Assembly: GCF_016127915.1 (NCBI RefSeq) | Contig: NZ_CP066059.1 | Coordinates: 1,508,001 to 1,572,000 of the forward strand | Length of the DNA: 64,000 nucleotides | DNA from: Streptococcus oralis | GTDB lineage: Bacteria > Bacillota > Bacilli > Lactobacillales > Streptococcaceae | Reading direction: 5' to 3' | Shown: one piece after another, positions 1 through 64,000 of the stretch | How the letters are laid out: every line of letters begins with the position of its first letter | Position numbering within the stretch: position 1 is the first letter of the stretch | Position numbers and translations under genes: made by a program | Notes under the pieces: generated by a model | Told to the model about the DNA's origin: nothing | Database searches by the model: none | Seen by the model: the letters and a program-made list of their open reading frames with translations, nothing else

Positions 1-2301
1 TGGGAATGGAAAGACGAATATGCCACTACTATCAAGGAACAATGGGGCAAGATGGGACTCTCTGTAGACTACTCTCGCGAACGGTTCACTCTTGACGAAG
101 GCTTGTCAAAAGCCGTCCGCAAGGTTTTTGTCGAACTTTACAAGAAAGGCTGGATCTACCGTGGTGAGTTTATCATCAACTGGGACCCAGCAGCTCGCAC
201 AGCCCTTTCTGATATCGAGGTGATCCACAAGGATGTCGAAGGTGCCTTCTACCACATGAACTACATGCTGGAAGATGGTTCACGCGCCCTTGAAGTTGCG
301 ACAACTCGTCCTGAGACTATGTTTGGGGACGTTGCTGTTGCGGTCAATCCAGAAGACCCACGCTACAAGGACTTGATCGGTAAAAATGTCATCCTTCCAA
401 TCGCTAATAAATTGATTCCAATCGTTGGAGACGAACATGCCGATCCCGAGTTTGGAACTGGTGTCGTGAAAATCACGCCTGCCCACGATCCAAACGACTT
501 CTTGGTTGGACAACGCCACAACTTGCCGCAAGTCAACGTCATGAACGATGACGGAACCATGAACGAGCTTGCCTTCGAGTTTGCAGGCATGGACCGTTTT
601 GAAGCTCGTAAGGCAGTCGTTGCTAAGCTAGAAGAAATCGGTGCCCTTGTTAAAATCGAAAAACGTGTCCACAGCGTTGGTCACTCAGAACGTACTGGTG
701 TAGTGGTTGAACCACGCTTGTCTACTCAGTGGTTCGTCAAGATGGACCAATTGGCGAAAAATGCTATTGCCAACCAAGACACAGAGGACAAGGTTGAATT
801 CTACCCACCTCGTTTCAACGATACTTTCCTCCAATGGATGGAAAATGTACACGACTGGGTGATCTCTCGTCAGCTTTGGTGGGGTCACCAAATCCCAGCT
901 TGGTACAATGCTGAGGGTGAAATCTATGTGGGCGAAGAAGCACCGGAAGGTGACGGATGGACTCAAGACGATGATGTACTTGATACGTGGTTCAGTTCTG
1001 CCCTTTGGCCATTCTCAACCATGGGTTGGCCGGATATAGACTCAGCAGACTTCAAGCGTTATTATCCAACATCAACCTTGGTGACTGGTTATGATATTAT
1101 CCCATTCTGGGTATCTCGGATGATTTTCCAAGGTTTGGAATTTACTGGCAAGTCGCCATTCAAAAATGCCTTGATTCACGGTCTCATTCGTGACGAGCAA
1201 GGCCGCAAGATGTCCAAGTCTCTTGGTAACGGGATTGATCCAATGGATGTTATTGATAAATACGGAACAGATAGCCTGCGTTGGTTCCTTTCAAACGGTT
1301 CTGCCCCAGGGCAAGATGTCCGCTTCTCTTACGAAAAAATGGATGCTTCTTGGAACTTCATTAACAAGATCTGGAACATTTCTCGCTACATCCTCATGAA
1401 CAATGAAGGCTTGACCCTTGAGCAAGCAACGGCCAATGTGGAAAAAGTTGTTAACAAGGAAGCTGGTAACGTCACTGACCGCTGGATTCTCCACAACCTC
1501 AATGAAACCATCGGAAAAGTCACTGAAAACTTTGACAAGTTTGAATTTGGTGTCGCTGGACACATCCTCTACAACTTCATCTGGGATGAGTTTGCGGACT
1601 GGTACGTTGAGTTGACCAAGGAAGTCCTTTATAGTGATAACGAAGAAGAGAAAGTTATTACACGTTCTGTTCTCCTTTACACTTTGGACAAGATCCTTCG
1701 TCTCCTTCACCCAATCATGCCATTCGTGACAGAGGAAATCTTTGGACAAATTTCAGAAGGCTCTATCGTTACAGCAGAATACCCAACTGTTAATCCAGCC
1801 TTTGAAGACCTTGCGGCTCACACTGGTGTGGAAAGCCTCAAAGACTTGATCCGCGCCGTTCGTAATGCGCGTGCGGAAGTGAACGTAGCACCAAGCAAGC
1901 CAATCACAATCCTTGTTAAGACAAGCGATAGCGACTTGGAAGCCTTCTTTAACAGTAATGTCAACTACATCAAACGCTTCACAAATCCAGAACACTTGGA
2001 AATTGCATCAACCATCCCTGCACCAGAACTGGCTATGTCAAGCGTCATCACAGGAGCAGAAATCTACTTGCCACTGGCAGACCTCCTCAATGTCGAAGAA
2101 GAACTCGCTCGTCTCGACAAGGAACTGGCTAAATGGCAAAAAGAACTGGACATGGTCGGCAAGAAGCTCTCTAACGAACGCTTCGTAGCCAATGCCAAAC
2201 CAGAAGTCGTCCAAAAAGAACACGACAAACAAGCCGACTACCAAGCTAAGTACGACGCGACCGTAGCACGTATTGATGAGATGAAGAAGTTGGTGAAATA
2301 A
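1..2301 (+). CDS. valS: Valine--tRNA ligase, 5'-truncated by window edge
   Basis: Class I aminoacyl-tRNA synthetase that charges tRNA-Val with valine in the cytoplasm. The reading frame is open from base 1 ([11 protein letters not shown]...), so the gene begins before the window and the ATG at 52 is internal. Visible landmarks are the editing-domain motif [10 protein letters not shown], the tRNA/ATP signature KMSKS (in [10 protein letters not shown]) and a C-terminal coiled coil rich in Leu, Glu and Lys ([18 protein letters not shown]), all typical of ValRS. The N-terminal HIGH motif lies outside. It ends at TAA 2299-2301, followed at once by a strong terminator. Family identity is certain. 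Confidence 0.98.
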
Positions 2302-2307
2302 ACATAG

Positions 2308-2334
2308 AAACACGGTGGTAAGCCGTGTTTTTTT
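2308..2334 (+). terminator. Rho-independent terminator after valS
   Basis: Perfect 8-bp stem AAACACGG / CCGTGTTT (2308-2315 and 2323-2330) followed by a T run. Confidence 0.93.
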
Positions 2335-2392
2335 GGTATAATATCTATAATTACAGTTGACATGCTGTTTCAAAAATGAAAAGGATTATCTT

Positions 2393-5254
2393 ATGTTTTT
2401 TTATTTAATTCTATTACTATTCATTTCCATATTATGTTCATCTATAATATATTTTATTCCTTACCACATAATAAAATATTTTCAAAAAAGGAAGGCTATT
2501 GTAATAAATAATATTAACAAACTTTTAAATGGCGGAATTGGACAGTTTCCTAGAACAAATTTTGAAAAAATATTATTGAATTATAATGGATTTTCTAATA
2601 AGTTAAATGATATATATAATTTATATTTTAAGAAAAATCTGCATCACATAATCAAACTGAGCGTTATTTTTTATTATGTTTCATCTGTTTTGATTCAGAA
2701 AATATTTCATGTAAAATTTTTAAATTTATCCTTACTATCATTTCTTGACATTTCTTCTTTTGTTGTTGGTGTTTTGGGAATGTATGGCATTTATATTGGT
2801 TTTTTACAGTATACTACAGAGAATAATGAACGAGGGAAGTATCTTGGAAAAAATAAAACAAGCTATGTGTTGAAAGATTTTTTCTGGTATCGTTTTAGTC
2901 AAAGTAAAGCGTTTATATTTTCATTGCTAGTTCTTACAATAGTTCCAAATATTATAAAGTTATCACTTCTAACTAATGAAGTGAATCTATATCTAGTTTA
3001 TCTATGGCAAAGTTCACTACTTTTGTTATTAATTGCTTTTGTATTTCTTCTGAAAATGAGTTTATTTTTGATTAGTATTATATCGACAATAAATTCTGGA
3101 GTAGACTATAATTTACAAAGTATAATAAGAGAAAGAATACAAGAGGAATATACTCAAAAATTTTGGATAGAATTTCAAAAAGACTTATATATCAAAAAAA
3201 TTGATAAAATAGATAGAGAATATACTTTAATTGAATGTTTAATTTATAAATTAAGTTTTTTTAGAAATCATCAATTTATGAGGAAACAATTGCTTTATGA
3301 TAATTTAGAACCTAGATTCCTATATAATTGGCTAAAGTATGATACAAGGAATTTATCAGAATTTGAAAAGAAAGAATTTATAGAGTTAGTATTTATAGGA
3401 ATACAAAAAGATGTTTATCAAAAAATAGGTGATAAAAACAAGAAGATAATAAAAAATATTGAGGAATTTCATAGATTTTATAGATTGTTTGTGGAACTGA
3501 AATGGAGATTGTTTGTCTCAGATGATAAAAGGTATAGAATTACTAGAAAGAAGCCATCTAATTTGGATATAATTCTTCCTTTTAAATCATGGTATATTTT
3601 ATTGAATCATGATATCGAAATATTTAATGAATTGTTCAAAAACTTTGACAACGAACAGATATATAATTACTATGTAAAACCAATTAAACAACAGCTTTTA
3701 GGATCTACTTTTAGAAGAAAAAATTCTTTGAAGTTTTCAGATAAAACTGTAGAGAATTCTCTTTGGAAAATGATTTTTAGACATCCTCAGCTTGATATGC
3801 AAAGAGTATATGATGGGTTAATTATATCGACCAAAAAAATAATAGATAATCATAATCTGTATAAAATATCTGTTAAGAAAAATGGAAATTCTAGGGTATT
3901 AAAATTATCAAATTTCCAATATGTCAGATTGAAAGAAAATCGAATTAAGGATAATATAAAAAGTTCCAAAAGATTCAGTAATTTTAAGTTTTATGAGGAA
4001 GAATTTGAATATTTTAAATGGTATCAGTTCTGGAAGCAAAAGAATTTATTTCAAAATAATGTTAATTATAATACAAACATTTTTAGGGGTTCAGAACGAA
4101 CGTTTAATGAGTATTCAAAAGTGTTATTTGAGTCTTTAGAGTATTCTTATGAGCAGTTTAATCAATACCAAAAAAACTGTATATTAAGTATGAATAATGA
4201 ATACAGTCTTGCTTTTATGTTATATCAATTGTTATATACCGATTATACAGAATGGGACGATAACATTGAATTTTATGATGCTGAGATTAAAAAATTAATG
4301 AATTGCGATGAAGAACAACAAAATTATCTTTTTTATCAAGCTAAAGATATAATCTTAAGAACAAATATTAGCGATCGTATTACAGATGAAATTTTAGATA
4401 AATTATGGACAAAACGAAATGAAAAAATAACAGGTTTTTATTGGTTTAATCAGTTTGGTAGAAGGCATCAAATGTCAGAACTTAAAATTGTATATGTTCA
4501 ATGGTTATTGTCAGGTAAAAAATTTCCATTCTCAAGCAGATTTAACTTTATATATGATTCATTCAGCTTTGGTAAAGTGGTAACAAGAGCGAAGAACAGT
4601 GAAAAATGTATAAAAGTCTCTGTTAATAAATTACATTGGAAACGTGTTAGCAATAAAAAGAAAATGGATAACTTTTGTAGAGAATATTTGCTACTTACTG
4701 ATAAGTTAGATTCAATTTTCACAAATGATTTTTATTCGGACAAGCAAAATGATATACAATTATCAGTTGAATATCTTTTGAATACGAATAAAGTTGGCCT
4801 ATCAAATGTAATAGCAAACCTATCAGTATCAAGTTTATTACGCCTTGAGCAGATATTAATATTTAGGGTCCAACATAATAATGGATATTTTAACTATACT
4901 AGTAGAACAATTTTTGATTCCATGACTTCTAACAGTCCATTTTATTGGTCTGGTGGGGAAGGAGTATTAGGATTTTATATCCTCAAAACTATTGATAGTT
5001 TTTATCAAGATTTATATTTGGATACACAATTTATAGAGGGGTTTAAATGGAAAATGATTTCTACTTTAAATTCTCAAAATATGATGATTGATGAGTATGT
5101 TGAAGTAATCTCACAAAAAGTTTCAATCGTAGACAGTGTTTCTAAGTTTCAAAAAGAAGAAATTATTCGTAAATTAAATGACTTGTTATACAATACTGAA
5201 ACAAAGAGTAATCAGAGTAAGTTAGCTCATAAGAAAATATACAGATATAGGTAG
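2393..5254 (+). CDS. Large AT-rich orphan membrane protein of unknown function
   Basis: I do not recognise this 953-residue protein. Residues about 3-24, 90-106, 112-143, 171-193 and 200-232 are strongly hydrophobic, giving about five membrane segments. The remaining ~720 residues are hydrophilic, rich in Lys, Asn, Tyr and Phe, and probably cytoplasmic. I see no Walker, nuclease, protease or kinase motif. The ATG at 2393 is preferred over the in-frame TTG at 2357 because AAAAGGA lies 7 nt upstream of it and residues after it begin a clean membrane segment. The TATAAT-like box at 2338-2343 could drive the gene. Codon use is extremely AT-rich beside its housekeeping neighbours valS and rpoE, which suggests horizontal acquisition. 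It is a single-gene insert. A role in phage defence or surface biology is possible but nothing in the sequence proves it. Confidence 0.85.
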   Translation: MFFYLILLLFISILCSSIIYFIPYHIIKYFQKRKAIVINNINKLLNGGIGQFPRTNFEKILLNYNGFSNKLNDIYNLYFKKNLHHIIKLSVIFYYVSSVLIQKIFHVKFLNLSLLSFLDISSFVVGVLGMYGIYIGFLQYTTENNERGKYLGKNKTSYVLKDFFWYRFSQSKAFIFSLLVLTIVPNIIKLSLLTNEVNLYLVYLWQSSLLLLLIAFVFLLKMSLFLISIISTINSGVDYNLQSIIRERIQEEYTQKFWIEFQKDLYIKKIDKIDREYTLIECLIYKLSFFRNHQFMRKQLLYDNLEPRFLYNWLKYDTRNLSEFEKKEFIELVFIGIQKDVYQKIGDKNKKIIKNIEEFHRFYRLFVELKWRLFVSDDKRYRITRKKPSNLDIILPFKSWYILLNHDIEIFNELFKNFDNEQIYNYYVKPIKQQLLGSTFRRKNSLKFSDKTVENSLWKMIFRHPQLDMQRVYDGLIISTKKIIDNHNLYKISVKKNGNSRVLKLSNFQYVRLKENRIKDNIKSSKRFSNFKFYEEEFEYFKWYQFWKQKNLFQNNVNYNTNIFRGSERTFNEYSKVLFESLEYSYEQFNQYQKNCILSMNNEYSLAFMLYQLLYTDYTEWDDNIEFYDAEIKKLMNCDEEQQNYLFYQAKDIILRTNISDRITDEILDKLWTKRNEKITGFYWFNQFGRRHQMSELKIVYVQWLLSGKKFPFSSRFNFIYDSFSFGKVVTRAKNSEKCIKVSVNKLHWKRVSNKKKMDNFCREYLLLTDKLDSIFTNDFYSDKQNDIQLSVEYLLNTNKVGLSNVIANLSVSSLLRLEQILIFRVQHNNGYFNYTSRTIFDSMTSNSPFYWSGGEGVLGFYILKTIDSFYQDLYLDTQFIEGFKWKMISTLNSQNMMIDEYVEVISQKVSIVDSVSKFQKEEIIRKLNDLLYNTETKSNQSKLAHKKIYRYR

Positions 5255-5558
5255 CGGTGCTAAATACCTCATTTTAATTTATATAACAGACAGATAAATT
5301 TTCTTCTCTGGAAAAAGTAAAATCTAAATCAACAATAGTCATGTAAAGTAATAGTTTAATATTTGATTGGGTTATATCTTTTTGAATGAAAATTATAAGC
5401 AAAAGATTTATTCGTCTTATACTGGAAAAATCAAGATTTTAGAAATCATCTTATCACATAAAAAACTCAGTCAATTTGTTCTTACAACTCCACCAATCGA
5501 CTCCATCGGCTGGGTAGCAAAGAAATAAAAAGTCCTGTCACTTTCTCCCATTTAACCT
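5255..5558. other. AT-rich intergenic stretch with no gene seen
   Basis: About 300 bases between the orphan membrane gene and the rpoE promoter. It holds no convincing open frame, RNA gene or repeat copy. A weak 5-bp hairpin (AGGTA / TACCT, 5250-5270) right after the orphan stop codon could be a poor terminator. The region is AT-rich like the orphan gene and may be the tail of the same inserted segment. Confidence 0.5.
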
Positions 5559-5587
5559 TTGACTATTCCGCAAAATTATCGTACAAT
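5559..5587 (+). promoter_or_regulatory. rpoE promoter
   Basis: TTGACT (5559-5564) and TACAAT (5582-5587) separated by 17 bp, about 70 nt upstream of the rpoE start. Confidence 0.8.
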
Positions 5588-5659
5588 AAAGGGTACATGA
5601 TAAAATGAGGTCAGAGTCTGTTTGCTCTGGCGATAGTAGTATAAATGAGGAGAAACGCT

Positions 5660-6250
5660 TTGGAATTAGAAGTATTTGCTGGGCAAGAAAAAAGTGAACT
5701 ATCTATGATTGAGGTAGCGCGTGCTATCTTGGAACTTCGTGGTCGCGATCATGAGATGCATTTTAGTGATCTTGTAAACGAAATTCAAAACTACCTTGGA
5801 ACATCAAACAGCGATATCCGCGAAGCTTTGCCTTTGTTCTACACAGAGTTGAACTTTGACGGTAGCTTCATCTCTCTTGGAGACAACAAATGGGGGCTTC
5901 GTTCATGGTATGGTGTGGACGAAATCGACGAAGAAATCATCGCTCTTGAAGAAAGTGACGACGATGAAGTAGCACCAAAAGCTAAGAAAAAACGCGTCAA
6001 TGCCTTTATGGATGGCGACTCAGATGCCATTGACTACAACGCAGATGATCCAGAAGACGAAGATGCATACGAAGCAGATCCAGCTCTTTCATATGATGAT
6101 GAAAATCCAGATGATGAGAAAAATGAAGTGGAAGCTTACGATGCAGAAATCAACGAAATCGCTCCTGATGACTTGGGTGAAGACGTGGATCTTAACGAAG
6201 AAGACGATGAGTTTTCTGACGATGATACTGAAACGAGTGAAGAAGAGTAA
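5660..6250 (+). CDS. rpoE: DNA-directed RNA polymerase delta subunit
   Basis: Delta subunit of Gram-positive RNA polymerase. It speeds core recycling and makes initiation sensitive to the first nucleotide. The 196-residue protein has the family layout: a folded N-terminal HARE-HTH domain ([19 protein letters not shown]...; roughly residues 1-90) and a long disordered tail that is almost all Asp and Glu. The TTG start at 5660 is chosen because AGGAG at 5648-5652 sits 7 nt before it; the upstream ATG at 5645 overlaps that ribosome-binding site. It is transcribed from its own promoter and ends in its own terminator just ahead of pyrG, the usual Gram-positive neighbour. Confidence 0.96.
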
Positions 6251-6264
6251 AAGACTTCACAGAG

Positions 6265-6287
6265 GAGATCGCCTGATCTCTTTTTTT
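6265..6287 (+). terminator. Terminator after rpoE
   Basis: GAGATC / GATCTC stem with GCCT loop and seven T residues. Confidence 0.9.
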
Positions 6288-6375
6288 GTTGCTAGAGCAG
6301 GTCATCCGTTTGGATGTGGATCTTTAGTTGGTTTTCTGAAAACAATCTCCTTTTTTCATCTTTTACCGATTCGGG

Positions 6376-6461
6376 TTGACAAATGTTCTGCTTTGAGGTA
6401 TCATATTGTTCGGGCACCTCTTTTAGAGGTCGGGGCTCCCTAGTTACTAGGGAGCTATTTT
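6376..6461 (+). promoter_or_regulatory. pyrG promoter and CTP-sensing attenuator leader
   Basis: TTGACA (6376-6381) and TATCAT (6399-6404) with a 17-bp spacer predict initiation at the GGGC of 6412-6415. The leader then holds a small hairpin (ACCTC / GAGGT) and a strong terminator, GCTCCCTAG / CTAGGGAGC (6435-6455) plus T-rich tail. In Bacillus subtilis pyrG, low CTP causes reiterative G addition at a pppGGGC start, and the poly-G end pairs with a CU-rich GCTCCC arm to block termination. Both required parts, a GGGC start and a GCTCCCT arm, are present here. Confidence 0.88.
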
Positions 6462-6554
6462 TGTTTTTTCAGGAAGTTTTCTTGAAAAGTCGTTATTCAT
6501 AAGGGTCTTGTTTTCGATCTCCCCTCGTAGTTAACAAGGCCTTGAGCATTTTAG

Positions 6555-8174
<1,620 letters not shown>

Positions 8175-8183
8175 CACAATCAG

Positions 8184-8213
8184 AACCTTTGAGAAGAATC
8201 TCAGAGGTTTTTT
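8184..8213 (+). terminator. Terminator after pyrG
   Basis: AACCTTTGAGA / TCTCAGAGGTT stem (one wobble) followed by T residues. Confidence 0.9.
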
Positions 8214-8270
8214 AATTCATTCAGGAAAGTCTTGCTAACTCAGGCGCTTGGCAATAAGAATCAGAAGTCT

Positions 8271-8299
8271 TCTTTCCTCACCGAGGGAAGAGGTTTTTT
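8271..8299 (+). terminator. Second, orphan terminator downstream of pyrG
   Basis: TCTTTCCTC / GAGGGAAGA stem (8271-8279, 8283-8291) with six Ts. No gene lies between it and the pyrG terminator, so it is either a back-up or the remnant of a lost gene. Confidence 0.8.
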
Positions 8300-8324
8300 A
8301 CTTGCTTTTCTGCTACTTCCTCAT

Positions 8325-8353
8325 TTGTCCTAGAGCCCTTTTTGTGTTACAAT
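8325..8353 (+). promoter_or_regulatory. Promoter predicting a leaderless transcript
   Basis: TTGTCC (8325-8330), 17-bp spacer, and extended -10 TGTTACAAT ending at 8353. Normal start-site spacing puts +1 at 8360-8361, which is the ATG of the next gene. No ribosome-binding site is present. Confidence 0.75.
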
Positions 8354-8360
8354 GAATGGT

Positions 8361-8651
8361 ATGAAAGCTAAGAAATTATGGATGACTGGCTTGACTGTGG
8401 CTGGTCTAAGTGCCCTTGCTTTAGGGGCTAAAAAAGCAGCAGATAACCACAAACTCATGAAGACTCAAGAAGAGTTGACCGCTATCGTGCGCGAACTTTT
8501 CTCAGATATGGGTGAGATTGCGACTATTTATGTTCAAGTCTACGAAAGTAGCCTAGAGCGACTCGTCGGAGGAGTCATTTTCGAGGATGGCCGTCACTAT
8601 ACCTTTGTCTATGAAAATGAAGACCTAGTCTATGAGGAGGAAGTCTTATGA
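8361..8651 (+). CDS. DUF4651-family small protein
   Basis: A 96-residue protein of unknown function, recognised as the streptococcal DUF4651 family. An N-terminal hydrophobic stretch (about residues 6-23, WMTGLTVAGLSALALGA) looks like a membrane anchor or uncleaved signal; the rest is an alpha/beta domain with VGGVIFEDGRHYTFVYENEDL. The ATG at 8361 is chosen over 8352 because 8352 lies inside the -10 box. Its stop overlaps the next gene by 4 nt (ATGA), so it is translationally coupled to the thioredoxin-like gene. A redox or surface role shared with that neighbour is only an inference. Confidence 0.85.
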   Translation: MKAKKLWMTGLTVAGLSALALGAKKAADNHKLMKTQEELTAIVRELFSDMGEIATIYVQVYESSLERLVGGVIFEDGRHYTFVYENEDLVYEEEVL

Positions 8652-8965
8652 TTATTCCTAGTAGTATAGAAGAGCTAGCAGGTTTTGTCGAGCAAGATAG
8701 CAAGAAGGTCTTCCTTTTTGTGGCGGACTGGTGTGGCGATTGTCGCTATATCTATCCATCCTTGCCAGAGATTGAGGAGACCAATCCAGAGTTCACCTTT
8801 ATTCGAGTGGACCGTGACCAGTACATGGATCTATCCAAACTCTGGGATGTGTACGGCATTCCTAGCCTTGTTGTGCTAGAAAAGGACAAGGAAATCGGTC
8901 GTTTTGTCAATCGCGACCGTAAAAGCAAGGAACAAATTAACGACTTTTTAGCAGGACTGAAATAG
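8648..8965 (+). CDS. Thioredoxin-family protein
   Basis: A 105-residue single-domain thioredoxin fold. The active site is ADWCGDCRYIYP: two cysteines in a C-G-D-C arrangement instead of the C-G-P-C of classic thioredoxin, which should change its redox potential. The cis-proline region is conserved (YGIPSLVV). There is no signal peptide, so it is cytoplasmic. It overlaps the upstream gene by 4 nt and is followed 6 nt later by ytpR, giving a three-gene unit. Its electron donor and substrate cannot be told from sequence. Confidence 0.9.
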   Translation: MIIPSSIEELAGFVEQDSKKVFLFVADWCGDCRYIYPSLPEIEETNPEFTFIRVDRDQYMDLSKLWDVYGIPSLVVLEKDKEIGRFVNRDRKSKEQINDFLAGLK

Positions 8966-8971
8966 GAGAAA

Positions 8972-9607
8972 ATGGAAACAATGATTTTTACATATAACAA
9001 AGAGCATGTTGGCGATGTCCTTATGATCATCGTGAAAAACAGCGGAGATGCCAAACTGGACGTGGAGCGTAAAGGCAAAGTAGCCCGTGTTTTCCTCAAA
9101 GAAAATGGAGAAACAGTAGCTTGGAATATTTTCGAAATTTCAAGTTTGTTTGAAATTGCAGAGCGTGGTCAAGTCTTTTTGACAGATGAACAAGTAGAAC
9201 GTTTGAACCAAGAATTGCGAGCGGAAGGCTTTGCAGAAGAGATTGTCAATGACAAAGAACCTAAGTTTGTTGTCGGTGAGATTATCGAGATGGTAGCTCA
9301 TCCAGATAGTGACCACCTCAATATCTGCCAAGTAGCAGTATCTAGTGACAAGACGGTACAAATCGTTGCAGGGGCTCCCAATGCGCGTGTCGGTTTGAAA
9401 ACCATTGTAGCTCTTCAGGGAGCTATGATGCCAAAAGGCAATCTCATTTTCCCAGGCGAGCTTCGTGGTGAAAAGAGTTTTGGTATGATGTGCAGCCCTC
9501 GTGAACTTGCCTTGCCAAATGCTCCGCAAAAACGTGGGGTCATTGAATTGTCAGAAGACCAAGTTGTTGGAACTCCCTTTGACCCAGCTAAACATTGGAC
9601 TGCCTAG
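8972..9607 (+). CDS. ytpR: YtpR-family tRNA-binding domain protein
   Basis: Protein of about 211 residues with a C-terminal tRNA-binding OB fold of the type found in the PheRS beta subunit and CsaA (VGEIIEMVAHPDSDHLNICQV, then VAGAPNARVGLKTIVAL and GEKSFGMMCSPRELAL). YtpR proteins are thought to bind tRNA or act near it; their exact role is unsettled. AGGAG lies only 3 nt before the ATG at 8972 but 12 nt before the ATG at 8981, so the true start could be either (211 or 208 residues). It closes the unit that begins with the DUF4651 gene. Confidence 0.92.
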   Translation: METMIFTYNKEHVGDVLMIIVKNSGDAKLDVERKGKVARVFLKENGETVAWNIFEISSLFEIAERGQVFLTDEQVERLNQELRAEGFAEEIVNDKEPKFVVGEIIEMVAHPDSDHLNICQVAVSSDKTVQIVAGAPNARVGLKTIVALQGAMMPKGNLIFPGELRGEKSFGMMCSPRELALPNAPQKRGVIELSEDQVVGTPFDPAKHWTA

Positions 9608-9648
9608 GAAATTGTCAGTGTTTGATAGACCAGATAGAGGGGGATAAG

Positions 9649-10410
9649 ATGGCAAAAAATGTAGTGATTACAGGAGCGACTTCAGGAATTGGTGAAGCGA
9701 TTGCACGTGCTTATCTGGAGCAGGGGGAGAATGTCGTTCTAACAGGACGACGGACAGACAGACTAGAGGCCCTCAAGTCAGAGTTTGCAGAAACTTTTCC
9801 AAATCAAACAGTTTGGACTTTTCCACTGGATGTCACAGATATGGCTATGGTCAAGACGGTCTGCTCTGATATTTTGGAAACGATAGGGCAGATTGATATC
9901 TTGGTCAATAATGCTGGACTAGCCCTTGGCTTGGCTCCCTATCAAGACTATGAAGAGTTGGATATGCTGACTATGTTGGATACCAATGTTAAAGGTTTGA
10001 TGGCGGTCACTCGCTGTTTCTTGCCAGCAATGGTAAAAGTCAATCAGGGTCATATCATTAACATGGGGTCGACCGCAGGAATCTACGCCTATGCGGGTGC
10101 AGCTGTTTACTCAGCAACCAAGGCTGCAGTTAAGACTTTTTCAGATGGTCTACGAATTGATACCATTGCAACGAATATCAAGGTGACCACCATTCGGCCA
10201 GGGATTGTCGAAACAGATTTTTCTGCGGTACGTTTCCATGGTGACAAAGAGCGTGCTGCCACCGTCTATCAGGGAATTGAGGCCTTGCAAGCTCAAGATA
10301 TTGCAGATACAGTTGTCTATGTGACCAGTCAGCCTCGCCGTGTGCAGATTACAGATATGACTATTATGGCCAATCAACAGGCGACAGGTTTCATGGTGCA
10401 TAAAAAATAA
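9649..10410 (+). CDS. Short-chain dehydrogenase/reductase (SDR)
   Basis: Classical SDR, 253 residues, NAD(P)-dependent oxidoreductase of the YdfG/serine-dehydrogenase-like type. Visible motifs in order: TGATSGIG cofactor loop near the N-terminus, NNAG, catalytic Ser in MGSTAG, YSATK with catalytic Tyr and Lys, and PGIVETDF. An Arg-rich GRRTDR after strand 2 suggests NADP(H) preference. The ATG at 9649 is preceded by GAGGGGG. The natural substrate is unknown. It is followed by a terminator and probably transcribed with the genes upstream. Confidence 0.93.
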   Translation: MAKNVVITGATSGIGEAIARAYLEQGENVVLTGRRTDRLEALKSEFAETFPNQTVWTFPLDVTDMAMVKTVCSDILETIGQIDILVNNAGLALGLAPYQDYEELDMLTMLDTNVKGLMAVTRCFLPAMVKVNQGHIINMGSTAGIYAYAGAAVYSATKAAVKTFSDGLRIDTIATNIKVTTIRPGIVETDFSAVRFHGDKERAATVYQGIEALQAQDIADTVVYVTSQPRRVQITDMTIMANQQATGFMVHKK

Positions 10411-10422
10411 AAAATTTTCTCG

Positions 10423-10450
10423 AAAAGTTACAAATTTTTGTAACTTTTTT
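10423..10450 (+). terminator. Terminator between the SDR gene and ssbB
   Basis: 12-bp stem AAAAGTTACAAA / TTTGTAACTTTT with a TT loop and T tail. It insulates ssbB from read-through. Confidence 0.92.
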
Positions 10451-10458
10451 TGATTCCT

Positions 10459-10466
10459 TACGAATA
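10459..10466 (+). promoter_or_regulatory. ComX (sigma-X) cin-box
   Basis: Exact TACGAATA behind a T-rich tract, 21 nt upstream of the ssbB start. This is the late-competence promoter element recognised by the alternative sigma factor ComX in streptococci. No normal -35 is apparent. Confidence 0.9.
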
Positions 10467-10487
10467 GATAAGTAGGAGGAAGAAAAT

Positions 10488-10883
10488 ATGTATAATAAAG
10501 TTATTCTTATTGGACGTTTAACGTCTACACCAGAATTGCACAAAACCAACAATGACAAGTCAGTAGCGCGCGCAACGATCGCTGTGAACCGTCGTTACAA
10601 AGACCAGAATGGGGAACGCGAAGCTGACTTTGTCAATCTTGTTCTTTGGGGAAAATTGGCTGAAACCTTGGCAAGCTACGCAACTAAAGGTAGTCTTATC
10701 TCTGTGGATGGAGAACTTCGTACCCGTCGCTTTGAGAAAAATGGCCAGATGAACTATGTGACTGAAGTTCTTGTGACAGGATTCCAACTTTTGGAAAGTC
10801 GTGCCCAACGAGCCATGCGTGAAAATAACGCTGGACAGGATTTGGCAGACTTGGTTTTGGAAGAGGAGGAATTGCCATTTTAA
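10488..10883 (+). CDS. ssbB: Competence-induced single-stranded DNA-binding protein
   Basis: OB-fold SSB of 131 residues (MYNKVILIGRLTSTPEL, then VNRRYKDQNGEREADFVNLVLWGK). It is shorter than the essential SsbA (about 156-170 residues) but keeps an acidic tip, DLVLEEEELPF, the partner-docking tail. In pneumococcus, SsbB (CilA) coats and stores incoming transforming DNA. The cin-box at 10459-10466 confirms the competence paralogue rather than replication SSB. An AGGAGGAAG ribosome-binding site precedes the ATG. The last base of its TAA is also the first base of a BOX repeat. Confidence 0.95.
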   Translation: MYNKVILIGRLTSTPELHKTNNDKSVARATIAVNRRYKDQNGEREADFVNLVLWGKLAETLASYATKGSLISVDGELRTRRFEKNGQMNYVTEVLVTGFQLLESRAQRAMRENNAGQDLADLVLEEEELPF

Positions 10884-11034
10884 TACTCTTCGAAAATCTC
10901 TTCTAACCCCGTCAGCTTCCCCTTGCCGTAGGTATAGGTAACTGACTTCGTCAGTCCTATCTACAACCTAAAAACTATATTTTTAGCAGCCTGCGTCTAG
11001 CTTCCTAGTTTGCACTTTGATTTTCATTGAGTAT
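10883..11034 (-). repeat. BOX element (boxA-boxB-boxC)
   Basis: 152-bp element with inverted ends ATACTC..GAAAATC and GATTTTC..GAGTAT. On the minus strand it reads boxA (TATACTCAATGAAAATCAAA...), one boxB carrying the ACTGACGAAGTCAGT hairpin, and boxC, with CTACGGCAAGGGGAAGCTGACG closely matching the sequence used for BOX-PCR typing. Size fits A-B-C with one boxB. It starts at the final A of the ssbB stop codon. Confidence 0.93.
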
Positions 11035-11041
11035 AAACATT

Positions 11042-11070
11042 AAAAAGTCTGAGTTGGTCTCAGGCTTTTT
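11042..11070 (+). terminator. Terminator downstream of ssbB and BOX
   Basis: AAAAAGTCTGAG / CTCAGGCTTTTT stem with TTGGT loop. The symmetric A/T flanks make it potentially bidirectional. Confidence 0.88.
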
Positions 11071-11095
11071 ATCTTGAGAAAGTCAGACTTTTTTC

Positions 11096-11161
11096 TTGAC
11101 TATTTCTGACCAAGTGATACAATAGAATTATGAATTAGCACTCATATACAAAGAGTGCTAA
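11096..11161 (+). promoter_or_regulatory. groESL promoter with CIRCE operator and possible CtsR site
   Basis: TTGACT (11096-11101) and extended -10 TGATACAAT (hexamer 11118-11123). The perfect CIRCE inverted repeat TTAGCACTC-N9-GAGTGCTAA spans 11135-11161, the HrcA repressor site. The -35 also lies in TTGACTATTTCTGACC (11096-11111), which resembles, with several mismatches, the direct heptads bound by CtsR. Confidence 0.93.
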
Positions 11162-11191
11162 TAATATGTATCTCATCATGGAGGAAAACAG

Positions 11192-11476
11192 ATGTTGAAA
11201 CCATTAGGAGACCGTGTGGTCTTGAAAGTCGAAGAAAAAGAACAAACTGTTGGAGGCTTTGTCCTTGCAGGCTCAGCCCAAGAAAAAACAAAAACAGCCC
11301 AAGTTGTAGCTACTGGACAAGGTGTTCGTACCTTGAACGGTGACTTGGTAGCTCCAAGCGTTAAGCCTGGAGACCGTGTCTTAGTTGAAGCACATGCAGG
11401 TCTTGATGTAAAAGATGGCGATGAAAAGTACATCATCGTTGGCGAAGCTAACATCTTGGCAATCATTGAAGAATAG
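11192..11476 (+). CDS. groES: Co-chaperonin GroES
   Basis: 94-residue Hsp10 lid of the GroEL chamber. It starts [21 protein letters not shown], with the mobile loop around [12 protein letters not shown] and the conserved PGDRVLVE. Normal length. A GGAGG ribosome-binding site precedes the ATG. First gene of the HrcA-controlled heat-shock operon; groEL follows after 15 nt. Confidence 0.98.
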
Positions 11477-13114
<1,638 letters not shown>

Positions 13115-13143
13115 GGTTTCAGATCAAACCATTCAATAAAAAT

Positions 13144-13176
13144 AAAAAAGGAGGGGATAGGTATCCCTCCTTTTTT
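13144..13176 (+). terminator. Terminator after groEL
   Basis: 12-bp stem AAAAAAGGAGGG / CCCTCCTTTTTT. Confidence 0.93.
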
Positions 13177-13251
13177 AGTATCCGGTTCAAAAATCGATTT
13201 GAGCTGGTTGGTGATATATGGTAAAATAACTAATAGTAAAAGGAGAAGAAC

Positions 13252-14019
13252 ATGATTGATGTAGAAGAAATTCTGAGCAAGATGAATCCCAATCAGAAGA
13301 TTAATTATGACCGTGTCATGCAGAAAATGGTTCAGGTTTGGGAGAAAAATGAGCAACGTCCCACTATTCTCATGCATGTCTGTTGTGCTCCTTGTAGTAC
13401 CTACACCCTAGAATACCTGACCAAATACGCGGATGTGACTATCTATTTTGCCAATTCCAATATCCATCCCAAGGCAGAATACCATAAGCGGGCTTACGTC
13501 ACCAAGAAATTTGTCAGTGATTTCAATGAGCGAACAGGAAATACGGTCCAGTATTTAGAAGCGCCCTACGAACCAAATGAATACCGGAAGTTAGTCAGAG
13601 GACTGGAAGAAGAACCAGAAGGCGGCGATCGTTGCAAGGTTTGTTTTGACTACCGTCTGGATAAAACAGCACAGGTAGCTATGGACTTGGGCTTCGACTA
13701 CTTTGGTTCAGCTTTGACCATCAGTCCCCATAAGAATTCTCAAACCATCAACAGCATCGGAATCGATGTGCAAAAGATTTATACTACCCACTATCTCCCA
13801 AGTGATTTCAAGAAAAACCAAGGCTACAAGCGTTCGGTGGAGATGTGCGAGGAGTATGATATTTATCGTCAATGTTATTGTGGATGCGTCTATGCAGCTC
13901 AAGCTCAGAACATTGATCTTGTTCAGGTTAAGAAGGATGCCACAGCTTTTTTGCTGGATAAGGATGTTGAAAAAGACTATTCTCATATCAAGTTTACTGT
14001 CACTAAATTAGATATATAG
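13252..14019 (+). CDS. queH: Epoxyqueuosine reductase QueH
   Basis: Formerly DUF208; reduces epoxyqueuosine to queuosine in the wobble position of GUN-anticodon tRNAs, replacing cobalamin-dependent QueG. The 255-residue protein has the family cysteine sets: MHVCCAPCS near residue 43, CKVCFDYR mid-protein, and CYCGC near residue 205, which ligate Fe-S and mononuclear iron. An AAAGGAGAAG ribosome-binding site precedes the ATG. A promoter TTGAGC (13199-13204) / TAAAAT (13222-13227), 17-bp spacer, fits. It is a single-gene unit ending in a terminator. Confidence 0.94.
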   Translation: MIDVEEILSKMNPNQKINYDRVMQKMVQVWEKNEQRPTILMHVCCAPCSTYTLEYLTKYADVTIYFANSNIHPKAEYHKRAYVTKKFVSDFNERTGNTVQYLEAPYEPNEYRKLVRGLEEEPEGGDRCKVCFDYRLDKTAQVAMDLGFDYFGSALTISPHKNSQTINSIGIDVQKIYTTHYLPSDFKKNQGYKRSVEMCEEYDIYRQCYCGCVYAAQAQNIDLVQVKKDATAFLLDKDVEKDYSHIKFTVTKLDI

Positions 14020-14024
14020 CAATT

Positions 14025-14049
14025 AACCCAGCTTCCAGGCTGGGTTTTT
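14025..14049 (+). terminator. Terminator after queH
   Basis: AACCCAGC / GCTGGGTT stem followed by T residues. Confidence 0.9.
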
Positions 14050-14052
14050 CAA

Positions 14053-14080
14053 ATAAAAAACCAGGGCTCTCACCCAGGTT
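14053..14080 (-). terminator. Terminator of the DUF402 gene
   Basis: On the minus strand, AACCTGGG / CCCTGGTT (one T-T mismatch) followed by six T residues, between the convergent queH and DUF402 genes. Confidence 0.82.
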
Positions 14081-14088
14081 TGACAACT

Positions 14089-14622
14089 TTACCGATTCTT
14101 TAGTTCTATGTAGCGTTTGTACCAAATGTTGACATAGGCCTCTGAGAAAGGACCGCGTCCATTGTTGATCCAATCAACAAGGATTTTAACATGCTCTTTC
14201 AAAATATAGTCTAAATCATCAGAATACTTCATTTTGCGTTTATGGCGCTCATATTCTTCAACGTCCAAGAGACGTTTTTCACCATCAGTGAAGACCTTGA
14301 CATCCAAATCGTAATCAATGTATTTCAGGGCTTCCTCATCTAGATAGTAGGGGCTAGCCATATTGCAATAGTAGGAAATCCCATTATCGCGAATCATAGC
14401 TATGATATTAAACCAATATTTTTTGTGAAAGTAAACAATAGCCGGTTCTCGAGTCACCCAACGACGACCGTCACTTTCGGTAACAAGTGTGTGGTCGTTG
14501 ACGCCGATAATGGCGTTCTCTGTTGTTTTTAGTACCATGGTGTCCCGCCAAGTACGGTGAAGACTCCCATCATGCTTATAACTTTGAATTGTAATAAAGT
14601 CGCCTTCTTTTGGAAGTTTCAT
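14089..14622 (-). CDS. DUF402 nucleoside tri-/diphosphate phosphatase
   Basis: 177-residue DUF402 protein. Members such as Staphylococcus aureus Sa1684/Ntdp and Bacillus YgaC hydrolyse nucleoside tri- and diphosphates using divalent metal. The sequence keeps the family core: [18 protein letters not shown] at the start, RPAI-like [21 protein letters not shown] in the middle, then [28 protein letters not shown] with the acidic metal-binding residues. The cellular role in streptococci is not settled. Only a weak ribosome-binding sequence precedes the ATG. Confidence 0.9.
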
Positions 14623-14710
14623 AACTAACCAACTTTCTACAATTTATAAGTTTATCGTTTACTATTATATCATAAATCGGTCTAATTTTTTTGAATTTTA
14701 CACGAAAATA

Positions 14711-15487
14711 TTAAAGATATTCTCTGAGAGCGCTGGCTATATCCGAAAAATCATAGCCTTTTCGAGCTAAAACTTGGGTTAAACGCTTTTTAAGTTCGTA
14801 TCCTTCATACTTTCGAGCATATTTAGCATATTGTTTGTCTAGCTCTTTAAAAATGAGTTCTTGAGTCGTTTCTTGGTCGACTTGACTGTCCAAGTCATCA
14901 AAGGCACTTTTAGCATCAGCATAGGAGAAGCCTTTGTTGGTCAAGTTTTGAATAATCTTATCCTGCAAGGCACGAGCGGGAAGCTTTCCCGTGTATTTTT
15001 TAAGTAGTTTCTCCGCCACACGATGAGTAACCTCTGAAAAATCAAAATCCTTTAAAACCTCTTCAATAGTTGATTTGGCAATCCCTTTTTGAGATAGTTT
15101 TTGAGCTAGCACATAAGGTCCCTTATCTCCAGAAAGTTGATTGGCATTGATAATAGAGTAGGCATACTGACGATCATTAATCCAGTTGTCTTCTTTAAGA
15201 TTAGCGATAACTTGACTAGTTATTTTTTCATCAATATCATACTTTTTCAGATACTCTCGCACTTCCTTTTCAGTACGGGCCTTGAAGGATAAATGGTAGA
15301 GAGCGAGATTCTTACCATAAGAAAACTGGGCAAAATCCTGAATCTCGGTCAGTTCCTCTTTACTAATGACCTTATCTCGAGACAGCATAAAACGGACAAT
15401 AGTATCTTCCGTGATATAAGAGGTTTGCTGTCCATCTAGTTCCATCAGGTAAAGGCGTTTTTTCTTTTCAAGTTTTGTGATTTTCAT
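14711..15487 (-). CDS. recX: Regulatory protein RecX
   Basis: 258-residue RecX, which binds RecA filaments and modulates recombination and the SOS response. It consists of repeated three-helix modules typical of the long Gram-positive RecX proteins ([18 protein letters not shown], then [27 protein letters not shown], and similar helices to the C-terminus). The ATG at 15487 begins [19 protein letters not shown], the conserved start; an upstream ATG at 15580 would run into rlmD. A TATAAT lies exactly 6 nt before this ATG, so the transcript appears leaderless. Confidence 0.94.
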
Positions 15488-15524
15488 AGTTCTATTATAC
15501 CCTAAAATGTGATAAGATAGGGGT
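15488..15524. promoter_or_regulatory. Divergent recX / rlmD promoters, both predicting leaderless mRNAs
   Basis: The whole gap is 37 bp. Minus strand: TATAAT at 15499-15494, then 6 nt, then the recX ATG. Plus strand: extended -10 TGATAAGAT (hexamer 15513-15518), then 6 nt, then the rlmD ATG at 15525. Neither gene has room for a leader with a usable ribosome-binding site; AGGGG lies only 1 nt before the rlmD ATG. Confidence 0.72.
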
Positions 15525-16886
15525 ATGAATCTGAAAGTCAAACAAAAAATACCTTTAAAAATCAAGCGGATGGGTATCAATGGTGAGGGAATCGGTTTCT
15601 ACCAGAAAACCCTCGTTTTTGTGCCAGGTGCCCTCAAAGGAGAAGATATCTATTGTCAGATTACTTCTATTAAACGTAACTTTGTTGAAGCAAAATTACT
15701 AAAGGTTAATAAGAAGTCAAAATTTCGAGTCGTACCAGCTTGTACGATTTATAATGAATGTGGTGGTTGCCAAATCATGCACCTCCACTATGATAAACAG
15801 TTAGAGTTCAAAACGGATCTGCTCCACCAAGCCCTGAAAAAATTTGCCCCTGCGGGATATGAAAACTATGAAATCCGTCCAACTATCGGAATGCAGGAAC
15901 CCAAGTACTACCGTGCTAAGCTTCAATTCCAGACTCGGAAATTTAAAAATCAGGTCAAGGCAGGTTTGTATGCGCAAAACTCTCATTATCTCGTAGAGTT
16001 GAAAGACTGCTTGGTGCAAGATAAGGAAACCCAAGTAATAGCGAATCGCCTAGCTGAACTTCTTACTTACCACCAAATTCCAATTACAGATGAGAGAAAA
16101 ACGCTCGGTGTTCGCACCATCATGGTACGCAGAGCAAGAAAAACGGGGCAAGTTCAGATTATCATTGTCACAAATCGCCAGCTTAATTTAAATCAACTGG
16201 TCGAAGATTTAGTCAATGATTTTCCAGAAGTTGTCACGGTTGCTGTCAATACAAATACAGCAAAAACAAGTGAAATCTATGGTGAAAAGACGGAAATTAT
16301 CTGGGGCCAAGAGAGCATTCAAGAAGAAGTACTCGACTATGAGTTTTCTCTCTCGCCCCGAGCTTTTTATCAACTTAATCCGGAGCAGACAGAAATTCTC
16401 TATAGTGAAGCAATTAAGGCTCTGGATGTCAGCAAAGAAGACCATCTAATCGATGCCTATTGCGGTGTTGGGACGATCGGATTTGCCTTCGCAAATAAGG
16501 TCAAGAGTCTCAGAGGAATGGATATTATTCCAGAAGCCATTGAAGATGCTAAGCGAAATGCTCAGAGAATGGGGTTTGACAATACCCATTACGAAGCGGG
16601 AACAGCTGAAGAGATTATTCCACGCTGGTATAAAGATGGCTACCGAGCAGATGCCCTGATAGTCGACCCTCCTCGTACAGGCTTAGATGATAAGCTGTTG
16701 AATACCATACTGACCTATGTTCCAGAAAGAATGGTCTATGTATCCTGCAATGTTTCGACCTTGGCGCGAGATTTGGTTAAACTAGTAAAAGTCTATGATC
16801 TCCAGTATATCCAGTCGGTTGATATGTTTCCTCACACTGCACGAACAGAAGCAGTTGTTAAGTTAGTGAAGAAAAGAAAAAATTAA
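15525..16886 (+). CDS. rlmD: 23S rRNA (uracil-5-)-methyltransferase, RlmD/RumA family
   Basis: SAM-dependent methyltransferase of the TrmA/RumA family, 453 residues, forming m5U in 23S rRNA. An N-terminal TRAM domain ([26 protein letters not shown]) is followed by the Fe-S cysteine cluster ([16 protein letters not shown]), the SAM-binding [23 protein letters not shown], and the catalytic Cys in [13 protein letters not shown]. It is divergent from recX over a 37-bp gap and is followed directly by the tRNA-Glu/rRNA region. Whether it acts at U1939, U747 or both (as in RlmCD enzymes) cannot be read off. Confidence 0.93.
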
Positions 16887-16904
16887 CTTCACTGAAAAAA
16901 GTTC

Positions 16905-16932
16905 TTGACAAAGGTAAAAAAGTAGGTATAAT
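16905..16932 (+). promoter_or_regulatory. tRNA-Glu promoter
   Basis: TTGACA (16905-16910) and TATAAT (16927-16932), 16-bp spacer, just upstream of tRNA-Glu. Confidence 0.88.
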
Positions 16933-16952
16933 AGAAAGAGTTGAAAAGCTCA

Positions 16953-17024
16953 GGTCCGTTGGTCAAGGGGTTAAGACACCGCCTTTTCACGGCGGTAACA
17001 CGGGTTCGAATCCCGTACGGACTA
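16953..17024 (+). tRNA. tRNA-Glu (TTC)
   Basis: Cloverleaf with acceptor GGTCCGT / ACGGACT, anticodon TTC in CTTTTCACG, T-arm GGTTCGAATCC. CCA not encoded. It has its own consensus promoter and lies just upstream of the rRNA promoter. Confidence 0.96.
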
Positions 17025-17071
17025 TGGTGTATTGCGGTTAAAAAAACTTGAAAAAAAGTTCAAAAAATCTG

Positions 17072-17100
17072 TTGACAGAGACAGATGGCTGTGATATACT
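17072..17100 (+). promoter_or_regulatory. rRNA operon promoter
   Basis: TTGACA (17072-17077), 17-bp spacer, TATACT (17095-17100), an almost perfect sigma-A promoter about 155 nt upstream of 16S. Confidence 0.9.
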
Positions 17101-17255
17101 AATATAGTTGTCGCTTGAGAGAGAATGAGTGACAAAGACCTTTGAAAACTGAACAAGACGAACCAATGTGCAGGGCACTATAACTGAGGTTATAGTACTG
17201 AACAATGAAAAAACAATAAATCTGTCAGTGACAGAAATGAGTGAGAACTCAAACT

Positions 17256-18810
<1,555 letters not shown>

Positions 18811-18855
18811 ATAAGGAACTGCACATTGGTCTTGTTTAGTCTTGAGAGGTCTTGT

Positions 18856-18928
18856 GGGGCCTTAGCTCAGCTGGGAGAGCGCCTGCTTTGCACGCAGGAG
18901 GTCAGCGGTTCGATCCCGCTAGGCTCCA
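18856..18928 (+). tRNA. tRNA-Ala (TGC)
   Basis: Acceptor GGGGCCT / AGGCTCC, anticodon TGC in CTTTGCACG. It lies in the 16S-23S spacer, the usual streptococcal arrangement. CCA not encoded. Confidence 0.97.
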
Positions 18929-19051
18929 TTGGTGAGAGATCACCAAGTAATGCACATTGAAAATTGAATATCTATATCAAATAGTAACAAGAAAATAAAC
19001 CGAAACGCTGTAGTATTAATAAGAGTTTATGACTGAAAGGTCAGAAAATAA

Positions 19052-21953
<2,902 letters not shown>

Positions 21954-22028
21954 GTAACTGAGAATACGAAGTGTAAGGTTTTCTTGAGATTTGATAGATA
22001 TTCAATTTTGAGTAGGTATTACTCAGAG

Positions 22029-22143
22029 TTAAGTGACGATAGCCTAGGAGATACACCTGTACCCATGCCGAACACAGCAGTTAAGCCCTAGAACGCCGGA
22101 AGTAGTTGGGGGTTGCCCCCTGTGAGATATGGAAGTCGCTTAG
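22029..22143 (+). rRNA. rrf: 5S ribosomal RNA
   Basis: About 115 nt, starting AAGTGACGATAGCC, with CCGAACACAGCAGTTAAGC in the middle and closing on GAAGTCGCTTAG, which pairs with the 5' end. It follows 23S directly and precedes tRNA-Val. Confidence 0.95.
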
Positions 22144-22148
22144 CTCGA

Positions 22149-22221
22149 GGGAGTTTAGCTCAGCTGGGAGAGCATCTGCCTTACAAGCAGAGGGTCAGCG
22201 GTTCGATCCCGTTAACTCCCA
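22149..22221 (+). tRNA. tRNA-Val (TAC)
   Basis: Acceptor GGGAGTT / AACTCCC, anticodon TAC. First of 17 tRNAs following 5S. CCA not encoded. Confidence 0.96.
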
Positions 22222-22223
22222 TA

Positions 22224-22296
22224 GGTCCCGTAGTGTAGCGGTTATCACGTCGCCCTGTCACGGCGAAGATCGCGGGTTCGATTCCCGTCGGGACCG
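22224..22296 (+). tRNA. tRNA-Asp (GTC)
   Basis: Acceptor GGTCCCG / CGGGACC, anticodon GTC, discriminator G as expected for Asp. Confidence 0.96.
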
Positions 22297-22320
22297 TTTA
22301 AGATAACGGCAGTTATTTTA

Positions 22321-22393
22321 GACTCGTTAGCTCAGTTGGTAGAGCAATTGACTTTTAATCAATGGGTCACTGGTTCGAGCCCAGTACGGGTCA
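22321..22393 (+). tRNA. tRNA-Lys (TTT)
   Basis: Acceptor GACTCGT / ACGGGTC, anticodon TTT in CTTTTAA. Confidence 0.96.
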
Positions 22394-22398
22394 TATTT

Positions 22399-22480
22399 GC
22401 GGGTTTGGCGGAATTGGCAGACGCACCAGATTTAGGATCTGGCGCTTAACGGCGTGGGGGTTCAAGTCCCTTAACCCGCA
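22399..22480 (+). tRNA. tRNA-Leu (TAG)
   Basis: Class II tRNA with long variable arm; acceptor GCGGGTT / AACCCGC, anticodon TAG. Confidence 0.96.
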
Positions 22481-22492
22481 TAATAGAAAGTA

Positions 22493-22565
22493 GCCGGCTT
22501 AGCTCAGTTGGTAGAGCATCTGATTTGTAATCAGAGGGTCGCGTGTTCAAGTCATGTAGCCGGCA
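22493..22565 (+). tRNA. tRNA-Thr (TGT)
   Basis: Acceptor GCCGGCT / AGCCGGC, anticodon TGT in TTTGTAA. Confidence 0.96.
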
Positions 22566-22592
22566 TTTTTTTATATAGAATAAGAGGTCGAT

Positions 22593-22664
22593 GCGAACGT
22601 AGTTCAGTGGTAGAACACCACCTTGCCAAGGTGGGGGTCGCGGGTTCGAATCCCGTCGTTCGCT
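22593..22664 (+). tRNA. tRNA-Gly (GCC)
   Basis: Acceptor GCGAACG / CGTTCGC, anticodon GCC. Confidence 0.96.
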
Positions 22665-22671
22665 TAGAGAG

Positions 22672-22757
22672 GCCGGGGTGGCGGAACTGGCAGACGCACA
22701 GGACTTAAAATCCTGCGATTGGTAACGATCGTACCGGTTCGATTCCGGTCCTCGGCA
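22672..22757 (+). tRNA. tRNA-Leu (TAA)
   Basis: Class II tRNA; acceptor GCCGGGG / CCTCGGC with one G-T wobble, anticodon TAA. Confidence 0.95.
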
Positions 22758-22768
22758 TATAATGATGA

Positions 22769-22842
22769 GCACCCTTAGCTCAACTGGATAGAGTACCTGA
22801 CTACGAATCAGGCGGTTAGAGGTTCGACTCCTCTAGGGTGCA
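22769..22842 (+). tRNA. tRNA-Arg (ACG)
   Basis: Acceptor GCACCCT / AGGGTGC, anticodon ACG, which is normally edited to ICG by TadA. Confidence 0.96.
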
Positions 22843-22857
22843 TTTTTTTATTTAACG

Positions 22858-22931
22858 CGGGAAGTAGCTCAGCTTGGTAGAGTACTTGGTTTGGGACCAA
22901 GGTGTCGCAGGTTCGAATCCTGTCTTCCCGA
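22858..22931 (+). tRNA. tRNA-Pro (TGG)
   Basis: Acceptor CGGGAAG / CTTCCCG, anticodon TGG. Confidence 0.96.
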
Positions 22932-22936
22932 TTTAT

Positions 22937-23010
22937 GGCGGTGTAGCTCAGCTGGCTAGAGCGTCCGGTTCATACCCGGGAGGTCGGGGGTTCGATCCCC
23001 TTCGCCGCTA
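22937..23010 (+). tRNA. tRNA-Met elongator (CAT)
   Basis: Acceptor GGCGGTG / TTCGCCGCT region, anticodon CAT in TTCATAC. The body matches Gram-positive elongator tRNA-Met, not the initiator or Ile2 type. Confidence 0.9.
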
Positions 23011-23023
23011 TATTGATCTTGTT

Positions 23024-23097
23024 GGACCTTTAGCTCAGCTGGTTAGAGCTCTCGGCTCATAACCGAGTGGTCGTAGGTTCAAGTCCTACAAGGTCCA
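23024..23097 (+). tRNA. tRNA-Ile2 (CAT, lysidine-modified)
   Basis: Genomic anticodon CAT, but the body (acceptor GGACCTT / AAGGTCC) matches the Gram-positive AUA-reading tRNA-Ile whose C34 is converted to lysidine by TilS. By anticodon alone it would be called Met. Confidence 0.85.
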
Positions 23098-23108
23098 TTG
23101 TAAATAAT

Positions 23109-23198
23109 GGAGGATTACCCAAGTCCGGCTGAAGGGAACGGTCTTGAAAACCGTCAGGCGTGTAAAAGCGTGCGTGGGTTCGAATCCCACATCCTCCT
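23109..23198 (+). tRNA. tRNA-Ser (TGA)
   Basis: Class II tRNA with long variable arm; acceptor GGAGGAT / ATCCTCC, anticodon TGA. Confidence 0.95.
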
Positions 23199-23209
23199 TT
23201 TTATATTAA

Positions 23210-23283
<74 letters not shown>

Positions 23284-23286
23284 TTT

Positions 23287-23359
23287 GGCTCGGTAGCTCA
23301 GTTGGTAGAGCAATGGATTGAAGCTCCATGTGTCGGCGGTTCGATTCCGTCTCGCGCCA
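23287..23359 (+). tRNA. tRNA-Phe (GAA)
   Basis: Anticodon GAA in TTGAAGC. Acceptor GGCTCGG / TCGCGCC contains a T-C mismatch at position 4-69 and a G-T at 7-66; all other arms are normal. Confidence 0.93.
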
Positions 23360-23375
23360 TATTTTGTTTTATTAA

Positions 23376-23446
23376 GCGGGTGTAGTTTAGTGGTAAAACT
23401 ACAGCCTTCCAAGCTGTTGTCGCGAGTTCGATTCTCGTCACCCGCT
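23376..23446 (+). tRNA. tRNA-Gly (TCC)
   Basis: Acceptor GCGGGTG / CACCCGC, anticodon TCC. Confidence 0.96.
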
Positions 23447-23479
23447 TTGAACGAAAGTTCATACCAAGTTTTTGAACTT

Positions 23480-23553
<74 letters not shown>

Positions 23554-23559
23554 TTAATA

Positions 23560-23647
23560 GGAGAATTACTCAAGAGGCTGAAGAGGACGGTTTGCTAAAT
23601 CGTTAGGTCGGGTAACCGGCGCGGGGGTTCGAATCCCCCATTCTCCG
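23560..23647 (+). tRNA. tRNA-Ser (GCT)
   Basis: Class II tRNA; acceptor GGAGAAT / ATTCTCC, anticodon GCT. Last tRNA of the array, followed by a terminator. Confidence 0.95.
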
Positions 23648-23653
23648 TACGTT

Positions 23654-23676
23654 AAGAGCTGCTAGGCTCTTTTTTT
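23654..23676 (+). terminator. Terminator of the rRNA-tRNA array
   Basis: AGAGC / GCTCT stem followed by eight T residues. Confidence 0.88.
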
Positions 23677-23682
23677 GTATTT

Positions 23683-23720
23683 AAATCCCCCTTCTAAATC
23701 GTTAAAAGGGGGATTTTTTT
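23683..23720. terminator. Second terminator between the tRNA array and birA
   Basis: AAATCCCCCTT / AAGGGGGATTT stem with a T run on the plus strand. It can back up the array terminator; on the minus strand (birA) it has only a short T run. Confidence 0.82.
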
Positions 23721-23721
23721 A

Positions 23722-24657
23722 TTACCATCTTGTTAGTGATATTTCTCCGCTATTTAGCCAGATAGTATGTTTATCTTCAAGTTCGACTTGAAGTTGACCA
23801 GATTCTGAGATTTCTTTTGCAAGACCTTTTGTCAATTTTCCATCTAGCTGGAAGGTAACTTCTTTTCCAAGAACGATTGATCTTTCTTTATAGATATAAA
23901 GTAGTTCATCTGAATCCGTATTGTAGAAACAATTCCATATTTCGCTGATGAGCTCATTACGACTAATTGATGCAGGTGGCATAAATAGGCTACCTGCTTT
24001 TTCTTTTAGGTCATCTGGGAAGTCTGCTATAGAAAAATTTATACCAAGTCCGATAATGACATCTGTAACCAAGTCCGTCTCAACTGATGTCATTGCTTCG
24101 GTGAGGATGCCTGCTATCTTTTTATTTTTAAAGTATATGTCATTCACCCATTTGATATCTACTTCTATCATAGTTAGATTTTTAATGGCTTTGTAGACTG
24201 CAGCAGCTACAAGGAGAGTATAGGATGGGAGTTTTTCGTAGGGAAGGTTTGGTTGAATATGCAAGGACATATAGATTCCCCCCTGAGATGGAGAATAGTA
24301 GGGGCGTTGAAAGCGGCCACGACCTGCTGTTTGACAGGTTGAAAGATAGAGTGTATTTCCTTGGTTTCCAGCCTCAATCCCTTCTTTTGCATCTGTTTGT
24401 GTTGATTTGGTCTCAGGTTTGTAGTGAATGGTTAAGTTTGTTTTCTCTTGAATCAAATCAGGCAATATCAGATCGCCTTGAATAAGCTTGTAGCCTCTAT
24501 TTTTGATACTGTCAATTTCTAGCCCTTCTTGTTGAAGACGTTGGATCGCTTTCCATATGGACGTGCGGCTTAAATTCAGTTCTTCTCCGATTTTCTCTCC
24601 GCTGACATAATCGTTTTCTCTAGCTAATATTTGGTAGACTAATTGGTGTGATTTCAT
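23722..24657 (-). CDS. birA: Biotin--[acetyl-CoA-carboxylase] ligase with N-terminal HTH
   Basis: Attaches biotin to the carboxyl carrier protein of acetyl-CoA carboxylase. The 311-residue protein has an N-terminal winged helix (about residues 1-65, SGEKIGEELNLSRTSIWKAIQRL), so it may also repress biotin genes. The ligase domain shows TAGRGRFQRPYYSP, the biotinyl-AMP loop, then GGIYMSLHIQP and KWVNDIYFKNKKIAGILTE with the conserved Lys. Its start overlaps the rafR stop by 4 nt (ATGA), so it is translated from the rafR transcript. Coupling to a raffinose regulator is a positional feature with no obvious metabolic reason. Confidence 0.95.
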   Translation of the reverse strand: MKSHQLVYQILARENDYVSGEKIGEELNLSRTSIWKAIQRLQQEGLEIDSIKNRGYKLIQGDLILPDLIQEKTNLTIHYKPETKSTQTDAKEGIEAGNQGNTLYLSTCQTAGRGRFQRPYYSPSQGGIYMSLHIQPNLPYEKLPSYTLLVAAAVYKAIKNLTMIEVDIKWVNDIYFKNKKIAGILTEAMTSVETDLVTDVIIGLGINFSIADFPDDLKEKAGSLFMPPASISRNELISEIWNCFYNTDSDELLYIYKERSIVLGKEVTFQLDGKLTKGLAKEISESGQLQVELEDKHTIWLNSGEISLTRW

Positions 24658-25514
24658 TGATTTTCCTTTCTAGCTAAGAGGGAGTGAGCGTATTCATTTC
24701 GAGTTTGACTAGGTGTTTTATGAAAGAACTGTTTGTAGGCTTTTGAGAAATGTAGTGGATCTGAAAAACCTACAGAATATGCAATGACTTTGATTGTTTC
24801 ATTGGTGTGCTCTAGTAACTGTTGAGCACGGTTCATTCGAACGAAAAGTAAATATTCTTTTGGAGAGAGTTGGTGAAATTCTTTAAACACACTAGTTAAG
24901 TAACTTCTATGAACCGATAGCTCTTTTGCTAAATCTTGAATGGTGAGCGATTGTGGATAGTGACTATCAATTAATCGTTTGCAGTCAAGATAGAGTTGGT
25001 GGGTTGATGAAATATTCTCTTTTTTCTGATTAGGAGCAATAGTTCCTAGATGAAACATCAGTTCATGGAGTTGTCCCATGATGTGGAGTTGAGCCAATTC
25101 ATTTGATTTTGTAATCTGAGCGAAACGGACAATATTTTCAACGAGTTTTGCAGTTGTCTGGGTATGACTAGTTTCAGATTGGATTAGGTAGGATTGGTCA
25201 GAAATTTGAGATAGAGCAAAGTAGTCAGGTGCTCTTCCTCCAGTGATCCCCAACCAGTAGTAAGCCCAAGGATCCTGGCTATCTGCTTGATAGAATGTTA
25301 ATTCATCTGGTTTTAGTAAAAAGAAATCTCCTACCTTTAAATCAACAATTTTCCCCTTATAATGGAATTGACCTTTTCCTTTAGTAATGTAATGGAGTAC
25401 ATAGGTATCTCGAATAGCTGGGCCAAAAGAGTAGTTAGGCGTGCATTCTTCATAGCCGTAAAAGCTAAGAGAAAGATCAATTGTTCCAGTCTGGTATTCT
25501 GAAAAAACGAGCAT
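24654..25514 (-). CDS. rafR: AraC-family activator of raffinose/melibiose genes
   Basis: 286-residue AraC/XylS regulator (MsmR/RafR type). It has an N-terminal cupin sugar-sensing domain (YVLHYITKGKGQFHYKGKIVDLKVGDFFLLKP) and a C-terminal double HTH (DLAKELSVHRSYLTSVFKEFHQLSPKEYLL ... IAYSVGFSDPLHFSKAYKQFFHKTPSQTR). It is divergent from aga over about 107 bp, the standard layout of an AraC regulator and its target operon. A strong AGGAGGT precedes the ATG and an extended -10 (TGGTAAAAT on the minus strand, 25534-25542) lies upstream. By analogy it activates aga-rafEFG when alpha-galactosides are present. Confidence 0.9.
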   Translation of the reverse strand: MLVFSEYQTGTIDLSLSFYGYEECTPNYSFGPAIRDTYVLHYITKGKGQFHYKGKIVDLKVGDFFLLKPDELTFYQADSQDPWAYYWLGITGGRAPDYFALSQISDQSYLIQSETSHTQTTAKLVENIVRFAQITKSNELAQLHIMGQLHELMFHLGTIAPNQKKENISSTHQLYLDCKRLIDSHYPQSLTIQDLAKELSVHRSYLTSVFKEFHQLSPKEYLLFVRMNRAQQLLEHTNETIKVIAYSVGFSDPLHFSKAYKQFFHKTPSQTRNEYAHSLLARKENQ

Positions 25515-25567
25515 GTGCTACCTCCTACCTAACATTTTACCATACTTTGTAGACATTTCTCTATTTT

Positions 25568-25592
25568 AGAAAGCGCTTTTATTTGCTAAAAT
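25568..25592 (+). promoter_or_regulatory. aga promoter with overlapping cre-like site
   Basis: AGAAAGCGCTTTTA (25568-25581) matches the CcpA cre core AAAGCGCTTT. Its right end adjoins an extended -10, TGCTAAAAT (hexamer 25587-25592). A cre in the spacer/-35 region fits catabolite repression of the raffinose operon. Confidence 0.75.
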
Positions 25593-25621
25593 TTTATTAA
25601 GAAATCAATGAGGTACAATTT

Positions 25622-27787
25622 ATGGGAATTCGGATAGAGAATAATCTATTTTACGTTGAGAGTAAAGGTCTAAGTTTGATTATTGAAAATAGGGATGGGT
25701 TCTTATTATTAAAACATTTAGGAAAGACTATTAAGAACTATAGAGGTTCTAATAGTGTTTATGAACGCGATCATGCTTTTTCAGGTAATCCCATAGCTAC
25801 TAATCGAACCTTTAGTTTGGATACGCAACGCCAAATTTTTGGGCAACATGGTTTGGGTGACTTTAGAAAACCAACTTTACAGGTTCAACATGATGCAACT
25901 GAAGTAACAGACTTTCGATTTGTAGAAGCAAAGATTTTAAAAGGTCAGAATGGTCCACAGGGCTTACCTTCTCCACACAGCATGGATGCTACAGAGACGC
26001 TTGCCTTGATTTTAAAAGATCCTAAGGCTCAACTTAGTCTGACTTTGTATTATACAGCTTTTGATAATGATGCGACAATTGCTAGCTACAGCAAATTGGA
26101 AAATAATAGCAATCAGGAAGTTGTCATCCATAAGGACTTTTCTTTCATGGCTGATTTTCCTGCTGCAGCTTACGAAATAGTGACTCTACAAGGAGCTTAT
26201 GCTCGTGAAAAGACTGTCCGACGTCAACAGGTAGAACAAGGAATCTTTTCGATTAGTTCGAATCGTGGAGCTTCTGGGCATGCTCAAACACCAGCTCTTC
26301 TCTTATGTGATCAAGAAGTTACAGAGGATGCTGGGAATGTGTTTGCTCTGCAACTACTGTATAGTGGAAACTTTGAAGCTTTTGTTCAAAAGAATCAACT
26401 GAATGAAGTTCGGGTGGCTATTGGGATTAATCCAGAAAACTTTTCTTGGAAGTTAGATGCTGAGGAAAATTTTGAAACACCGGTAGCTTTAGTGACCTAT
26501 TCAGATAAGGGATTAACTGGTATTAGTCATGAAAGTCAGAATTTTGTACTTAAGCATATTATGCCAAGTGAATTTTCTAAAAAAGAACGTCCAATTCTAA
26601 TCAATAATTGGGAAGCTACTTACTTTGACTTTCAGAGAGAAAAACTGTTAGAGTTGGCAGATGAAGCTAAGAAAATTGGAATAGAACTTTTTGTATTAGA
26701 TGATGGGTGGTTTGGTAATCGCTTTGATGATAATCGTGCTTTAGGTGACTGGCGTGTTAATGAGGAAAAATTGGGTGGAAGTCTTGAAAGTCTGATTTCA
26801 GCGATCCATGAAAGAGATTTACAGTTTGGGCTTTGGTTAGAACCGGAGATGATTTCTGTTGATAGCGACTTGTATCGTAAACATCCTGACTGGGCTATTC
26901 AGGTTCCAGGTTATGAGCATACCTATTCTCGAAATCAATTAGTACTTAATCTTGCCAATCCTCAGGTAGTAGAATATTTGAAAAATGTTTTAGATGAACT
27001 CCTCTCTCATCATAAAATTGACTACATCAAATGGGATATGAACCGCAATATCACTAATCTGGGGAATGGTTCAGTTTATCTGGAAACCCAGATGCAGTCT
27101 CATCAGTATATGTTGGGGCTTTACGAACTCGTTTCTTATCTGACAGAGAAACACAGTCATATTCTCTTTGAGTCCTGCTCTGGTGGTGGTGGACGAAATG
27201 ATCTTGGCATGATGCGCTATTTCCCACAAGTCTGGGCTAGTGATAATACTGATGCCATTGCACGTTTACCAATTCAATACGGTTCATCCTATCTCTATCC
27301 AACCATTTCTATGGGGGCTCATGTGTCAGCAGTACCAAATCATCAGATGGGACGAATGACACCATTGGAAACTCGTGGTCATGTAGCAATGATGGGAAAT
27401 TTGGGTTATGAGCTTGATTTGACAAGTTTATCAGATGATGAGAAAGCTGAGATTGCTAATCAGGTGAACTTGTATAAAGAATTGCGACCAGTAGTCCAGT
27501 TGGGAAAACAGTATAGGTTAATCAATCCCAATGCTGAATCCAATGAAGCAGCTGTACAATTTAACTATGGAAATCAAACGATTGTAACCTACGTCCGAGT
27601 CCTATCAGTTGTGGAAACAATGGAAACCACCTTGAAACTGAAAGACTTAGAAGTGGAAGGGCTTTATGAACTGGAAGGGACAAACATTGTTTACTCGGGT
27701 GCAGAGCTCATGTATGCAGGTTTAACTGTTACCTTATCACCAGGAGATTTTTTGAGTAGACAGTATAAATTCAAAAGACTATACTAA
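25622..27787 (+). CDS. aga: Alpha-galactosidase (GH36)
   Basis: 721-residue GH36 enzyme that removes alpha-1,6-galactose from melibiose, raffinose and stachyose; no signal peptide, so it acts in the cytoplasm. An N-terminal beta-sandwich (about 1-330) is followed by the catalytic barrel. The nucleophile Asp is in YIKWDMNR (about residue 472) and the acid/base Asp in WASDNTDA (about 541). Conserved [10 protein letters not shown] and FGLWLEPEM are also present. GAGGT lies 8 nt before the ATG. First gene of the raf operon; rafE follows after 31 nt. Confidence 0.97.
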
Positions 27788-27818
27788 AAGCGTATAAATT
27801 TATCAAGGAGGCATTCCA

Positions 27819-29069
27819 ATGAAATGGTATAAGAAAGCAGGTTTTCTTTTAGTAGCTGGGGCAAGTTTACTAGGCTTAGTGGCTTGTGGTCAGAATAATC
27901 AATCAGCTGATGGTAAGGTAACGATTGAGTTTTTTAACCAGAAGACCGAGATGGCAGACACCTTGCAAAGGATAGTGGATGATTTTGAAAAGGAACACCC
28001 TAATATTGATGTGAAGCTGACTACAGTACCCGCAGCTGGAATTGTTCTGAAGACTCGGATTTTATCAGGAGATGTTCCAGATATTATTAATATCTATCCT
28101 CAAAATATGGATTTTCAGGAGTGGGCGAAGGCAGGCTATTTTGCAGATATGACAGGAAAACCCTATCTTGAGAACATCAAGAATGACTATGCCGAAAAGT
28201 ATGCAATCAATAACAAGGTTTATAGTGTGCCTTTAACGGCTAACCTCTATGGAATTTATTACAATAAAACAAAGTTTAAAGAATTAGGACTTGAGGAACC
28301 GAAGACTTTTAAAGAGTTTCAAGAGATTGTTAAAAAAATAAAAGATAGTGGGAATTCTCCATTTGCGGTTGCAGGCAATGAAGGCTGGACATTAAATGGT
28401 TACCACCAACTTTCTCTCATTACTCTTACGGGTAGTGGAGGCGCGGCTAATAATTACCTTCGCTTTTCAAAACCAAACGCCATCTCTGCAGATGATGCTA
28501 TTTTAAAAGCAGATGCAGAACGACTCGATTTATTAGCAGATAATGCTCAAGATGGTTGGCGTGGTGCCTCTTATAATGATGCGGTGGTAGCATTTTCGAG
28601 TGGAAAAGCCTTGATGATGCCACAAGGATCATGGGCATTAGCCGCAATTAATCAACAGGATCCAAAATTTGAGGTGGGGATGTTTGCTTTTCCTGGAGAA
28701 GAAGTAGGAAAAGAAGTCACTGTTGGTGCAGGGGATATGGCATTATCAACTTCAGCTACTACCAAACACCCTAAGGAAACCGAAGAATTTATCAGCTATA
28801 TGACTAGTCCAAAAGCTATGCAGTCATATTATGATGTAGATGGATCACCAGTTGCTGTAAAAGGCATACAGGAAAAAGAAGACTCAGCGCTTACAGAGAT
28901 TTCTAAACTGGCATTTACTGACAAACATTATGTTTGGTTGGGCCAACACTGGAATTCTGAAGAAGACTTTTTTAATCTAAGTGCAGGTTACTTGATGGAT
29001 AAAAATCTGAAAAATATGGCAAACAATCTCAATGCTTTCTTTAATCCAATGAAGGCAGATTTGGACTAG
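27819..29069 (+). CDS. rafE: Sugar ABC transporter substrate-binding lipoprotein
   Basis: 416-residue type 1 extracellular binding protein for raffinose-family sugars (RafE/MsmE). It carries a lipoprotein signal peptide with lipobox LVAC, so Cys23 is the lipidated residue. The mature part has the family segments TVPAAGIVLKTRILSGDVPDIINIYP and FSSGKALMMPQGSWAL. An AGGAGGC ribosome-binding site precedes the ATG. It works with RafF and RafG. No ATPase is encoded in the operon; in pneumococcus the shared MsmK supplies it. Confidence 0.95.
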   Translation: MKWYKKAGFLLVAGASLLGLVACGQNNQSADGKVTIEFFNQKTEMADTLQRIVDDFEKEHPNIDVKLTTVPAAGIVLKTRILSGDVPDIINIYPQNMDFQEWAKAGYFADMTGKPYLENIKNDYAEKYAINNKVYSVPLTANLYGIYYNKTKFKELGLEEPKTFKEFQEIVKKIKDSGNSPFAVAGNEGWTLNGYHQLSLITLTGSGGAANNYLRFSKPNAISADDAILKADAERLDLLADNAQDGWRGASYNDAVVAFSSGKALMMPQGSWALAAINQQDPKFEVGMFAFPGEEVGKEVTVGAGDMALSTSATTKHPKETEEFISYMTSPKAMQSYYDVDGSPVAVKGIQEKEDSALTEISKLAFTDKHYVWLGQHWNSEEDFFNLSAGYLMDKNLKNMANNLNAFFNPMKADLD

Positions 29070-29087
29070 AATAGGAGTTAAGATGAT

Positions 29088-29960
29088 ATGGCTATTCGAA
29101 AATTTTTAAATAAATACTGGGGTTGGACTTTTTTATTCATCCCGCTTGCTTTACAAGCTATCTTCTTTTACTTTCCAATGGTGCAAGGTGCTTTCTATAG
29201 TTTGACGAACTGGACTGGATTAACCTATAATTATAAATTTGTTGGTTTGAATAACTACAAACTGCTGATGATTGATGGGAAATTCTTCACAGCTATATCC
29301 TTTACTTTGATTTTAACTCTGGCATTGATTATTGGAGAGATTACGATTGGGGTGGTTGTGGCTCGAGCCTTAAATTCTAAGATGAAGGGGCAGACCTTCT
29401 TTAGAGCTTGGTTCTTTTTCCCGGCTGTTTTGTCTGGTTTGACAGTTTCCTTGATTTTTAAACAATTCTTCAACTATGGGCTTCCAACGATTGGAAGAAT
29501 TTTAGGGATTGGTTTTTTACAAGAGAGTCTATTGGGGACACCAGTCGGAGCGGTAGTGGCAACTATTTTTGTTCTTCTATGGCAAGGAGTAGCAATGCCA
29601 ATTATTCTCTTTCTTGCTGGTCTTCAGAGTATTCCAAATGATATTTTAGAGGCAGCATCAATTGATGGTGCAACAAGCAAACAAACTTTTTGGAAGATTG
29701 AATTGCCCTATTTGCTGCCAACGATTTCTATGGTTTTTATTCTGGCACTTAAGTCCGGTTTGACAGCCTTTGACCAGATTTTTGCCTTGACGAGTGGTGG
29801 TCCAAATAATGCTACAACGTCTCTTGGACTTTTAGTCTACAATTATGCCTTCAAGAGTAATCAATATGGATATGCGAATGCAATTGCCTTGATTTTATTC
29901 TTAATTATTGGAATTGTTTCTCTGATCCAAATCAAGCTATCAAAGAAATTTGAAATCTAA
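29088..29960 (+). CDS. rafF: Sugar ABC transporter permease
   Basis: 290-residue MalF-type inner-membrane permease with about six membrane segments. The ATPase-contact EAA loop is EAASIDGATSKQTFWKIELPYLLP. It begins 18 nt after rafE and pairs with RafG to form the raffinose channel. Confidence 0.95.
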   Translation: MAIRKFLNKYWGWTFLFIPLALQAIFFYFPMVQGAFYSLTNWTGLTYNYKFVGLNNYKLLMIDGKFFTAISFTLILTLALIIGEITIGVVVARALNSKMKGQTFFRAWFFFPAVLSGLTVSLIFKQFFNYGLPTIGRILGIGFLQESLLGTPVGAVVATIFVLLWQGVAMPIILFLAGLQSIPNDILEAASIDGATSKQTFWKIELPYLLPTISMVFILALKSGLTAFDQIFALTSGGPNNATTSLGLLVYNYAFKSNQYGYANAIALILFLIIGIVSLIQIKLSKKFEI

Positions 29961-29976
29961 TAGAGGAGTCCTACAC

Positions 29977-30810
29977 ATGAAAAAAGAAGAAAAATTGAAT
30001 CAGTTTTGGAAATATGTCCTCTTGATAGTCGGTGGTATTCTTATACTTGTTCCTTTATTGGTAACAGTATTTAGTTCTTTCAAAATAACTAAGGATATCA
30101 TGAATCATTTCTTTAGTTTGCCCAATCCTTTTACCCTAAGTAATTATGAACGATTAATTTCGGATGGAATTGGAGGCTATTTCTGGAATTCAGCAGTTAT
30201 TACGGTGTTATCATTGATTGTAGTAGCTTTCTTTATACCAGCTGCAGCTTATTCCATTGCTCGAAATATGTCCAAGAAAAAAGCCTTTGCAATTATGTAT
30301 TCGCTCTTGATCTTAGGGATATTTGTTCCATTTCAGGTGATTATGATTCCCATCACAGTTATGATGAGTAAACTCGGTCTAGCGAATATGTGGGGGCTAG
30401 TAATACTCTATCTAACTTATGCAATTCCACAGACTCTCTTCTTGTATGTTGGTTATATTAAAATCAGTATACCAGATAGTTTAGATGAAGCTGCAGAAAT
30501 TGATGGGGCTGATCGTTTTACAATTTATCGTCGAATCATCTTTCCAATGTTGAAGCCCATGCATGCGACAACTTTGATTATCAATGCTCTCTGGTTCTGG
30601 AATGACTTTATGCTGCCACTGTTGATTCTGAATAAGGATTCCAAGATGTGGACTTTGCCTCTCTTCCAATACAACTACCAAGGTCAGTACTTCAATGACT
30701 ATGGCCCAAGTTTTGCATCTTATATTGTGGGAATTGTAACGATAACCATTGTCTACCTCATCTTCCAAAAACATATCATTTCAGGAATGAGTAACGGGGC
30801 AGTGAAGTAA
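29977..30810 (+). CDS. rafG: Sugar ABC transporter permease
   Basis: 277-residue MalG-type permease, about six membrane segments, with the EAA loop EAAEIDGADRFTIYRRIIFPMLKP and the MalG-like tail HIISGMSNGAVK. The ATG at 29977 is chosen because AGAGGAG lies upstream; an in-frame TTG at 29950 inside rafF is unlikely. Partner of RafF. Confidence 0.95.
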   Translation: MKKEEKLNQFWKYVLLIVGGILILVPLLVTVFSSFKITKDIMNHFFSLPNPFTLSNYERLISDGIGGYFWNSAVITVLSLIVVAFFIPAAAYSIARNMSKKKAFAIMYSLLILGIFVPFQVIMIPITVMMSKLGLANMWGLVILYLTYAIPQTLFLYVGYIKISIPDSLDEAAEIDGADRFTIYRRIIFPMLKPMHATTLIINALWFWNDFMLPLLILNKDSKMWTLPLFQYNYQGQYFNDYGPSFASYIVGIVTITIVYLIFQKHIISGMSNGAVK

Positions 30811-30969
30811 AAAAGTGCTTAGGGAATTTATAATTCCACACATAGACGAACGGTTCAGCTTGTTGACAATTCTATGTAGAAAACAAGAAAGTAGTACTTA
30901 GTTACTTGCAGTTTATAGTAGTACGAGTTCGAAGTGAACAAAAAATCTAAAAATATCTTTCATTTACGA

Positions 30970-30995
30970 AGCCAGGTCATATAAGACTTGGCTTT
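30970..30995 (+). other. Hairpin in the rafG-gtfA spacer
   Basis: The 207-nt spacer holds GCCAGGTC / GACTTGGC (30971-30992) just before the gtfA ribosome-binding site, plus GGAATT / AATTCC (30823-30837). There is no T run after the first, so it is more likely an mRNA processing or stability structure than a terminator. No good gtfA promoter was seen. Confidence 0.5.
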
Positions 30996-31017
30996 CATCA
31001 GAAAAAGGAGACCATCT

Positions 31018-32460
31018 ATGACCATTCAAAATAAAACTATGTTGATTACTTACTCAGATAGTCTTGGAAATAACCTTAAAGACCTGTATGAGAATTTGGA
31101 AGAACATTTTGGCGATGCTATTGGGGGAGTTCATCTTCTACCATTTTTCCCATCAACAGGGGATCGTGGATTTGCACCAGTTGACTACGATGAAGTGGAT
31201 CCAGCGTTTGGTGATTGGGAGGATGTTAAGCGTTTAGGTGAGAAATATTATCTTATGTTTGACTTTATGATTAACCATATTTCTCGTCAATCTAAATATT
31301 ATAAGGACTATCAAGAAAAACATGAAGCTAGTGAATTTAAAGATCTTTTTTTAAACTGGGACAAGTTTTGGCCAGAGAACCGTCCGACACAGTCTGATGT
31401 AGATTCAATCTACAAGCGTAAGGATCGTGCACCAAAGCAAGAGATTGTATTTGCAGATGGTTCAGTAGAACATTTGTGGAATACTTTTGGTGAGGAGCAG
31501 ATTGATCTTGATGTGACCAAAGAAGTAACGATGAGATTCATCCGTAAAACGATTCAACATCTAGCAAGTAACGGATGTGATTTGATTCGTCTAGATGCCT
31601 TTGCTTATGCAGTGAAGAAATTGAATACCAATGATTTCTTTGTGGAACCAGATATTTGGAATTTATTGGACAAAGTTCGAGATATCGCTGCTGAGTATGG
31701 GACAGAGCTCTTACCTGAGATTCATGAACACTATTCGATTCAGTTTAAAATAGCGGACCATGATTACTATGTTTACGATTTTGCCCTTCCAATGGTAACC
31801 CTTTATACTCTTTACAGTTCCAGAACAGAGCGCTTGGCTAAGTGGTTAAAGATGAGCCCGATGAAGCAATTTACGACACTAGATACCCATGATGGGATTG
31901 GAGTGGTGGATGTCAAGGATATCCTGACTGATGAGGAAATTGACTATGCTTCAAATGAGCTCTATAAGGTTGGAGCGAATGTCAAACGTAAGTACTCTAG
32001 TGCAGAGTATAACAATCTAGATATCTACCAAATCAATTCAACCTACTATTCTGCGCTTGGAGATGATGATGTCAAGTACTTCCTCGCTCGTCTGATTCAA
32101 GCTTTTGCTCCAGGCATTCCTCAGGTTTACTATGTGGGTCTATTAGCAGGAAAAAATGACTTGAAATTGTTAGAAGAAACCAAAGAAGGTCGAAATATTA
32201 ATCGCCATTACTATAGCAATGAGGAAATAGCAGAAGAAGTTCAACGTCCTGTGGTGAAGGCCCTTCTCAATCTATTTTCTTTCCGTAATCAATCAGAGGC
32301 CTTTGACCTAGAAGGGACTATTGACATTGAAACACCAACAGCTCACAGCATTGTAATCAAACGCCAAAATAAAGACAAGTCCGTAACAGCAGTAGCAGAA
32401 ATTGATTTGCAAAGTCAGATCTATCAAGTAGTGGAAAATGGCAGAAAAATTCAGTTCTAA
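31018..32460 (+). CDS. gtfA: Sucrose phosphorylase
   Basis: 480-residue GH13 subfamily 18 enzyme that splits sucrose with phosphate into glucose-1-phosphate and fructose, in the cytoplasm. Nucleophile Asp is in [13 protein letters not shown] (about residue 193), acid/base Glu in [10 protein letters not shown] (about 234), and the third acid in TLDTHDGIG. The ATG at 31018 has AAAGGAG 7 nt upstream and starts at the conserved [15 protein letters not shown]; the in-frame upstream ATG at 30988 lies in the spacer hairpin. It completes raffinose use, since Aga action on raffinose leaves sucrose. Confidence 0.96.
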
Positions 32461-32592
32461 TGCTATATTAATGAAAGAGTTTTTTTGTGGCGAAAACGTG
32501 TTCATTGTTCCCAAATGACGGAAAAAATGGTAAAATATAAAGATAGTTTAGCATTTATCTTCTGGAGAAATCCAGAACAGAAAGGATCCGTT

Positions 32593-33786
32593 TTGAAATC
32601 AATTGGATTACTGGATAAGATAAGAGGGCTTTCGAAAAAAGATTTCTTTTTGTATCTGATGATCATAAGTATCTTTTTACCTTTTTATTTATTCTTAGCG
32701 CTCTTTGCTTTATATTTGATAGGTTTACTCGTTACTGGTGAGATGAAGGGAATTATCAAAGGATTGGCCAAACATCCTGTACTTCTCTTTTTTATTGCCT
32801 ACAGTAGTATCATCTCTATCGTCGCCAAGAACTGGCTTGGATTGGTTGCATCTTTACTGATGTTTCTCTTCCTCATTTTCTTTAGCTTCTACCAGAAACG
32901 TCTGACACATGCTTTCTTTCGACTGATACTGCAGACAATCTTGTTTGGTAGTGTGCTCTCTGCTGTTTTTGCTACTTTGGAGCATTTCCAAATTGTAAAG
33001 AAATTTAACTATGCCTTTCTTTCGCCCAATATGCAAGTGTGGCACCAGAACCGTGCAGAGGTCACCTTCTTTAATCCTAACTACTATGGGATTATCTGTT
33101 GCTTCTGTATCATGATTGCCTTTTACCTCTTTACAACGACAAAGTTAAGATGGTTGAAAGTCTTTTGTGTGCTAGCAGGTTTTGTGAATCTATTTGGTTT
33201 GAATTTTACGCAAAATAGAACAGCCTTTCCTGCCATCATTGCTGGTGCCATCATTTATCTCTTTACAACCATTAAAAACTGGCGCGCCTTCTGGCTCAGT
33301 ATTGGAGTTTTTGGGATTGGCCTTTGTTTCCTCTTCTCAAGCGATTTGGGTGTCCGTATGGGAACGCTAGATTCTTCAATGGAGGAGCGCGTTTCAATCT
33401 GGAATGCGGGTATGACTTTGTTCAAGCAAAATCCGATTTGGGGTGAGGGTCCACTGACCTATATGAATTCTTTCCCGAGAATCCATGCACCTTACCACGA
33501 ACACGCGCATAGTCTTTATATCGATACTATTTTAAGTTATGGTTTGATTGGAACCATTCTCCTATCCATTTCTTCGGTTATCCCGGTTCACATGATGATG
33601 GATATGAGTCAGGAGTCTGGTAAACGACCAATTATCGGTCTTTATCTCTCCTTCCTTACAGTAGTCGCTGTACATGGAATTTTTGACTTGGCTCTTTTCT
33701 GGGTACAGTCAGGATTCATCTTCTTGCTGGTTATGTGCAGTCTACCACTGGAACATCGAACCTTGGTGTCCGAAATGACAGATTAA
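32593..33786 (+). CDS. O-antigen ligase/polymerase-like membrane protein
   Basis: 397-residue integral membrane protein with about ten hydrophobic segments and a periplasmic-type loop (FNPNYYGIICC, then MEERVSIWNAGMTLFKQNPIWGEGPLTY and YHEHAHSLYIDTILSYG) typical of the Wzy/WaaL (PF04932) superfamily, which join or polymerise lipid-linked glycans. The TTG at 32593 is preferred: AAAGGA sits 6 nt upstream and the protein then starts at the conserved MKSIGLLDKIRGLSKKDFF. An extended -10 TGGTAAAAT (ends 32536) lies ahead. It stands alone, with no glycosyltransferases nearby, so its glycan substrate is unknown. Confidence 0.85.
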   Translation: MKSIGLLDKIRGLSKKDFFLYLMIISIFLPFYLFLALFALYLIGLLVTGEMKGIIKGLAKHPVLLFFIAYSSIISIVAKNWLGLVASLLMFLFLIFFSFYQKRLTHAFFRLILQTILFGSVLSAVFATLEHFQIVKKFNYAFLSPNMQVWHQNRAEVTFFNPNYYGIICCFCIMIAFYLFTTTKLRWLKVFCVLAGFVNLFGLNFTQNRTAFPAIIAGAIIYLFTTIKNWRAFWLSIGVFGIGLCFLFSSDLGVRMGTLDSSMEERVSIWNAGMTLFKQNPIWGEGPLTYMNSFPRIHAPYHEHAHSLYIDTILSYGLIGTILLSISSVIPVHMMMDMSQESGKRPIIGLYLSFLTVVAVHGIFDLALFWVQSGFIFLLVMCSLPLEHRTLVSEMTD

Positions 33787-33801
33787 GTTAATAAATAGTG
33801 A

Positions 33802-33833
33802 AGATCTTCTACTCTAGGTAGGAGGTCTTTTTT
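33802..33833 (+). terminator. Terminator after the O-antigen-ligase-like gene
   Basis: 11-bp stem AGATCTTCTAC / GTAGGAGGTCT (two wobbles) and T run. Confidence 0.88.
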
Positions 33834-33844
33834 GTTGGTGAAAA

Positions 33845-33917
33845 TTATTTCTAAATCGAAATAGTTGACAGATGGAACGAGAGGTGTTACAATAAAAATA
33901 ATTCGATATAGAAATAA
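33845..33917 (+). promoter_or_regulatory. MarR gene promoter flanked by two inverted operator copies
   Basis: TTGACA (33865-33870), 17-bp spacer and extended -10 TGTTACAAT (hexamer 33888-33893). TTATTTCTAAATCGAAAT (33845-33862) sits just upstream of the -35, and its inverted near-copy AATTCGATATAGAAATAA (33900-33917; two mismatches) lies just after the start site. This fits autoregulation by the MarR protein. Confidence 0.8.
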
Positions 33918-33929
33918 AATGGAGGGATC

Positions 33930-34373
33930 ATGAAAGACAGTCATTTGGTAGCCCATCATATTCGTTTGTTGAATGGGAGGATTTTTCAAAAGTTACTGAA
34001 TCAGGATCCTGAGGCCCTTTATCGGAGTGAACAAGGAAAGATTTTAGCGGTTTTATGGAATAGTGAGACAGGTTGCGCTACAGCCACAGATATTGCGCTT
34101 GCGACTGGTCTCGCTAACAATACGCTAACAACCATGATAAAGAATCTTGAGGAGCAAAACCTGGTCATCATTAGCCCATGTGGAATAGATAAGAGAAAAA
34201 AATATGTCAAGTTGACAGAGCGGGGTTGGTCTCAGAAAGAAGTTGGCCATCGTATCAGTCAAAAACTGGATGCTATTTTTTATAAAGGCTTCTCAGAGGA
34301 AGAAATTCGCCAGTTTGAAGCCTTTCAAGAAAGAATTTTGGCTAACCTGAAAGAGAAGGGAAATGAGGTTTAG
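33930..34373 (+). CDS. MarR-family transcriptional regulator
   Basis: 147-residue winged-helix regulator (TATDIALATGLANNTLTTMIKNLEEQNLVIISPCGIDKRKKYVKLTERG is the recognition helix plus wing). A GGAGGGA ribosome-binding site precedes the ATG. It is upstream of and likely co-transcribed with the osmoprotectant transporter genes (72-nt gap, no terminator seen). Its ligand is unknown. A short dyad TTGGT-N6-ACCAA (34400-34415) in the gap to the ATPase gene may be another operator. Confidence 0.9.
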   Translation: MKDSHLVAHHIRLLNGRIFQKLLNQDPEALYRSEQGKILAVLWNSETGCATATDIALATGLANNTLTTMIKNLEEQNLVIISPCGIDKRKKYVKLTERGWSQKEVGHRISQKLDAIFYKGFSEEEIRQFEAFQERILANLKEKGNEV

Positions 34374-34445
34374 AATGGAGTAAATTAGTTATTAAAAGTT
34401 TGGTAACTTGACCAACCGAGGAAAATTTTAAATTGAGGACAAAGA

Positions 34446-36687
<2,242 letters not shown>

Positions 36688-36733
36688 CTTGAAAACTTAA
36701 ACTCAACTTGGTTAAACACCTATACAGAAGAAT

Positions 36734-36760
36734 GCTCAGACAATGTTGTCTGAGCTTTTT
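36734..36760 (+). terminator. Terminator after the osmoprotectant operon
   Basis: 10-bp stem GCTCAGACAA / TTGTCTGAGC with TG loop and T run. Confidence 0.92.
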
Positions 36761-36845
36761 TAGTATCAGAATTAATGATTTTCATTTTTAAATGGAAAAT
36801 AAGAAGAAATTTTCAAGATTTTCTAAAATTTTACTGTAAATACAC

Positions 36846-37018
36846 TTGACTATTCAGATAATAGGTGTATAATGTGTTGTGAACTACTTAACAAATAAGG
36901 ATTTCCAGCTCATGTCGACTAAGGATGGAAATCTTGTGTATAGACAGTTCAGTAGATATATAATAGAGCGTTGCGTCCGAAAGTCTATCCAGACACGGCT
37001 CTTTAAAAACAAAAGGAG
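36846..37018 (+). promoter_or_regulatory. pnuC promoter and NAD+-II-like riboswitch leader
   Basis: TTGACT (36846-36851) / TATAAT (36868-36873). The ~145-nt leader has a hairpin GATTTCCA / TGGAAATC (36900-36907, 36926-36933). It is followed by a compact element at 36965-37002: AGAGC / GCTCT outer pairing, GCGTTGCGTCCGAAAG, a GTCT / AGAC hairpin and ACACGG. This ends only 10 nt before AAAGGAG (37012-37018). I recognise the pnuC-motif (NAD+-II) riboswitch reported upstream of streptococcal pnuC. Position next to the ribosome-binding site suggests translational control. Confidence 0.75.
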
Positions 37019-37023
37019 AAAAT

Positions 37024-37815
37024 ATGACGACTTATTTGCAAACAAAACTCAAGAATATCAAAATAACTCTTGGTGAAATGTCTGGTGGCTACCGCCGTAT
37101 GGTTGCTGCTATGGCTGATTTGGGATTTTCAGGAACCATGAAGGCTATCTGGAATGACCTCTTTACCAATCGTAGTTTTGCCCAGTGGCTTTACCTACTG
37201 GTTTTAGGAAGTTTTCCAATCTGGCTTGAGTTGATTTATGAACACCGCATTGTTGACTGGGTTGGGATGATTTGTAGCCTGACTGGTATTATCTGTGTTA
37301 TCTTTGTATCGGAAGGTCGAGCAAGTAATTACCTTTTTGGTTTGATTAACTCTGTCATTTACCTTATCTTGGCTCTGCAGAAAGGCTTCTATGGTGAGGT
37401 TTTAACAACTCTCTATTTTACAATTATGCAGCCAATTGGTCTCTTGGTTTGGATTTATCAAGCCCAGTTTAAGAAAGAACAACAAGAGTTTGTCGCGCGT
37501 AAACTGGACGGCAAGGGTTGGACAAAGTATCTTTCTATTAGTGTTCTTTGGTGGTTGGCCTTTGGGTTCATTTATCAGTCTATCGGAGCCAATCGTCCTT
37601 ATCGTGATTCTATCACCGATGCGACTAATGGGGTTGGGCAAATTCTCATGACAGCTGTTTACCGTGAACAATGGATATTCTGGGCAGCTACCAATGTCTT
37701 TTCAATCTATCTCTGGTGGGGAGAAAGCTTGCAAATTCAAGGAAAATACCTGATTTACTTGATCAATAGTCTCGTTGGTTGGTATCAGTGGAGCAAGGCA
37801 GCAAAGAGTGCTTAA
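37024..37815 (+). CDS. pnuC: Nicotinamide riboside transporter PnuC
   Basis: 263-residue membrane protein, about seven hydrophobic segments, of the PnuC family that imports nicotinamide riboside for NAD+ salvage. Conserved segments include SNYLFGLINSVIYLILALQKGFYGEVLTTLYFTIMQPIGLLVW and NVFSIYLWW. AAAGGAG precedes the ATG. It is a single-gene unit with the NAD+-II-like leader and a terminator, consistent with feedback by NAD+. Confidence 0.95.
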   Translation: MTTYLQTKLKNIKITLGEMSGGYRRMVAAMADLGFSGTMKAIWNDLFTNRSFAQWLYLLVLGSFPIWLELIYEHRIVDWVGMICSLTGIICVIFVSEGRASNYLFGLINSVIYLILALQKGFYGEVLTTLYFTIMQPIGLLVWIYQAQFKKEQQEFVARKLDGKGWTKYLSISVLWWLAFGFIYQSIGANRPYRDSITDATNGVGQILMTAVYREQWIFWAATNVFSIYLWWGESLQIQGKYLIYLINSLVGWYQWSKAAKSA

Positions 37816-37820
37816 AAAGT

Positions 37821-37846
37821 AAAAAAGGATCAGATGATCCTTTTTT
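37821..37846. terminator. Bidirectional terminator between pnuC and the small membrane gene
   Basis: AAAAAAGGATCA / TGATCCTTTTTT, symmetric, serving both convergent genes. Confidence 0.92.
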
Positions 37847-37849
37847 GTG

Positions 37850-38182
37850 TTAGAGCAAAATGAATAATACCGTAATGACAATAGCGCTCGTTATACGAAC
37901 GATGTGGTGCGAGATATGTTGTTTTTCTTTCTGTTGGCCGTTCCAGTAGGCACCATAGCAGACGATACTCGAACCCACAATCCATAGAAGAATGGTTGCA
38001 AGTGGGACGAAGTAAAAGATGGCTAGAGCCAGAGAAGTGAGGCAACTGCCGACCAAGATGCATGTGTTTCCCAGACTGTAGTTCTTTTGTTTCATAGCTG
38101 AAAAAGCAGCAGCAAGATGAAGCAGTGAGAAGGCGAGAGCTAATACAATTGTTAGTATTCCTAGAATCATCGAAGTTAACAT
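37850..38182 (-). CDS. Small four-helix membrane protein of unknown function
   Basis: 110 residues, mostly hydrophobic, with about four membrane segments (residues ~4-26, 38-55, 57-74, 93-110). No family recognised. AGAAAGGA lies before the ATG, and the gene follows the TetR-type gene sczA by 26 nt, so they are probably co-transcribed. A link with zinc homeostasis is possible only from position. Confidence 0.82.
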   Translation of the reverse strand: MLTSMILGILTIVLALAFSLLHLAAAFSAMKQKNYSLGNTCILVGSCLTSLALAIFYFVPLATILLWIVGSSIVCYGAYWNGQQKEKQHISHHIVRITSAIVITVLFILL

Positions 38183-38208
38183 AGTTGGTTCCTTTCTGAG
38201 TTACAGGC

Positions 38209-38763
38209 TTAGTTATCAAGTGGAGTTGTAGAGGTCATCTCCATTACATCAAGGTAAAATCTCACCACTTGGTCTTCGGTATAGGATTGTCCTTTTTTTA
38301 GCCACCAAGTTAGGGTCTCGATAAAGTTCGTCACAACAAAATGCTGGAGGTAGGAGGCCGGAATGTTTGGATAGGCCTCTTGTAAGTCGTCCGCCACCAT
38401 GGGATAAACGTGGTGTTCGAGTTCCTTGTGTAGTTGGCGGAGAAAGTAGTCATTTTTGGAAAAAAGGAGACTGGTGACATGGTCCTGGTTTTTCTGAAAA
38501 TGTAAAAAGATATGTGCGAGGTAGTCCTCGGTAGTAAAGTGTCCTTCCCTTTCAAAGAGATGATGAAAGAGGTAGCGACAAAGCTCATCTAAAAGGAGTT
38601 CCTTGCTTTCATAGTGACAGTAAAAAGTAGAACGTCCAACATCTGCTAGGTCAATGATATCCTGAACAGTAGTGGCATCATAGCCCTTGTCGTTCAAAAG
38701 TTGTAAAAAAGCTTGATAGATGGCTTTTTTAGTCTTGCTGACTCGACGGTCTCTTTTTGGCAT
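38209..38763 (-). CDS. sczA: TetR-family regulator, SczA-like
   Basis: 184-residue TetR-family protein (SKTKKAIYQAFLQLLNDKGYDATTVQDIIDLADVGRSTFYCHYESKELLLDEL). It is divergent from the cation-efflux gene czcD. In S. pneumoniae, SczA activates czcD in response to zinc. The ATG at 38763 gives the typical MPKRDRRVSKTKK start, but no clear ribosome-binding site precedes it; the open frame continues upstream to 38874, so the start is not certain. The His-rich stretch (FHHLFEREGHF, HHVYP) could bind metal. Confidence 0.85.
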   Translation of the reverse strand: MPKRDRRVSKTKKAIYQAFLQLLNDKGYDATTVQDIIDLADVGRSTFYCHYESKELLLDELCRYLFHHLFEREGHFTTEDYLAHIFLHFQKNQDHVTSLLFSKNDYFLRQLHKELEHHVYPMVADDLQEAYPNIPASYLQHFVVTNFIETLTWWLKKGQSYTEDQVVRFYLDVMEMTSTTPLDN

Positions 38764-38781
38764 ATAGACACTTGAGACAAA

Positions 38782-38799
38782 CTGTTCAGAACTGAACAG
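38782..38799. promoter_or_regulatory. Palindromic operator in the sczA-czcD gap
   Basis: Perfect 8-bp inverted repeat CTGTTCAG-AA-CTGAACAG, with TGTTCA half-sites of the type described for SczA. It lies 19 bp upstream of sczA and about 97 bp upstream of czcD. Confidence 0.78.
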
Positions 38800-38895
38800 G
38801 ACTGACAGTTTGCTTCTATCCTTTCTTTGGATTTTATTAGATAATACAAATGAAAGAAGTATGTATATACCCATTATACCAAAGGAGGGAGAGAA

Positions 38896-39786
38896 ATGAG
38901 TTCTAAAACATCTATCTGGTTAGCTTTTTTCTTAAATTTAAGTTATGCGATTGTTGAGTTTATCGCAGGAGGAATCTTTGGTTCGAGTGCAGTTCTTGCT
39001 GATTCTGTTCATGACTTGGGAGATGCTATAGCCATTGGCATCTCAGCCCTTTTAGAAACAACTTCAAACCGTGAAGAAGATAGACAGTACACCTTGGGTT
39101 ACAAACGTTTTAGTCTTTTAGGGGCCATGCTAACGGCTGTGATTCTTATGATAGGGTCTGTCCTAGTGATCTTGGAAAATATCACAAAGATCGCTCACCC
39201 GCAACCCGTCAATGAGAATGGCATCCTCTGGCTGGGAATCATTGCAGTAGTTATCAATGTACTAGCAAGTCTGGTAGTTCGTAAAGGAAAGACAAAGAAT
39301 GAGTCAATTCTTAGCTTGCATTTTTTGGAAGACACTCTTGGTTGGTTGGCTGTCATCCTAATGGCGATTATCCTCCGATTTACAGATTGGTATATCCTCG
39401 ATCCATTTTTATCTCTGGTTATTTCTGTCTTTATTCTGTCGAAAGCCATTCCTCGCTTTTGGAGCGCACTGAAGATTTTCCTAGATGCTGTGCCAGAAGG
39501 GGTCGAGACAAGTGATTTGGAGAAGGATTTAGAGGCTCTTCCCAATGTCAAAAGTATCAATCAACTTAGTATTTGGTCCATGGACGGTCTAGAGAATAAT
39601 GCTATTGTCCACATTTGTATTAAGGACTGGGAACAGATGATGGAAACCAAAGAAGTGGTGCGTCAATGTTTAGAAGAAAGAGGCGTGCAGAATATCACTA
39701 TTGAAGTAGATAGCAGTCAAAGTAACCATGCGCAACATAGGCGGAAGGTGAGAGAGGTAGAGCAGAAGCATGGTCATCATCATTAA
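38896..39786 (+). CDS. czcD: Zinc/cobalt efflux protein (cation diffusion facilitator)
   Basis: 296-residue CDF transporter, six membrane segments, exporting Zn2+ (and Co2+) in exchange for protons. The HxxxD metal-site motifs are visible in SAVLADSVHDLGD (segment 2) and LHFLEDTLGW (segment 5). A C-terminal cytoplasmic domain ends in the metal-binding tail HGHHH. An AAAGGAGGGAG ribosome-binding site precedes the ATG. Regulated by the divergent SczA. As I recall, pneumococcus has nmlR and an alcohol dehydrogenase between czcD and galR; they are absent here. Confidence 0.93.
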   Translation: MSSKTSIWLAFFLNLSYAIVEFIAGGIFGSSAVLADSVHDLGDAIAIGISALLETTSNREEDRQYTLGYKRFSLLGAMLTAVILMIGSVLVILENITKIAHPQPVNENGILWLGIIAVVINVLASLVVRKGKTKNESILSLHFLEDTLGWLAVILMAIILRFTDWYILDPFLSLVISVFILSKAIPRFWSALKIFLDAVPEGVETSDLEKDLEALPNVKSINQLSIWSMDGLENNAIVHICIKDWEQMMETKEVVRQCLEERGVQNITIEVDSSQSNHAQHRRKVREVEQKHGHHH

Positions 39787-39787
39787 C

Positions 39788-39815
39788 AAAACGACCTCTA
39801 GCGAGGTCGTTTCGT
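39788..39815. terminator. Terminator between czcD and galR
   Basis: AAACGACCTC / GAGGTCGTTT with TAGC loop, between convergent genes. Confidence 0.85.
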
Positions 39816-39819
39816 TATC

Positions 39820-40851
<1,032 letters not shown>

Positions 40852-40866
40852 TCATATTTTTCTGCT

Positions 40867-40949
40867 TTTTACTGATAGTTTAGTAAAAATTTAGTAAAAA
40901 GGATTGACCTTGGCAAATGCCTTGGATACAATAGAAGAAAACGATTACA
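40867..40949 (+). promoter_or_regulatory. gal promoter with GalR-type repeats and cre site
   Basis: TTGACC (40904-40909), 17-bp spacer, TACAAT (40927-40932). Upstream lie TTTTACT (40867-40873) and two direct copies of TTTAGTAAAA (40879-40888, 40890-40899), likely the GalR operator. Just downstream of the -10 is AGAAAACGATTACA (40936-40949), 13 of 14 positions of the cre consensus, placed to block elongation by CcpA. Confidence 0.82.
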
Positions 40950-40988
40950 CGTTAAGGTGACTTAACGGACAGTCAAAGGAGAATTCAT

Positions 40989-42167
40989 ATGACACAAGAT
41001 CTTACTACTGAAGCCCTTCGCAAAGACTTTCTTGCCGTTTTTGGTCAAGAAGCAGACCAAACTTTCTTTTCACCAGGTCGTATTAATCTGATTGGTGAAC
41101 ACACAGACTACAACGGTGGGCACGTTTTTCCAGCTGCTATTTCTTTGGGAACCTATGGAGTGGCTCGCAAGCGTGATGACCAAGTTTTGCGTTTCTACTC
41201 AGCCAACTTTGAGGACAAGGGTATCATCGAAGTGCCTCTTACTGACCTCAAATTTGAAAAAGAGCACAGCTGGACCAACTATCCAAAAGGGGTTCTTCAT
41301 TTCTTGCAAGAAGCTGGACACGTGATTGACAAAGGGTTTGATTTTTATGTTTATGGAAATATCCCAAATGGTGCAGGCTTGTCATCATCAGCATCCTTGG
41401 AACTTTTGACGGGGGTTGTGGCAGAGCATCTCTTTGGTTTAAAACTAGGCCGTTTGGATTTGGTTAAAATCGGAAAACAAACAGAAAACAACTTTATCGG
41501 AGTCAACTCTGGTATTATGGACCAGTTTGCTATCGGTATGGGAGCTGACCAACGGGCCATTTACCTAGATACCAACACCTTGGAGTATGACTTTGTGCCA
41601 CTTGATTTGAAGGACAATGTTGTTGTTATCATGAACACCAACAAACGCCGTGAACTGGCGGACTCTAAGTACAATGAACGCCGTGCTGAGTGTGAAAAAG
41701 CTGTGGAAGAATTGCAAGTTGCCTTGGATATTCAGACCCTGGGTGAATTGGATGAGTGGGCCTTTGACCAATACAGCTATCTAATTAAAGACGAAAATCG
41801 CTTAAAACGTGCTCGCCATGCTGTTCTTGAAAATCAACGTACCCTCAAAGCACAAGCAGCTCTTCAGGCAGGTGATTTGGAAACATTTGGTCGCTTGATG
41901 AATGCATCTCACGTTTCTCTTGAGCATGATTATGAAGTAACTGGCTTGGAATTGGATACCCTTGTTCACACAGCTTGGGCTCAGGAAGGTGTTCTTGGTG
42001 CTCGTATGACAGGGGCAGGATTTGGTGGCTGTGCCATTGCCTTGGTTCAAAAAGATGCTGTTGAGGCTTTTAAGGAGGCTGTAGGCAAGCGCTACGAGGA
42101 AGTAGTTGGATACGCTCCAAGCTTCTATATCGCTGAAGTTGCAGGTGGCACTCGCGTCCTTGACTAG
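40989..42167 (+). CDS. galK: Galactokinase
   Basis: 392-residue GHMP kinase that phosphorylates galactose, the first step of the Leloir pathway. Motifs in order: substrate loop [23 protein letters not shown] loop [15 protein letters not shown], and C-terminal [25 protein letters not shown] precedes the ATG. First gene of the operon; galT follows after 18 nt. Confidence 0.98.
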
Positions 42168-42185
42168 TTAAAAGGAGGCTCTATC

Positions 42186-43667
42186 GTGACCTTAGTAGAT
42201 AAATTTGTAACACATGTTATTACTGAAAGTTCATTTGAGGAAATGGATCGAATCTACCTGACCAATCGTGTCTTGGCACGAGTGGGAGATGGTGTTTTGG
42301 AAGTTGAGACGAATCTGGATAAATTGATTGACCTCAAGGACCAGTTGGTTGAGGAAGCGGTTCGATTAGAGACGATTGAGGATAGTCAGACTGCGCGTGA
42401 AATCCTTGGTGCTGAACTGATGGACTTGGTAACCCCTTGTCCAAGTCAGGTTAATCGTGACTTTTGGACAACCTATGCTCACTCTCCTGAGCAGGCGATA
42501 GGGGATTTTTACCAGCTCAGCCAGAAAAACGACTACATCAAGCTCAAGGCCATTGCTAAAAATATTGCTTATCGTGTACCATCTGACTACGGAGAACTTG
42601 AGATTACCATCAACCTCTCTAAGCCTGAAAAGGATCCAAAGGAGATTGCGGCGGCCAAGTTGGTGCAAGCTAGCAATTATCCCCAGTGTCAGCTTTGTCT
42701 AGAGAACGAAGGCTACCATGGTCGGGTTAACCATCCAGCTCGTAGCAATCACCGCATTATTCGTTTTGAAATGGCGGGTCAGGAGTGGGGCTTCCAGTAT
42801 TCGCCCTATGCTTATTTTAATGAGCACTGTATTTTCTTAGACGGCCAGCACTGTCCGATGGCGATTAGTCGTCAGAGTTTTGAGCGTCTGCTGGCGATTG
42901 TAGAGCAATTTCCGGGATATTTTGCAGGTTCGAATGCCGACCTTCCAATCGTGGGAGGCTCTATTCTGACTCATGACCACTATCAGGGAGGCCGTCACGT
43001 GTTTCCTATGGAATTGGCTCCCTTGCAAAAGGCTTTCCGATTTGCTGGTTTTGAACAAGTCAAGGCTGGGATTGTCAAGTGGCCTATGTCAGTGCTACGT
43101 TTGACTTCGGATTCCAAAGAGGATTTGATTAACTTGGCTGACAAAATTTTGCAGGAATGGCGGCAATATTCAGACCCTGAAGTACAGATTTTGGCAGAGA
43201 CAGACGGGACACCACACCATACCATTACACCGATTGCTCGTAAACGCGATGGACAGTTTGAGTTGGACTTGGTCTTGCGAGACAATCAGACATCGCCAGA
43301 GCATCCTGATGGCATCTATCATCCCCACAAGGATGTCCAACATATCAAGAAGGAAAATATCGGCTTGATTGAGGTCATGGGCTTGGCTATCTTGCCACCT
43401 CGTTTGAAGGTAGAAGTGGAGCAAGTCGCTAGCTATCTTGTAGGAGATGGTGAAGCAGTTGCAGACTATCATCAGGAATGGGCAGACCAGCTCAAAGTCC
43501 AACATCCAGATCTAGCAGATAAAGAAAAAGCCCTTGAAATCGTCAAGGACTCTGTGGGTGCTATCTTTGCGCGCGTTCTAGAGGATGCGGGGGTTTACAA
43601 GCAGACGGAACAAGGACAGGCAGCCTTTATGCGCTTTGTAGAGCAGGTTGGAATTTTGCCAGACTAG
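42186..43667 (+). CDS. galT: UDP-glucose--hexose-1-phosphate uridylyltransferase, type 2
   Basis: 493-residue class II GalT, the Gram-positive form, exchanging UMP between UDP-glucose and galactose-1-phosphate. Conserved [37 protein letters not shown], and the nucleophile region [20 protein letters not shown]. Starts with GTG; AAAGGAG lies 9 nt upstream. No galE is present in the window. Confidence 0.97.
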
Positions 43668-43736
43668 GAGCTTTCTCCTTGCACAGTTCTATAAAAAGTA
43701 GTATCATAGTGTCGTTTGAACTATCAGGAGGAAACG

Positions 43737-44141
43737 ATGAAAGATTTTCATTTTGACGCTATATCTGCCTTTGAAAATTACGAAATAGAAAAAATGAGAG
43801 ATGGTCACGTTGTGGTGACGACAAAAGTAGTGGATTCGTCGCTCAACTATTATGGCAATGCCCATGGTGGCTATCTCTTTACCCTTTGTGACCAGATTAG
43901 TGGTTTAGTGGTTATCTCACTGGGGCTTGATGGAGTGACGCTTCAGTCCTCTATCAACTACCTCAAGGCAGGAAAACGCGACGATGTGTTGACCATTAAA
44001 GGAGAATGTGTCCATCAAGGTCGCACAACCTGTGTCGTGGATGTCGATATCACCAACCAAGAGGGCAGAAATGTCTGCAAGGCAACCTTCACCATGTTTG
44101 TCACAGGACAGCGGTCAGAAGAGAGACAGGTGAGGATATAG
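43737..44141 (+). CDS. Hotdog-fold acyl-CoA thioesterase (PaaI-like)
   Basis: 134-residue hotdog domain (YYGNAHGGYLFTLCDQISGLVVISLG with the helix-capping HGG and catalytic Asp, then QSSINYLKAGKRDDVLTIKGECVHQGRTTCVVDVDI), matching the PaaI/YbdB thioesterase family. The ATG at 43737 has GGAGG upstream; the earlier ATG at 43716 lacks one. A promoter TTGCAC (43679-43684) / TATCAT (43702-43707), 17-bp spacer, separates it from galT. Acyl substrate unknown. Confidence 0.9.
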   Translation: MKDFHFDAISAFENYEIEKMRDGHVVVTTKVVDSSLNYYGNAHGGYLFTLCDQISGLVVISLGLDGVTLQSSINYLKAGKRDDVLTIKGECVHQGRTTCVVDVDITNQEGRNVCKATFTMFVTGQRSEERQVRI

Positions 44142-44147
44142 AGAAAC

Positions 44148-44176
44148 AAAAAAGAGGTCTACACCTCTTTTTTTTA
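44148..44176. terminator. Bidirectional terminator, thioesterase / pbuX
   Basis: AAAAAAGAGGT / ACCTCTTTTTT with CTAC loop, between convergent genes. Confidence 0.92.
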
Positions 44177-45436
44177 TTTCTTTTTCCGATTTAATACTGC
44201 ATTGAGTACAATAGCCAGTAGGCTGGCTACGACGATTCCGTTTGAGAAGAACATTTGGAAGGCTGTCGGCATGCTGACAAAGAGATTACTATTGTTTAGA
44301 CCTACACCTGCAGCGATGGATACAGCTGCGATAAGGAAGTTATGTTCATTGTTAGTAAAGTCAACGCGGGCAAGGATTTGCATCCCTTGAAGGGAAACAA
44401 AACCAAACATTACCAGCATGGCACCTCCAAGAACAGGGCTTGGAATGATTTGGGCTAGGGCTCCAAACTTAGGTAGGAGTCCAAGGAGAACCAGGAAACC
44501 AGCTGCGTAGTAGATTGGCAGACGGGTCTTGATACCTGACAATTTAACCAAACCAACGTTTTGTGAAAATCCTGTGTAAGGGAAGGTGTTAAAGATTCCT
44601 CCGAGAAGTACGGCCAGACCTTCTGCACGATAACCGTTGCGCAGGCGCGTGCTGTCGATTGGGTCATTGGTAATATCAGACAAGGCCAAATAAACACCAG
44701 TTGACTCAACCATGGACACCGTTGCGATGATACACATCATGACAATAGAGGAGATTTCAAAGGTTGGCACCCCAAAGTATAGGGGAGTGGGAACATGGAC
44801 AAGCGGTGCTGCCGCAACAGGGGAGAAATCTACCAAGCCCATGGTAGCAGCAATGGCAGTTCCAACGACCAACCCAATCAAAATCGAAATCGACTTGATA
44901 AATCCTTTGGTAAAGATGTTGATCAAGAGGATAATCAGAACAGTGATAGCTGCAAGCAAGAGACTTTGACCAGTTGGCTCTGGAACATTATTTCCCATAT
45001 TTCCAATAGCGACAGGAATCAGGGTCAATCCAATCGTGGTAATGACAGAGCCTGTTACGATAGATGGGAAGAGATTGGCCACTTTTGAGAAAATGCCTGA
45101 AATCAGAACTACATAAATCCCAGAAACGATAAGGGCACCAAACATAGCACCGCTACCGTGGCTTTGTCCAATCATAATCAAAGGAGCGACGGATTGGAAG
45201 GCAACTCCGAGAACGACTGGTAGTCCAATCCCAAAGTATTTGTTGAGTTGGAGTTGAAGGAAGGTGGCCACCCCACACATGAAGATATCTGTGGAGATAA
45301 GATAGGTCAACTGTTCAGCTGAATAGCCAAGAGCTGTCGCAATCATGATGGGAACCAGGATGGATCCTGAGTACATGGCTAGTAAGTGCTGTAAGCCAAG
45401 AACGGCTGCTTGCGAGTGTTTTTCTTGTTTTTGCAT
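44174..45436 (-). CDS. pbuX: Xanthine permease
   Basis: 420-residue nucleobase:cation symporter 2 protein with about 14 membrane segments, importing xanthine. Family motifs: QHLLAMYSGSILVP near the N-terminus, SVAPLIMIGQ, and GFSQNVGLVKLSGIKTR. Its ATG shares one base with the xpt stop (TAATG), so translation is coupled. Regulated with xpt by the purine riboswitch. Confidence 0.95.
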   Translation of the reverse strand: MQKQEKHSQAAVLGLQHLLAMYSGSILVPIMIATALGYSAEQLTYLISTDIFMCGVATFLQLQLNKYFGIGLPVVLGVAFQSVAPLIMIGQSHGSGAMFGALIVSGIYVVLISGIFSKVANLFPSIVTGSVITTIGLTLIPVAIGNMGNNVPEPTGQSLLLAAITVLIILLINIFTKGFIKSISILIGLVVGTAIAATMGLVDFSPVAAAPLVHVPTPLYFGVPTFEISSIVMMCIIATVSMVESTGVYLALSDITNDPIDSTRLRNGYRAEGLAVLLGGIFNTFPYTGFSQNVGLVKLSGIKTRLPIYYAAGFLVLLGLLPKFGALAQIIPSPVLGGAMLVMFGFVSLQGMQILARVDFTNNEHNFLIAAVSIAAGVGLNNSNLFVSMPTAFQMFFSNGIVVASLLAIVLNAVLNRKKK

Positions 45437-46017
45437 TAGAGATCTGCCTCCTTAAATACGACCTGACCATTCTCAAAACGATCCAAACGAGCGAGTGATA
45501 GAACTGGATAGCCAGCTTTCTCGAGCAAATCACGACCATCCTGGAAGGATTTTTCGATAACAATACCGATGGCTTCGACTTTAGCTCCGGCTTGTTCTAT
45601 GATTTGGATCAAGCCTTTGGCAGCTTGGCCATTAGCAAGGAAATCATCGACAATCAAGACCTTGTCTTCGGGTGAGAGGAATTTTCCAGCGATGGAAACG
45701 GTGCTGGTCACCTGCTTGGTAAAGGAGTAGACTTGGGCGGTTAGGATGCCTTCGTTCATGGTGATGTTTTTAGCTTTCTTGGCGAAAATCATGGGCACAT
45801 TTAAGGCTTCAGCTGTAAAAACGGCTGGGGCAATGCCTGATGCTTCAATGGTCACGACCTTGGTAATGCCAGCAGAAGCGAATTTTTCCGCAAAAATCTT
45901 ACCAATCTCTCGCATTAAGCTAAAGTCAACTTGGTGGGTTAAAAAAGAATCCACCTTGAGGATGTTGTCCCCCAAGATATGCCCATCCTCAAGGATGCGC
46001 TCTTCTAATAATTTCAT
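45436..46017 (-). CDS. xpt: Xanthine phosphoribosyltransferase
   Basis: 193-residue purine PRTase converting xanthine and PRPP to XMP. The PRPP loop is [17 protein letters not shown], and the N-terminal half carries [16 protein letters not shown] and [20 protein letters not shown] lies 6 nt before the ATG. First gene of xpt-pbuX; its leader is unusually long (about 470 nt from the predicted start site) because a repeat lies between the riboswitch terminator and the gene. Confidence 0.96.
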
Positions 46018-46097
46018 AAGACCTCCTAAAGTCTAAAAGTCAGTTTACTTGTTGGTTAACTGTTTCTATAGTGAACCAGTTTGCTAGTACTATGTAT

Positions 46098-46134
46098 TTG
46101 ATAAAACTAGTACGAGCGAAGCGAGTTTTATCAA
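46098..46134. repeat. 11-bp inverted repeat next to the MITE-like element
   Basis: Perfect TTGATAAAACT / AGTTTTATCAA (46098-46108, 46124-46134) enclosing GAGCGAAGCGAG-like sequence, directly abutting the TATTTCCC-bounded element. The second copy (56720) has a related GAACGAAGTGAGC at the same side but no such arm. Confidence 0.7.
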
Positions 46135-46135
46135 A

Positions 46136-46270
46136 TATTTCCCGCCGTAGTGGTATCATAGACAATAATCTTGTTATTGTCTATGACGGGATTTTTGAGA
46201 CTTTTGGCTCAAAAATTAGGGATGAAATTCCGAAGGAAGTTGCTCCCGTCCGCACTAATTAAGGGAAATA
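46136..46270. repeat. MITE-like element, copy 1, in the xpt leader
   Basis: 135 bp bounded by inverted TATTTCCC / GGGAAATA. Contents: CCCGCCGTAGTGGTAT, a variable-sequence hairpin (ATAGACAATAA / TTATTGTCTAT), a conserved hairpin TTTTTGAG / CTCAAAAA, then AAGTTGCTCCCGTCCGCACTA. A second copy lies at 56720-56853. No coding capacity. Confidence 0.8.
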
Positions 46271-46318
46271 TTAAAAATATTTAGTTTACACTTAAAGGCG
46301 TACTTTAATAAAAATATT

Positions 46319-46352
46319 CAAAAAGGACCTACTTAATCCCCTAAGTAAGTCC
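46319..46352 (-). terminator. Riboswitch-controlled terminator upstream of xpt
   Basis: On the minus strand, GGACTTACTT / AAGTAGGTCC stem followed by five T residues, about 40 nt downstream of the purine aptamer. Confidence 0.88.
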
Positions 46353-46391
46353 CCAAAATAGGCATGGCCAACACCATCCCTTCAGCTGACA

Positions 46392-46526
46392 TACTCATTG
46401 TTAGGTGTTCCGGCACCTTGTAGAAACGTCGTGCCAATTCACGACATAAACAAGTAAAATGATATTCAATTTTAAATAGGCTACTGCCAATGTTTTTATT
46501 TTACACCAATTAGCTTTATAAATCAA
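46392..46526 (-). promoter_or_regulatory. xpt promoter and purine riboswitch aptamer
   Basis: Promoter (minus): TTGATT (46526-46521), 17 bp, TAAAAT (46503-46498). Aptamer 46456-46392: P1 TACTT / GAGTA, P2 GTCGTG / CACGAC, the diagnostic J2/3 GTTTCTAC (46427-46420), P3 AGGTG / CACCT, and CTAACAAT on the 3' side. This is the streptococcal/lactococcal xpt form of the purine riboswitch; the terminator follows. Ligand is probably guanine or a related purine. Confidence 0.82.
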
Positions 46527-46564
46527 ATATTTTGTTAGCAAATAGATCATAAAAGCGAACGAAT

Positions 46565-46604
46565 AAAAGGCTGCAACGCTAGAAAGTATTGTAGCCTTTT
46601 ATTT
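46565..46604. terminator. Terminator downstream of the VOC gene
   Basis: AAAAGGCTGCAA / TTGTAGCCTTTT (46565-46576, 46589-46600) with A/T-rich flanks on both strands. It ends the exoA-VOC unit on the minus strand. Confidence 0.85.
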
Positions 46605-46606
46605 TT

Positions 46607-46993
46607 CTATTCGCTAAATCTTAAAAAATAACCATCTGGATCCAAAACGGCAAATTCGTGAGGATAGATGTAGTAATCCCCAACACGAAATGTTCGTTTG
46701 GTCAGCGGACGATGGATAGGGTAGTCAGCTTCCAGCAGTTTTTGGTGGAGCTGAGGGACATCTTCAATGCCAAAGGAAATATTGACACCGCGCCCGAAAG
46801 GATAGGTTAGTTGGGCTAATTCTTCTGTGCTGCCTTCTTCTAGCATAAGTTGGCAGTCTTCAAGCGAGAGGAAGAGAAATTTCTCCTCTGGACGCTCGTA
46901 TTCGACAGAAAATCCCAGCAAGTCGCAGTAGAAGTGGCGTGACTTTTCGAGGTCAGATACTACAAATTCAGGAATGACAGCTTGATAGTCCAT
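46607..46993 (-). CDS. VOC (glyoxalase/bleomycin-resistance-fold) protein
   Basis: 128-residue vicinal-oxygen-chelate protein with paired beta-alpha-beta-beta-beta modules (IPEFVVSDLEKSRHFYCDLLGFSV, then VNISFGIEDVPQLHQKLLEADYPIH and FAVLDPDGYFLRF). The C-terminal Glu (FSE) could be a metal ligand. Substrate unknown. It starts 11 nt after exoA and is probably co-transcribed with it. Confidence 0.9.
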   Translation of the reverse strand: MDYQAVIPEFVVSDLEKSRHFYCDLLGFSVEYERPEEKFLFLSLEDCQLMLEEGSTEELAQLTYPFGRGVNISFGIEDVPQLHQKLLEADYPIHRPLTKRTFRVGDYYIYPHEFAVLDPDGYFLRFSE

Positions 46994-47004
46994 TAGCTTT
47001 CTCC

Positions 47005-47832
47005 TTAGAGTTCAATTTCCAATACAATCGGCGTATGGTCTTGACGCGCACCTGAGTCAATCATGTCAGACTTAGTCACCTTGTCAGCCACGCGATTGCT
47101 GGTGAGCCAGTAGTCGATTCTCCAGCCTGTATTGTTGATTTTAGAAGTCTTGCTGCGTTGTGCCCACCAAGTGTAACGCTCTGGGACATCACCGTGCAAG
47201 TAGCGGAAGGTATCGGTGAAGCCTTTAGCCAGTAGGTTGGTGAAGCCAGCACGTTCTTCGTCGGTAAAGCCTGGTGAGCGGCGGTTGCTGGCAGGATTTG
47301 CAAGGTCGATTTCCTTGTGGGCTACGTTGTAGTCACCGGTTGCAAGGACTGGTTTTTCTTTGTCTAGTTGAGCCAAATACTCAGCGTATTTGACGTCCCA
47401 GACTTGGCGTTCTTCCAAGCGTTTGAGCCCATCACCAGCGTTTGGTGTGTATACTTGGGTTACGAAAAATGTATCAAATTCCAAGGTGATGATGCGGCCT
47501 TCCAAGTCCATGGTAGAAGGAGCACCGATTTCTGGGAAGCTAATCGTTGGTGTGAGTTCTTTCTTATAAAGGAACATGGTTCCAGCGTAGCCTTTGCGAG
47601 CAGGTTCTTGAGAGGAACGCCAAGTGTTTTCATAACCTGGGAAGAGTTCTTCAAGTACTTCTAGGTGTTTCTTTGTAGGGCCCTTGGCAGAAAGCTTGGT
47701 TTCCTGGATAGCGATAATATCAGCATTTTCAGCTACCAAAGTTTGTAGGACTTCTTGGGACAATTTTGCACGAGCTGAGTCGCTCGTTAGGGCTGCATTG
47801 AGGGAATCAATATTCCATGAGATGAGTTTCAT
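47005..47832 (-). CDS. exoA: Exodeoxyribonuclease / AP endonuclease ExoA
   Basis: 275-residue exonuclease III-family enzyme acting on abasic sites and DNA 3' ends. Motifs in order: SWNIDSLNAAL, IIAIQETKLS (metal-binding Glu), QVYTPNAGDG, GDYNVAHKEIDL, WRIDYWLTS and RQDHTPIVLEIEL (catalytic His). The ATG at 47832 gives the conserved MKLISWNIDSLN start; an upstream ATG at 47895 would include non-conserved residues. -10 TATAAT (47871-47866, minus) lies about 34 nt upstream, and AAAGG is the ribosome-binding site. Confidence 0.97.
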   Translation of the reverse strand: MKLISWNIDSLNAALTSDSARAKLSQEVLQTLVAENADIIAIQETKLSAKGPTKKHLEVLEELFPGYENTWRSSQEPARKGYAGTMFLYKKELTPTISFPEIGAPSTMDLEGRIITLEFDTFFVTQVYTPNAGDGLKRLEERQVWDVKYAEYLAQLDKEKPVLATGDYNVAHKEIDLANPASNRRSPGFTDEERAGFTNLLAKGFTDTFRYLHGDVPERYTWWAQRSKTSKINNTGWRIDYWLTSNRVADKVTKSDMIDSGARQDHTPIVLEIEL

Positions 47833-47903
47833 AAAGTTACCTTTTTCATTCAGATTACAGACTATATTATACCAAAAAAAGGCGCATTTCCCCAACGTAT
47901 GGT

Positions 47904-47932
47904 TTGAAAAATCACCCTCTTTCGTTTATAAT
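47904..47932 (+). promoter_or_regulatory. Promoter of the DUF3290-DUF421 pair
   Basis: TTGAAA (47904-47909), 17-bp spacer, TATAAT (47927-47932). Confidence 0.85.
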
Positions 47933-47965
47933 TAAGAATGATTTTATGAAAGGGAGTGAAAATAG

Positions 47966-48421
47966 ATGAAATTCTATTCTTATGACTATGTCCTCAGCCA
48001 AATTGGTCAGCAAAATGGCATCATGATTGCCTTTGGCATCGTCTTATTAGCTGTGACAGGATTTTTTGCTTTTAAGGCTTACCATGATAAAAAGGGCACC
48101 AAATTTCGTGAGTTGGTCATGATTTCAGCTTTGACCTTATTAGCTCTCCTTTTGGTCAGCATCACGACTTATCAAAACAATCAAGTATCTAATAATAAAT
48201 TTCAAGCTTCACTTCATTTCATCGAGCTTGTTTCCAAAGAATTGGGAGTAGACAAGTCAGAGGTCTATGTTAATACTTCTGCGGACACGGATGGCGCACT
48301 TATCAAGGTAGGTGATCACTATTACCGTGCCCTGAACGGTAGTGAGCCAGACAAGTACCTGCTAGAGAAAGTGGAATTGTATAAAACAGATGCGATCGAA
48401 TTGGTGGAGGTGAACAAATGA
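47966..48421 (+). CDS. DUF3290 membrane protein
   Basis: 151-residue DUF3290 protein with two N-terminal membrane segments (about residues 19-37 and 48-66) and a C-terminal alpha/beta domain (YVNTSADTDGALIKVGDHYYRAL). Function unknown. It overlaps the DUF421 gene by 4 nt (ATGA), and the two families commonly occur together, suggesting a complex. Confidence 0.88.
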   Translation: MKFYSYDYVLSQIGQQNGIMIAFGIVLLAVTGFFAFKAYHDKKGTKFRELVMISALTLLALLLVSITTYQNNQVSNNKFQASLHFIELVSKELGVDKSEVYVNTSADTDGALIKVGDHYYRALNGSEPDKYLLEKVELYKTDAIELVEVNK

Positions 48422-49053
48422 CACTTAATTATATCGAAATTTTAATCAAACTAGCCTTGGGTCTCTTTTCTCTGGTTTTCGTGATTAATGTGACAGGAAA
48501 GGGCAACCTAGCGCCTAACTCAGCGATAGATCAAATTCAGAACTATGTACTCGGGGGGATCATCGGTGGGGTGATTTACAATAGCGCTATCAGTATCCTT
48601 CAGTATGCAGTTATCCTGATTATATGGACCATTCTGGTCTTGACTCTCAAGTGGCTTAACAACAATGTTCACTTTGTGAAACGTTTGATTGATGGGAAGC
48701 CAACCCTGCTCATCAAAAATGGGAAGATTGATCCTGAAGCCTGCCGTTCGGTTGGTTTATCAGCAGCGGACGTAGCTCTTAAGCTCCGTAGTCAGGGAAT
48801 TTTCCAAATGAAACAAGTCAAACGCGCTATGCAGGAGCAAAACGGTCAACTCATCGTGGTCCAAATGGGAGACGAAAATCCCAAGTATCCTGTTGTCACA
48901 GACGGTGTTATCCAAGTTGAAATTTTGGAAACCATTGGACGGAGCGAAGAGTGGTTGCTTGATAACCTCAGCAAACAAGGGTATGACAATGTTGCCAATA
49001 TCTTTATCGCTGAGTATGACAAGGGTGTCGTCTCAGTCGTAACCTATGAATAA
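48418..49053 (+). CDS. DUF421 (YetF-like) membrane protein
   Basis: 211-residue YetF/DUF421 protein: three membrane segments in the first ~85 residues (LALGLFSLVFVINVTG, YVLGGIIGGVIYNSAISILQYAVILIIWTILVLTL) and a soluble YetF domain (KPTLLIKNGKIDPEACRSVGLSAADVALKLRSQGI). Family role unclear (linked with spore and stress functions in bacilli). Translationally coupled to DUF3290. Confidence 0.88.
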   Translation: MTLNYIEILIKLALGLFSLVFVINVTGKGNLAPNSAIDQIQNYVLGGIIGGVIYNSAISILQYAVILIIWTILVLTLKWLNNNVHFVKRLIDGKPTLLIKNGKIDPEACRSVGLSAADVALKLRSQGIFQMKQVKRAMQEQNGQLIVVQMGDENPKYPVVTDGVIQVEILETIGRSEEWLLDNLSKQGYDNVANIFIAEYDKGVVSVVTYE

Positions 49054-49056
49054 GAA

Positions 49057-49082
49057 AAACCTGAGGTCTCTGCCTCAGGTTT
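49057..49082 (+). terminator. Hairpin after the DUF421 gene
   Basis: Strong stem AAACCTGAGG / CCTCAGGTTT, but the tail is TTTCCATTT, so termination may be partial and the exporter genes could be reached by read-through. Confidence 0.7.
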
Positions 49083-49107
49083 CCATTTGCAATCAGAAAG
49101 GGATTTT

Positions 49108-50853
49108 ATGTCCATTATTCAAAAACTCTGGTGGTTTTTCAAGTTAGAAAAGCGCCGTTATTTAGTCGGGATTGTGGCCTTGGTCTTGGTTTCCGTCCTC
49201 AATCTCATTCCCCCCATGGTCATGGGACGGGTGATTGATGCCATAACTGGAGGACAATTAACTCAGCAGGACCTCCTTCTTAACCTATTTTATCTACTGC
49301 TGGCAGCCTTTGGGATGTACTATCTGCGCTATGTTTGGCGCATGTATATCCTTGGAACTTCCTATCGTTTGGGGCAGATTATGCGGTCTCGCTTGTTTGA
49401 GCATTTTACTAAGATGTCGCCAGCCTTTTATCAGACCTATCGGACAGGGGACCTGATGGCACACGCCACCAATGATATCAATGCCCTAACTCGTCTCGCA
49501 GGTGGAGGTGTTATGTCTGCGGTGGATGCTTCTATCACGGCACTGGTGACTTTGCTGACCATGCTCTTTAGCATTTCTTGGCAGATGACCTTGGTTGCCA
49601 TTCTTCCCCTGCCCTTCATGGCTTATGCGACTAGTCGTCTAGGGAGAAAGACCCACAAGGCCTTTGGCGAATCCCAAGCAGCCTTTTCCGAACTCAATAA
49701 CAAGGTGCAGGAGTCTGTATCAGGTATCAAGGTGACCAAGGCTTTTGGTTATCAGGCGGACGAGTTGAAGTCCTTTCAAGCAGTCAATGAATTGACCTTC
49801 CAAAAGAATCTCCAAACCATGAAATACGACAGTCTCTTTGACCCTATGGTTCTCTTATTTGTTGGTTCATCCTATGTTTTAACCCTTTTGGTCGGTTCCT
49901 TAATGGTGCAGGAGGGGCAGATTACAGTTGGGAATCTGGTTACCTTTATCAGCTACTTGGATATGCTGGTCTGGCCTCTTATGGCCATTGGCTTCCTCTT
50001 TAATATCACTCAGCGAGGGAAGGTGTCCTATCAGCGGATTGAGGAACTTTTGTCTCAGGAATCACCTGTACAAGATCCTGAGTTTCCTCTGGACGGTATT
50101 GAAAATGGACGTTTGGAGTACGTCATTGATAGTTTTGCCTTTGAAAATGAGGAAACACTGACGGATATTCACTTTAGTTTAGAAAAAGGGCAAACTCTGG
50201 GCTTGGTCGGGCAGACAGGTTCTGGTAAAACATCCTTGATCAAGCTTCTCTTGCGAGAATACGATGTGGATAAGGGAGCTATTTACCTAAACGGTCACGA
50301 TATTCGGGATTATCGTCTGACAGACCTACGCAGTCTCATGGGATATGTCCCGCAGGACCAGTTTCTCTTTGCGACCTCTATCTTAGACAATATCCGCTTC
50401 GGCAATCCGAACTTGCCTCTTTCAGCAGTCGAGGAAGCGACCAAGCTAGCACAAGTTTACCAAGATATTGTGGACATGCCTCAGGGATTTGATACGTTGA
50501 TCGGTGAAAAAGGAGTCAGTCTTTCAGGTGGGCAAAAGCAACGTCTGGCCATGAGTCGGGCTATGATTTTAGACCCTGATATCTTGATTTTAGATGATTC
50601 CTTGTCAGCTGTGGATGCCAAAACTGAGTATGCGATTATCGACAATCTCAAGGAGACGCGGAAGGACAAGACAACCATTATCACAGCCCATCGCCTCAGT
50701 GCAGTTGTCCATGCAGATCTAATCTTGGTTCTGCAAAATGGTCAAATTATCGAACGTGGCAGGCACGAAGACTTGCTAGCCCTGAATGGCTGGTATGCCC
50801 AAACTTACCAGTCTCAGCAGTTGGAAATGAAAGGAGAAGAAGATGCAGAATAA
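49108..50853 (+). CDS. Heterodimeric ABC exporter subunit 1 (degenerate Walker B)
   Basis: 581-residue half-transporter: six membrane segments (about 1-320) plus one nucleotide-binding domain. Walker A GQTGSGKTS near residue 368, canonical signature LSGGQ (about 472-476), Walker B ILILDDSLSAVD with Asp in place of the catalytic Glu (about 497), switch His in ITAHRLS. Best compared with LmrC/BmrC-type subunits of multidrug exporters. The ATG at 49108 follows AAAGGGA. It overlaps the partner gene by 11 nt. Substrate unknown. Confidence 0.92.
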   Translation: MSIIQKLWWFFKLEKRRYLVGIVALVLVSVLNLIPPMVMGRVIDAITGGQLTQQDLLLNLFYLLLAAFGMYYLRYVWRMYILGTSYRLGQIMRSRLFEHFTKMSPAFYQTYRTGDLMAHATNDINALTRLAGGGVMSAVDASITALVTLLTMLFSISWQMTLVAILPLPFMAYATSRLGRKTHKAFGESQAAFSELNNKVQESVSGIKVTKAFGYQADELKSFQAVNELTFQKNLQTMKYDSLFDPMVLLFVGSSYVLTLLVGSLMVQEGQITVGNLVTFISYLDMLVWPLMAIGFLFNITQRGKVSYQRIEELLSQESPVQDPEFPLDGIENGRLEYVIDSFAFENEETLTDIHFSLEKGQTLGLVGQTGSGKTSLIKLLLREYDVDKGAIYLNGHDIRDYRLTDLRSLMGYVPQDQFLFATSILDNIRFGNPNLPLSAVEEATKLAQVYQDIVDMPQGFDTLIGEKGVSLSGGQKQRLAMSRAMILDPDILILDDSLSAVDAKTEYAIIDNLKETRKDKTTIITAHRLSAVVHADLILVLQNGQIIERGRHEDLLALNGWYAQTYQSQQLEMKGEEDAE

Positions 50854-52585
50854 GAAAGAACAATGGACTGTATTGAAGCGCCTGATGTCCTATCTCAAGC
50901 CCTATGGCCTCCTGACCTTTTTGGCATTAAGTTTTCTCCTTGCGACTACGGTCATTAAAAGCATCATTCCACTTGTAGCTTCCCGCTTTATCGACCAGTA
51001 CCTGAGCAATCTTAATCAACTGGCCGTGAACGTTTTGCTGGCCTACTATGGTCTTTATATCCTGCAAACTCTAGTTCAGTATGTCGGAAATCTTCTCTTT
51101 GCGCGGGTGTCCTACAGTATTGTTAGGGATATTCGTCGTGATGCCTTTGCCAATATGGAGAAGCTGGGCATGTCTTATTTTGACAAGACGCCAGCAGGTT
51201 CCATCGTCTCTCGTTTGACAAATGATACCGAGACCATCAGTGATATGTTTTCGGGGATTTTATCCAGCTTTATTTCAGCAGTTTTCATCTTTCTGACAAC
51301 TCTGTATACCATGTTAGTACTGGATTTTCGTTTGACAGCTTTAGTCTTGCTCTTTCTTCCCTTGATTTTCCTTTTGGTCAATCTCTATCGGAAAAAGTCA
51401 GTGAAAATCATCGAAAAAACCAGAAGTCTCTTGTCGGATATCAATAGTAAGCTGGCAGAGAATATCGAGGGAATCAGGATTATCCAAGCCTTTAATCAAG
51501 AGAAGCACCTGCAGGCAGAATTTGATGAGATCAATCAAGAATACTTGGTCTACGCCAACCGTTCTGTAGCCTTGGACGCCCTCTTTTTACGTCCTGCCAT
51601 GAGTTTACTGAAACTCCTAGGTTACGCCGTTTTGATGGCTTACTTTGGTTACCGTGGTCTTTCTATCGGGATAACGGCCGGAACTATGTATGCCTTTATC
51701 CAGTACATCAATCGTCTCTTTGATCCCTTGATTGAGGTGACGCAAAACTTTTCAACCCTTCAAACGTCCATGGTATCTGCAGGCCGTGTCTTTGCTCTGA
51801 TTGACGAGAGGACCTATGAACCCCTTCAGGAAAACAGCCAGACCGAGGTCAAAGAAGGTAATATTCGGTTTGAGCATGTGTGTTTCTCATATGACGGTAA
51901 ACATCCGATACTGGATGACATTTCCTTTTCGGTTAACAAGGGTGAAACCATTGCCTTTGTAGGACATACAGGTTCTGGGAAGTCTTCTATTATCAATGTC
52001 CTCATGCGTTTTTATGAATTTCAGTCAGGCCGAGTTCTCTTGGATGGTGTGGATATTAGGGACTACAGTCAGGAAGAGCTGAGAAAAAATATCGGTCTAG
52101 TCTTGCAGGATCCCTTCCTCTATCATGGGACTATCAAGTCCAATATCGCCATGTACCAAGATCTTAGTGATGAAGAGGTCCAGGCTGCGGCTGCCTTTGT
52201 GGATGCAGATTCCTTTATTCAGGAGCTTCCGCAGGATTATGATGCACCTGTGTCTGAGCGTGGTTCGAGCTTTTCTACTGGACAGCGTCAGCTTCTTGCC
52301 TTTGCCAGAACAGTCGCAAGTCAGCCTAAAATCTTGATTTTGGATGAAGCGACAGCCAATATTGACTCGGAAACAGAAAGTTTGGTTCAAGATTCCCTAG
52401 CTAAGATGAGACAGGGGCGGACAACCATTGCCATCGCCCATCGCCTTTCGACCATCCAAGACGCCAACTGCATCTATGTCTTGGACAAGGGGCGCATCAT
52501 TGAGAGTGGAACCCATGAGGAACTCTTGGCCTTGGAAGGAACCTATCACAAGATGTATAGCTTGCAGGCAGGTGCCATGTCCTAA
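50843..52585 (+). CDS. Heterodimeric ABC exporter subunit 2 (degenerate signature)
   Basis: 580-residue half-transporter. Walker A GHTGSGKSS near residue 374, signature altered to FSTGQ (about 477), Walker B ILILDEATANID with intact catalytic Glu (about 502), switch His in IAHRLS. The altered signature faces the defective Walker B of subunit 1, so together they make one dead and one working ATP site, as in LmrCD and TM287/288. The stop codon TAA is directly joined by a BOX element. Confidence 0.92.
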   Translation: MQNKKEQWTVLKRLMSYLKPYGLLTFLALSFLLATTVIKSIIPLVASRFIDQYLSNLNQLAVNVLLAYYGLYILQTLVQYVGNLLFARVSYSIVRDIRRDAFANMEKLGMSYFDKTPAGSIVSRLTNDTETISDMFSGILSSFISAVFIFLTTLYTMLVLDFRLTALVLLFLPLIFLLVNLYRKKSVKIIEKTRSLLSDINSKLAENIEGIRIIQAFNQEKHLQAEFDEINQEYLVYANRSVALDALFLRPAMSLLKLLGYAVLMAYFGYRGLSIGITAGTMYAFIQYINRLFDPLIEVTQNFSTLQTSMVSAGRVFALIDERTYEPLQENSQTEVKEGNIRFEHVCFSYDGKHPILDDISFSVNKGETIAFVGHTGSGKSSIINVLMRFYEFQSGRVLLDGVDIRDYSQEELRKNIGLVLQDPFLYHGTIKSNIAMYQDLSDEEVQAAAAFVDADSFIQELPQDYDAPVSERGSSFSTGQRQLLAFARTVASQPKILILDEATANIDSETESLVQDSLAKMRQGRTTIAIAHRLSTIQDANCIYVLDKGRIIESGTHEELLALEGTYHKMYSLQAGAMS

Positions 52586-52697
52586 TACTCGTTGAAAATC
52601 TATTCTAACCACGTCAGCTTTATCTGCAACCTCAAAGCTGTACTTTGAGCAGCCTGTGGCTAGACTCCTAGTTTGCGTTTTGATTTTCATTGAGTAT
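52585..52697 (-). repeat. BOX element (boxA-boxC, no boxB)
   Basis: 113 bp with the same ends as the element at 10883 (ATACTC..GAAAATC and GATTTTC..GAGTAT) but lacking the boxB hairpin module. It begins at the last A of the exporter stop codon, just as the first copy does for ssbB. Confidence 0.92.
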
Positions 52698-52727
52698 AAG
52701 AAGGAAATTCTTTAAATTACAGATTTC

Positions 52728-52758
52728 TTGCACCGCCTTTTCTATTTTGTGGTATAAT
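52728..52758 (+). promoter_or_regulatory. Promoter of the sugar transferase gene
   Basis: TTGCAC (52728-52733) and an extended -10 TGGTATAAT (hexamer 52753-52758), spacer 19 bp; the extended -10 likely compensates. Confidence 0.7.
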
Positions 52759-52803
52759 GAAAAATGTTGACAAATAGTATAATAAAAACAAAGGAGAAAC
52801 AGC

Positions 52804-53496
52804 ATGCTGAAATGGGAAGACTTGCCCGTGGAAATGCAATCAAGCGAGGTTGAGTCTTACTACCAGCTTGTCTCTAAAAGGAAAGGTTCGCTGATTTTCA
52901 AGCGTTGTCTGGACTGGGTTCTGGCCTTGGTTTTACTGATTTTGACTTCCCCCATCTTTCTCATCTTGAGCATTTGGATCAAGTTGGATAGCAAGGGACC
53001 TGTCATTTACATGCAAGAGCGCGTGACCCAGTACAACCGTCCGTTCAAGATTTGGAAGTTCCGTACTATGGTGACGGATGCGGATAAAAAAGGAAGTCTG
53101 GTGACTTCAGCTAATGATAGTCGCATTACCAAAGTGGGAAATTTCATTCGCCGTGTGCGCATGGACGAACTACCTCAGCTGGTCAATGTCCTTAAAGGCG
53201 AGATGTCCTTTGTAGGCACAAGACCTGAGGTGCCACGTTACACCGAGCAGTATAGCCCTGAAATGATGGCGACCTTGCTCTTACCAGCCGGAATCACCTC
53301 TCCAGCTAGTATCAACTACAAGGATGAGGACACCATCATCAGTCAAATGACGGAGAAAGGTCTGTCAGTTGACCAGGCCTATGTCGAACACGTCCTTCCT
53401 GAAAAGATGCGCTATAACCTCGCCTATCTCCGAGAGTTTAGTTTCCTTGGAGACATCAAAATCATGTTTCAAACCGTGTTTGAAGTGCTAAAATAA
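52804..53496 (+). CDS. Undecaprenyl-phosphate sugar phosphotransferase (PglC/WcaJ-type)
   Basis: 230-residue bacterial sugar transferase (PF02397) that starts lipid-linked glycan assembly by moving a sugar phosphate from UDP-sugar to undecaprenyl phosphate. One hydrophobic segment (CLDWVLALVLLILTSPIFLILSIWI), then KIWKFRTM, RRVRMDELPQLVNVLKGEMSFVGTRPEVP. It is the short catalytic form without the four extra membrane segments of CpsE/WcaJ. CAAAGGAG precedes the ATG. Paired with the DegT aminotransferase that follows. Confidence 0.92.
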   Translation: MLKWEDLPVEMQSSEVESYYQLVSKRKGSLIFKRCLDWVLALVLLILTSPIFLILSIWIKLDSKGPVIYMQERVTQYNRPFKIWKFRTMVTDADKKGSLVTSANDSRITKVGNFIRRVRMDELPQLVNVLKGEMSFVGTRPEVPRYTEQYSPEMMATLLLPAGITSPASINYKDEDTIISQMTEKGLSVDQAYVEHVLPEKMRYNLAYLREFSFLGDIKIMFQTVFEVLK

Positions 53497-53538
53497 AGTA
53501 GTCATAAGAAAATGAGTACAGATAAAAGGAGCAAATCA

Positions 53539-54768
53539 ATGCCAAATTACAATATTCCATTTTCACCGCCTGATATCACTGAAGCTGAAATTGCTGAAGT
53601 AGCGGATACCCTGCGTTCTGGTTGGATTATAACTGGGCCAAAGACAAAAGAACTAGAGCGTCGCTTGTCCCAATACACACAGACGCCTAAGACTGTCTGC
53701 CTCAACTCTGCGACAGCCGCTCTTGAGTTGATTTTGCGCGTTTTGGAAGTGGGACCAGGTGATGAAGTCATCGTTCCAGCTATGACCTATACAGCTTCAT
53801 GTAGTGTTATCACTCACGTAGGAGCAACACCTGTCATGGTGGATATCCAAGCAGATACTTTTGAGATGGACTATGACTTGCTTGAGCAAGCTATCACTGA
53901 GAAAACTAAGGTTATCATCCCAGTAGAGCTTGCAGGGATTGTGTGCGACTATGACCGTTTGTTCCAAGTTGTGGAGAAAAAACGTGATCTCTTTACCGCT
54001 TCAAGCAAGTGGCAAAAGGCCTTTAACCGTATCGTGATTGTCTCTGATAGTGCCCATGCTTTAGGATCTAAATACAAAGGGCAACCAGCTGGTTCGATCG
54101 CTGACTTTACTTCCTTCTCATTCCATGCTGTTAAGAACTTTACAACGGCAGAAGGTGGAAGTGCGACTTGGAAAGCCAATTCAGCGATTGACGACGAAGA
54201 GATGTACAAGGAATTCCAAATTCTTTCCCTTCACGGTCAAACCAAAGACGCTCTTGCCAAGATGCAATTGGGTTCTTGGGAATACGATATCGTAACACCA
54301 GCCTACAAGTGCAACATGACGGATATCATGGCTTCGATTGGTTTGGTACAATTGGATCGTTACCCAGCTTTGCTACAACGTCGTAAGGACATCGTGGACC
54401 GCTATGATCGTGGTTTTACGGGTACTCGTATCCATCCACTGGCACACAAGACTGATACTGTCGAATCTTCACGCCACCTCTACATCACTCATGTAGAAGG
54501 AGCAAGCTTAGAAGAACGCAACCTCATCATCCAAGAATTGGCTAAAGCAGGAATTGCAAGTAATGTACACTATAAACCGCTTCCTCTCCTGACAGCCTAT
54601 AAGAATCTTGGTTTTGATATGGCAGACTATCCAAGAGCCTATGCCTTCTTTGAAAATGAAATTACGCTTCCTCTTCATACAAAATTGAGCGATGAAGAAG
54701 TTGATTACATCGTTAAGACTTTGGTGAGAATTTCCGAAGAAATCCTCGGTTCTGGAAAAAAATCATAA
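53539..54768 (+). CDS. DegT/DnrJ/EryC1 sugar aminotransferase
   Basis: 409-residue PLP-dependent aminotransferase that aminates 4-keto (or 3-keto) nucleotide sugars. The internal aldimine Lys is in FSFHAVKNFTTAEGG; other marks are SGWIITGPKTKELE, LNSATAALELIL, and the PLP-binding Asp in SDSAHALGSKYKG. The ATG at 53539 has AAAGGAG; earlier ATG at 53512 lacks support. With the sugar transferase it looks like part of a bacillosamine-type or other amino-sugar glycan pathway, but no dehydratase or acetyltransferase is nearby. Confidence 0.92.
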   Translation: MPNYNIPFSPPDITEAEIAEVADTLRSGWIITGPKTKELERRLSQYTQTPKTVCLNSATAALELILRVLEVGPGDEVIVPAMTYTASCSVITHVGATPVMVDIQADTFEMDYDLLEQAITEKTKVIIPVELAGIVCDYDRLFQVVEKKRDLFTASSKWQKAFNRIVIVSDSAHALGSKYKGQPAGSIADFTSFSFHAVKNFTTAEGGSATWKANSAIDDEEMYKEFQILSLHGQTKDALAKMQLGSWEYDIVTPAYKCNMTDIMASIGLVQLDRYPALLQRRKDIVDRYDRGFTGTRIHPLAHKTDTVESSRHLYITHVEGASLEERNLIIQELAKAGIASNVHYKPLPLLTAYKNLGFDMADYPRAYAFFENEITLPLHTKLSDEEVDYIVKTLVRISEEILGSGKKS

Positions 54769-54775
54769 AAAAATC

Positions 54776-55063
54776 TTGACAAAAAGCGGACAATAGCATA
54801 TAATATTCTCAACAAATCAGAAAAGTAACTATATTTGATCTTCAGGGAGCCTGTGGTGATTGTGAACAGGTGGTTGGAAATAGTGAAAGTGGGCTGATTT
54901 TAAAAATGAATTTGAAACAATGAGAATTCGGTGCGCACACCTTACAGTGCAACTTGTTGTTAGACAAGGTAGAGATGTAAAGGGGATAGTCCCTTTATAA
55001 TTGAGGTGGCACCGCGTTACCAACGCCCTCACACGGAATTTAATTCTGTGTGTGGGCTTTTTT
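54776..55063 (+). promoter_or_regulatory. Tryptophan T-box riboswitch 1
   Basis: Promoter TTGACA (54776-54781) / TATAAT (54799-54804), 17-bp spacer. Stem I base AAATCAG (54814-54820) pairs CTGATTT (54894-54900); the specifier TGG is at 54890-54892. The T-box AATTGAGGTGGCACCGCG ends at 55016, and the terminator GCCCTCACACGGAATT / AATTCTGTGTGTGGGC plus T run spans 55025-55063. Uncharged tRNA-Trp should turn on the downstream trpB-like gene. Confidence 0.9.
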
Positions 55064-55195
55064 CTATCCGTCATTTTGTTTATCTTTTATTAGGGCGTTG
55101 AGTCGCTTTGATGAACTTGAGTTCTATCTACAGCTCCTTGCCTACTACTAAAAGCAAACAAAAAGTCGGATTAATATGGAAAGAGGAAAAATTTT

Positions 55196-56374
55196 ATGAC
55201 AACTAAAGGTTATTTTGGACAATTTGGTGGTAGTTTTGTACCGGAACCGATTCAGGCTTTATTGGATGAGTTGGAAGTGACATTTGACAAATACAAGGAT
55301 GATCCAGAATTTTTGGCAGAATTTCGCCATTACTTGAAGGATTATTCAGGTCGTGAAACACCGCTCTATTTTGCAGAAAGTTTGACAGACCACCTAGGTG
55401 GAGCTAAGATTTATCTCAAGCGCGAAGACCTGAACCACCTTGGTTCTCACAAGCTTAACAACGTTCTAGGTCAAATCCTTCTTGCCAAACGTATGGGCAA
55501 AAAACGAGTGATCGCAGAAACAGGAGCTGGTCAGCACGGTGTTGCGACAGCAGCTGCTGCAGCCAAGTTTGGTATGGCCTGTGATGTCTACATGGGGGCA
55601 GAAGATGTGGAGCGTCAACGTCTCAATGTCTTCCGTATGGAGATGATGGGAGCAACTGTTCACGCAGTTGAAACGGGGACACGAACTCTCAAGGATGCGG
55701 TCGATGCAGCCTTTGGAGCGTGGATGAATGATCTTGAAGCCTTCTATGTGTTGGGATCTGCTGTGGGTCCTCACCCTTATCCTACCATTGTTCATGAATT
55801 CCAAAAGGTCATCAGTGAAGAATCTCGTCGTCAAATCTTAGAAAAAGAAGGTCGCTTACCAGACTACGTTATTGCCTGTGTAGGTGGTGGTTCTAATGCC
55901 ATCGGTGCTTTTTCACAGTATGTGGCTGATGAAGAAGTCAAATTGGTTGGGGTCGAAGCTGCCGGTCATGGACTTGATACAGACAAACACGCAGCCACTA
56001 TGACAAAAGGTAGTGTCGGAATTGTTGACGGCATGAAGACCTATGCAGTCTTTAAGGAAGATGGAGAGCTGGCGCCAGTTTACTCTATCTCAGCTGGTTT
56101 GGACTATCCAGGCGTTGGTCCAGAACACGCCTACTTTAAAGACTCAGGTCGCGTGGAATATGTCGCAGCGACAGATGAAGAAGCTGTCCAAGCTTTGCTT
56201 TTATTAAGCAAGACAGAAGGGATTATCCCAGCAATCGAAAGTTCGCACGCGATTGCAGAAGCGGTCAAACGTGCACCGAAACTAAGTAAAGATGAGATTA
56301 TCATCATCAATGTCTCTGGTCGTGGAGACAAGGACGTAGCTGCGATTGCAGACTACCTAGAAGCTGAAAAATAA
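55196..56374 (+). CDS. Second, stand-alone tryptophan synthase beta chain
   Basis: 392-residue TrpB1-type protein, clearly paralogous to the operon TrpB at 61160. PLP Lys is K86 in GSHKLNN; the catalytic Glu loop [17 protein letters not shown] phosphate loop and C-terminal SGRGDKD are intact, so it should be active. It differs from the operon enzyme at the PLP site (SHKLNN instead of AHKINN). It has no trpA partner and its own Trp T-box. AAGAGGAAAA precedes the ATG. It may make Trp from free indole plus serine or act on another substrate; function is inferred. Confidence 0.9.
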
Positions 56375-56377
56375 GAG

Positions 56378-56622
56378 ATGGAAAAATTACAGTCTTTTCT
56401 CTCACAGAGAGCTTGTGGTTGCTGGAAACAAGCAGAGAATGCTGTAAGGTTGGGTCCATCTGAAACGAGAGAAGAAAACATAATTCTCAAGGGAGTGCCC
56501 TTTATCGCACAGCCTGTTACAGAATCTTTCTAAGACAGGAATGAGAGATAGGAGAAATCCTATAATTGAGGTGGCACCGCGAATTTCGTCCTCACGCAAG
56601 TTATTTTGCGTGGGGATTTTTA
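56378..56622 (+). promoter_or_regulatory. Tryptophan T-box riboswitch 2
   Basis: Stem I base AGATGG (56378-56383) pairs CCATCT (56456-56461); the specifier TGG (56451-56453) lies in the loop just before it. The distal ACAGAGAGCTTG... arm is typical. T-box AATTGAGGTGGCACCGCG (56564-56581), then terminator CCTCACGCAA / TTGCGTGGGG with T run. It starts within 4 nt of the trpB-like stop codon and has no convincing promoter of its own, so it may be reached by read-through. Confidence 0.88.
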
Positions 56623-56719
56623 TATATTTATCGTAGATATGGTCATCAGTTTTAAACTATACTTCATCAATAGATAGATTTCTATAAAATATTTGTGAAC
56701 GAAGTGAGCATTGAACCGC

Positions 56720-56853
56720 TATTTCCCGCCATAGTGGTATTCTAGAGAAGCAAAGATGCTTATCTAGAACGGAATTTTTGAGACCTAAGGCTCAAAAATT
56801 AGGGATGAAATTTTGGAGAAAGTTGCTCCCGTCCGCACTATTTAAGGGAAATA
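56720..56853. repeat. MITE-like element, copy 2, in the trpE leader
   Basis: 134 bp with the same TATTTCCC / GGGAAATA ends as 46136-46270. The first hairpin has different arms (TTCTAGA.AAGCA / TGCTT.TCTAGAA) but is kept as a hairpin; the second hairpin and the AAGTTGCTCCCGTCCGCACTA block are near identical. It lies between T-box 2 and trpE. Confidence 0.82.
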
Positions 56854-56892
56854 GAAAAAGATTAAAAATAAGGAACTGAAAGGGAAATTACA

Positions 56893-58254
56893 ATGGAACG
56901 AATCATTCATGGAGATGTCTTATCACCAATCTTGGCTTATATGCGCCTAAAGGGGCAACACAAGGTTATCTTAGAAAGTATTCCGAGAGACAAGGAAACA
57001 GCTCGATTTTCTATCCTAGCCTATAATCCAGTTTTTGAGATTAAGTTTGAAAATGGAGTTCTTTATCAAAATGGTCAAGTGATTGATCGGGATCCTTTGG
57101 ATTTCCTTTATGAAGTGACTCATAAGAGTCAGCACCATTCAGACCTACCTTTTGGTGGAGGAGCTATTGGCTTTGTGGGTTACGATATGATTTCTCTTTA
57201 TGAAGAGATTGGCCAGATTCCTCAAGATACCATTGGGACGCCAGACATGCATTTCTTTGTCTATGAGAGTTACATAGTTTTTGACCATAAGAAGGAAAAA
57301 ATCCATGTCATTGAGGATGCTCTTTATAGCAATCGCAGCCAAGAAGATTTGGAAAAAGCTTTGAACCAAGTGCTGGAGGAATTACGCAACCCTGCTCCAA
57401 ATGAATTTGAAGACTTGGATTTATCTCCGTTGGATTTCAAATCGCATATTGCTCCTCAGAAGTTTGAGCAAATGGTGGAAACCACTCGTGACTTGATTCG
57501 TAACGGAGATATGTTCCAATGTGTACTCAGTCAACGCTTCTCAGCAGAAGTTACTGGAAATCCATTTGACTTCTATAGAAATCTCCGCGTGACCAATCCA
57601 TCCAATTACCTCTATTTCTATGACTTTGGGGATTATCAAATCATCGGTGCCAGTCCGGAAAGTTTGGTTTCTGTCAAAAACGGCATCGTGACAACCAATC
57701 CGATTGCGGGTACGCGACCAAGAGGGGCTACGGATGAAGAAGACAAGGCCTTGGCGACTGACCTGCTTTCTGATGAGAAGGAAACAGCAGAACATCGGAT
57801 GTTAGTAGACTTGGGACGCAATGATATCGGTCGAATCTCTGAAACAGCAAGTGTTCAAGTCACCAAGTATATGGAGGTTGAGCTCTTCCGCTATATTATG
57901 CATTTGACCAGCGTGGTCAAGGGGCGTTTGCTTCCAGAACTAACTGCCATGGATGCCTTGAAAGCTACACTTCCAGCTGGAACAGTTTCAGGAGCACCAA
58001 AGATTCGGGCGATGAGACGCATCTATGAACTGGAAACAGAAAAACGTGGCCTATACGCAGGAGCAATTGGCTACTTGTCTGCGACGGGTGATATGGATTT
58101 GGCCATTGCCATCCGAACTATGATTCTTAAAAATCAAACAGCCTATGTGCAGGCTGGGGCAGGGATTGTCTACGACTCCATCGCCCAAAACGAATACCAA
58201 GAAACCATTAACAAGGCTAAATCTATGACTAGAATTGGAGAACTAAGACCATGA
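56893..58254 (+). CDS. trpE: Anthranilate synthase component I
   Basis: 453-residue chorismate-binding enzyme making anthranilate with TrpG. Feedback-site LES motif near the N-terminus (VILESIPRDKETARFS); catalytic core FQCVLSQRF, GASPESLV, PIAGTRPRGATDEED, LVDLGRNDIGRI and GTVSGAPKIRAM. GAAAGGG lies upstream. First gene of trpEGDCFBA; it overlaps trpG by 4 nt. Confidence 0.98.
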   Translation: MERIIHGDVLSPILAYMRLKGQHKVILESIPRDKETARFSILAYNPVFEIKFENGVLYQNGQVIDRDPLDFLYEVTHKSQHHSDLPFGGGAIGFVGYDMISLYEEIGQIPQDTIGTPDMHFFVYESYIVFDHKKEKIHVIEDALYSNRSQEDLEKALNQVLEELRNPAPNEFEDLDLSPLDFKSHIAPQKFEQMVETTRDLIRNGDMFQCVLSQRFSAEVTGNPFDFYRNLRVTNPSNYLYFYDFGDYQIIGASPESLVSVKNGIVTTNPIAGTRPRGATDEEDKALATDLLSDEKETAEHRMLVDLGRNDIGRISETASVQVTKYMEVELFRYIMHLTSVVKGRLLPELTAMDALKATLPAGTVSGAPKIRAMRRIYELETEKRGLYAGAIGYLSATGDMDLAIAIRTMILKNQTAYVQAGAGIVYDSIAQNEYQETINKAKSMTRIGELRP

Positions 58255-58817
58255 TTTTATTGATTGACAACTATGATTCCTTTACCTATAACTTGGCCCA
58301 ATACATCGGGAATTTTGCAGAAGTACAGGTCTTGAGAAATGATGATTCCAAACTGTATGAAGAAGCTGAAAAAGCAGATGGTCTGGTCTTTTCTCCTGGT
58401 CCAGGTTGGCCAGTTGATGCTGGAAAGATGGAAGACATGATTCGTGACTTTGCAGGTAAGAAGCCGATTCTAGGAATTTGTTTGGGTCACCAAGCTATCG
58501 CAGAAGTCTTTGGTGGACAGTTAGGCTTGGCTCCCAAAGTTATGCATGGGAAACAGAGCCATATCAGCTTTGAAGTGCCTTCTGTTCTCTATCAAGGTAT
58601 TGAGGATGGTCGTCCAGTCATGCGTTACCACAGTATTTTGATTGAAGAAATGCCAGAAGGCTTTGAAGTGACAGCTCGTTCGACTGATGACCAAGCCATT
58701 ATGGGAATTCAACACAAAACCCTTCCAATTTATGGCTTCCAGTACCATCCAGAGAGTATCGGAACGCCAGACGGCTTGTCTTCTATTCAGAATTTTATCG
58801 AGAAGGTTGTAAAGTGA
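58251..58817 (+). CDS. trpG: Anthranilate synthase component II (glutamine amidotransferase)
   Basis: 188-residue class I amidotransferase supplying ammonia to TrpE. Nucleophile Cys in GICLGHQ, His/Glu in QYHPESI. N-terminal [15 protein letters not shown] is diagnostic. ATGA overlap with trpE couples their translation. It may also serve folate synthesis if no pabA exists elsewhere. Confidence 0.97.
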
Positions 58818-58827
58818 GGAAACTAGG

Positions 58828-59832
58828 ATGAAAGAGATTATTGAAAAATTAGCAAAATTTGAAAATTTGACAGGTGTGGAAATGACGGATGTCATCGAGC
58901 GTATCGTAACCGGGCGTGTAACAGAGGCGCAGATTGCTTCTCTCCTCTTGGCCCTTAAGATGAAGGGGGAAACACCTGAAGAGCGCACAGCCATTGCCCA
59001 AGTCATGAGAGGCCATGCCCAACATATTCCAACTGAAATCCATGACGCCATGGACAACTGTGGTACTGGTGGAGACAAGTCCTTCAGCTTTAACATTTCG
59101 ACCACTGCAGCCTTTGTCTTGGCTGGTGGCGGCATTCATATGGCAAAACACGGTAACCGCTCGATTTCTTCTAAATCGGGTTCGGCAGATGTCCTTCAAG
59201 CATTGGGCATCAATCTTGACCTCAAACCAGCTGAACTAGGTAAGGTTTTCGATAAAACTGGAATCGTCTTTCTCTTCGCTAAAAATATGCACCCAGCAAT
59301 GAAGTACATTATGCCAGCTCGTTTGGAATTAGGGATTCCTACGATTATGAACTTGACTGGTCCCCTGATTCATCCAATGGCCTTGGAAACACAGCTTCTT
59401 GGAATTAGTCGTCCAGAACTGCTAGAAAGTACAGCTCAGGTATTGAAAAATATGGGTCGCAAACGTGCCATCGTGGTTGCTGGACCAGAAGGGCTTGATG
59501 AAGCTGGCTTGAACGGAACAACCAATATTGCTCTTCTTGAAAATGGCGAAATCACCTTGTCAAGCTTCACTCCGGAGGATCTGGGGATGGAACGTTACGC
59601 TATCGAAGATATTCGTGGAGGGAATGCTCAGGAAAATGCAGAAATTTTGCTTAGTGTTCTTAAAAACGAACCAAGCCCATTTTTGGAAACGACAGTTCTA
59701 AATGCTGGTCTTGGTTTCTATGCTAATGGTAAGGTTGATAGTATTAAAGAAGGTGTTGCCTTGGCCCGTCAAGTGATTGCTAGTGGCAAGGCCATTGAAA
59801 AACTCAGACTGTTACAGGAGTACCAAAAATGA
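58828..59832 (+). CDS. trpD: Anthranilate phosphoribosyltransferase
   Basis: 334-residue enzyme joining anthranilate and PRPP. The PRPP-binding loop is [17 protein letters not shown], followed by [22 protein letters not shown] and NLTGPLIHP. It begins 11 nt after trpG and overlaps trpC by 4 nt. Confidence 0.98.
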
Positions 59833-60596
59833 GTCAGGAATTTTTAGCACGAATCTTAGAGCAGAAGGCGCGTGAAGTCGAGCAAATGGAGCTGGAGCAA
59901 ATCCAGCCCTTGCGCCAGACCTATCGCTTGGCAGAATTTTTGAAGAATCATCAGGACAGATTACAGGTAATCGCTGAGGTCAAGAAAGCTAGCCCTAGTC
60001 TGGGAGATATCAATCTCGATGTGGATATTGTGCAACAGGCCCAGACTTATGAAGCAAACGGCGCAGTGATGATTTCGGTTTTGACAGATGAGATTTTCTT
60101 TAAAGGACATTTGGATTATCTACGAGAGATCTCCAGTCAGGTAGAGATTCCGACGCTCAACAAGGACTTTATCATCGATGAAAAGCAAATCATCCGTGCT
60201 CGCAATGCCGGTGCGACAGTTATTTTGCTCATTGTGGCTGCCTTGTCAGAAGAACGTCTCAAGGAACTGTATGACTACGCGACAGAGCTTGGACTGGAAG
60301 TCTTGGTGGAAACCCACAATCTAGCTGAACTAGAAGTAGCCCACAGACTTGGTGCTGAGATTATTGGGGTTAATAATCGCAATTTGACCACCTTTGAAGT
60401 CGACTTGCAGACCAGTGTAGACTTGGCCCAGCACTTTAAGGAAGATCGTTATTACATCTCTGAATCTGCTATTTTCACAGGGCAGGATGCGGAACGAGTA
60501 GCACCATATTTTAACGGAATTTTGGTGGGAACAGCTCTTATGCAGGCAGAGGATGTGGCTCAAAGAATCAAGGAGTTGCAGATTGACAAAGGTTAA
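59829..60596 (+). CDS. trpC: Indole-3-glycerol phosphate synthase
   Basis: 255-residue (beta/alpha)8 barrel closing the indole ring. Signature [15 protein letters not shown], then [19 protein letters not shown] strand ([13 protein letters not shown]), [13 protein letters not shown] and ISESAIF. Stand-alone (not fused to TrpF). ATGA overlap with trpD; its end overlaps trpF by 14 nt. Confidence 0.97.
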
Positions 60597-61182
60597 AATT
60601 TGTGGACTATCGACCAAAGAAGCGGTAGAGACAGCCGTATCAGCAGGATCAGACTATATCGGTTTTGTCTTCGCACCTAGTAAAAGGCAGGTGACCTTGG
60701 AACAGGCTGATGAGCTGGCAAAGCTCATTCCTTCAGACGTAAAAAAGGTTGGTGTATTTGTTTCACCAAGTCGGGCAGAACTGTTAGAAGCGATTGAAAA
60801 AGTTGGCTTGGACTTGATTCAAGTTCATGGTCAGGTAGGGGATGATTTGTTTGAGGATTTACCTTGTGCCAGTATTCAGGCTGTGCAAGTGGATGGAAAT
60901 GGACATGTGCCAAATTCTCAGGCAGATTATCTCCTCTTTGATGCCCCTGTTGCTGGGAGTGGCCAGACCTTTGACTGGGGTCAACTGGATACGACAGGAC
61001 TAGCTCAGCCCTTCTTTATCGCAGGTGGGCTTAATGAAGATAATGTAGTAAAAGCAATTCAACACTTTACTCCCTATGCAGTAGATGTATCAAGCGGAGT
61101 GGAGATAGATGGACAAAAAGATCATGAAAAGATTAGAAGATTTATAGAGAGGGTAAAGCATGGCATATCAAGAACCAAATAA
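60583..61182 (+). CDS. trpF: Phosphoribosylanthranilate isomerase
   Basis: 199-residue barrel isomerising PRA to CdRP. N-terminal KVKICGLST with catalytic Cys; general acid Asp in [25 protein letters not shown] and DVSSGVE phosphate site. The TTG at 60583 is the start: AAGGAG precedes it and it gives the canonical MTKVKICG, whereas the ATG at 60553 would add residues not seen in the family. It lies 14 nt inside trpC and overlaps trpB by 23 nt. Confidence 0.95.
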
Positions 61183-62383
61183 AGATGGATTTTACGGAAA
61201 ATTCGGCGGACGTTTCGTCCCAGAAACATTGATGACAGCAGTTTTGGACTTGGAGAAGGCCTACCGTGAAAGTCAGGCAGACCCCAGTTTCCAAGAGGAA
61301 TTAAACCAACTTTTGCGCCAGTATGTAGGACGTGAAACGCCTCTTTACTACGCAAAAAACTTGACCCAGCATATCGGCGGAGCCAAGATTTACCTTAAAC
61401 GTGAAGATCTCAACCATACAGGCGCCCACAAGATTAACAATGCCTTGGGACAAGTTTTACTGGCTAAACGCATGGGCAAGAAGAAAATTATCGCTGAAAC
61501 AGGTGCTGGTCAGCACGGTGTGGCAACTGCAACTGCTGCAGCTCTCTTTAACATGGAATGTACCATCTATATGGGTGAGGAAGATGTTAAACGCCAAGCC
61601 CTTAATGTCTTCCGTATGGAGCTTTTGGGAGCTAAGGTTGAGGCCGTGACAGATGGTTCGCGCGTGCTCAAGGATGCAGTTAATGCAGCCCTTCGTTCAT
61701 GGGTAGCTAACATCGATGACACCCACTATATCCTTGGTTCTGCCTTGGGGCCTCATCCTTTCCCAGAAATCGTTCGTGACTTCCAAAGTGTCATCGGTCG
61801 AGAGGCTAAACAACAGTACCGTGACTTGACCGGCCAAGATTTGCCAGATGCCCTAGTAGCTTGTGTTGGTGGTGGTTCTAATGCTATCGGACTCTTCCAT
61901 CCCTTTGTAGAAGATGAGTCAGTAGCCATGTATGGTGCTGAAGCAGCTGGACTTGGTGTAGATACAGAGCATCACGTAGCGACTTTGACCAAAGGCCGTC
62001 CAGGTGTTCTTCACGGTTCCCTCATGGATGTGCTCCAAGACGCCCATGGTCAAATTCTTGAAGCCTTCTCTATCTCAGCAGGTTTGGACTATCCAGGTAT
62101 CGGTCCAGAACATTCTCACTACCACGATATCAAACGTGCCAGCTATGTTCCTGTGACTGACGAGGAAGCCTTGGAAGGATTCCAACTCTTGTCTCGTGTG
62201 GAAGGGATTATCCCAGCCTTGGAATCTAGCCATGCCATTGCCTTTGCGGTGAAATTGGCCAAAGAACTCGGACCAGAAAAGTCAATGATTGTCTGTCTAT
62301 CAGGTCGTGGGGACAAGGATGTGGTCCAAGTCAAAGACCGCTTGGAAGCAGATGCAGCAAAGAAGGGAGAAGCTCATGCCTAA
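61160..62383 (+). CDS. trpB: Tryptophan synthase beta chain
   Basis: 407-residue PLP enzyme condensing indole and serine, partner of TrpA. PLP Lys is K91 in GAHKINN; catalytic Glu in [19 protein letters not shown] phosphate loop; SGRGDKDV near the end. The start lies 23 nt inside trpF, with GAGAGGG upstream; the end overlaps trpA by 8 nt. Compare the stand-alone paralogue at 55196. Confidence 0.98.
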
Positions 62384-63152
62384 GACACTAACAGAAAAAT
62401 TGAATGCTATCAAAGCAGCTGGAAAAGGAATTTTTGTTCCCTATATCATGGCTGGAGACCATGAGAAAGGCTTGGATGGTCTCGCTGAAACAATCCACTT
62501 TTTAGAAGATTTGGGTGTCTCAGCTATTGAAGTGGGTATTCCCTTTTCTGACCCTGTTGCAGATGGACCTGTTATCGAAGAAGCAGGCTTGCGCAGTTTA
62601 GCTCAGGGGACTTCGACCCAGGCTTTGGTTGAAACCTTGAAAACCATTGAAACAGAGGTTCCGCTTGTTATCATGACCTACTTTAACCCCCTCTTTCAGT
62701 ACGGTGTGGAGAAATTTGTCAAAGATTTGGCAGATACAGCGGTTAAAGGATTGATTATCCCAGACCTGCCTCATGAGCATGCCAACTTTGTGGAGCCATT
62801 TTTGGCAGATACAGATATTGCATTGATTCCCCTAGTTAGCTTGACAACAGGACTTGAGCGTCAAAAAGAGTTGATTGAAGGAGCAGAAGGTTTTGTCTAT
62901 GCCGTTGCCATCAATGGGGTGACAGGGAAGTCAGGCAATTACCGAGCAGACTTGGACAAGCACTTGGCACAATTGCATCAAGTAGCTGACATTCCAGTCT
63001 TGACAGGTTTTGGTGTATCAAGTCAAGCCGATGTAGAACGCTTCAATGCGGTGTCAGATGGTGTTATCGTTGGTTCGAAAATTGTAAAAGCTCTCCACCA
63101 AGGAGAGCCGATTGAGGACTTTATCAAACAAGCAGTAGCTTACCAAAAATAA
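62376..63152 (+). CDS. trpA: Tryptophan synthase alpha chain
   Basis: 258-residue barrel that cleaves indole-3-glycerol phosphate and channels indole to TrpB. Catalytic Glu in [22 protein letters not shown] and catalytic Asp in [10 protein letters not shown]; later [10 protein letters not shown] and GVIVGSKIV. The ATG at 62376 has GGGAG upstream and overlaps the trpB stop. Last gene of the operon. Confidence 0.97.
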
Positions 63153-63170
63153 TCAAACAAGTAGCAAGTA

Positions 63171-63206
63171 AGAGGAAAGGCACAAAAGGAAGTCTTTCCT
63201 TTTTCT
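63171..63206 (+). terminator. Terminator of the trp operon
   Basis: AGAGGAAAG / CTTTCCTTTT pairing (or the nested AAAGGAAG / TTTCCTTT) followed by T-rich sequence. Confidence 0.75.
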
Positions 63207-63241
63207 TTTGAGGGTATAAGTTCATGAATGACAGTTGAATA

Positions 63242-64000
63242 TTAGTTTGGGTATTGCTTATGAATGGTATCTATATAGTTGGTGAAATGTTTCAGGAAAT
63301 GCTTAGGAGATATAACAGTGATGTATTTTCCAAAAGCAAGCAAGGTATTGTATCCCCAATCATTGTCGTTTAACGGATAAGTAATCTCGTAAATATCGCT
63401 ATTAATAGGTTTTATGGCATTATAGCCTAAGAGTTCCACAAATCGATCAAGAACAATTTTCTGGACATGCAGGATGACAGGTACTTTGTTTTCATTCATC
63501 CAAGCACCACCATCATAGGGAAGTGGTGTAAAATGTCTTTTTGAAAAAGTATCGGAGAGAGTAAGTTCACTAATTCTAGCAACTTTAAAAACAGAAAAAC
63601 GCGCTTTATCAGTATCGTAGGCATCCATATACCAACTCCGGTCCTTATAGACAATACGGTAAGGCTCACAATTTTTTTGACTCACCAGTCCTTGTGAATT
63701 AATATAGGAAAATTTTATTTTTACTCTACCTCTGATAGCTTCCAATAACTTAAAAATCAAAGTTCGTATTTCCAAGTTCCCTTGAGATAGAGATAAATCA
63801 ATTTCGAAATCAGAGTATGTATTGGTAGCATTTAATTTCAATATAGCATTGAAAGTAGAGGCATCTTCCAATACTTGATAACGGCTTTTTAAACCAGATT
63901 CGATCGAAAGCCTCTCGGATTGGGTCAGGGGAGGTTTATCAGTTTGGAAGTCTTCCATAAGAAAAATGCCTCCATTTTTTCCTTTCATTACATAGAGAGG
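63242..64000 (-). CDS. WYL-domain transcriptional regulator, 5'-truncated by window edge
   Basis: At least 253 residues of a YafY/DeoR-like regulator. The WYL domain is visible as IKFSYINSQGLVSQKNCEPYRIVYKDRSWYMDAYDTDKARFSVFKVARI (the W-Y of RSWYMDA corresponds to WYL), followed by a WCX-type C-terminal region. The frame stays open upstream of the ATG at 63988 to the window edge (PLYVMKGKNGGIF), where the end of an N-terminal HTH wing would be expected, so that ATG is probably internal and the gene continues beyond base 64000. WYL domains sense small ligands or nucleic acid; its target is unknown. Confidence 0.85.
   Translation of the reverse strand, partial: PLYVMKGKNGGIFLMEDFQTDKPPLTQSERLSIESGLKSRYQVLEDASTFNAILKLNATNTYSDFEIDLSLSQGNLEIRTLIFKLLEAIRGRVKIKFSYINSQGLVSQKNCEPYRIVYKDRSWYMDAYDTDKARFSVFKVARISELTLSDTFSKRHFTPLPYDGGAWMNENKVPVILHVQKIVLDRFVELLGYNAIKPINSDIYEITYPLNDNDWGYNTLLAFGKYITVISPKHFLKHFTNYIDTIHKQYPN

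Follow-up and report, generated by a model that had tools for sequence, protein, structure and literature searches.

Within the window, the 64,000-nucleotide stretch of Streptococcus oralis DNA analysed here, one intact open reading frame of 953 codons lies between valS and rpoE (Table 1), as the initial annotation had described. Its GC content is 0.249 and its GC3 is 0.211, against GC3 values of 0.50 for valS, 0.36 for rpoE, 0.41 for pyrG and 0.35 for groEL. The lower GC claimed relative to the genes on both sides is borne out by 500-bp windows, in which GC ranges from 0.22-0.29 within the frame and from 0.41-0.49 across valS and rpoE. Upstream of the ATG at 2393 the frame stays open back to a TTG at 2357, and we favour the ATG as the start because the closest relative, P0001, is likewise 953 residues long. 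By eye, no transposase was recognised among the open reading frames of positions 1-12000, in agreement with the initial annotation, and no mobile-element genes flank the gene in the window.

Table 1. Features at and around the valS-rpoE junction (positions are those of the window).
Feature	Position	Strand	Basis
valS (3' part in window), anchor gene upstream of the insertion	52..2301	+	ORF list; valS present in 197/197 genus genomes
Terminator-like hairpin after valS, with T-run	2308..2336	+	sequence; similar layout in many related junctions
TGGTATAAT, extended -10-like element on the T-run, 5' boundary of the insert	2334..2342	+	similarity to G034 and G190 ends at 2342
953-aa membrane protein gene	2393..5254	+	ORF list, family searches, relatives
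Segment without similarity in G034 (L016), swapped N-terminal half	2343..4172	+	G034 94% identical on both sides
Residues 117-235, membrane core	2741..3097	+	best conserved part in two Enterococcus relatives
Residues 236-560, predicted helical, solenoid-like, variable (residues 1-116 likewise)	3098..4072	+	structure model, alignment
Residues 561-953, C-terminal helical domain common to otherwise different proteins	4073..5251	+	alignment, model
3' boundary zone of the insert, where similarity to strains with other cargo resumes	5420..5552	n/a	junction comparison
rpoE, downstream flank	5645..6250	+	ORF list

The encoded protein has no credible match in Pfam (best E 0.23) or NCBIfam, neither of which offers a transporter or immunity family for it, and none among PDB sequences by profile search (best E 0.05); its best E against PHROGs is 0.023. 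PADLOC-DB 2.0.0 returned 0 families for it at E <= 5, and 0 families at 1e-3 for three distant relatives. Hydropathy resolves four distinct membrane segments in the first 230 residues (1-19, 107-135, 170-188 and 209-227), and the structure model predicts N-terminal helices at 83-105, 117-143, 172-190 and 195-235. A fifth segment, at about 83-105, is below threshold in the window protein and above it in the relative P0051, and coincides with a predicted helix. The count of membrane helices is thus tentatively four to five, and the 'about five' of the initial annotation is a fair description in which four segments stand firm and the fifth is tentative. With five helices, hydropathy and charge would place the C-terminus inside the cell, an assignment that we treat as tentative because the four above-threshold segments on their own would put it on the opposite side.

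The full-length AlphaFold model is of moderate quality (pLDDT 65.9, pTM 0.44) and renders the region beyond the membrane segments almost all-helical; the model of the C-terminal domain is good and likewise all-helical (pLDDT 78.9, pTM 0.81). Foldseek found nothing at E <= 0.001 in the PDB with either model, nor in BFVD with the C-terminal model, the one compared there; a Foldseek comparison had been suggested in the initial annotation. None of the chains compared comes close to the C-terminal domain, which does not by itself prove a new fold, and structure comparisons of the protein revealed no recognisable enzymatic or known pore fold. The likeness of residues 245-540 to helical solenoids is a general one only. 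Many helical-repeat chains align weakly to the models, eukaryotic-type repeats (CNOT1, importins) being among the folds considered; we read these weak alignments as probably reflecting a common arrangement and draw no function from them.

Far from being the orphan it was first taken for, the protein has 128 database relatives, and a search with its C-terminal part gave 154; among the matches listed (the best 120 in each search), every relative with an organism name given by its source is a Streptococcus. Other searches added relatives outside the genus, two in Enterococcus (G358, apparently Enterococcus sp. DIV0660C, and G413, apparently Enterococcus gallinarum NBRC 100675) and one in Siminovitchia fordii. 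Counting the genome of the window itself, a relative is carried by 9 of 197 genus genomes and by 5 of the 84 with valS at 95% identity or more. An order-level profile search of 395 genomes matched six, namely the own genome, G181, G507, the two Enterococcus genomes, which belong to another family than the own genome, and weakly G310. The G310 match (5.8e-9) is full of stops. At class level the own genome alone was matched (1 of 398), an absence that is weak because few candidates were scored per genome, and scans of genome contigs gave 0 loci in a first pass and nine in a second. Searched by tblastn with the window protein, 50,697 phage records and 72,556 plasmid records gave no match, and none of the 32 stretches of viral contigs that fit a peptide pattern is a relative; with no match in the phage, plasmid and viral collections searched, an origin from any of the three was rejected. 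The distribution, the GC3 of 0.211 against 0.35-0.50 and the lack of a match to any curated family likewise rule out a housekeeping gene, the alternative that the initial annotation had itself raised, and its description of a single-gene accessory cargo agrees with presence in 5 of 84 close genomes, foreign composition and a clean insertion after valS.

Eight of the nine genus carriers (G000, G020, G022, G034, G087, G147, G181 and G190) have the gene downstream of valS, and the relatives found in S. ovis and in Streptococcus sp. oral taxon 431 likewise follow valS. Outside apparent mobile elements, all ten streptococcal loci examined, a count in which most database relatives are not located, have the gene after valS, nine of them directly and one behind a Gabija pair. 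That one is G087, in which a GajA/GajB pair and a valS fragment stand between valS and the relative; in G147 two contig ends each hold part of the copy after valS. In S. ovis a 1490-residue cargo follows the gene, and 4 of the 60 junctions described below have this kind of cargo as their AT-rich cargo behind valS. Beside the relatives after valS there is no fixed partner gene in the carrier loci examined. Judged from their neighbours, the copies in G051 and G507 and the second copy in G147 look to be part of integrative conjugative elements; about 6 kb separates this G147 copy (L022) from a GajA-like gene (6.4e-93), and about 4 kb the G507 copy (L127) from an LmuA-like gene (1.4e-24). Neighbours of the gene in Enterococcus G358 match the PADLOC models PDC-S73 (1.7e-134), Old (2.4e-56) and type II REase (5.7e-303). 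The one neighbour scanned at the E. gallinarum locus has no PADLOC match, and by eye the Siminovitchia locus has no evident defence neighbours.

For the junction itself we compared the region following valS in 60 further genomes with a similar valS, none of them among the nine carriers (rows 2 to 66 of the valS search, minus four carriers and G140, in which a contig ends); the sample leaves out another 18 genomes whose valS is at least 95% identical. The first reading frame or frames after valS are AT-rich in 52 of the 60 junctions, giving 103 cargo frames in all, by a cut-off of our own choice (GC below 0.355, at least 90 residues) that missed cargo in L080 and L115; L077 and L102 hold runs of N, and one of the 103 frames is such a run. 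The comparison of presence and absence at valS junctions proposed initially thus finds the gene patchy and the cargo of the junction variable. In a small control resting on one gene, an AT-rich frame came first after groEL in 0 of 20 of these genomes and after valS in 19 of the same 20; the twentieth, L080, has after valS a type IV restriction gene whose GC of 0.362 is above the cut-off.

PADLOC models were matched at E <= 1e-10 in 18 of the 27 junctions with at least one protein scanned (L056, L057, L059, L060, L061, L066, L069, L072, L073, L080, L083, L087, L088, L089, L093, L104, L106 and L115), these being matches of single proteins to models and not calls of whole systems. The scan took in 38 of the 103 cargo frames and three proteins of L080 and L115, a non-random choice made for variety of cargo. 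Among the matches are Hachiman HamA/HamB (L059, L072), DarT/DarG (L069), PD-Lambda-5 (L088), type IV mREase restriction (L060, L080), PDC-M46 (L073), MTase/REase sets (L057, L115) and an NsnA/NsnB-like pair (L056); the match at L066 is partial (1.2e-11), and several are to broad ATPase or methyltransferase models, with L061, L083 and L089 matching broad ATPase models. Adding junctions whose cargo clusters with a scanned PADLOC match brings the number covered to 33 of 60, and Gabija was found in the carrier G087, outside the sample. Nine scanned junctions gave no match or a weak one (L058, L068, L070, L074, L081, L085, L086, L096 and L100), and at L058, L081, L096 and L100 one of several proteins was scanned. 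Going by these model matches, the valS 3' junction is a defence hotspot, with several unrelated putative defence systems in relatives of the strain; given the 9 of 27 junctions without a clear match, it may hold non-defence cargo too. Location, moreover, is association and not function.

The window and G034 (L016) are 94% identical up to position 2342, share no similarity over 2343-4172 and are again 94% identical from 4173 to 6290; the match to G190 (L018) likewise ends at 2342 and begins again at 5538. TGGTATAAT, 3' of the terminator-like hairpin, has its last base at 2342; the approximate 3' border against strains with other cargo is given in Table 1. A consensus terminator scan reported the valS hairpin (2308-2330) on the reverse strand only, and the forward-strand T-run was read by eye. 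The T-run joined to GNTATAAT occurs in 33 of the 52 junctions with AT-rich cargo versus 1 of the 8 without, and that one, L080, although counted as lacking cargo, does have a cargo gene above the GC cut-off. Much of the cargo therefore seems to bring with it a putative promoter element joined to the valS terminator. In L073, L081 and L096 the terminator-like element stands alone, apart from the valS end, and a 16-base string running from the terminator through TATAAT has 8 sites in the genome at no more than one mismatch, 2 of them exact, one being the valS site. A second valS 3' fragment occurs in just 2 of the 74 sequences compared (L015 and L017); site-specific integration at the valS end was set aside, and we claim no integrase mechanism.

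The gene itself is a mosaic. Our analysis used the 61 sufficiently complete proteins of 70 aligned, which over residues 1-560 form eight groups (single linkage, 60% identity); four of these groups include proteins that share one C-terminal group at 80%. Compared with P0053, also from S. oralis, the window protein shows 24% identity as far as residue 560 and 93-94% past 597, and P0029 has the reverse relation to the window protein, at 91% in the N-terminal part, 58% over 597-760 and 76% beyond. Halves of the protein have thus been swapped between strains. What was initially annotated as a soluble region of some 720 residues with no nameable motif has indeed no Pfam, NCBIfam or PADLOC match, but it consists of two parts with different histories, the variable stretch 236-560 and a conserved C-terminal domain at about 570-935. 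Mean pairwise identity among 12 diverse members is 20-23% over residues 1-116, 39% over 117-235, 23-25% over 236-560 and 39-42% in the C-terminal parts; in the two Enterococcus relatives the membrane core (117-235) stands at 37-41%, the C-terminal parts at 25-32% and residues 236-560 at 15-22%. The consensus of the core is YGIYxGFLQ ... YLGxxK ... P ... WQ, invariant positions include G132, Y134, F137, L138, Q139, G152, P185, W205 and Q206, and the motif residues are retained down to 21-26% identity. The idea that the solenoid (236-560) is the sole variable part was dropped, because residues 1-116 vary as much; conservation therefore does not single out the solenoid as a sensor.

Taking sequence, location and distribution together, we think it reasonably probable that the gene encodes a single-gene anti-phage (or anti-mobile-element) protein, one exchangeable cargo at the valS 3' hotspot. 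The defence role first suggested for it is supported by the hotspot location and by the defence-type neighbours of some distant relatives, although in the profile searches no defence model matches the protein. Several carriers hold broken copies, which suits a gene that is costly and dispensable. In the mechanism that we propose, four to five membrane helices would serve as an anchor, with the long C-terminal part inside the cell. An infection cue would be sensed by the variable cytoplasmic helical segment (236-560) and the signal transmitted or gated by the conserved C-terminal domain, whereupon the membrane core would assemble or open in the membrane and the infected cell would be stopped, as in abortive infection. 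From the conservation of the membrane core we would expect an output at the membrane, and variability suggests that recognition resides in the variable stretches, where we would place it in the cytoplasmic one. The transmembrane segments expected of a membrane-acting abortive-infection effector are present.

Membrane-acting abortive-infection effectors, and membrane defence proteins such as KwaA or ZorA, combine a membrane anchor with a cytoplasmic part. The window protein resembles them in this layout and, as proposed here, in mode of action, but it has no detectable sequence relation to them (Pfam, PADLOC) and is encoded by a single large gene, its helical middle part being distinct from the helical C-terminal domain. 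Homologous recombination, with the valS flank on one side and the common 3' half on the other, would exchange cargo and N-terminal halves, most likely after natural transformation; this is in keeping with the borders of the insert and with the biology of these streptococci. More tentatively, and with rather less confidence than we attach to a defence role, the family could represent a new class of modular membrane immune receptor, in which a conserved membrane core and C-terminal domain are joined by a variable helical sensor, and whose N-terminal halves would be shuffled between streptococci at the valS 3' end by natural transformation, trading sensor specificities as well as whole systems.

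Comparable loci have been described elsewhere. In Streptococcus suis a variable defence locus lies between rpiA and trmE (PMC5398294), and the available part of that article presents it, much like the valS junction, as a single chromosomal site where strains swap different defence elements, and puts competence forward as a route. It is a different site, however: valS, valyl and rpoE are absent from the main text, and the elements it lists in the part available (RM, CRISPR, Abi, prophages) do not name the family of the 953-residue protein (PMC5398294). A preprint on YprA helicases, in its available part, shows ValS as one of the genes bordering a hypervariable defence island (PMC12458937), so that valS as a conserved gene near the border of such an island is not new in itself. 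That island, however, is bounded by a cell-wall operon and is shown there with a type I fimbriae operon, integrase remnants and excisionases; since 'Streptococcus' is absent from the text, we take it to concern another organism and another kind of element. The defence islands of S. thermophilus, as far as the available portion of the article describes them, resemble the present case in being streptococcal and in holding Gabija, Kiwa, Abi and RM, but are tied to CRISPR loci and are much larger, the largest averaging 74.5 kb (PMC11514479); valS and valyl are absent from that text, and valS does not occur in PMC12479173. We recognised no description of a streptococcal valS hotspot in the literature searched, in which subscription papers are thinly covered. 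Hachiman HamAB, according to the available part of its description, is a nuclease-helicase (PMC12278908). Hachiman and Gabija occupy the same valS junction in related strains, but both are two-gene systems, and the 953-residue protein has no sequence relation to any PADLOC model.

What the locus offers, then, is a protein family matched by nothing in Pfam, NCBIfam, PADLOC 2023 or, by sequence, the PDB, and probably part of bacterial immunity. The valS 3' end appears to be a compact defence hotspot in a group of streptococci, and mining it could bring other systems to light, since the nine scanned junctions without a clear match hold candidates; the mosaic alleles amount to natural domain swaps by which sensor and effector could be assigned.

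The anchor and large helical scaffold could also belong to a membrane-tethered factor that blocks the entry of phage or plasmid DNA in the manner of superinfection exclusion, a defence without cell death in which the variable parts would set the target. This we consider unlikely. It draws on the same location evidence as the abortive-infection reading, and the copies in apparent mobile elements sit where shutting out competitors would be useful; yet no phage relatives were found in the phage records or viral contigs searched, a protein of 953 residues is, to our knowledge, much larger than known superinfection-exclusion proteins, and the data fit a suicidal version equally.

We give little credence to the view that this is an accessory membrane protein unrelated to phage, concerned with bacteriocin or toxin immunity, surface sensing or transport, and lodged at a permissive site. 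Hotspots do accept varied cargo, 9 of the 27 scanned junctions have no clear defence match, and the protein itself is matched by no defence model. The 18 junctions with defence-model matches speak against it, however, as do the missing fixed partner gene after valS, the defence-type neighbours in one Enterococcus and in two apparent mobile elements, and the failure of any transporter or immunity family to match.

A last reading, in which the gene is left over from a mobile element, is decaying and has no function today, seems very improbable. In its favour, several relatives are damaged: the G034 copy has stops, that of G087 contains an insertion sequence, G181 and G507 keep pieces, and the G020 copy is shorter at 778 residues. 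Against it, the protein is full length in the window and in many database entries, motif residues persist at the identities given above, and the window has no element genes beside the gene.

Four of the 60 further valS junctions carry, as their AT-rich cargo, a 1490-aa protein that in S. ovis adjoins the family gene itself. The PADLOC scan for anti-phage systems returned only a partial PDC-M54A match for this protein (about 1e-11), and we regard it as a candidate undescribed single-gene defence system. In 9 of the 60 genomes the junction holds a shorter protein, roughly 256 aa long (SKHPHYELLNLIGYGLAKFD...), one copy of which is interrupted by N; the only PADLOC match of this protein is a weak one, to TmtA (6e-8). 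The valS site also harbours two other families of AT-rich cargo, neither of which had a PADLOC match; by eye, the N-termini of both are hydrophobic.

In carriers of the family gene, differing AT-rich genes also occupy the gap upstream of valS. One protein from this gap in locus L020 has an Aga_REase-like match (1.4e-23) in PADLOC, and the proteins from L016, L018, L019 and L024, of which one was scanned per locus, had none. Distant relatives of the family lie in what appear to be integrative conjugative elements, and the relative in L127 is present as broken pieces.

Cargo genes, upstream-gap genes and distant family relatives, by fetched locus
Feature	Locus and coordinates	Position
1490-aa AT-rich protein	L066:180-4655; L071; L097; L103; L156:8970-13442	
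About 256-aa protein	L085; L090; L094; L095; L101; L102; L110; L111; L114	
AT-rich cargo family	L068:176-1255; L113	at valS
Another AT-rich cargo family	L074:147-971; L108	at valS
AT-rich genes	L016:14755-16071; L018:4073-5119; L019:3522-6230; L020:5529-7135; L024:4207-5262	upstream of valS
Distant family relatives	L022:8210-10882; L023:8936-11605; L127:7847-10530	
Gabija pair, GajA + GajB	L015:1340-6550 (genome G087)	between valS and a second valS 3'-end fragment

Within the Gabija locus of G087, gajA and gajB are separated by transposase-like ORFs, and the family gene, which adjoins the Gabija region, is interrupted by another transposase-like pair.
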